Shown one piece after another: positions 1-28,976 of a stretch of DNA of 28,976 nucleotides (its first letter is position 1; the number at the start of each line of letters is the position of its first letter). The notes beneath the pieces were generated by a model that saw only the letters and a list, made by a program, of their open reading frames with translations, was not told the DNA's origin and searched no databases. The DNA comes from a virus, in IMG/VR virus record IMGVR_UViG_3300032675_000104, positions 1-28,976 of that record. One strand, given 5' to 3'. Both the position numbers and the translations under genes were made by a program.

Positions 1-158
1 GATCCGCCCGGATCCGCCCGCCCCCGCCCGCCCCCGCGCGTGCGCGCGCGCAGGCGCTGGGACACCCCGGCGACGGATTCGGAGGCACCCTACCCCGCGC
101 CCCCCAGAAAATTTTTCGTAATTTGCTGACCCCCTCGTCACCGACCGCGGCCCCTCGT

Positions 159-210
159 CACTCAACGCCCGCCGACCGCCACTCAACGCCCGCCGACCGC
201 CACTCAACGC
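159..210. repeat. Phased 21-bp direct repeats (iteron-like)
   Basis: The core CACTCAACGCC begins at 159, 180 and 201, exactly 21 bp apart. The first two copies are complete 21-bp units and the third is cut after about 11 bp. A related pair, CCCCTCGTCAC, lies just upstream at 131 and 151. Two-helical-turn phasing puts every copy on the same face of the DNA, as in iterons or operator arrays. Which protein would bind is unknown. Confidence 0.6.
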
Positions 211-265
211 CCCCGCCGTCTCCCCACAAACCCCCCTTGACCCCAAGCCCTCTCTCGGTCACAGT

Positions 266-279
266 GTTGTGGTCACAAC
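266..279. promoter_or_regulatory. Palindrome, possible operator upstream of the recombinase
   Basis: GTTGTG-GT-CACAAC is a perfect 6+6 inverted repeat with a 2-base centre. GGTCACA also occurs as a direct repeat at 257-263 and 271-277. The site lies about 50 bp before the recombinase start, where a repressor could act. Function is inferred from position and symmetry only. Confidence 0.35.
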
Positions 280-327
280 CCGAGCCGCCCAACGCGGCCC
301 CCAGTCGTCCAACACCCGGAGTTTTTC

Positions 328-1026
328 ATGAGCGTCTACGGCTACATCCGCGTCAGCACGGTCGAGCAGGCCAATGACCGCAGTTCGCTGGACGACCAGC
401 AGCGGCGCATCACCGGCGCGGCCATGATGCGCGGGGAGACCATCACCCGCGTGTTCAGCGATCCGGGGGTCAGCGGGGGGACGCCGATCGGCCGGCGGCC
501 GGGCGGCGCGGAGTTGATGGAGGCCCTCCAGCCGGGCGACACCGTGATCGCGGCGAAGATGGATCGTATTTTCCGCAGCGCCGAGGATGCGCTGGTCACC
601 GCGGGTCGCCTGCAGGAGCGGCAGGTGAAGCTGGTCATCGCCGACATGGGGCCCGACCCGGTGACGGAGAACGGCGCGGCGAAGCTGTTCTTCACCATGC
701 TCGCGGCCTTCGCCGAGTTCGAGCGCAACCGCATCGCCGAGCGCGTCACCGACGGGCGTCGCGCCAAGAGCCGCGCAGGGGGGTTCGTGGGCGGGCTGCC
801 GCCCTACGGCTTCCGCGTGGTCGGCAGTGGTCGCGACGCCAAGCTGGTGAAGGACGAGGGTGAGCAGGAGGCGATCAAGCGCGCCCGCGAGCTTCGCGCC
901 CAGGGCCTGCCGGTCGCCGAGGTGGCCGAGACCCTCGGTGAAGAGGGGTATTTCAGCCGCAACGGCGACGTGTTCATGCCGATGCAGGTCTACCGCATGC
1001 TGCAACCCCGGAAGGAGACCACCTGA
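328..1026 (+). CDS. Small serine recombinase (resolvase/invertase family)
   Basis: Encodes 232 residues. The N-terminal resolvase catalytic domain is clear: YIRVST places the nucleophile at Ser10 with Arg8 beside it, and KMDRIFRS (77-84) supplies the conserved Asp-Arg...Arg active-site cluster at 79, 80 and 83. A charged helix around 126-140 (FAEFERNRIAERV) matches the dimerising E-helix. GGLPPYGFRV (155-164) is the usual start of the C-terminal DNA-binding part, followed by a Hin-like helix-turn-helix at about 194-215. The protein is too short for a large serine integrase. It makes recombinational DNA breaks through a Ser-DNA intermediate; whether it acts as integrase, resolvase or invertase is not shown. 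GGAG lies 6 bases before the ATG, and the stop overlaps the next ATG. Confidence 0.92.
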   Translation: MSVYGYIRVSTVEQANDRSSLDDQQRRITGAAMMRGETITRVFSDPGVSGGTPIGRRPGGAELMEALQPGDTVIAAKMDRIFRSAEDALVTAGRLQERQVKLVIADMGPDPVTENGAAKLFFTMLAAFAEFERNRIAERVTDGRRAKSRAGGFVGGLPPYGFRVVGSGRDAKLVKDEGEQEAIKRARELRAQGLPVAEVAETLGEEGYFSRNGDVFMPMQVYRMLQPRKETT

Positions 1027-1511
1027 TGGCCAACCAGACGATCGAACGGCTGATCGAGAAGCTTCGGGAGAACCCAAACTCGACGAACGCCGATGTGTTC
1101 AACATGGTCGTGAAATTTCTGACCACGCCCAGTATTTTGCTCGAAGATATGGGCCCCTCCCGCGGCAGCATCGGCGAAGCCCTCGAGGAGTTCGGCCGCG
1201 ACCCGACGCTGAAACCGTTCGACCTCGAGGACGTGGTCCGGGGGGCGTGGTTCGGTCAGCGGGAGAAGAACCGGGCGGTCATCCCGATGGACCGCGAGGT
1301 CGTGCTCGACCCGGCTTCCCTCAACCTGCTCGTCGAGAAGGTGATGGAGGTGCCGCGTGTGGCCATGAACGAGGAGGACGTGGTCTTCCTCGCGACGTCG
1401 GCCACGGCCCTTGCGGTCGGGGTCAAGCACCTCACCCACGCCTTGCTGCGTCTGTCGACCCACGTCCCGGCGCGCAAGCCGCGCTCCCGGAAACCCAAGG
1501 AGACCACCTGA
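1026..1511 (+). CDS. Hypothetical protein, 161 aa
   Basis: Not recognised. The product is soluble-looking and rich in predicted helix, with a leucine/glutamate-rich N-terminus, a central acidic segment and a basic Arg/Lys/Pro-rich tail ending KPKETT. A moderately hydrophobic helix near 120-145 (EEDVVFLATSATALAVGVKH) might be buried or membrane-associated. The start is supported by AAGGAG just upstream and by a TGATG overlap with the recombinase gene. The C-terminal codons and stop repeat the 20 bases that end the recombinase gene. It sits between the recombinase and small accessory genes. It could be a small terminase subunit or a regulator, but nothing in the sequence proves either. Confidence 0.75.
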   Translation: MANQTIERLIEKLRENPNSTNADVFNMVVKFLTTPSILLEDMGPSRGSIGEALEEFGRDPTLKPFDLEDVVRGAWFGQREKNRAVIPMDREVVLDPASLNLLVEKVMEVPRVAMNEEDVVFLATSATALAVGVKHLTHALLRLSTHVPARKPRSRKPKETT

Positions 1512-1846
1512 TGGCCCGCACGCGTAGATCCAACGTCGACACCCTCAACCCGCCCAGCGCGCCGGCCCCTGGCGGGTTGACGACGACGCTCGTCCCCGGA
1601 CAGCGGATCACCAGCTACCCGGACGGGGCGACGACGGTGTTCACCCGCGGGGATCGGATCCCCGGCTATGCGGACGGGCGGCCGGTGACCCTCGGCATCG
1701 TCCAGGTCGCCGTGGCGCCGTCGGCGATCCCTGGCTACCACGTCGTCTACGCGGTCACGAACGAGGGCGCCTTGTGGGTGCGGCGGCCGCCGTCGTTCAC
1801 CTGGGAGAAGGTCGAGGCGATCCCGTTGCCGGCGGGAGACGGCTGA
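1511..1846 (+). CDS. Hypothetical protein, 111 aa, with internal repeat
   Basis: The start is ATG 1511, overlapping the preceding stop by one base and preceded by AAGGAG. The open frame continues upstream, but there it only shadows the previous gene. The basic N-terminus (MARTRRS) is followed by a Pro/Ala linker and then two copies of a short motif, GQRITSYPDG (30-39) and GDRIPGYADG (47-56). The C-terminal third (VVYAVTNEGALWVRR) has the look of a beta-strand blade with a Trp/Phe core. No family is recognised. Accessory phage protein, function unknown. Confidence 0.7.
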   Translation: MARTRRSNVDTLNPPSAPAPGGLTTTLVPGQRITSYPDGATTVFTRGDRIPGYADGRPVTLGIVQVAVAPSAIPGYHVVYAVTNEGALWVRRPPSFTWEKVEAIPLPAGDG

Positions 1847-2067
1847 TGCCCGTCGAGCACAAGCCCGTGTTCAGCAGCCACGTCAGCAGCGTCGGGTACG
1901 ACGCTGCGGCGGGCGAGCTGCATGTGGCCTACGTGAACGGCAAGACCGTGGTCTACGAGGGCGTGCCGCCCGGCGTGGCCCGCAGCGTGCAGACCGGGCC
2001 TTCCGTCGGTTCTGCCTTGCACGCGGAGGTCAAGGGGCGTTACAAACACCGGTATCTGGAGGGTTGA
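1846..2067 (+). CDS. KTSC-domain protein, 73 aa
   Basis: Starts at ATG 1846 in a TGATG overlap with the previous gene; a longer upstream reading (from 1774) is antecedent overlap only. The product matches the small KTSC domain as I know it: VSSVGYDAAAGELHVAYVNG, then YEGVPPGVA, then a serine-containing stretch and a terminal RYKHRYLE motif. The domain is common in phages and bacteria, often alone or fused to lysyl-tRNA synthetase-like or replication proteins, and its function is poorly defined; nucleic-acid binding has been proposed. It forms part of the small-gene accessory block. Confidence 0.85.
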   Translation: MPVEHKPVFSSHVSSVGYDAAAGELHVAYVNGKTVVYEGVPPGVARSVQTGPSVGSALHAEVKGRYKHRYLEG

Positions 2068-2068
2068 C

Positions 2069-2239
2069 GTGGTCTTCTACACCCAAGAGCAAGACCTAGC
2101 AGCATACGACCGCCTGCCCGAGCGCGTGCGGAAGCTGCTGCGGGAATCCCGAGTGAATTTTGCGGCCGCCGTGGTGGAAGACCTCTTGCGGCACTGCCCG
2201 GAATCGGAAGTGATCGAGTACCTGAGGACCGTGACATGA
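2069..2239 (+). CDS. Small hypothetical protein, 56 aa (GTG start)
   Basis: A GTG start at 2069 is preceded by GGAGGG (2058-2063) at good spacing and leaves one base between it and the previous stop. The stop overlaps the DUF3310 start (ATGA at 2236). The product is helical and charged, beginning MVFYTQEQDLAAYDRLPE and ending EVIEYLRTVT, with two amphipathic helices and no membrane segment. No family is recognised. The tight coupling on both sides is the main reason to call it. Confidence 0.7.
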   Translation: MVFYTQEQDLAAYDRLPERVRKLLRESRVNFAAAVVEDLLRHCPESEVIEYLRTVT

Positions 2240-2454
2240 CCGGCAAGCACGACCCCGTGAACCACCCGCGGCATTACACCGGCCACCCGTCTGGCGTGGA
2301 ATGCATTGTGGTCACCGAGCACATGAACTTCTGCCTGGGGAACGCCGTGAAGTACATCTGGCGGGCCGGCGAGAAGGGCGACGCGATCGAAGACCTGAAG
2401 AAGGCCCGGTGGTATCTCGACCGCGAGATCGACCAACGGTCGAGGTTGGCATGA
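2236..2454 (+). CDS. DUF3310 family protein (T7 gp1.7-related)
   Basis: 72 residues with the DUF3310 signature: VNHPRHY near the N-terminus, an EC(I/V)V-type helix, then GNAVKYIWRAGEKG and EDLKKARWYLDREI. This family includes the relatives of T7 gp1.7, reported to be a nucleoside monophosphate kinase, and phage genes of this type are often labelled nucleotide kinase. Activity in this short form is not demonstrated. The gene overlaps its upstream neighbour by ATGA and its downstream neighbour by ATGATG. The expected role is adjusting nucleotide pools or early takeover. Confidence 0.88.
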   Translation: MTGKHDPVNHPRHYTGHPSGVECIVVTEHMNFCLGNAVKYIWRAGEKGDAIEDLKKARWYLDREIDQRSRLA

Positions 2455-2762
2455 TGCGCCGCAGGGGCTTCATCGCGGGCATGGCGGCGGCGCTCGTGGC
2501 GCCGGCCATCGTCCGCACGCCCGGGTTGCTGATGCCGGTCAAGCCAATTGTCGCGGAACCTCCCCTCGTGATCGTGGGGCCAAGGCTCTACGCCGAACTC
2601 GCCAAAACCACGGAAAGAGCGTTCGTGTCGAAGCTGTTGGTGGACATGTACTACAGCAACGAAACGCTCCTCACCGTCCTCGGCGCGCGTGTCCGATGCA
2701 ACCCGTACTGCCCGAACGACCACGCCTACTTCCTCAACGATCAGATTCTGGGAACCACATGA
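2451..2762 (+). CDS. Twin-arginine-like signal fused to a mini capsid-like protein, 103 aa
   Basis: The N-terminus RRRGFIAG followed by a hydrophobic alanine-rich run (11-21) looks like a twin-arginine export signal. Residues 46-80 then align without gaps to residues 14-48 of the major capsid protein at 9110: 16 of 35 positions identical, including LY-EL, RAFV and MYY. Residues 87-96 (CPNDHAYFLN) match capsid residues 276-285 (CPKGSAYFIN) at Cys, Pro, Ala, Tyr, Phe and Asn. About 230 capsid residues are missing in between. The start could be ATG 2451 (ATGA overlap) or ATG 2454 (better spaced from GAGG at 2442-2445). The gene lies far from the capsid gene, among accessory genes. Function unknown: a capsid-derived fragment with an exported or membrane-directed N-terminus. 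Confidence 0.75.
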   Translation: MMRRRGFIAGMAAALVAPAIVRTPGLLMPVKPIVAEPPLVIVGPRLYAELAKTTERAFVSKLLVDMYYSNETLLTVLGARVRCNPYCPNDHAYFLNDQILGTT

Positions 2763-3010
2763 CCACCCACGCCGAAGCCGCTATCGCGTTGCGCGCCATC
2801 GCCGACCAGCTTGACGCGGCCAGCGGCACGTTCGGGGGCGTCTTCGTGATCATCCCTCCAGGCGACCAGATGACGCTGGTGGACGGCATCACCACGACGT
2901 CGAACCCGAACCCGGCGGTCTTCTGGTCCGCGGTCGAGGGCCAGGTCGGCCTTGCGATCGCCGAGATGAAAGCCGGTCTGCAGGCGGGTTCGGGGGGCCG
3001 GCGGTGGTGA
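2759..3010 (+). CDS. Hypothetical protein, 83 aa
   Basis: Starts at ATG 2759 in an ATGA overlap with the previous stop. The N-terminal half is an amphipathic helix (EAAIALRAIADQLDAA), followed by a beta-like GGVFVIIPPGDQMTLVDG and a C-terminal helix ending in a glycine/arginine tail. There is no signal peptide or membrane helix. No family is recognised. The downstream GTG gene starts inside its last codons, so the two are probably translated together. Confidence 0.68.
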   Translation: MTTHAEAAIALRAIADQLDAASGTFGGVFVIIPPGDQMTLVDGITTTSNPNPAVFWSAVEGQVGLAIAEMKAGLQAGSGGRRW

Positions 3011-3198
3011 AATGCGCGGCTTGTAACGGCGTGGGCTGGGTCGCGGTCAAGGAGACCCAAGAAGACCGCCAGGAGGCCATCCACGCGGCGAAAATTGCCG
3101 GCAAATGGGACAGGGCCGCGATGCTGTCGAACATCGGGCTGGCGACCAAAATACTCCCGTGCTGGGCTTGCGGCGGCGCCAAGGAGGTGCCGGAATGA
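3004..3198 (+). CDS. Small zinc-knuckle protein (two CxxC motifs), 64 aa
   Basis: A GTG start at 3004 (or GTG 3007) overlaps the previous stop. Two metal-binding pairs are visible: CAACNGVGW at residues 4-12, which is DnaJ-zinc-finger-like CxxCxGxG, and PCWACGGAKEV near the C-terminus. A helical spacer (QEDRQEAIHAAKIAGKWDRA) separates them. The four cysteines probably bind one zinc ion. Small proteins of this kind are common in phage early or packaging-proximal regions and may act as assembly or regulatory adaptors. Its stop overlaps the terminase start by ATGA. Confidence 0.75.
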   Translation: MVKCAACNGVGWVAVKETQEDRQEAIHAAKIAGKWDRAAMLSNIGLATKILPCWACGGAKEVPE

Positions 3199-5156
3199 GC
3201 GACCAACCCTCCGCGCCCGCGGTGCACACGCGGGACTACCACCTCGAGGACACCGGCGAAGTGTGGTCGGCGGACAAGGCCGCCGCCTACAAGGACGCGT
3301 TTCTGGAGTTCTTGAACTACTGCGTGATCCCGTCGAAGGAGAAGGGCGAGATTGTGCTGGGCGGCCAGCTGTACCCGGCGCAGGAGCGAGGTCTGGATCT
3401 GATCTTTGCGGGCCTGCAGCGGGGCATCCACGACTTCAAGTGGGGCAAGGGCCGTCAGCAGGGCATCAGCACCATCTGCCGGCCGTTCAGCTCGATGTGG
3501 ATCGCCCTGCACGCCGGCTCGCGCGGCGCGTTCCTGCTGGACACCGCGCAGCACATGAGCGAGGCGCGCACCGAGGTCGAGTACACCCTCGCCAGCTTGC
3601 CGACGAAGCTGCGGTTCCCCACCTTCAAGTCCAACCGTTACGGCGGCCGGTTCAGCAACGGCAGCACCGTGACCTTCCTCTCCGCCGGCGTGAAGCAGAC
3701 CGCCGGCGGCGGCGCGCTGGGGCGCGGCCAGGGCCTGACGATGGTCCACGCATCGGAGGTCGGCACCTACAACAACCCCGAGGGCCTGAGCAGCTTCCGC
3801 AAGTCCCTGGCCGTCGAGAACCCCAACCGGCTGTTCCTGTGGGAGTCCACGGGCCGCAACGTCGGCTCCGACTGGTACCGGATGTGGCAGAAGGCCGTCG
3901 CCAACGACCTCGAGGAAGCCACGGTCTTCACCGGCTGGTACCTGGTGCCCACGCACCGCATCCGCGCCGGCACCGCGCAGTTCGAGAAGTTCGGATCGCC
4001 GCCGATCACCCGCGAGGAGGCAAAGCGCATCGACGAGGTCGAGCGGCGCTACGGCTGGAAGGTGACCCGCGAGCAACTGGCCTGGTACCGCAAGGAGACC
4101 AACCCGCTCGGCTACGGCGACGACGACGAGGACACCGACAGCGACATCGCCTACGACGAGTACCAGGGCCGCGAGCACCCGTGGGTCGAGGAGGAGATGT
4201 TCACGACCGACGGGAGCAACTTCTTCTCGTCGGAAAAGCTCACCGAGATCAGCAAAACCACGGCCAGCGACGAGTTCAAGTCGTGGCAGTTCTACACCGG
4301 CGCCGACTTCATCAGCATGTCGATCGAACCCGCGCGCCACCGGCGGCAGATCCAGCTGAAGGTCTGGGAGGAGCCCAAGCCCGAAGGCGTCTACATCGTC
4401 GCCGCGGATCCGGCGTTCGGCGCGAACGAGCACAACGACCGCAGCGCGGCGCAGATCATGCGCTGCTACGCCGACAAGCTCGAGCAGGTCGGCGAGTTCG
4501 CCGCCACCAACGTGCAGCCGCACCAGTTCGCCTGGGTGCTGGCCTCCCTGATGGGCTGGTACAAGAACACCCGCCTGATGCTCGAGATCAACGGTCCAGG
4601 CGTGGCGGTGTGGCAGGAATACCAGAGCCTGAAGCGCATCGTGACCTCGGGCTACCTGCGCCGCGAGGCGGAAGAGCAGGGGCTGAAGAACTTCTTCGTG
4701 AACTGCAAGAACTACCTCTACACGCGGCCGGACGCCGTGGTGCCGGGCCAGGGTTCAGTGCATTGGAAGACGACCAGCGTCAACAAGGTGCCCATGATGG
4801 AGCGCCTGCGCGACTTCGTGACCAACGGCGGGATCATCATCCGGTCTCGAGAGGCGATCGACGAGCTGCGGGTCGTCACGCGCGACGGCGACAGCATCAA
4901 GGCGGAGGGCGACGATCACGACGACCGGGTGCTGGCGCTCGCGATGGCGGTGCTGTGCTGGGAGCAGTACGAGCGCCGGCCGCTGATCGCCCAGAACCGC
5001 ACCCGCGACGCGGAGATCGCCCGCACCCGCCTGTCCATGCAGGACCAGTTCTCCCTGCTGGCCAGCCACAACCTGAACCGCTACTTCAAAGGGAAGGAGG
5101 CAGACCGACGCGCCGCGTCGTTGCTGGCGTCCCGCATGGCCTGGAGGGGCCGATGA
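3195..5156 (+). CDS. terL: Terminase large subunit (DNA packaging ATPase/nuclease)
   Basis: 653 residues, normal for the family. ATPase domain: the P-loop-like GKGRQQGIST lies at 84-93, where the usual Walker lysine is replaced by Ile91; the RQxGxST form is frequent in one terminase lineage. The Walker B-like segment LTMVHASEVG (181-190) carries catalytic Glu188. Nuclease domain (RNase H-like): Asp405 in VAADPAFG, Glu464 in LMLEINGPG and the Asp pair within DDHDDRVLALAMAV (573-586) form the expected acidic triad. The protein pumps and cuts phage DNA at the portal. The start is ATG 3195, preceded by AAGGAGGTG (3181-3189); a longer upstream frame overlaps the previous gene and lacks support. 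No small terminase subunit could be identified. Confidence 0.95.
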   Translation: MSDQPSAPAVHTRDYHLEDTGEVWSADKAAAYKDAFLEFLNYCVIPSKEKGEIVLGGQLYPAQERGLDLIFAGLQRGIHDFKWGKGRQQGISTICRPFSSMWIALHAGSRGAFLLDTAQHMSEARTEVEYTLASLPTKLRFPTFKSNRYGGRFSNGSTVTFLSAGVKQTAGGGALGRGQGLTMVHASEVGTYNNPEGLSSFRKSLAVENPNRLFLWESTGRNVGSDWYRMWQKAVANDLEEATVFTGWYLVPTHRIRAGTAQFEKFGSPPITREEAKRIDEVERRYGWKVTREQLAWYRKETNPLGYGDDDEDTDSDIAYDEYQGREHPWVEEEMFTTDGSNFFSSEKLTEISKTTASDEFKSWQFYTGADFISMSIEPARHRRQIQLKVWEEPKPEGVYIVAADPAFGANEHNDRSAAQIMRCYADKLEQVGEFAATNVQPHQFAWVLASLMGWYKNTRLMLEINGPGVAVWQEYQSLKRIVTSGYLRREAEEQGLKNFFVNCKNYLYTRPDAVVPGQGSVHWKTTSVNKVPMMERLRDFVTNGGIIIRSREAIDELRVVTRDGDSIKAEGDDHDDRVLALAMAVLCWEQYERRPLIAQNRTRDAEIARTRLSMQDQFSLLASHNLNRYFKGKEADRRAASLLASRMAWRGR

Positions 5157-5157
5157 C

Positions 5158-5676
5158 ATGCCGATAATGCGAACCTACCAATGCCCCGACTGCGAGGGGT
5201 ACTTCGAGCACCTCCACCTGCACTCAGGGGAAGCGCCGCCGCCCAACTGTGAGCTTTGCGGCGCGGACATGCGGGGAACCCCGCCCGAGCTGTCGGCACC
5301 GCACATCGCCCGCTCGATCGGCAAGGTGGCGGACAACGTCTACCGGGCGATGGAGGAAAGCTCCGCGCACCGCGCTGAGATGGCGGCCGAGGCCATGGGC
5401 GAGAGCGCCTCGGAGTTCAACGCCATGAAGGTGACCAACATCCGCGACGACGCCAGGGCCGGCGAGTCCTCTGTTGTGACCGCCAACAACGCCGTCTCGC
5501 AGTTCATGGGGCAGAACCGGATCGGCGGGCACATGCCCCGAGAAACGGCGGCGGAATACGCTCAGGCGACCCGGACGGGGCCCTACGCCGGCGCGGGCCT
5601 GGCGGCCGTTCGGCAGGTCACCCAGAACCACGCCTCCCTCGCTCCCCGCGTGGTTCGCGCTGGCAATCTCGGATAA
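5158..5676 (+). CDS. FmdB-like zinc-ribbon protein, 172 aa
   Basis: The N-terminal 35 residues form a zinc ribbon: MRTYQCPDCEGYFEHL, then CELCGADM, giving two CxxC pairs about 20 residues apart, similar to the FmdB regulatory-protein ribbon. The rest is alanine- and glutamate-rich, mostly helical, with no recognised fold. The gene starts one base after the terminase stop (TGACATG). Phages of this general type often carry a ribbon protein between terminase and portal; its role is unknown and may be structural or regulatory. Confidence 0.75.
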   Translation: MPIMRTYQCPDCEGYFEHLHLHSGEAPPPNCELCGADMRGTPPELSAPHIARSIGKVADNVYRAMEESSAHRAEMAAEAMGESASEFNAMKVTNIRDDARAGESSVVTANNAVSQFMGQNRIGGHMPRETAAEYAQATRTGPYAGAGLAAVRQVTQNHASLAPRVVRAGNLG

Positions 5677-5802
5677 CACTAGCCATCGGCGCCGTCGGCA
5701 GATAAAAAAGACCCCTGGCAGCATCAAAGCGCCAGGGGCCAAGTTTAGGGAGGAAACGTCCAACGCGTTCCCCCTAACACGGTCTGTCGCAAAGCGCAAC
5801 CT
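5677..5802. other. Structured noncoding gap before the portal gene
   Basis: This 126-base gap holds two consecutive hairpins. The first (5712-5738) is a terminator for the minus strand. The second pairs TTAGGG-A-GGAA (5745-5755) with TTCCCCCTAA (5768-5777), ten base pairs with one bulged A. The only Shine-Dalgarno-like sequence, GGGAGGAAA at 5748-5756, is buried in that stem, 46 bases before the portal ATG. No clear promoter is seen. Confidence 0.5.
5702..5738 (-). terminator. Intrinsic terminator reading on the minus strand
   Basis: CCCCTGGC (5712-5719) pairs with GCCAGGGG (5731-5738), and two more GC pairs are possible in the loop. Read on the minus strand, the hairpin is followed by TCTTTTTTATC, a classical U-tract. 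On the + strand no U-tract follows, so it should stop only leftward transcription. The nearest minus-strand genes are the tRNA and helix-turn-helix gene at 7456-7758, about 1.7 kb to the right. Confidence 0.75.
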
Positions 5803-7452
5803 ATGATCCTGGCTTCCAACAAGGCCGAACTCCTTCGGCAAGCGATCGAGATCAAGGAGACCTGCCGGGTTTCTGCGCCTCAGAGGGCCGCGCTTTGCCG
5901 CCTGCAGAACATGTGGGTCGAGACGGGCCGTCCGTCGGGCACCAGGGCGCTGGTGAACAAGCTGTACTCGCACATCGACCGGCTGCAGTCGCACCTATAC
6001 AGCCCCGCCGAATTGCGCTTCGTGCTGGACTACGAGGCGCACTACCCGGCCGAGGTCTTGGCGCAGGGGGAAGTCGCCGCCCGTGTGCTCACCCGAGAGT
6101 GGGAGCGCAAGGACATCGACGTGCAGTTCGGCAACGCGGTGAACCTGGGCCTGCAGTACGGGGCCTGCATCATGAAGCAGATGTGGGGCCACTCGGGGGT
6201 CGAGGCGCGCGTCATCCAGCCCTGGCAGTTCGGCGTCTACCGCGAGGACGTCACGAGCATCGAGGAGCAGGAAGCCCTGTGCGAGAGCGGGCTGATGACG
6301 CTGCCCGAGGTCTGGCGCCGCATCAGCCATCTACCGGACGCCCAGGCCCTCTACACCCGCATTCGGGCCCACGCGAGCAAGAACAGCGGCGAGACGCTGA
6401 ACAGCAGCTTCTTCCACAACGTGCTGTCGACGAGCATCCTGAACACCGATCTCGCGACCGCGCGTCAGCAGCCGGGCGGCGTCGTGCAGCTGTCGGGCGA
6501 TTCCTCAATGTCGATGGTCGGGCCCGAGATCAACATCGACCTCGTGCCGTTCCACGAGATGTGGGTCAAGGACGACGACCGAGAGGATTACACGACCATC
6601 CTGCTCATCGAGCCGGACATCATCGTCAGCCCGTACTTCAAGCGGGAGAACATGTTCGCCCCGAAGACGCAACCGTTCAGCCTGGTGCAGCCGAACCAGA
6701 TGCCCGGCTATTTCTGGGGCCGCTCCGAGATCATCGACCTGATGGAGCCGCAGGGGCTGCTGGCGCAGTGGATGGACGACCTGAAGCGCCTCATGGGCGT
6801 CCAGTTCGACAAGATCCTCGCCTTCACCGGTGCCGACGGGATCACCGACGAGAAGTACGCCGAGTTCCGCGCCGCGGGCTTCGTGGATCTGCCGGCGGGC
6901 GCGTCGGTGAACGACCTAACGCCGCCGCTGCCGCCGCAGACGTTCCAGGCCATCGACACGCTGAACAAGTTCATGGAGGAGATCTCCGGCTTCTCCAACA
7001 TCCTGTCCGGCCAGGGCGAGATGGGCGTGCGGTCGGGCAACCACGCCGAGACGCTGAGCAAGATGGCCTCGCCGCGGTTGCGCGACCGGTCACTGCTGGT
7101 CGAGCGCCAGGCCGCCGCTATGGCCGACAAGACGCTCGACCTGATGCAGGCTAAGGACGGCAAGCAGTACATGACCGAAAGCGGCAAGGGCTTCGTGCTG
7201 CACGATCTGCCGGAAGACCGGCGCGTCGCCGTGGACAGCCACTCGTCGAGCCCCATCTTCGCTGACAACCACCAGCAGCTCATCGCCTTCGGCCTCAAGA
7301 GCGGCTTCGTGGGCGGTGACAGCGCGATCGAGATGCTCCCGTACCCGCAGAAGGACATCCTGAAGCAACGCTACAAGGTGATGCAGGAGGCCAAGCAGAA
7401 GATGATTCAGGAGCACCCCGAAATGCTGACCAGGGGCAAGGGTCACAAGTAG
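5803..7452 (+). CDS. Portal protein (head-tail connector)
   Basis: 549 residues, a normal length for a podoviral portal. The call rests on its position between terminase and scaffold/capsid and on the overall pattern: an N-terminal helical segment, a central mixed region with PFHEMWVKDDDRED, the stretch PNQMPGYFWGRSEIIDLMEPQGLL typical of portal wings, a long helix (LLAQWMDDLKRLMGVQFDKILAF), an ISGFSNILSGQGE segment, and a charged C-terminus. It forms the dodecameric ring through which DNA enters and leaves. ATG 5803 is the only plausible start, since the frame opens at 5749 and no GTG, TTG or other ATG lies between, yet no Shine-Dalgarno sequence sits at normal distance. Translation may depend on the leader structure. 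Confidence 0.9.
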   Translation: MILASNKAELLRQAIEIKETCRVSAPQRAALCRLQNMWVETGRPSGTRALVNKLYSHIDRLQSHLYSPAELRFVLDYEAHYPAEVLAQGEVAARVLTREWERKDIDVQFGNAVNLGLQYGACIMKQMWGHSGVEARVIQPWQFGVYREDVTSIEEQEALCESGLMTLPEVWRRISHLPDAQALYTRIRAHASKNSGETLNSSFFHNVLSTSILNTDLATARQQPGGVVQLSGDSSMSMVGPEINIDLVPFHEMWVKDDDREDYTTILLIEPDIIVSPYFKRENMFAPKTQPFSLVQPNQMPGYFWGRSEIIDLMEPQGLLAQWMDDLKRLMGVQFDKILAFTGADGITDEKYAEFRAAGFVDLPAGASVNDLTPPLPPQTFQAIDTLNKFMEEISGFSNILSGQGEMGVRSGNHAETLSKMASPRLRDRSLLVERQAAAMADKTLDLMQAKDGKQYMTESGKGFVLHDLPEDRRVAVDSHSSSPIFADNHQQLIAFGLKSGFVGGDSAIEMLPYPQKDILKQRYKVMQEAKQKMIQEHPEMLTRGKGHK

Positions 7453-7455
7453 GGC

Positions 7456-7532
7456 TGGTTGCGGAGGCGGGATTTGAACCCACGGCCTTCTGGTTATGAG
7501 CCAGATGAGCTACCGGACTGCTCTACTCCGCT
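7456..7532 (-). tRNA. Initiator-type tRNA-fMet (anticodon CAU)
   Basis: The minus strand folds into a complete 77-nt cloverleaf with an encoded CCA end. Acceptor pairs 2-7 match CTCCGC, while 1-72 is an A-A mismatch, comparable with the C-A mismatch of bacterial initiators. The D-stem is GAGC/GCTC with the initiator-type A11-U24 pair, the anticodon loop is CTCATAA, the anticodon stem is TCTGG/CCAGA, and the T-loop is TTCAAAT. By my recall of the E. coli initiator it differs at about 12 of 77 positions, several of them compensatory. The anticodon stem has U29-A41 in place of the first of the three conserved G-C pairs. Its 5' end overlaps the helix-turn-helix gene by 23 bases, and it ends 3 bases from the portal stop. 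Confidence 0.93.
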
Positions 7533-7758
7533 GCTGTTCGAGCCATAGCTGAACTTCGGCGTCGTTGTAAAGCACCTTCCTTCCGCGCCTGTGGAATGGA
7601 GGCGCGTGACCGTCCGCTCGGTGGCGGTGCAAATATGCTCTGGAGACGCCGCAAATTGCGGCGACCTGCTTCACCGTGAGCCATTGCGAGGCAATCATCG
7701 CAACACGATACAAGCAGCCTATATCGCGGTCAATGGCTTCGGGTTTACGCATAATCAC
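7510..7758 (-). CDS. AlpA/excisionase-like helix-turn-helix protein
   Basis: Up to 82 residues from GTG 7758. Residues 26-75 match the AlpA/excisionase winged-helix pattern: WLTVKQVAAICGVSRAYLHRH (the helix-turn-helix), then a wing with RRGRKVLYN and the helix DAEVQLWLEQQ. Such proteins act as excisionases or small transcription regulators. Two starts are possible: GTG 7758, with AGGAGGG at 7777-7771 (spacing 12, rather long), or ATG 7698 (62 residues), which would coincide with the transcription start of a promoter at 7733-7705. It is the only convincing minus-strand protein gene in the window. Its last seven codons, including the TAG stop at 7512-7510, lie within the tRNA. Confidence 0.8.
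   Translation of the reverse strand: MIMRKPEAIDRDIGCLYRVAMIASQWLTVKQVAAICGVSRAYLHRHRADGHAPPFHRRGRKVLYNDAEVQLWLEQQRSRAVR
7705..7733 (-). promoter_or_regulatory. Sigma-70-like promoter driving the HTH/tRNA island
   Basis: On the minus strand TTGACC (7733-7728; five of six consensus bases) is followed after exactly 17 bases by TATCGT (7710-7705; four of six). The predicted start falls at or next to the A of an in-frame ATG (7698), which would make a leaderless message for the short form of the helix-turn-helix protein and carry the tRNA downstream. Confidence 0.45.
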
Positions 7759-7876
7759 CCGAGGCAGTTGCCCTCCTGGATCGAAAGACCCTGGGTGGCG
7801 GTTGTTGGGAGAGGAGCCCCCTCGGTGTCGGACGCTCGTCGTCCGGCCGTATCAACCCGCACGCCAGGAGGCTACC
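7759..7876. other. Divergent intergenic region with hairpin
   Basis: This 118-base stretch lies between the minus-strand helix-turn-helix gene and the + strand micro-ORF. It holds a ribosome-binding site for each direction: AGGAGGG on the minus strand at 7777-7771 and AGGAGG on the + strand at about 7867-7872. An 8-bp hairpin (7827-7834 with 7840-7847, one G-U pair, 5-base loop) has no U-tract on either side. No good promoter is seen. Confidence 0.5.
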
Positions 7877-7912
7877 ATGGCTCGCAAGTCCCACCGCAAG
7901 GGCCGCAAGTAA
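7877..7912 (+). CDS. Basic 11-residue micro-ORF (possible leader peptide)
   Basis: ATG 7877 is preceded by a near-perfect AGGAGG at 4-5 bases spacing, stronger than most sites nearby, and encodes MARKSHRKGRK before TAA. Seven of its 11 residues are Lys, Arg or His. The stop lies 4 bases before the start of the next gene, which has no good site of its own, so translation of that gene may be coupled to this peptide. A longer frame upstream (from 7676) lies mostly antisense to the helix-turn-helix gene and is not favoured. The peptide may itself be a nucleic-acid-binding microprotein. Confidence 0.5.
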   Translation: MARKSHRKGRK

Positions 7913-7916
7913 GGCC

Positions 7917-8333
7917 ATGTCGGGCAGCCTCGGTCAAACCGCTCCCCCCGCCGCGCCCCCGTCCCCCGCGGGCGCGTCGGCGAACCCGGGTCAGCCGCCT
8001 TTTGGCTCCTCCCCGGTTTCCCAGCCCACCCCCAATCGGGGAATGGAAGCTGCGGGGCTGTCGCGTCTGGCCGTGGTTGTCCGACTTCTTGAGCAGATCG
8101 TGCCGCTTCTCGGCGTCGCTTCGGAGCCCGGCAAGGACGTCATCAAGTCCTTGAACGCGCTGGCCAAGCACGTCCCCCAGGGTTCGGTTCCCCCGGGCGT
8201 GCAGCAGAGTACGCTGCAATCGCTCATGCAGCAGAACCAACAGATGCAGCCGCAAATCGCGGCCATTCGCGCCATGCAAGGCGGCGCGCAACCCCCTGGC
8301 GGCGGCGCGATGCCTCCGTCCGCCGCTCAGTAA
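7917..8333 (+). CDS. Pro/Gln-rich capsid-region protein, 138 aa
   Basis: The N-terminal 40 residues are a disordered Pro/Ala/Ser tract. The middle (about 44-85) is an amphipathic helical region (LSRLAVVVRLLEQIVPLLG). The C-terminal third is Gln/Met-rich (LMQQNQQMQPQIAAIRAMQ) and ends in Pro/Gly. It lies between portal and scaffold, where podoviruses often encode an uncharacterised virion or assembly protein. No enzymatic motif is seen. The start at ATG 7917 has only a weak AAGG at 2 bases, so coupling to the micro-ORF just upstream is likely. Confidence 0.7.
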   Translation: MSGSLGQTAPPAAPPSPAGASANPGQPPFGSSPVSQPTPNRGMEAAGLSRLAVVVRLLEQIVPLLGVASEPGKDVIKSLNALAKHVPQGSVPPGVQQSTLQSLMQQNQQMQPQIAAIRAMQGGAQPPGGGAMPPSAAQ

Positions 8334-8345
8334 GGAGAGATTTCG

Positions 8346-8513
8346 ATGGTCAACATCTGGCAGGACAACACCAAGACGGTTCCCCGGGGCACGGATTCGC
8401 AGATCGTGCGGACCCCCATGGACCAGCTCGACATCGGCGGCCGGAAGGCGCACCTGCCGAACGCGCAGAAGTCCGGTGAGCTGTCCATCTCGCACGTTCC
8501 GAACAAGGGCTGA
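8346..8513 (+). CDS. Small conserved-type protein, 55 aa
   Basis: ATG 8346 follows AAGGAG at 8333-8338 at normal spacing. The 55-residue product begins MVNIWQDNTKTVPRGTDSQI and ends ISHVPNKG; it is polar, without cysteines or a membrane helix. The frame uses the same G/C-ending codons as its neighbours and fills the gap between two clear genes, which supports it as real. It ends 5 bases before the scaffold start. Function unknown; a minor assembly factor is plausible from position only. Confidence 0.72.
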   Translation: MVNIWQDNTKTVPRGTDSQIVRTPMDQLDIGGRKAHLPNAQKSGELSISHVPNKG

Positions 8514-8518
8514 CGCCA

Positions 8519-9094
8519 ATGGCGCTGATCGAAGTCGACGAGGGTGAGTGGGCCGCGCATCGCCGGGTGACCGACGCGATGACCAAGCTGCTGAACAATC
8601 CGGCGACCCGCCGGAAGGTTCTCGAGGCCCAGAAGATCCTCGACCCCAACATGCCGATCCCCGAACTCGACGCCGCCGAGCCGCTGCGCAACGAGATCAG
8701 CGAGGTCAGCCGGAAGTTCGACGAGCTGCAGGCGCAGCTTGCGGCCGAGCGCGCCGAGCGCGAGAAGCAGGAGCGGCTCGCAAAGCTGCAGCAGACCTGG
8801 GACCGCGGCGCCGCCAAGCTTCGTGCGCAGGGCTACACGGACGAGGGCCTGCAGCAGGTCGAGAAGTTCATGGAGGAGAAGGGGATCGCCGATCACGAGA
8901 TCGCCGCGGCCGCCTTTGAGCGCCTCCATCCACCCTCCGAGCCCGTGAAGAGCGTCGGCGCGAACCGCTTCGACCTGTTCGAACCCGAAAACCGGGGCGG
9001 TGAGGAGATGCAGAAGCTCTTCGCCAACCCGGATGACCCGATGGCGCTCGACAGCATCATCAACAACACGCTGCGTGCTGTGCGCGGGCGATAA
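8519..9094 (+). CDS. Capsid scaffolding protein
   Basis: 191 residues, highly charged and almost entirely helical, as expected for a scaffold. A coiled coil covers roughly 55-95 (EISEVSRKFDELQAQLAAERAEREKQE and onward). The C-terminal half carries a short helical segment GYTDEGLQQVEKFMEEKG and ends in a basic VRGR tail, which in scaffolds often binds the coat protein. Position directly before the major capsid gene is typical. It would line the procapsid and leave or be degraded before packaging. ATG 8519 has AAGGG about 9 bases upstream. No protease motif is seen here or nearby. Confidence 0.85.
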   Translation: MALIEVDEGEWAAHRRVTDAMTKLLNNPATRRKVLEAQKILDPNMPIPELDAAEPLRNEISEVSRKFDELQAQLAAERAEREKQERLAKLQQTWDRGAAKLRAQGYTDEGLQQVEKFMEEKGIADHEIAAAAFERLHPPSEPVKSVGANRFDLFEPENRGGEEMQKLFANPDDPMALDSIINNTLRAVRGR

Positions 9095-9109
9095 GCAGGA
9101 GTCTTTCTC

Positions 9110-10144
9110 ATGGCGATACCCGGCACAGGTGCTGTTCCGACCGGCGCGCTTTACAACGAACTGACGTCGGTCACCCGTCGTGCGTTCGTGCCGCGCCTGT
9201 TCGTGCAGATGTACTACGCGACCCCGACGTTCTTCTACATGATGGGCAACGCCCAGAAGGTCGCCGGCGGTCTGTCGCAGATCACCATCCCGACCCAGGG
9301 CCAGTCCATGGTTCAGGGTCAGTGGACCGGGTATGGCGGCGGCTTCAACCAGCCCAACATCACGCCCGGCATCCAGAACGCGCAGTGGAACACCTGCTAC
9401 TGGGTCGTTCCGGTGCCCCTGCCCTTCGGCGAAACGGTCATCCAGGCGACCGAGCGCGAGATCTCGCTGCTCAAGGCGCGCATGAACGACGTGTACGCCG
9501 TGAGCGTGCAGAACCTCGCCCCGCTGATGTTCTCGGGCAACAACGGCGCCAACCCGCTGGTCCCGAACGGCTTCGCCGACGGGTTCGACAACGGTCTGAA
9601 CTACCCGACGTACGGCGGCATCAACCGTCTCGCGGCCGGCAACCAGAACTGGAAGGGGCAGTACTACAACCTGTCCGCCGGCAGCGTGGGTTCGTCCGGT
9701 TTCACGCGCCAGACGATGTCGCAGCAGCTCATCCAGATCACGGATGCGGCCGGCGGCGAGGCCCCGACCTTCGGCGTGATGAACCCCGGCGACTTCGCGA
9801 CCCTGAACAACTCGTTTGTGGGCGTCGAGCAGATCTTCGTGCGGCCCGGCCAGGAAGGCACGATGGGCACGCCCGTCCGGTCGTCCTTCCCGAATGTCAA
9901 CGTCGCCGGCGTGCCCATCTTCGCCGACCACTTCTGCCCGAAGGGCTCGGCGTACTTCATCAACACGAAGTACACCGCGTTCTACATGAGCGAGGACGCC
10001 GCGTTCGACTTCTCGGGCTTCTACTCGCTGGTTCCGCTCGGCCAGATCGGCCAGCAGGGTGTGACCATCCTGGGCTACAACATCATCACGTCGAAGCCGT
10101 CGGCCAACGCCGTCGTCACCGGCATCGGCAACGCCGCGTTCTGA
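9110..10144 (+). CDS. Major capsid protein
   Basis: 344 residues. Identified by position after the scaffold, by length, and by the pattern of a podoviral coat protein: a helical N-arm (GALYNELTSVTRRAFVPRL), the GGLSQITIPTQGQSMVQGQW strand region, a long spine-like helix (GETVIQATEREISLLKARMNDVYAV), Asn/Gly-rich loops, and a C-terminal domain with ADHFCPKGSAYFIN and QQGVTILGYNI. The start has AGGAG about 8 bases upstream. Parts of it (residues 14-48 and 276-285) recur in the small protein at 2451. I cannot tell from sequence which exact coat family it belongs to, but the HK97-like fold is expected for tailed phages. Confidence 0.92.
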   Translation: MAIPGTGAVPTGALYNELTSVTRRAFVPRLFVQMYYATPTFFYMMGNAQKVAGGLSQITIPTQGQSMVQGQWTGYGGGFNQPNITPGIQNAQWNTCYWVVPVPLPFGETVIQATEREISLLKARMNDVYAVSVQNLAPLMFSGNNGANPLVPNGFADGFDNGLNYPTYGGINRLAAGNQNWKGQYYNLSAGSVGSSGFTRQTMSQQLIQITDAAGGEAPTFGVMNPGDFATLNNSFVGVEQIFVRPGQEGTMGTPVRSSFPNVNVAGVPIFADHFCPKGSAYFINTKYTAFYMSEDAAFDFSGFYSLVPLGQIGQQGVTILGYNIITSKPSANAVVTGIGNAAF

Positions 10145-10159
10145 TAGGAGTACAGGCAC

Positions 10160-10975
10160 ATGGCACAGAACCGTCTCGGCGGGCAGGGTCTTTCCCTCCC
10201 GTACCCGCAGGCCCTCTACCCGACCCTGCTCGTCGGCTCGGCTCCGCAGCCGGCGACGAACGCCATCTCGCTGGACTATGGCGCGGCGCTGGTCATTCCG
10301 CCCGGCGACTGGATGGTTTCCGGCGCGCCGGTGCAGTGGCTGGATCCCGTGACCAACTCATGGATCTACATGGGCTCGTCCAGCACCACCAACGGCTGGT
10401 ACATCCACAGCGACGGCCAGAACTTCCGGGTCATCAACCCGCAGGGTATCGTCACCGGCGCGGCGATCACCGCGGCGGGCAGCGGCTACACGCAGTCGAC
10501 CGTGACCGTGACCGCCAGCGCGGGCGGGTCGACCTGGCAGCCGATCATCGGTGGCGCCGTTTCGCTGGCCCTGCCCTCGGGCGGCGGCGGGTCGGGCTAC
10601 ACCGTCGAGCCCATCGTGGTGATCTCCGCGCCGCCGAGCCCCGGCGTGCAGGCGACCGCCAAGGCCACCCTCAGCGGCGGCGCGGTGACGGGCTTCACCG
10701 TGACGAACGCCGGTGCGGGCTACACCGTCGCCCCGACCGTGTCGATCTACCCGAACCCGTTCGACCCGAACTTCGGCGCGATCACCGCGGCCACCGCCAC
10801 GGCGAGCCTGACCGGGGCCGGCACGCTGACCGGTCTGCTCTGCACCTGGGGCGGCACGCCGCAGGCGAGCCAGACGACGCTGACGATCACCGGTGCCGGC
10901 GGCTCGGGCGCGACCGCCACCACGGTGTGGGTCGCCGAGTCGGCGGTCGACACGGTCTACATGCAGCCGCTCTGA
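10160..10975 (+). CDS. Beta-repeat capsid-associated protein (decoration or head fibre candidate)
   Basis: 271 residues, Gly/Thr/Ala/Val-rich. Residues 1-90 form a distinct domain with WLDPVTNSWIYMG and SDGQNFRVINPQG. From about 95 to 197 come repeats of a short beta unit: ITAAGSGYTQSTVTV, GGSGYTVEPIVVI, and GGAVTGFTVTNAGAGYTVAP. The tail (VDTVYMQPL) is short. Position right after the capsid gene, with TAGGAG before the ATG, suggests a capsid decoration or head-fibre protein. The same GSGYT unit occurs in the adaptor at 11761 and the nozzle-like protein at 12995. Exact role is inferred from position and composition. Confidence 0.72.
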   Translation: MAQNRLGGQGLSLPYPQALYPTLLVGSAPQPATNAISLDYGAALVIPPGDWMVSGAPVQWLDPVTNSWIYMGSSSTTNGWYIHSDGQNFRVINPQGIVTGAAITAAGSGYTQSTVTVTASAGGSTWQPIIGGAVSLALPSGGGGSGYTVEPIVVISAPPSPGVQATAKATLSGGAVTGFTVTNAGAGYTVAPTVSIYPNPFDPNFGAITAATATASLTGAGTLTGLLCTWGGTPQASQTTLTITGAGGSGATATTVWVAESAVDTVYMQPL

Positions 10976-11002
10976 TCTGAGCGCTGCGGCGGATTGGCTA
11001 GA

Positions 11003-11033
11003 GGGGGTGGGGTTCGTGCCCCGCCCCCTTTTT
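11003..11033 (+). terminator. Strong intrinsic terminator after the head genes
   Basis: GGGGGTGGGG (11003-11012) pairs with CCCCGCCCCC (11019-11028), ten pairs including one G-U, around a 6-base loop TTCGTG, followed at once by TTTTT. It separates the capsid cluster from the tail genes, as the T7 terminator behind gene 10 does, and would leave partial read-through to the tail operon. Confidence 0.93.
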
Positions 11034-11049
11034 CGTTGGAGAGCGAGCG

Positions 11050-11757
11050 TTGCTGACCCTGTACCAAACTCAGACCGCGCAGTTGCTCCAGAACCCGGCC
11101 GCGACGACGGCGCTGTACGCCGAAAGCGACATCACCAGCTACATCAACCGCGCCCGGGTTCAGCTCGCCGGCGAGACCGAATGCGTTCGCGTCTACGGCA
11201 CTCTGCAGCTGACCTACAACGTCATCCCGTACTCGTTCTCCTCCATCGTCACGCCGACCGGCGTGGCCGGGGTCTTCAACGTGCGCGGCGTGACCGTCAA
11301 CATCGCGTCTGGCCAGGTGTGGCTGGCCCCGCGACCGTTCCCCTACTTCCAGCTCTACTACCTGAACAACCCGGTGCCGGCGCTCGGCCGCCCGTTCGAG
11401 TACTCGCAGTTCGGCCAGGGCGAGAACGGCACGCTCTACATCGCGCCCGTGCCGGATTTCAACTACGTGGCCAACGTCGACGCCGTGTGCGTCCCTGAGC
11501 CGCTGACCGACGACGAGACGCCCGAGGTCATCCCCTCGCCCTACACGGACGCGGTGCCGTATTACGCCGCCTACCTCGCCTTCCTGTCGTCCCAGCGCGC
11601 GGCGGACGCCGACCGGATGTGGCAGGAATACCAGAAGTTCGCCCGCCGTGGCCGGCAGATCTCGAACGGGTCGGTCAACCCCGAGCAGTACCCGCAGGGC
11701 ACCAACCCGGTCATGGCGAACCAGTTGGGCGTCGCGCCGCGGCAGCAAGGGGGATAA
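11050..11757 (+). CDS. Head-tail adaptor / tail tubular A-like protein (copy 1)
   Basis: 235 residues from a TTG start at 11050 with GGAG about 8 bases upstream; the frame has no ATG or GTG between the terminator and this point. The N-terminal helical segment (ESDITSYINRARVQLAGE) and the later FGQGENGTLYIAPVPD and YTDAVPYYAAYLAFL segments match the second copy at 11761, so the two are paralogs. DITSYINRARxxLA is typical of podoviral connector/adaptor proteins that form a ring under the portal. The C-terminus is a charged helix (ADRMWQEYQKFARRGRQ). It starts right behind the terminator, so its expression relies on read-through or an unseen promoter. Confidence 0.8.
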   Translation: MLTLYQTQTAQLLQNPAATTALYAESDITSYINRARVQLAGETECVRVYGTLQLTYNVIPYSFSSIVTPTGVAGVFNVRGVTVNIASGQVWLAPRPFPYFQLYYLNNPVPALGRPFEYSQFGQGENGTLYIAPVPDFNYVANVDAVCVPEPLTDDETPEVIPSPYTDAVPYYAAYLAFLSSQRAADADRMWQEYQKFARRGRQISNGSVNPEQYPQGTNPVMANQLGVAPRQQGG

Positions 11758-11760
11758 GAC

Positions 11761-12690
11761 ATGGCCACGTCGCTTTTCGACTACATGAAGCTGGTGCAGC
11801 GCCTGGTCCGGGACACCAATCAGGAGCTGATCAACCCCAACGACCTGATCGACTACATCAACCGGGCGCGGCGCGAGGTCGCGATGCGGTCCCAGTGCCT
11901 GCGGGCGCTGCCGCCGACCTCCGGCGGCGTCGAGACCATCACCGTCACCGCCGGCGGCTCGGGTTACACCAACCCCACCGTGACCATCACGGCTCCCGAC
12001 GAGCCCAGCGGAGGCACAATCAACCCCGCCGGGGCCCAGGCGACCGCAGTGGCGAGCGTCGTGGACGGCGTCATCACGAACATCGACGTGACCTTCGGCG
12101 GAGACGGGTATTTCCAGCCCCAGGTCACCATCACCGACCCGACGGGGACCGGCGCGACGGCCACCGCCGTCACGTCGCCGATCCTGACGCTCAATCCGTA
12201 TCAGGAATCGTACAATTTTGCGGACTTTCCGCTGCAAAACTACCCCGGATACGGCCCGGTTTACGGCATCCGCAGCGTCACGCTGATTTACGCCAACTAC
12301 CGGTACTCCTTGCCGATGTACGCCTGGTCCGTCTATCAGGCGATGATCCGGCAGTATCCGAACCAGTACTACTACGTCCCGACCATGTGCTCGATTTTCG
12401 GCCAGGGGACGTCCGGTTCGATCTATTTCTACCCGCTTCCGAGCCAGCTGTACCAGCTGGAGATCGAATGTTACTGCTGGCCGCAGGATTTGCAGACCGA
12501 TCAGGACGTCGAGGCGATTCCTGACCCGTGGACGCAGGCCGTGGCATGGCTGGCGGCCCACTACTGCTATCTGGAGCTGCAAAATCTGAACGCCGCGGAG
12601 TACTACCGCAAGCTCTTCGAGGCGCAGATGCCGCGGTACCGGACGGCGGCCAGCCCAGGCCGTGTTTCCAACCCCTACGGGAGGTACTGA
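11761..12690 (+). CDS. Head-tail adaptor paralog with inserted GSGYT beta module (copy 2)
   Basis: 309 residues. The ends align with the preceding gene: NDLIDYINRARREVAMRSQ near the N-terminus, and FGQGTSGSIYFYPLPS plus DPWTQAVAWLAAHYCYLELQ in the C-terminal half. Between residues about 57 and 139 lies an extra domain absent from copy 1, containing VTAGGSGYTNPTVTITAP and VVDGVITNIDVTFGGDGY. This is the same beta unit seen in the proteins at 10160 and 12995. The result is an adaptor with an outward-facing insertion, which may contact the capsid, the nozzle or fibres. The start is ATG 11761, three bases after the previous stop. Confidence 0.8.
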   Translation: MATSLFDYMKLVQRLVRDTNQELINPNDLIDYINRARREVAMRSQCLRALPPTSGGVETITVTAGGSGYTNPTVTITAPDEPSGGTINPAGAQATAVASVVDGVITNIDVTFGGDGYFQPQVTITDPTGTGATATAVTSPILTLNPYQESYNFADFPLQNYPGYGPVYGIRSVTLIYANYRYSLPMYAWSVYQAMIRQYPNQYYYVPTMCSIFGQGTSGSIYFYPLPSQLYQLEIECYCWPQDLQTDQDVEAIPDPWTQAVAWLAAHYCYLELQNLNAAEYYRKLFEAQMPRYRTAASPGRVSNPYGRY

Positions 12691-12692
12691 CG

Positions 12693-12995
12693 ATGGCCAA
12701 AACCCCTGCCTGGACCCGCAAGGAGGGCAAAAACCCCTCGGGCGGCCTGAACGCGAAGGGCCGCGCCTCGTATCACGCGCAAACGGGCGGCACGCTCAAG
12801 GCGCCGGTCAAATCCGGCGACAATCCGCGCCGCGCCAGCTTCCTGGCTCGCATGGGCGGGATGCCCGGGCCCGAACGCGACAGTTCCGGCCAGCCGACGC
12901 GGCTGCTGAAGTCGCTCCAGGCGTGGGGCGCGTCGAGCAAGGCGGATGCGAAGCGGAAAGCCGCAGCGATCCGCAAGCGCACCAAGGGGGATTGA
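12693..12995 (+). CDS. DUF6321-like small basic phage protein, 100 aa
   Basis: The start is ATG 12693, with GGGAGG at 12680-12685; the longer frame upstream is a shadow of the adaptor gene. The product carries the pattern I associate with DUF6321: AWTRKEGKNPSGGLNAKGRASY, KAPVKSGDNPRRASFLARMGGMPGP, then PTRLLKSLQAWG and a Lys/Arg-rich tail. This family is widespread in podoviruses and their relatives, usually beside connector genes, and its function is unknown. The strongly basic composition suggests contact with DNA or with acidic virion surfaces. The stop overlaps the next start (TGATG). Confidence 0.82.
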   Translation: MAKTPAWTRKEGKNPSGGLNAKGRASYHAQTGGTLKAPVKSGDNPRRASFLARMGGMPGPERDSSGQPTRLLKSLQAWGASSKADAKRKAAAIRKRTKGD

Positions 12996-15088
12996 TGAGC
13001 GGATCCGCAGGAGGTCTTCCCGGAGCGCCCCAGCCCACCCCTGGGTTTCCGCAGAACCCAATGGACCTGCTGTTCGACGGGTTCGACACGTTGAACACCA
13101 AGCCCTCGCGGCCTGCGATCGAAGAGAACCAGATGTACATCTGCGACGGCTTCATGCCGTTCGGGAAGAACAATCTGCGAACGCTCTACGGCATCGGCAG
13201 CGCCCTCTACGCGGCGCCCGACGGACTGACTATCATCATGCACTGGTTCGGCAACATCGCCACGACCGCCTACTGCGTGGTATTCCTGTCCGACGGCAGC
13301 ATTGTCGGCGTCAACGTGGCCACGAGGTCGACGGTCTCGATCGCGCCGGCCGGCACCATCGTTGATGTGAGCCCGCTGTCGATCGGCATCTCGCAGTGGG
13401 GCAACCAGTACTTCATCATCACGAACGCCCCGGTCGGCGGCACGCCCCAAGGGCAGACGGTCGGCAACGGCTATTTCCTCTGGGACGGCGCGCTGTTCTA
13501 CCAGGCGGGCGGGCTGGGCCCCGAGGTGAGCATAGCAAGCGGCGGCTACGGCTACGCGCCCAACGGGGCGTTCACGGGGACGATCACCGCGGTCGGCGGC
13601 ACCGGGAGCGGGGCCACGTTCTCGGCCGACGTGGCGGACGGCGCGATCTCCAACATCACCGTCACCAACCCAGGCACCGGGTACAGCTATTACGACACCG
13701 TCTTCCTGGCGTTCGCCGGCGGCGGGGGCAACACGACCGCCATCTGCCAGGCCGTGCTGACCGGGGGCGTGGTCACCGCCATCAACGTCATCAACGGCGG
13801 CAGCGGGTACACCTCGACCTCCACGGTCTCCATCGGCGGGGGCGGGGGCTCCGGCTGCGTGGCGACCGTGACCGTGTCGGGCGGCGCGGTGACCGGGTTC
13901 ACCATCACTCAGGGCGGGCAGAGATACGTCACCCCGCCGACGGTCTACGTCACGGACCCGGCGAACACCGTCGCCCAGGCGGTCGTCTCGATCATGCCGT
14001 TCGGCGTGGCCGGGACCGCGGTCGAGACCTACCAGAACCAGGTCTGGGTCTCCAACGGCAACCGCATCTTCTTCACGGCCCCCGAATCTGCGACGGACTT
14101 CTCGCCGGGCGACGGCGGCGGCGCGTTCCCGTCGTACAACTCGTTCCTGAAGATCGGCTTCACGGCCCTGCGGCAGTCCAACGGCTTCCTCTACACCCTG
14201 GCCGACAGCTCGTTGAACTACATCTCGGGCGTTTCGACGAGCGGCACGCCGCCGATCACGACCTTCTCGAACCAGAACGTCGACCCGCAGATCGGCTCGT
14301 CGTGGCCGGGCAGCGTGCAGGTGTTCTCGCGCAACGTGATCTTCGCCAACTCGTTCGGCGTCCACGTTGCTTACGGCGGCGCGGTGACCAAGGTGTCGCC
14401 GATGCTCGACGGCATCTGGGGCTCGGTGCCGTCGTTCTCGAACAACGGGCTGACGACGCCAAGCTCGGCGGTCGCGGTCATTTTCGGCATCCACGTCTAC
14501 ATGCTGCTGCTCCCGATCATCGATCAGGTGACCGGCCAGCCGGTGAACAAGCTGCTGATGTGGGACGGCAAGCGGTGGTGGACGTCGAATCAGGAGATCA
14601 ACCTGACGTGGATCGCGACGCAAGAACTCAACTCGGAGATGGCCGCCTGGGGGACCAACGGTTCGGCCATCTACCCGCTGTTCCAGAACCCTTCGACCGG
14701 CATCGTCAAGACCGCGCAGTCGAAGCTCTTCGACAAGCCCAGCTACTTCTTCGTGAAGATGGCGAACCGGGTCTTCGCGTTGCTGGATTTCGTCCAGCCC
14801 TCGACCGAGCCTTTCAAGATCGCCCTCGATAACGGGGTCAACAACACGACGTCGTCCTTCGTGCAGGCGTCGCCGACGGTGACCTGGCTCAATTCGTCGA
14901 GTGCGGTGGTGCGGTGGACCAATGCTTCGAGCAACACGGTTCCTTGGGCGACGTCCGGCCTCGTCGTGACGGGCTACGCCGCTTCGCAGTCCGGGGCGTT
15001 GCTCGGTTTCACGCTACAGACCCAGGCTCCAGACATGCGGGTCATTTCAGTGACCGCAGTCGTTCAAAATTACCAGCCGTTGTTGTGA
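12995..15088 (+). CDS. P22 gp10-like stabilisation / nozzle-like tail protein with GSGYT module
   Basis: 697 residues from ATG 12995 (TGATG overlap). The N-terminus (NPMDLLFDGFDTLNTKPSRPAIEENQMYICDGFMPFG) and the many beta strands with VGNGYFLWDG, YQNQVWVSNGNRIFF and FSRNVIFANSFGVHVAYGG resemble the beta-propeller nozzle or packaged-DNA stabilisation proteins of podoviruses. Residues about 177-327 are a Gly/Thr-rich insertion built of repeated units such as GGVVTAINVINGGSGYT and GGAVTGFTITQGG. It would form the tail tube end that holds DNA in and binds fibres. The C-terminal third is beta-rich with serine/asparagine runs. The assignment is by fold pattern and position. Confidence 0.78.
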   Translation: MSGSAGGLPGAPQPTPGFPQNPMDLLFDGFDTLNTKPSRPAIEENQMYICDGFMPFGKNNLRTLYGIGSALYAAPDGLTIIMHWFGNIATTAYCVVFLSDGSIVGVNVATRSTVSIAPAGTIVDVSPLSIGISQWGNQYFIITNAPVGGTPQGQTVGNGYFLWDGALFYQAGGLGPEVSIASGGYGYAPNGAFTGTITAVGGTGSGATFSADVADGAISNITVTNPGTGYSYYDTVFLAFAGGGGNTTAICQAVLTGGVVTAINVINGGSGYTSTSTVSIGGGGGSGCVATVTVSGGAVTGFTITQGGQRYVTPPTVYVTDPANTVAQAVVSIMPFGVAGTAVETYQNQVWVSNGNRIFFTAPESATDFSPGDGGGAFPSYNSFLKIGFTALRQSNGFLYTLADSSLNYISGVSTSGTPPITTFSNQNVDPQIGSSWPGSVQVFSRNVIFANSFGVHVAYGGAVTKVSPMLDGIWGSVPSFSNNGLTTPSSAVAVIFGIHVYMLLLPIIDQVTGQPVNKLLMWDGKRWWTSNQEINLTWIATQELNSEMAAWGTNGSAIYPLFQNPSTGIVKTAQSKLFDKPSYFFVKMANRVFALLDFVQPSTEPFKIALDNGVNNTTSSFVQASPTVTWLNSSSAVVRWTNASSNTVPWATSGLVVTGYAASQSGALLGFTLQTQAPDMRVISVTAVVQNYQPLL

Positions 15089-15095
15089 GGACACC

Positions 15096-15860
15096 ATGCC
15101 GCTCCCCTATACCTTCGCCAACCTGACGACGGCGCAGCTGAGCTACCTTGATGCCAATTTCTCGGCGGTCGGGGCGCTGACGCCGATTCCCTGCGCCGTG
15201 TCGGGGACGAACGCGCTGGCGCTGACGCCCCTGGCCAACACGCCCGCGGTCTCGTCCTACGTCAACTACGGGATCTTCACCGGCGTCGTGGTCTCGACGA
15301 ACACGGGCGCGACCACCGCGCAAGTCAACAGCCTGGCCGCGCTGCCGATCTACAAGGACACGTCCGCCGGCCCGGCGGCGCTCACCGGCGGCGAGCTGGT
15401 GGCCGGCAACGTCGTCTACCTCGTCTACGACGCGGCGCTGGACGGCGGCAACGGGGGCTTCCACGTCGACAATCTGCTGGCCGTCGTGAACATCTCCGGC
15501 TCGCCCATCGCCGGGCAGATCGCGCAGTGGACCGGGTCTTCGACGCTGACCGGTATGGACAGCAACGGCACCGGCAACGTCGTGCGCGCCAGCGGCGCGG
15601 CAATCGGCACGCCGACAATCACCGGCGGCACGATCTCGGGCGCAGCAATCACGTCGTCCACCGTGGCGGCGACGACGCTTCAGACCACCACGGCCTACAC
15701 CTACAGCACCCTGCCGGCCGCCACGACCGCGCTGCGCGGGGCGCGGGCGTACATCACCGATGCCAGCGTCGCCACGGCCTCCGTGGGCGCGGCCATCACC
15801 GGCGGCGGATCCAACGTGCTGCCGGTCTTCTGCAACGGGGCGGCTTGGGTCTACGGCTGA
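15096..15860 (+). CDS. Tail-fibre-like protein, 254 aa
   Basis: The N-terminus YTFANLTTAQLSYLDANFSAVG is a pattern common at the start of phage tail-fibre proteins. The middle is Gly/Thr/Ala-rich with NGTGNVVRASGAAIGTPTITGG, a fibre repeat style. The end, ALRGARAYITDASVATAS then GGGSNVLPVFCNGAAWVYG, is a C-terminal domain frequent in phage fibres and tail proteins. It is short and may be a minor fibre or an adaptor subunit. ATG 15096 has GAGGA just upstream. It lies directly after the nozzle-like gene, where a fibre-attachment protein would be expected. Confidence 0.75.
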   Translation: MPLPYTFANLTTAQLSYLDANFSAVGALTPIPCAVSGTNALALTPLANTPAVSSYVNYGIFTGVVVSTNTGATTAQVNSLAALPIYKDTSAGPAALTGGELVAGNVVYLVYDAALDGGNGGFHVDNLLAVVNISGSPIAGQIAQWTGSSTLTGMDSNGTGNVVRASGAAIGTPTITGGTISGAAITSSTVAATTLQTTTAYTYSTLPAATTALRGARAYITDASVATASVGAAITGGGSNVLPVFCNGAAWVYG

Positions 15861-16201
15861 TGCTCGCCACGCTGTTCAACATCTTCCAAGACCAGGTCGG
15901 GATGAGCCAGTTCGCGTTCGCCAACGCGGACTTGCACGACCGCCAGAACGCGGCGATCCTGCAGAGGTACTCGGTGTCCTTGCCGGCCTACGTGCTTGAC
16001 CCCATCTCGCTGGAGAACACCGGGCTGGAGAACTGGCTGCAGATCCATCAGGACATCCACACCCGGACCAACAGCATCTTAGGCATTGCGGGCAATGACC
16101 TGAGTGACGTAGATTTCCGAAATCCGAACCAAGTGGCGTCGTGGATTTGGCTCCACGCCCAGGAGCACGTCCAGGCCAGCAACAAGCTAGGACTGTCATG
16201 A
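15860..16201 (+). CDS. Conserved-type phage protein, 113 aa
   Basis: Starts at ATG 15860 (TGATG overlap with the fibre gene); the frame upstream of that is shadow. The C-terminal half has a pattern I recall from small podoviral proteins: LQIHQDIHTRTNSILGIAGNDLSDVDFRNP, then WIWLHAQEHVQASNKLG. Regularly spaced histidines (HQDIH, HAQEH) could bind metal, but that is a guess. All-helical, no signal or membrane segment. Function unknown; it lies between tail-fibre and acetyltransferase-like genes and is probably a virion or assembly protein. Confidence 0.72.
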   Translation: MLATLFNIFQDQVGMSQFAFANADLHDRQNAAILQRYSVSLPAYVLDPISLENTGLENWLQIHQDIHTRTNSILGIAGNDLSDVDFRNPNQVASWIWLHAQEHVQASNKLGLS

Positions 16202-16695
16202 GCGCGACCAAACGCCGTTATGTCGAACCGGCGGCCCCCGAGCCCTCCGTGGAGTTCAACACCGTTCCGCCGCCCCCGCCGGTCGTGCGCCGCGTGACGC
16301 CCACGGACTTCGAGCAGACCGCCGGCTGGGTGATCCCGATGATCCAAGAGGATTTCTGCGGCCCGTCGTCCATGCTCGTCTACCGCTGGATGCGGAGCTG
16401 GGCGACCGACAACCAGTTCAGCTTCGTCTGCACCGACAACGCGGTCGGCCTAGCGATGCTCGCCAACGACCCGTTGGTGCCCGTCCCCACCGTGCAGGAG
16501 ATCTTCCTTTACGTGCGTCCGGGCCGGCAGTACAAGCACGAGGGCTTGGAGATCTACAAGCACTTCGCCGCCTGGATGCGGATGAACCATGCGGGCCGGT
16601 TCCGGTTCTACGACACCCCCGGCGCGCCCATGGACGAGCTTCGCAAGCTGTTCCCGGATCTTCAGGAGCAGAAGATGTGGTACGTGGACAATTGA
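16198..16695 (+). CDS. Degenerate GNAT-like protein, 165 aa
   Basis: ATG 16198 lies in an ATGA overlap with the previous stop. A Pro-rich N-terminus (VPPPPPVVRR) precedes a domain whose order recalls GNAT acetyltransferases: TPTDFEQTAGWVIPMIQED, a FVCTDNAVGLAMLAND strand pair, VQEIFLYVRPGRQYKHEGLEIYKHFAAWMR and FRFYDTPG. The CoA-binding loop is not a normal Q/RxxGxG/A, so activity is doubtful. The gene directly downstream encodes a clearer GNAT, which makes a shared origin plausible. Paired acetyltransferase-like genes near tail genes are known in phages, but their targets are not. Confidence 0.6.
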   Translation: MSATKRRYVEPAAPEPSVEFNTVPPPPPVVRRVTPTDFEQTAGWVIPMIQEDFCGPSSMLVYRWMRSWATDNQFSFVCTDNAVGLAMLANDPLVPVPTVQEIFLYVRPGRQYKHEGLEIYKHFAAWMRMNHAGRFRFYDTPGAPMDELRKLFPDLQEQKMWYVDN

Positions 16696-17156
16696 AATAC
16701 CAGCAGGAACTCCTTGCGGACGCTCTGGATGATCTGAAGCCGTTGCTCGTTGGGCATTGGGAAGAGATCGCGCGCAACCGCGACTTCGTCCCGCTCGACC
16801 CGGATTACGACACGTATCTGCGGATCGAGGCGACGGGCATGCTCCGTGTCTACACGGTGCGCGCCGATGACGGTGCGGTCGTGGGGTACGCGATCTATTT
16901 CGTGCGTCCGCACCTGCACTACCGGCGGAATGTTTGGGCGGTGTCGGACATCGTCTACCTTCGTCCCGAATACCGGCGCGGCTTCTGCGGCATTCGGTTG
17001 CTGTCCTTCGCCGAGAAGAAGCTGACGGAGGACGGCGTCCACGTCATGCACACGACGAGCAAGCTGGCGCATCCCGCTCTTGCCCGAGTTTTGGAGCACT
17101 TGGGGCACAACCCGATCGAGATGGGGCACGCCAAGGTGCTGAACAAGGAAGCATGA
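16677..17156 (+). CDS. GNAT-family N-acetyltransferase
   Basis: 159 residues from GTG 16677, chosen because AGGAG (16664-16668) sits 8 bases upstream; TTG 16692, in a TTGA overlap, is the alternative. The GNAT fold is visible: GAVVGYAIYFVRPHLHYRRN (beta strands), WAVSDIVYLRPEYRRGFCGIRLLSFAEKK with the acetyl-CoA-binding loop RRGFCG, and a later HTTSKLAHPALARVLEHLGHNPIEMGHAKVL segment matching the C-terminal half. It transfers an acetyl group from acetyl-CoA to an unknown amine. It overlaps the upstream GNAT-like gene by 19 bases. Confidence 0.83.
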   Translation: MVRGQLKYQQELLADALDDLKPLLVGHWEEIARNRDFVPLDPDYDTYLRIEATGMLRVYTVRADDGAVVGYAIYFVRPHLHYRRNVWAVSDIVYLRPEYRRGFCGIRLLSFAEKKLTEDGVHVMHTTSKLAHPALARVLEHLGHNPIEMGHAKVLNKEA

Positions 17157-17159
17157 GCC

Positions 17160-18434
17160 ATGGGCATCAGCGCCCTCATTGCCCCGATCATTGAAGCCGC
17201 CACGAGCGCCGAGACGGTGGCGAGCATTGGCGCCGGCATCACGGGCGCACTCGGCACGACCGCGGCTGGCGCGCTTGACGCTGCGGCGCTCGGGGCCGTC
17301 GGCGGGGGCGCGCTGAGCGGCATTGAGGGCAAGCCCATTCTCCCCGGCGCGCTCGGCGGGGCGATCACCGGCGGGGCCCTTGGGGGCTTTGGTGGCTTCG
17401 TGTCAAACGAACTCGGCGGCGGGTTGGCCGGCGGTCTGGGCGAGGTCGGCTTGGGCGCGGGTGCCGGGGCGCTGGGATCGGCCCTGACCGGCCAGAACAT
17501 CGGCCTGGGCGCGCTCGGCGGCGCGCTGTCGGGCGGTGTGGCGGCGTTGGGGGCGGGCGGCGGCGGGGCGTCGGCGTCGAGCACGGCGGCCCCCGCGCAG
17601 GCGGGCACCAGCGCGCTGTCCAGCGCGCCAGGGGATCTGACCCAGAGCATTGGCCTGTCCCCCGGCCTCGAGCCGGAGACGAACATCTTCAATCAGCCCT
17701 ACGGCCCCGGCAGCGATCTGTCGTTTGCGACGGGCGACGGCGGCGGCGTGCCGGCGCAGCAGGCTCCCGTCGGTTCGCCGGTGGCGGACACCAGCAAATT
17801 CGCCATGGGGCCGGGCGACGCGGCGTCGGCGCAAGCGAGCGCCATCAGCACGGCGGATGCCCTCGGGCTTGCCCAACAGGGCGCGGCCGCGTCCGCCGGC
17901 GACGTTGGCGCGGGGACCAAGCTGTCGCTCAGCAACCTCATGAACGACCCGCTCGGCACGCTGTCGTCCAACCCGGGTGTGGCCTTGGGCGCATTGGGGC
18001 TCGGGTATCAGGCCCTGAAGGGCAACGAGATGCCGAAGGGCTACAACCAGTTGGCTGGGGAAGCCGCGGCTCTCACCAGCGAGGCCAACCAGCTGTCGTC
18101 TCAGGCGCTGAACCAAGCCCTGCCGCCCGGCGCGCAAGCACAGCTGGATCAGGCGTCGAACGCGATGAAGGCCCGCGTGCAGTCCCAGTTCTCCCGGATG
18201 GGCTTGGGCGGCTCGACCATGGAAGCTCAGGCGTTGGCGAGCGTGGACCAGCAGGTCGCCAGCCAGGGCTACGGCATCATGCAGAACCTCATGCAGCAGG
18301 GGCTGTCGGCCGCGCAGGCGGCGGACGCGATGCTGAACCAGATCATGAGTGCCCAGGTCTCGCAGCAGAATGCGCTGACCGGCGCGATCGGCCAATTCGC
18401 CGGCGGCCTCGCGGGCGCATCCTTGAAAGCATAA
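17160..18434 (+). CDS. Internal virion protein with glycine-zipper domain
   Basis: 424 residues, rich in Ala, Gly and Ser. Residues 20-135 contain repeated small-residue helices (GAVGGGALSG, GALGGAITGGALGGFGG, GLGALGGALSGG), the glycine-zipper pattern of proteins that insert into membranes. The middle is disordered and Pro/Ser/Gly-rich. The C-terminal 150 residues (NPGVALGALGLGYQALKG, then LPPGAQAQLDQ and GGSTMEAQALASVDQQ) are paralogous to the next gene. By position and composition it is a DNA-ejection protein like T7 gp14, expected to form a channel in the host envelope. AAGGAAG lies about 9 bases before ATG 17160. Confidence 0.75.
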   Translation: MGISALIAPIIEAATSAETVASIGAGITGALGTTAAGALDAAALGAVGGGALSGIEGKPILPGALGGAITGGALGGFGGFVSNELGGGLAGGLGEVGLGAGAGALGSALTGQNIGLGALGGALSGGVAALGAGGGGASASSTAAPAQAGTSALSSAPGDLTQSIGLSPGLEPETNIFNQPYGPGSDLSFATGDGGGVPAQQAPVGSPVADTSKFAMGPGDAASAQASAISTADALGLAQQGAAASAGDVGAGTKLSLSNLMNDPLGTLSSNPGVALGALGLGYQALKGNEMPKGYNQLAGEAAALTSEANQLSSQALNQALPPGAQAQLDQASNAMKARVQSQFSRMGLGGSTMEAQALASVDQQVASQGYGIMQNLMQQGLSAAQAADAMLNQIMSAQVSQQNALTGAIGQFAGGLAGASLKA

Positions 18435-18437
18435 CCG

Positions 18438-18938
18438 ATGGCAGACCCCACCGACATCCTGAACACGCTCGGCAACTACGCGACGCCCCAGGTGGTTCTT
18501 GGCGGCCTCGGGCTGGGCGTGGACGCGCTTCTTGGCCAGCAGCCGCTGAAGGGCCAGGCGCAGCTTTCGCAGATGGGGTCGCAGTTGGGCACGCAGGGCC
18601 AGCAGCTGGTCCAGCAGGGTCTGACCGGGGCCTTGCCGCCGGGCGCCCAGGCGCAGCTCGACCAGCAGGTGAACGCGGCCAACGCGGCCACGCGCAGCGC
18701 CGACGCGCGCATGGGGATCAGCGGCTCGACCATGGAAGCCCAGCAGCTCGCGTCGAACCAGCAGCAGCGGCTTGCCGCCAGCTTTCAGATGGCCCAGGGG
18801 CTGATCTCAGACGGCGTCAAGATGAGCGGCATGAGCGCGCAGATGCTCGGGCAGATCATGCAGGCCAACGTGCAGCAGGATGACGCGTTCGTGAAAGCGG
18901 TCGGGCAGTTCGCCGCGGGCTTGGCGGGAGCAGTGTGA
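18438..18938 (+). CDS. Internal virion protein, paralog of the preceding C-terminal domain
   Basis: 166 residues corresponding almost end to end to the C-terminal 150 residues of the protein at 17160. The match includes the VLGGLGLGVDALLG start, ALPPGAQAQLDQ, the ISGSTMEAQQLASNQQQRL segment and VGQFAAGLAGA at the end. It is helical and Gln-rich. It has lost, or never had, the glycine-zipper part. It probably assembles with the longer copy inside the head. There is no clear Shine-Dalgarno before ATG 18438; the 3-base gap after the previous stop suggests translational coupling. Confidence 0.75.
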   Translation: MADPTDILNTLGNYATPQVVLGGLGLGVDALLGQQPLKGQAQLSQMGSQLGTQGQQLVQQGLTGALPPGAQAQLDQQVNAANAATRSADARMGISGSTMEAQQLASNQQQRLAASFQMAQGLISDGVKMSGMSAQMLGQIMQANVQQDDAFVKAVGQFAAGLAGAV

Positions 18939-20794
18939 TGGCGGATGGTGGCGACAGCGGCACGGCGACGGCAACGCCCGTCAACGCACAGGACACGGCG
19001 CAGAAATTGACCCGGGGGACGGTTACCGCCCCCATCGAGCGCGACGTGGCTTCGGCCAGCGCGGCGAAACCGCAGTCGGCGGCGCTTGCCGTGAACGACC
19101 TCATCAAGCAGGGCAACGACCTGTATTCGAAGTTCCAGGCCGGGCTGGAGAAGGCGAAGGCCGATATGCCTTCCGGGCCCAACTTGCAGCCGTGGAACCA
19201 GAAGATGCCCGAGGCCGATCCGGCGCGGGCGTTCGGGTCGTGGGCGTCGGTGCTTGGCATCCTCGCGGGCGCGCTCACGCGGCAGCCGCTGACGGCGGCG
19301 CTGAACGCTTCGGGACAGGCCATGAAAGCGATCCGGTCGAACGATATCGCGGCGTACGAGGACGCGAAGCAGACGTGGAAAGAGAACACGGACATCGCGA
19401 TCAAGAACGCCGAATGGTCGTACAAGCAGTATCAGGCCGGTCTCGACTTGATGAAGACGGACTACGATGCGGGCGCGGCTCACATCAAAACGACTGCCGC
19501 CCTCATCGGCGACATTCACACGATGCAGAACGACGACGCGCGGACGGCGGCGGCCATGGCCGAGTCGAAACAGCGGTTGGCGATGCAGGGCCTGCAAATC
19601 TCCGAGGCCATGGGCGCGCATTACGACGCGATGATGGCAGGGGTCGACCTCTATAACCAGCAGCGGCAAACAAACCCGCAGATGCCCGAGTTCAAAGACC
19701 TGTCTCCGCAACAGCAAAGCGCCTGGACGAGCCGTGGCGCTCGCGAGATCGCAGTGCAGGACAAATTGCGCACCGCCAAAATGGCGGAGACCGACCGGTT
19801 GCGTTCGGCGATCATGGCGCAGCACCCAGATTGGGACGAAACAAAGGTCGCGGCGGAAATGCAGCGCATCCAGCGCCCCGTGCGAGCCAGCGTTGAAGCC
19901 CCCGACAAGGCGGCAGTAGCGGAAGACGTTGAAAAAGAGCACCCGGACTGGACCCCCGGACAAAAAACTCTCGAAGTCGATCGCCGCATCGCGGTAGCCA
20001 AAAGGCCCGCGCCTGCGGGTTTGCAATTGCCGCCAGACACCGCTCGCATGATCGCGGAGCGAGTGGTAGACGCCGGCGATTTTTCCGGCCTCACCGGGTT
20101 CGGGCGTTCGCCTGCCGCGCTCTCGCAAATCGACACGGAGATCACGGCCCTGGCGAAAGAAAGAGGCCTGTCGGGTCTTGACCTCGCAAAGATGAAAGCC
20201 AACTTCGCTGCGTACGGCCAAGGCGTCAAAGCTTTCGTTCCCGGCGGCAAGGTCGAGCCGGCGCTGCGCTCCCTCGGCGTCGTGGTCAGTCACCTAGACA
20301 CGTTGGAAAAAGTCGCCAAAGGGCTTGCGCAAGGTCAGTTCCCCGCTCTCAACGCGGCAGAGAATGCCGTGATGCGGCAGATGGGGTGGAGTGGCCAGAC
20401 AACGTTCGAGGCGGTCAAAAACATCGTGGCCCCGGAAATCGAGAAGGCCGTGACCGGCGGCGGCGGGGCGCTCGGGGATCGCGACGACCTCAAAGCTAGC
20501 TTGAAAGCTTCGAACAGCCCAGGAATGCTGCTGGCCGCCATTCACGGCTATCAGGAGCTTATGGGCGGCCAGCTTCAGGGCATCAAACAGGCCTACACCA
20601 ACTTGCAGAACATGCCGGGCCAAGCGGGCGTGCCCTTCGAGAGCTTGCTGTCGGAAGCTACGAAAAGCGCCATTGAGGACCGCGGCTCTGCGAGTGGCGC
20701 GCCAACGTACAAAGTCGGTCAAACCATAACACAGGGCGGTAAAAAATATCGTATTGATTCTGTTGACCCCCTGAAAGCGACGGAAATCCCGTAA
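18938..20794 (+). CDS. Large internal virion / ejection protein, 618 aa
   Basis: The start is ATG 18938 (TGATG overlap; GGGAG at 18926-18930); an upstream GTG 18935 is possible. It is a long helical protein with charged coiled-coil-like stretches in the first 300 residues (AEWSYKQYQAGLDLMK region). The segment from about 440 to 570 resembles a module I recall from phage internal proteins: SLGVVVSHLDTLEKVAKGL, then NIVAPEIEKAVTGGGGALGDRDD and NSPGMLLAAIHGYQELMGGQ. The C-terminus contains TYKVGQTITQGGKKYRIDSV. No lysozyme-type catalytic motif is seen. The second half uses noticeably more A/T-ending codons than the first. The expected role is DNA ejection. Confidence 0.75.
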   Translation: MADGGDSGTATATPVNAQDTAQKLTRGTVTAPIERDVASASAAKPQSAALAVNDLIKQGNDLYSKFQAGLEKAKADMPSGPNLQPWNQKMPEADPARAFGSWASVLGILAGALTRQPLTAALNASGQAMKAIRSNDIAAYEDAKQTWKENTDIAIKNAEWSYKQYQAGLDLMKTDYDAGAAHIKTTAALIGDIHTMQNDDARTAAAMAESKQRLAMQGLQISEAMGAHYDAMMAGVDLYNQQRQTNPQMPEFKDLSPQQQSAWTSRGAREIAVQDKLRTAKMAETDRLRSAIMAQHPDWDETKVAAEMQRIQRPVRASVEAPDKAAVAEDVEKEHPDWTPGQKTLEVDRRIAVAKRPAPAGLQLPPDTARMIAERVVDAGDFSGLTGFGRSPAALSQIDTEITALAKERGLSGLDLAKMKANFAAYGQGVKAFVPGGKVEPALRSLGVVVSHLDTLEKVAKGLAQGQFPALNAAENAVMRQMGWSGQTTFEAVKNIVAPEIEKAVTGGGGALGDRDDLKASLKASNSPGMLLAAIHGYQELMGGQLQGIKQAYTNLQNMPGQAGVPFESLLSEATKSAIEDRGSASGAPTYKVGQTITQGGKKYRIDSVDPLKATEIP

Positions 20795-23190
20795 TGCCCT
20801 TTGACCCGAACAAACCTTTTGTGGTTGACGACGGCGACAAGTCTTCTGGGTTTGACCCGAACAAGCCATTCACGACGGTGGATGCTTCAAAAACCGACGA
20901 AGGCGACGGCTCCTACGCGGAATGGGCCGGGCGAAAAGCCGCCTCGATTGCGCGTGGGCTCGGACCCGTTGCGGCAGGCGCGGCGGCGGGCGGGGCGGCC
21001 GGGTCCATGTTGGGCGGCGTGGGTGCTATTCCAGGCGCAGCGGCGGGTGCGCTGGCCGTAGGCGGCACGGAGTTGGCGCTGAGCACCTACAACGCTCTGG
21101 CTCGCGCCACCGGCTTGCCTGAAGCGATGACCCCGGACGAAGCGACGGACAAGCTTTTCGACGCGCTCGGCGTTGCCCGCCCGAAAACCGCGGGGGACCG
21201 CATGCTGCGAGCGGCCGCCGGCGCGGCGGGCGGTGCGTACGGGCAAGCCGCGGGGGCCGCCGCAAAAGCCGCCGAGATGGGCCCTGGCGTCGCTCGAGAA
21301 GTGCTGCGAACGCTGGGCGAAAACCCGGCGATGCAGGCGGCGGCCGGCGCCGCCAGCGGCACGGCGGCGCAAGGCGTGGCAGAGGTCGGCGGGGGCCCCC
21401 TGGCTCAGACCATGGCTTCCCTTGGGGCGGGCGCGCTGACAGGCGCCGCGTCTTCCGGCGCGGGGACTGTGAAAGAAGCGGTTCTCCCCTCGGCAAAAGA
21501 CCCGTATGCCGCCGCCGTTACGGCGGTGAACCGGCGGCTGAAAGAAGCTGGGCTGACGGCGGAAGAATTGCTCGCCAAGAAAGCAGAGTTCCCCGACAAG
21601 CCGATGACGCTGCGGGATGTTTCGGGTCGCTCTCTCGAAGACTTGGGAGGGTCGGTCGCGCGCTCCCCGACCTCTGTGGGCGCGAGGATCCGAACTTTCT
21701 TAGAAGGGCGAGACAAGGCCGCGGGAGACCGCATGATGGCCGATCTAGCCAAGGAGATGAAGACCGACTCCGTGCTGCAGACGACGCGGGCGTTGGCGGA
21801 AGGCCGCAAAGCCGTGGCGGACCCGCTCTACGAGCTGGCGTTTCAGGGCGGCAGCGTGGCCCCGTTGGAGACGCAGTACCAGAACGCCTGGGACAAAGCG
21901 TCAAAACGGGTCGCCGATTTGACGAAAGAACGAGACAAGCTGGTTGCCGAAAGCATTACCCCGCGCGCTCGGATGACGACCACGGAGGACGTCTACACGA
22001 CCGGCTCTGAGGGGGCAAAACTTCGCGACAACCAAGCTCGCATGGCTAAGATTGACCGCGAGTTGCTGGCGGCGCAGGAGGACAAGGAAATTACGCTTGA
22101 CCACCTTCGTCGAGCGCAGGCCGACCGCGAGAGCGGCGCTCCTGGGGCGCTGTGGACGCCGACGATTGCACGGCTGCTGTCAAACCCGAGGATCAAAACG
22201 GGTATCCGACGCGGCATCGAGATCGAACGCGATCTTGCGGACTCCGAAGGCCGCCCGATGAACTTGCGGGAGTACGCGGTTACCGGAATTGACGAAAATG
22301 GCGACCCGATTGTTTCGCGGGTTCCGAATACTCGCCTACTTGCGGCGGCCAAAAAAGGTTTGGATTCTATGCTAGAGGCCAAGGGCATGCGGGATGAACT
22401 GACGGGCCGGTTTACCGAAGAGGGCCGCGCGGTCGACAAACTCCGTAGCACTCTTTTGAGGGAACTTCGAGAAAACAACGACACCTACGCTCAAGCAAAC
22501 GATATTTGGGCCGGCGAAACCCAGTCCATGGAAGCCGTGCGCGAAGGGCGAAAATCGCTTGACCCAAAAACCAACCCAGAAGAAACCGCCGAGTATGTTG
22601 CCGGTTTGACATCCGCACAAAAAGAGTTCGGTCGCATGGGCGTGGCCGATACGATTCGAACGAAAATATTGAAGGCCGGGTTCGACGAGGATGAAGCCAA
22701 AAAAATCATCAACAGCAAGTGGGCGAAAATGCAGCTCGCCCCTTGGTTCGACTCGCCGGAAGCCGCCGAAAGGTACATGAACTCGGTGTTGGCCGAGAGG
22801 TCCATGTTCCAGTCGGCCGCGAAGGATCTGAGCGGGTCCGCGACCGCCCAACGCCTTGCCCAGGACCGCAATCTTGAGGCGGAAAAAGATCGCGTCGGCG
22901 AGCATTTGGCGGACGCCGGAGTAAAGGCAGCCAAGCAAAGCTATTTGAGCGCCGCGAAATCGATGTTCAAGGCGTTCAAGGCCTATCGCGAACGCGGCGG
23001 AACACGGAACGAAGACTTCGAAAACGCCGTAGCCCAAATCGTGTTCAATCCCGACGTCAATCTGGAAGACCTGACCGCGCCTGCGGCCCTGCCGCCCCCG
23101 GCCCGTCGCGTTGGAGCGACGGGCGTTCCCGCGGGCATTTTGGGGGCGTTGGGCGTAAGCCCGGTGCCGGCGGGAGACCTCCCTCAATGA
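20794..23190 (+). CDS. Large internal virion / ejection protein, 798 aa
   Basis: ATG 20794 overlaps the previous TAA by one base. The N-terminus carries a duplicated FDPNKPF motif (residues 3-9 and again near 20). Residues about 45-235 are Ala/Gly-rich with repeated small-residue helices (AAGAAAGGAAGSMLGG, GAAGGAYGQAAGAAAKAAE), suited to membrane insertion. From 250 to 750 the protein is long, charged and helical (KRVADLTKERDKLV, LRRAQADRESGAPG, AAKSMFKAFKAYRERGG). It ends in a Pro/Ala/Val-rich tail. No catalytic motif is recognised. By position and composition it is an ejection protein of the T7 gp15/gp16 type, but without a visible transglycosylase domain. Confidence 0.72.
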   Translation: MPFDPNKPFVVDDGDKSSGFDPNKPFTTVDASKTDEGDGSYAEWAGRKAASIARGLGPVAAGAAAGGAAGSMLGGVGAIPGAAAGALAVGGTELALSTYNALARATGLPEAMTPDEATDKLFDALGVARPKTAGDRMLRAAAGAAGGAYGQAAGAAAKAAEMGPGVAREVLRTLGENPAMQAAAGAASGTAAQGVAEVGGGPLAQTMASLGAGALTGAASSGAGTVKEAVLPSAKDPYAAAVTAVNRRLKEAGLTAEELLAKKAEFPDKPMTLRDVSGRSLEDLGGSVARSPTSVGARIRTFLEGRDKAAGDRMMADLAKEMKTDSVLQTTRALAEGRKAVADPLYELAFQGGSVAPLETQYQNAWDKASKRVADLTKERDKLVAESITPRARMTTTEDVYTTGSEGAKLRDNQARMAKIDRELLAAQEDKEITLDHLRRAQADRESGAPGALWTPTIARLLSNPRIKTGIRRGIEIERDLADSEGRPMNLREYAVTGIDENGDPIVSRVPNTRLLAAAKKGLDSMLEAKGMRDELTGRFTEEGRAVDKLRSTLLRELRENNDTYAQANDIWAGETQSMEAVREGRKSLDPKTNPEETAEYVAGLTSAQKEFGRMGVADTIRTKILKAGFDEDEAKKIINSKWAKMQLAPWFDSPEAAERYMNSVLAERSMFQSAAKDLSGSATAQRLAQDRNLEAEKDRVGEHLADAGVKAAKQSYLSAAKSMFKAFKAYRERGGTRNEDFENAVAQIVFNPDVNLEDLTAPAALPPPARRVGATGVPAGILGALGVSPVPAGDLPQ

Positions 23191-23426
23191 GCGCCGATCT
23201 CGTCGGCGAGGGTCTTGCTTCCCTCGCGAAGTCTATTCTGGACGAGGCGTCTGGCGCTAGTGTAGGGTTGGACCTGCGCTTGGACGCCTTCAAAGCGGTG
23301 ACCGCCTACTACGTGGGCGTCAAGAAGGTCGGCGGCAAAGCCAACGACGACGATGGCGACACAGAAGGAGGGCCGATTCTTGACAGGTTCCGTAAGCGGA
23401 TCACGATTGCGTCAGGTGGGAGTTGA
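23187..23426 (+). CDS. Small hypothetical protein, 79 aa
   Basis: Starts at ATG 23187 in an ATGA overlap with the ejection-protein stop. It is mostly helical (EGLASLAKSILDEA, LRLDAFKAVTAYYVGVKKV), with an acidic DDDGD run near 54-58 and a basic C-terminus (RFRKRITIASGG). No family is recognised. The downstream membrane-protein gene starts within its last 47 bases. Function unknown. Confidence 0.65.
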   Translation: MSADLVGEGLASLAKSILDEASGASVGLDLRLDAFKAVTAYYVGVKKVGGKANDDDGDTEGGPILDRFRKRITIASGGS

Positions 23427-23691
23427 TCGGGAAGTTCCCGACCCGGCGTCCGCCCCCGCCGCTCAGACGCCTCGCCGCGACGACGCCGCGCTCGCCCTGC
23501 TGCTGACCGCGCTCAAGGCGCTCAGCCAGCGCACGGTCGTGGCGTTGGGCCAGCTGGCCGCAGTGTTCGCACTGTTCTCGGTGTGGTGGCTCTTCAACAA
23601 CGCGCTGCCGGCCGATCCGTCGGTCCATCAGCTCATCGGCCTGGGGCTCTACGGCGCCCTGGTGCTGGCGGTCTTGTGGGTGAAGCGCTGA
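23380..23691 (+). CDS. Two-helix membrane protein, holin candidate
   Basis: About 103 residues from TTG 23380, chosen because AAGGAGGG (23365-23372) lies 7 bases upstream; ATG 23353 in the same frame would add 9 residues but has no such site. After a basic, Pro-rich N-terminus come two hydrophobic segments, VALGQLAAVFALFSVWWLF and LIGLGLYGALVLAVLWV, joined by a short loop NNALPADPSVHQ. The C-terminus is VKR. Two membrane helices in about 100 residues fit a class II holin, which would time lysis, but no endolysin gene lies beside it, so a structural membrane role is also possible. Confidence 0.62.
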   Translation: MTGSVSGSRLRQVGVDREVPDPASAPAAQTPRRDDAALALLLTALKALSQRTVVALGQLAAVFALFSVWWLFNNALPADPSVHQLIGLGLYGALVLAVLWVKR

Positions 23692-23867
23692 TGCCGTGGA
23701 AGCCCGGTGACGCCAAGAGCAAAACCAAGGCCGCCTCGACGCCCAAAGCCAAGCGGCAATGGGCCCACGTTGCCAATTCCGCCCTCGCCCGGGGCGCGTC
23801 TGAAGGATCGGCTGTCCGCCAGGCCAGCGCGGTCGTGAAGCATGTGAAGAAAGGACGCAGCAAATGA
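23691..23867 (+). CDS. Small basic protein, 58 aa
   Basis: ATG 23691 overlaps the membrane-protein stop (TGATG). The product is Lys/Arg-rich (KSKTKAASTPKAKRQWAHVANSALARG) with a central helix ASEGSAVRQASAVV. Similar short WKPGDAKxKTK...RQWAHVANSAL proteins occur in other phages by my recall, without known function. The charge suggests DNA or RNA binding or packaging with the genome. The stop overlaps the next start (ATGA). Confidence 0.7.
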   Translation: MPWKPGDAKSKTKAASTPKAKRQWAHVANSALARGASEGSAVRQASAVVKHVKKGRSK

Positions 23868-23998
23868 AGAAGCCCGTCGCCAAGGCCGCCAAGGCCATGA
23901 TGAAGGCCAAGCCCGACGTCGTGGTCGCCATCCCCGCCAAGGGGAAGGGCGCCGCCGCGAAGGCGAAGGCGAAGACCCCGTCCAAGCGCGGCTACTGA
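23864..23998 (+). CDS. Histone H1-like Lys/Ala-rich peptide, 44 aa
   Basis: Begins MKKPVAKAAKAMMKAKPDVV and ends KAKAKTPSKRGY: Lys and Ala make up most of the residues, as in H1-like tails of bacterial and phage DNA-binding proteins. AAAGGA lies upstream and the start overlaps the previous stop by ATGA. It is probably a nucleic-acid-binding peptide packed with the genome or acting on host DNA. Low complexity makes homology calls weak. Confidence 0.6.
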   Translation: MKKPVAKAAKAMMKAKPDVVVAIPAKGKGAAAKAKAKTPSKRGY

Positions 23999-24016
23999 CG
24001 TCGCCTGGATTGAGCC

Positions 24017-24730
24017 ATGAGCGAACTCCAGCAAGGCGGCGTGGTCACGCCGGGCCACCTCGCGGCCTGGTCGGTCAACGGCGTCTTGCAGGACGCCGGC
24101 ACTGCCACTGAGCCCCTGACGAACAGCCTGGGGCTCTACGGCAACGGCGGCACGCCGCTCGGCATCACGAACAGCGCCTACCCCTGGCCGTTTGGCGGGG
24201 CCTACACCACGATGGGCTTCGGCGTGTCGCAGACCGCCGCCTACGTGAACGTGTACGGCTCGCAGTCCCTCCCGTTCGAGATCATCACCGGCGGCACCGT
24301 CGCGCTCTCGCTGAGCGCCTCGGGCACGATGACGCTATCGTCCCCCCTGGGCACCGCGAGCGGCGGCACGGGGCTGACCGCCACGCCGGCCAGCGGCCAG
24401 ATCCCGATCGGCAATGGCTCGGGCTACTCGCTCTCGACGCTCACCGCCGGCAACGGCGTGACCATCACCAACGGCGCCGGCAGCGTCACGATCTCCGCGC
24501 CGCAGACCGGCGGCAGCGTGCTGTCGGTGACGGCCGGCACCGGGCTCCTGGCGAATGGCGTGCCCGGTGCCGCGATCACCACGACCGGCACCCTCGCCGT
24601 GGCCCCGACGTCCGTTTCCGCCGGCGCATACGGCGGCGCGTCCAGCGTCCCGGCCCTTGCGGTGAACGCGCAGGGACAACTCGTATCGGTGACCTCGGTG
24701 CCGATCTCTCTTGACGGAGGCACCTTCTGA
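24017..24730 (+). CDS. Tail-fibre protein A, 237 aa
   Basis: The N-terminal 50 residues (VTPGHLAAWSVNGVLQDAG, then NSLGLYGNGGTPLGITN) recur at the start of the fibre gene at 27889 and probably form the attachment adaptor. The rest is Gly/Thr/Ser-rich fibre sequence with ASGGTGLT, AGNGVTITNGAGSVTIS and a VNAQGQLVSVTS motif, the latter common in phage fibres. It is short and may act as a hub or connector for longer fibres. The stop overlaps the next start (TGATG). There is only a weak ribosome-binding site. Confidence 0.8.
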   Translation: MSELQQGGVVTPGHLAAWSVNGVLQDAGTATEPLTNSLGLYGNGGTPLGITNSAYPWPFGGAYTTMGFGVSQTAAYVNVYGSQSLPFEIITGGTVALSLSASGTMTLSSPLGTASGGTGLTATPASGQIPIGNGSGYSLSTLTAGNGVTITNGAGSVTISAPQTGGSVLSVTAGTGLLANGVPGAAITTTGTLAVAPTSVSAGAYGGASSVPALAVNAQGQLVSVTSVPISLDGGTF

Positions 24731-27700
24731 TGTCCAACACGATCCAGATCCGGCGGTCGAATACGTCGGGCAGCGTCCCGACCGCGGGCGCGCTCCAGCC
24801 GGGCGAACTCGGCCTCAATATGCCCGACGCTTACGTCTTCTTCGGCACCGCTTCCGGCGGCGTGTCGCAGCTCGGGGCCACCGTGCATGTCGACAGCAAC
24901 GGGACGCTGACCAGCACCCGGCCGACGCTGAACTTCATCCCCGGCTCGAACGTCACCATTAGCGTCGCCGACAACGCGGGGTCGAACCGGGCCGATGTGA
25001 CCATCAACGCCAGCAGCAGCGCCACCGTCACCTCGGTGGCGGTGACCGGCGGGACGACCGGCCTGACCACGACCGGCGGGCCGATCACGACCGCAGGCAC
25101 CATCGTGTTCGGCGGCACGCTCAACACCGCGAGCGGCGGCACGGGGCTGACCTCCTTCACCTCGGGCGGCGCGGTCTACGCCACCAGCAGCAGCGCGCTC
25201 ACCACCGGCACGCTGCCGGCCACGGCGGGCGGCACGGGCGTCACCACCAGCACGGGCACCGGCAGCAGTGTCCTCTCCACCAGCCCGACGCTGGTGACGC
25301 CCACCATCCAGAACATGGTTGCCACGACGACCAGCGGCGGGTCCGGCGTCACCCTGGCCGGCGCGCCCGTCAGCGCCACCGACGCCGCCACCAAGGCCTA
25401 TGTCGACGCCAACGCGACCGGCCTGCAGATCCACGGCCCTGTGGTGGCGGCGACCACCGGCACGAACCTGACCGCGACTTACAGCAACGGGGCGTCGGGC
25501 GTCGGCGCGACGCTGACCAATTCCGGCGCGCTGGCCCAGTTCACGCTGGACGGCGTCACCCCCGCCACCAACGCCCGCGTCCTGATCAAGGACCAGACGA
25601 CCGGGGCGCAGAACGGCATCTACGTCGTCACCACGCAGGGGTCCGGCTCCGTCGCCTGGGTGCTGACGCGCGCCACCGACTTCAACACTGCGGCGACGGG
25701 AAATATTGCCACCGGGGCCTACGTGCTGGTGTCCGGCGGCACGGCCAACATCAACACCAGCTGGGTGATGAACACGACCGGCTCGATCACCGTCGGGACC
25801 ACCGCACTGGCGTTCACGGAGTTTTCCAGTCCCATCACCTACTCGGCCGGCACCGGCCTGACGCTGGCGACCAACACGTTCAGCATCACCAACACGGCGG
25901 TGGCGGCCGGTTCGTATGGGTCGGCGTCGAGCGTGCCGACGTTCACGGTGAACGCGCAGGGCCAGCTCACGGCCGCCTCGAACACGTCCATCGCCATCGC
26001 CGGATCGCAGATCACGTCGGGCACCACCGGCAGCGGCAACGTCGTCCTGGCCACCAGCCCCACGCTGGTGACGCCCGCCCTCGGCACGCCGTCGTCCGCC
26101 ACGCTCACCAACGCGACCGGGTTGCCGCTGTCGACCGGCGTCACCGGAACGTTGGGGGCCACCAACGGCGGCACCGGTCTGACCTCCTTCACCTCGGGCG
26201 GCGCGGTCTACGCCACCAGCAGCAGCGCGCTCACCACCGGCACGCTGCCGGCCACGGCGGGCGGCACGGGCGTCACCACCAGCACGGGCACCGGAAGTGT
26301 CGTGCTGAATACCAACCCCACTTTCTCTGGGAACGTATATCTCAACAACATCTATCAGAGCAATTTGAGCCTGTTTTCGACCTACCCGTCTGGAACGACG
26401 GGCTTGGACGCGGGCGCGCTGCTCACTCTGTCAAATTCAAACAACTATGGTGCGAACACCGTTAGCTACTCATCGACGGACAATCGAATTTTCAACATCA
26501 ACATAAACAGCACGACCGCCGTCGAGCTTCGGGCTTCTTCTACGGCGCAAATGATTTTTGCGGCAGGAAACTATCAGTTTCAAAACCCGGTCGGAATCGG
26601 CACAGCTTCCCCGACGGCGGAACTCGACGTTGCCGGGCAGATCAACAAAAACGGACACAACACCGCCCCCTGGATCAACATCTGCACCGACTACGGCGCG
26701 ACGAACGGCGGCGACATCACGACGCCGCTGAACAACGCCATTGCGGCGGCGAACTCCGCTTCGACCGGCGTGACCATATACATCCCGCCGGGCAGCTACA
26801 CCATATCTTCGAATCTGACGCCGATCACCAACAGCGGGGTCGGCATCGCGGGCGACAGCAACTACGCGACGACCATCAACATTGCCTACGCGCCCGGTTC
26901 GGGCAACGCCGTGTTCACGTTCCAGAGCACGACCAGCGGCTCTCGTCTTCAGGGCGGGTTCATGCGCGACCTTCAAGTGGCTTGCAACCCCACCTATATG
27001 ACCTCCGGTCAGGTGTTGAACACCAGCTACACTTGGGACTTCAAGTGCCAACGTTTGACCGTCAATCAGCCGTACAACGCGGTCTACAATCGGCAGTACA
27101 ACACGTTGCGGTTTGAAGACTGCCGATTCGAAAACGTCAAGGGCGCCTTTGGCATCCAGTGCTACGGGGACGGGTCCGCCCGAAACGGCGAAACTGATCG
27201 ATGCGACATCCTCTACCTTCGTTCGGTCATCATCACCGGGAATGAAAACATCTCCGGGGCAGGCGGCTCCACTCCTAACTTGCTATGGCTGGACGGGTTC
27301 ATCCAAACGGTCCACTACAGCCATCTTATGCTTCTTGAAGGCGGGTATGGGTTCTACGCCACGAACACGCCCAACGTGGCTGCCGGAAACTGGCCGTCTT
27401 TCATTTACGGGGTGGACATCCAGGCGGAACAGTGCCGCTACGCAGGAATTTATGCCACCAACTTGTGGGATGCCTACTTCAACGGCGTATACAGCAACAT
27501 TAACGGAACCGCCAGCGGAGAAACTTACGCCGCCCCAGGCGCGTATTTGAACGGCACGACCGTATCCAGCCAGCCGACCATCGCTCGTGTTGCGTTCAAC
27601 AACGGGGTCATGGCCGGCAATAACGAGCACGGATGCAAAGCGATCAATGTCGCGGGTTTGTCGCTCGGCAATATGAACTTTTTTTCAAACGGAGACTCGG

Positions 27701-27879
27701 GAATTTATACCCCCGGATGCTCGAACGTGCTGGTGTCGTCCACTCGGTCTTGGTCCAACACAAACTACGGTTGGGATGGGTCCACCGGAACAAATCTTGC
27801 GGCCGCCGCTTGCAGTTTCCAGGGCAACACGGTGGCGTCGACATACGGCACGATCTCCACCGCCGCGTGCTTCACGTAG
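24730..27879 (+). CDS. Tail spike/fibre with beta-helix domain, 1049 aa
   Basis: Residues 1-530 are repeat-rich fibre sequence (GGTGLTSFTSGGAVYATSSS, NATKAYVDAN-like and VNAQGQLTAASN motifs; one block is duplicated perfectly). After a linker with GIGTASPTAELDVAG (about 620) the distal part (about 650-1049) resembles a right-handed beta-helix of pectate-lyase type: YGATNGGDITTPLNNAIAAAN, a VTIYIPPGSYTISSNL strand-turn, then short strands with NNGVMAGNNEHGCKAINVAG and FFSNGDSGIY. Such spikes bind and often cleave capsular or O-antigen polysaccharide; catalytic residues cannot be named here. GGAGG lies about 9 bases before ATG 24730. Base composition drops in GC from about 26300 onward. Confidence 0.85.
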   Translation: MSNTIQIRRSNTSGSVPTAGALQPGELGLNMPDAYVFFGTASGGVSQLGATVHVDSNGTLTSTRPTLNFIPGSNVTISVADNAGSNRADVTINASSSATVTSVAVTGGTTGLTTTGGPITTAGTIVFGGTLNTASGGTGLTSFTSGGAVYATSSSALTTGTLPATAGGTGVTTSTGTGSSVLSTSPTLVTPTIQNMVATTTSGGSGVTLAGAPVSATDAATKAYVDANATGLQIHGPVVAATTGTNLTATYSNGASGVGATLTNSGALAQFTLDGVTPATNARVLIKDQTTGAQNGIYVVTTQGSGSVAWVLTRATDFNTAATGNIATGAYVLVSGGTANINTSWVMNTTGSITVGTTALAFTEFSSPITYSAGTGLTLATNTFSITNTAVAAGSYGSASSVPTFTVNAQGQLTAASNTSIAIAGSQITSGTTGSGNVVLATSPTLVTPALGTPSSATLTNATGLPLSTGVTGTLGATNGGTGLTSFTSGGAVYATSSSALTTGTLPATAGGTGVTTSTGTGSVVLNTNPTFSGNVYLNNIYQSNLSLFSTYPSGTTGLDAGALLTLSNSNNYGANTVSYSSTDNRIFNININSTTAVELRASSTAQMIFAAGNYQFQNPVGIGTASPTAELDVAGQINKNGHNTAPWINICTDYGATNGGDITTPLNNAIAAANSASTGVTIYIPPGSYTISSNLTPITNSGVGIAGDSNYATTINIAYAPGSGNAVFTFQSTTSGSRLQGGFMRDLQVACNPTYMTSGQVLNTSYTWDFKCQRLTVNQPYNAVYNRQYNTLRFEDCRFENVKGAFGIQCYGDGSARNGETDRCDILYLRSVIITGNENISGAGGSTPNLLWLDGFIQTVHYSHLMLLEGGYGFYATNTPNVAAGNWPSFIYGVDIQAEQCRYAGIYATNLWDAYFNGVYSNINGTASGETYAAPGAYLNGTTVSSQPTIARVAFNNGVMAGNNEHGCKAINVAGLSLGNMNFFSNGDSGIYTPGCSNVLVSSTRSWSNTNYGWDGSTGTNLAAAACSFQGNTVASTYGTISTAACFT
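25147..25262. repeat. 116-bp perfect direct repeat, copy 1
   Basis: This block in the spike gene recurs without a mismatch that I can find at 26179-26294. The offset is 1032 bp, exactly 344 codons, so recombination between the copies would delete or add 344 residues without a frameshift. It encodes LTSFTSGGAVYATSSSALTT and the following glycine-rich segment. A shorter 27-bp piece just before it (25126-25152) also matches 24353-24379 in the preceding fibre gene. Confidence 0.93.
26179..26294. repeat. 116-bp perfect direct repeat, copy 2
   Basis: Second copy of the block at 25147-25262, in the same reading frame of the spike gene. The sequence just downstream changes abruptly to lower GC, so the repeat marks the border between the fibre shaft and the distal spike. 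Confidence 0.93.
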
Positions 27880-27888
27880 GGGCCGCCC

Positions 27889-28976
27889 ATGAGCATCCAG
27901 CAAACCGGCAGCGTCACCCCCGGCCACCTCATGTCGTGGACGACCGCGGGCGTGGCGCAGGACGCGGGGTCATCAAACTCGCCCAACGTCAACAGCCTGG
28001 GCCTCTACGGGAACGGGGGCACGCCGTTCAGTATCACGAACCGCGCAACGCCCGGCGCGCCGTCGGGCATCTACAGCCAGCTCAACGCCGGGGTGTCGCA
28101 GGCCGCCGCGTACATCAACGTCGACACGTTTGGGGCGACCGCGCTCCCGTTGAACTTCAACATCAACGGGTCCACCGTCTTCAGCGTGACCTCGACGGGC
28201 CCGACGTTCAATGCCCCGGTCGCGGTCAGTTCGGGGGGCACCGGACTGTCGACGACGCCCGCCGACGGGCAGCTGCTGATCGGCAACGGCACAGGCTACA
28301 CGTTGGGTACGCTGACGGCGGGCGCGAACGTCTCGATCGTGAACGCGGCCGGCGGCATCACCATCAGCGCGATCCCCGGCGGCGGCATCCTGCCGGTCGG
28401 TTCGGGCGGCACCGGCGCTTCGTCCCTGATTGGGTTCGTCTACGGCAACGGCAGCTCGGCGATGACCGCCAGCGCCACGATCCCGACGTCCGCATTGAGC
28501 GGGACGATCCCGACGTCCTCCCTCTCGGGCACGATTCCAAGCTCGCAGATCACCGGCCTCGGCACGATGTCGGCGCAGAACGCCGCCAATGTGGCCATCA
28601 CGGGCGGGTCGGTCAGCGTCTCGACCTTGGCGTCCGCCACGCCGCTCGGCGTGAGCAGCGGCGGCACCGGGGCGTCTACTGCGACTTCGGCCCTCGCCAA
28701 TCTGGGGGCCGCCGCACTAGCGGGTTCGGCCTCCCAGGTGTTCAATGTCGCCAATGCCGTTTCCTCCTCGGAAGCGGTAGCCCTCGGGCAGTTCCCGCTC
28801 ACCTCTTCCGCCTCGAATGGCTCCACCACGCTGCCGAACGGCCTGGTGCTGAAGTGGGGGTCGTCGAGCACATCAAGCGGGTCCGGCAGCGTGACTTTCG
28901 CCACTGCGTTTCCGAACAACTGTTGGGTCGCGACCTTGACGATCAACGGCGCGTCGGGGCCGGCCATTCAATACGG
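27889..28976 (+). CDS. Tail-fibre protein C, gp53-like C-terminus (cut by window end)
   Basis: The open frame runs from ATG 27889 off the window edge, at least 362 residues. It begins like fibre A: SVTPGHLMSWTTAGVAQDAG, then NSLGLYGNGGTPFSITN. The middle contains short fibre repeats, TIPTSALSG, TIPTSSLSG and TIPSSQITG, and SGGTGAS motifs. The visible C-terminal part (NGLVLKWGSSSTSSGSGSVTFATAFPNNCW) matches the gp53-like receptor-binding domain found at the ends of many phage fibres: a WG motif, then VTF-x-x-AFPxxC. It probably forms a trimer that binds a host receptor. The preceding GGGG is a weak ribosome-binding site. Confidence 0.85.
   Translation, partial: MSIQQTGSVTPGHLMSWTTAGVAQDAGSSNSPNVNSLGLYGNGGTPFSITNRATPGAPSGIYSQLNAGVSQAAAYINVDTFGATALPLNFNINGSTVFSVTSTGPTFNAPVAVSSGGTGLSTTPADGQLLIGNGTGYTLGTLTAGANVSIVNAAGGITISAIPGGGILPVGSGGTGASSLIGFVYGNGSSAMTASATIPTSALSGTIPTSSLSGTIPSSQITGLGTMSAQNAANVAITGGSVSVSTLASATPLGVSSGGTGASTATSALANLGAAALAGSASQVFNVANAVSSSEAVALGQFPLTSSASNGSTTLPNGLVLKWGSSSTSSGSGSVTFATAFPNNCWVATLTINGASGPAIQY

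Follow-up and report, generated by a model that had tools for sequence, protein, structure and literature searches.

The stretch of viral DNA analyzed here (the window, 28,976 nt, an IMG/VR virus record) has terminase, portal-type, capsid, and tail genes, representing a phage contig of ca. 29 kb, and carries, as judged from its sequence, a functional-looking initiator-type tRNA gene. We regard it as an ordinary-looking case of the known but little-discussed phage-encoded initiators, located in a spot for variable cargo genes downstream of the portal gene. The point of note is a recurrent swap of one pair of the anticodon stem, 29-41, relative to host initiators. The reading that we favor, and to which we give an even chance, is that of an accessory functional initiator that adds to or replaces the tRNA-fMet of the host, as insurance against enzymes that disable it.

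Identification of the tRNA gene

The only tRNA that ARAGORN detected in the window was a tRNA-Met(cat) (Table 1), which clearly exceeded the cut-off of the Rfam tRNA family (29 bits) and whose minimum-free-energy fold (-27.4 kcal/mol, z -2.4) is a cloverleaf in which A1 remains unpaired. The complete 77-nt molecule with a CAU anticodon and an encoded CCA that the initial annotation had placed on the minus strand is thus the one recovered by all three approaches. Direct reading gives an acceptor stem (AGCGGAG/CTCCGCA) of six pairs plus A1xA72, a D stem (GAGC/GCTC) with A11-U24, an anticodon stem (TCTGG/CCAGA) containing U29-A41, G30-C40, and G31-C39, the anticodon loop CTCATAA, and the discriminator A73. 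Compared with the determinants of formylation and initiator selection listed in PMC7949028, the CAU anticodon lies within a CUCAUAA loop, positions 1 and 72 do not form a Watson-Crick pair, A11-U24, G2-C71, and C3-G70 (formylation) are all present, and so are G30-C40 and G31-C39, while G29-C41 is replaced by U29-A41. Therefore, the initiator features described in the initial annotation (A-A at 1-72, A11-U24, and the loop) can all be read in the gene, and the two altered hallmarks that it listed, A1 and U29-A41, are real. What did not stand is the notion of G29-C41 as a universal bacterial hallmark; since the chromosomal initiators of Alphaproteobacteria are nearly all A29-U41, G29-C41 cannot serve as a defining feature of the family in this class.

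A contig that looks independent (L002) matches the window without a difference along 7,422 nt, a stretch that takes in the tRNA, and an assembly chimera at this point is therefore unlikely. The phage origin of the gene agrees with both the virus record and the neighboring terminase, portal, and capsid genes. Searches with the terminase and capsid proteins for host prediction retrieved only unclassified or distant phages.

Table 1. Features of the window mentioned in the text
Feature	Position	Strand	Basis or remark
Short serine recombinase gene (232 aa)	328..1026	+	Resolvase domain; phage integrases as best match; left end of contig
Portal protein gene	5803..7452	+	31% to annotated portal proteins of MW202753/MW202825
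Left part of variable cargo spot (portal stop to HTH_17 stop)	7453..7509		Comparison of relatives
Initiator-type tRNA gene (CAU)	7456..7532	-	ARAGORN; Rfam RF00005, 63.9 bits; fold
HTH_17 (excisionase/AlpA/MerR-like) small DNA-binding protein gene	7510..7698	-	Pfam HTH_17, E 2.6e-12; phrog_66 excisionase/regulator
Sigma-70-like promoter (TTGACC-N17-TATCGT)	7705..7733	-	Pattern scan, 1 found vs 0.2 expected
Conserved block (CCCGAGGCAGTTGCC...GGGTGGCGGTTGTTGGGAGAGGAGCCCCCTCGG)	7758..7826	+	Foldable into a closed multi-stem structure
Eleven-codon ORF (MARKSHRKGRK)	7877..7912	+	Behind AGGAGG
Small ORF	12692..12763		Downstream of capsid region
GNAT-family acetyltransferase gene	16677..17156	+	Tail region

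A cargo spot between the portal and HTH_17 genes

Upstream of the tRNA and on the same strand lies a gene for a small DNA-binding protein of the HTH_17 type, the end of which shares 23 nt with the 5' end of the tRNA gene. Its start was set at a conserved ATG (7698), and the open frame reaches back to a GTG at 7758. The gene is kept on the minus strand after the portal in all full-length close relatives; used as a query, the protein retrieved the identical contig as its sole match. The promoter motif TTGAC-N17-TANNNT is common to five relatives (L151, L152, L155, L163, and L164) upstream of HTH_17. This sigma-70-like site likely drives HTH_17 and the tRNA, and the two are probably found on one shared transcript.

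A search with the portal protein recovered 80 viral loci, and the region between the portal stop, which forms its left border, and HTH_17 was compared in the loci that possess HTH_17. At 84-85% portal identity, the relatives L151 and L152 have an empty spot, reduced to ca. 10 nt in L151, and a third with 86% (L003) carries a D12-type DNA methyltransferase instead. L004 has a tRNA-Lys(CTT) on the plus strand, eight contigs (L155-L158 and L160-L163) have a tRNA-Lys followed by a tRNA-fMet, both on the plus strand, and L005 and L164 have other ORFs. The small ORF that follows the capsid region of the window sits in the L005 spot at about 7661-7732, which suggests that genes move into this place. 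A more distant relative (L203) has a tRNA-Arg(TCT) directly after the portal gene, on the opposite strand (4535-4610, minus).

At least eight related contigs thus have a homologous initiator at this place. These initiators share with the one in the window the location after the portal gene and an identical anticodon arm, U29-A41 included, and differ in being on the opposite strand behind a tRNA-Lys(CTT), in having C1xA72, and in overall sequence (68-70 of 77 positions identical). The comparison with L161 (70/77) is informative in that every stem difference preserves pairing, such as A6-U67 in the window for G6-C67 in L161. Hence, the view of the initial annotation that the tRNA is functional-looking, with its structure maintained, fits the comparison, and the gene appears to be dispensable cargo that is held intact wherever it is present. 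Since the L155 group combines the same U29-A41 with C1xA72, the comparison indicates that U29-A41 predates the window phage and that A1 arose locally. The idea that the loss of G29-C41 is special to this phage was rejected, as U29-A41 is found both in the L155 group and in phages of known hosts.

Pair 29-41 in host and phage initiators

Among 289 alphaproteobacterial genomes, the exact stem-loop with A29-U41 was found in 162 and that with U29-A41 in a single one, the seed genome. When bases 27-29 and 41-43 were left free, the copies listed were all A29-U41 except for one, in a genome picked for its U29-A41, and the copies listed for the 27 Caulobacteraceae genomes with a match were likewise all A29-U41 except that of the seed. 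Across 84,980 species of bacteria and archaea, the U29-A41 stem-loop appeared at just 20 loci, several of them in Patescibacteria. Of seven alphaproteobacterial genomes chosen because they have a U29-A41 copy, six contain one to three A29-U41 copies as well. Phage-type genes lie no farther than 8 kb from at least four of the seven additional (U29-A41) copies (L008, terminase and portal; L010, a Mu F-like protein; L016, a gpA terminase; L018, DUF1376). The search with the portal protein in 398 genomes of the phylum of the seed yielded one marginal fragment and nothing else.

The picture is different in viruses. An initiator pattern had at least 120 matches in IMG/VR, of which 119 were parsed and 92 were unique, 71 of these lying at least 400 nt from the end of the locus. 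In this last set, pair 29-41 was A-U in 28, G-C in 27, and U-A in 16, and positions 1-72 were C-A in only 21 and A-A in 5. These phage counts are uncorrected for relatedness and are not phylogenetically independent, and the constancy of G30, G31, C39, and C40 among them is imposed, since the patterns required these bases. Within these samples, U29-A41 is rare in host chromosomes and common in phage initiators. The window tRNA resembles the chromosomal tRNA-fMet of Alphaproteobacteria in its fold, A11-U24, G30-C40, G31-C39, and loop, while the latter has A29-U41 and, mostly, C1xA72; the alphaproteobacterial type may, however, not be the host type of this phage.

Phages with known alphaproteobacterial hosts were recovered by BLAST with no demand on G30, G31, C39, or C40, in part with the window tRNA as the query, which favors U29-A41, and for the rest with a host-type query; they are few and partly related, and what they display is a pattern rather than a statistic. 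U29-A41 is present in CcrSC, BL57, and CcrColossus (Caulobacter), phiLM21 and phiM12 (Sinorhizobium), and RcXuper (Rhodobacter), while the Erythrobacter phages ZS04/R6L have C29-G41. RHph_TM3_3_3 and Atu_ph07 keep A29-U41 and have C31-G39 swapped, phiM12 has C31-G39 in addition to U29-A41, and the Komagataeibacter phage phiKX1 carries a host-like tRNA-fMet. G30-C40 is retained in every one of these initiators, and the loop is mostly CTCATAA. Phages of known hosts thus seem to swap 29-41 and/or 31-39 repeatedly, sparing G30-C40. The closest parallels are CcrSC (where the tRNA-fMet is annotated), CcrColossus, and BL57, which share with the window U29-A41, CTCATAA, G30-C40, and G31-C39, but are phages of 225-318 kb with the gene at another locus, against a small phage with A1xA72; in CcrSC and CcrColossus, 1-72 is U-A.

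Abundance of phage initiators

Phage-borne initiators are fairly common, contrary to the rarity assumed in the initial annotation. Besides the IMG/VR pattern matches given above, the exact U29-A41 stem-loop was found in 113 IMG/VR contigs, and 244 GenBank phage records matched the window tRNA region by BLAST (266 with the host-type query), mostly mycobacteriophages and Caulobacter phages, not each of them confirmed as an initiator. It has been reported that Shigella phages avoid encoding tRNA-fMet (PMC10264068), and these counts question the published impression of phages avoiding this tRNA. An unannotated initiator-type tRNA lies directly 3' of the terminase gene in two Erythrobacter phages (L393 and L394) and two Xanthomonas phages (L380 and L399), which are thus further initiators adjoining head genes. 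In the Clavibacter phage CN1A (KF669650), an 80-nt stretch (50104-50183) annotated as a terminator is 88.8% identical to the window tRNA region and is possibly an overlooked initiator tRNA.

Possible function of the phage initiator

The reason why phages carry tRNAs is still debated, and an initiator is a case outside codon compensation. An initiator tRNA cannot serve this purpose, so the remaining role is the supply of initiator, which would be most useful when that of the host is destroyed. The gene would be transcribed from the conserved HTH_17 promoter, and the tRNA, once matured, would receive methionine by virtue of its CAU anticodon and A73. Formylation would proceed through the unpaired 1-72, G2-C71, C3-G70, and A11-U24, followed by IF2 binding and acceptance in the P site through G30-C40 and G31-C39. 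During infection, the phage initiator may then supplement or substitute the tRNA-fMet pool of the host. The initial annotation also proposed a shift in start codon choice related to the GTG and TTG starts of this phage, but about 20 of its 23 plausible genes start with ATG, two with GTG, and one with TTG. With 82/14/4% given in PMC11497404 as the mean for bacteria, this usage is ordinary, and the proposed link was rejected.

The likeliest benefit of such a supply would be insurance against VapC-type nucleases of the anticodon stem-loop that disable tRNA-fMet. VapC toxins that target tRNAs generally act on anticodon stem-loops (PMC7180214), and in Alphaproteobacteria the VapC of Bosea cleaves tRNA-fMet (PMC8522696) and that of Rickettsia does so in the anticodon arm (PMC12321070). 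Support of translation when host initiators are cleaved, as suggested in the initial annotation, is plausible. The 29-41 swap, which keeps the stem with both bases new, may lower recognition by such a nuclease. Given that the ribosome contact at 29-41 reportedly goes to the 2'-OH of nucleotide 41 (PMC11497404), the swap should be tolerated.

The repeated swaps at 29-41 or 31-39 in phages of many hosts, with G30-C40 and the loop kept, could represent a convergent escape from a widespread defense that reads the anticodon stem of the initiator, although we regard this broader proposal as rather unlikely. In nuclease-resistant phage tRNAs, the proposed escape mutations are in the anticodon loop (PMC10264068). 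The window tRNA may resemble them, as its anticodon arm departs from the alphaproteobacterial type and perhaps from that of its own host. Its loop, however, carries no mutation at a cleavage site, since CTCATAA is the same as in host-type initiators, which speaks against escape; here, it is a stem pair that is swapped. The swapped pair provides a compact, testable prediction, namely, that toxins cutting tRNA-fMet should read pair 29-41. An escape from AtaT via 1-72 was dropped, given that this enzyme reads mainly the three lower G-C pairs of the acceptor stem and tolerates C1-G72 (PMC7595197); A6-U67 of the window tRNA touches the region that AtaT reads.

Plain drift at a tolerant 29-41 pair is a serious rival to escape. 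The phage could simply need a larger dose of initiator for fast late protein synthesis, with no counter-defense involved, and A1 and U29-A41 would have drifted under weaker constraint. Phage initiators vary at 1-72, 3-70, 6-67, and 28-42 too, not just at 29-41, and with the ribosome contacting a 2'-OH there, the identity of the pair may drift freely. On the other hand, for a pair drifting away from A-U, G-C should be the easier end point (single transitions, via G-U) and U-A the harder one (two transversions), and among ten known-host alphaproteobacterial phage types, a small sample, there are none with G29-C41, six with U29-A41, and one with C29-G41. We consider a dosage supplement of this kind possible, though short of probable.

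The tRNA might also be an attachment site or a relic of integration, i.e., an attP copy of the host tRNA-fMet accompanied by HTH_17 as the excisionase. The excisionase-like nature of HTH_17, the short serine recombinase gene at the left contig end, the host-like tRNA-fMet of phiKX1, and the many host-like IMG/VR copies near locus ends would all fit. However, no integrase gene was recognized adjoining the window tRNA, which departs from the alphaproteobacterial type inside the anticodon stem, and the relatives have no constant tRNA at this place but an empty spot, a methyltransferase, a tRNA-Lys, or a pair of tRNAs in tandem, with cargo in both orientations. With such variable cargo, an attachment site is very unlikely. 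A nonfunctional passenger, acquired by recombination and now decaying, would explain the absence of the gene from the two relatives with 84-85% portal identity, but it is highly improbable in view of the intact stems, the encoded CCA, the pairing-preserving changes relative to L161, and the conserved upstream promoter. Finally, a decoy with no role in translation, soaking up a toxin or modifying enzyme that targets tRNA-fMet (both VapC and AtaT act on it; PMC7180214, PMC7595197), is barely credible, as it should retain rather than swap the bases read by the enzyme, and the tRNA, apart from G29-C41, still has every determinant for the ribosome and for formylation.

Other features of the window

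A highly conserved block on the plus strand (Table 1) recurs in L151 (2327-2395), L155 (4589-4659), and L164 (6309-6375), with weak matches in L184 (6000-6068) and L168 (6777-6844). No Rfam family matched it above the threshold. A model of the block had strong matches in 13 of the 57 loci searched, some of which were used to build it; covariation is weak because the sequence hardly varies, and the single-sequence fold of 7768-7836, in which the 5' arm is cut off, was no better than shuffles. Shortly after the block, there is the eleven-codon ORF, whose versions in the relatives are MARKHRKGRK, MARARKMHRKGRK, and MARKMHRKGRK. Farther along, the tail region contains an acetyltransferase gene of the GNAT family (Table 1).
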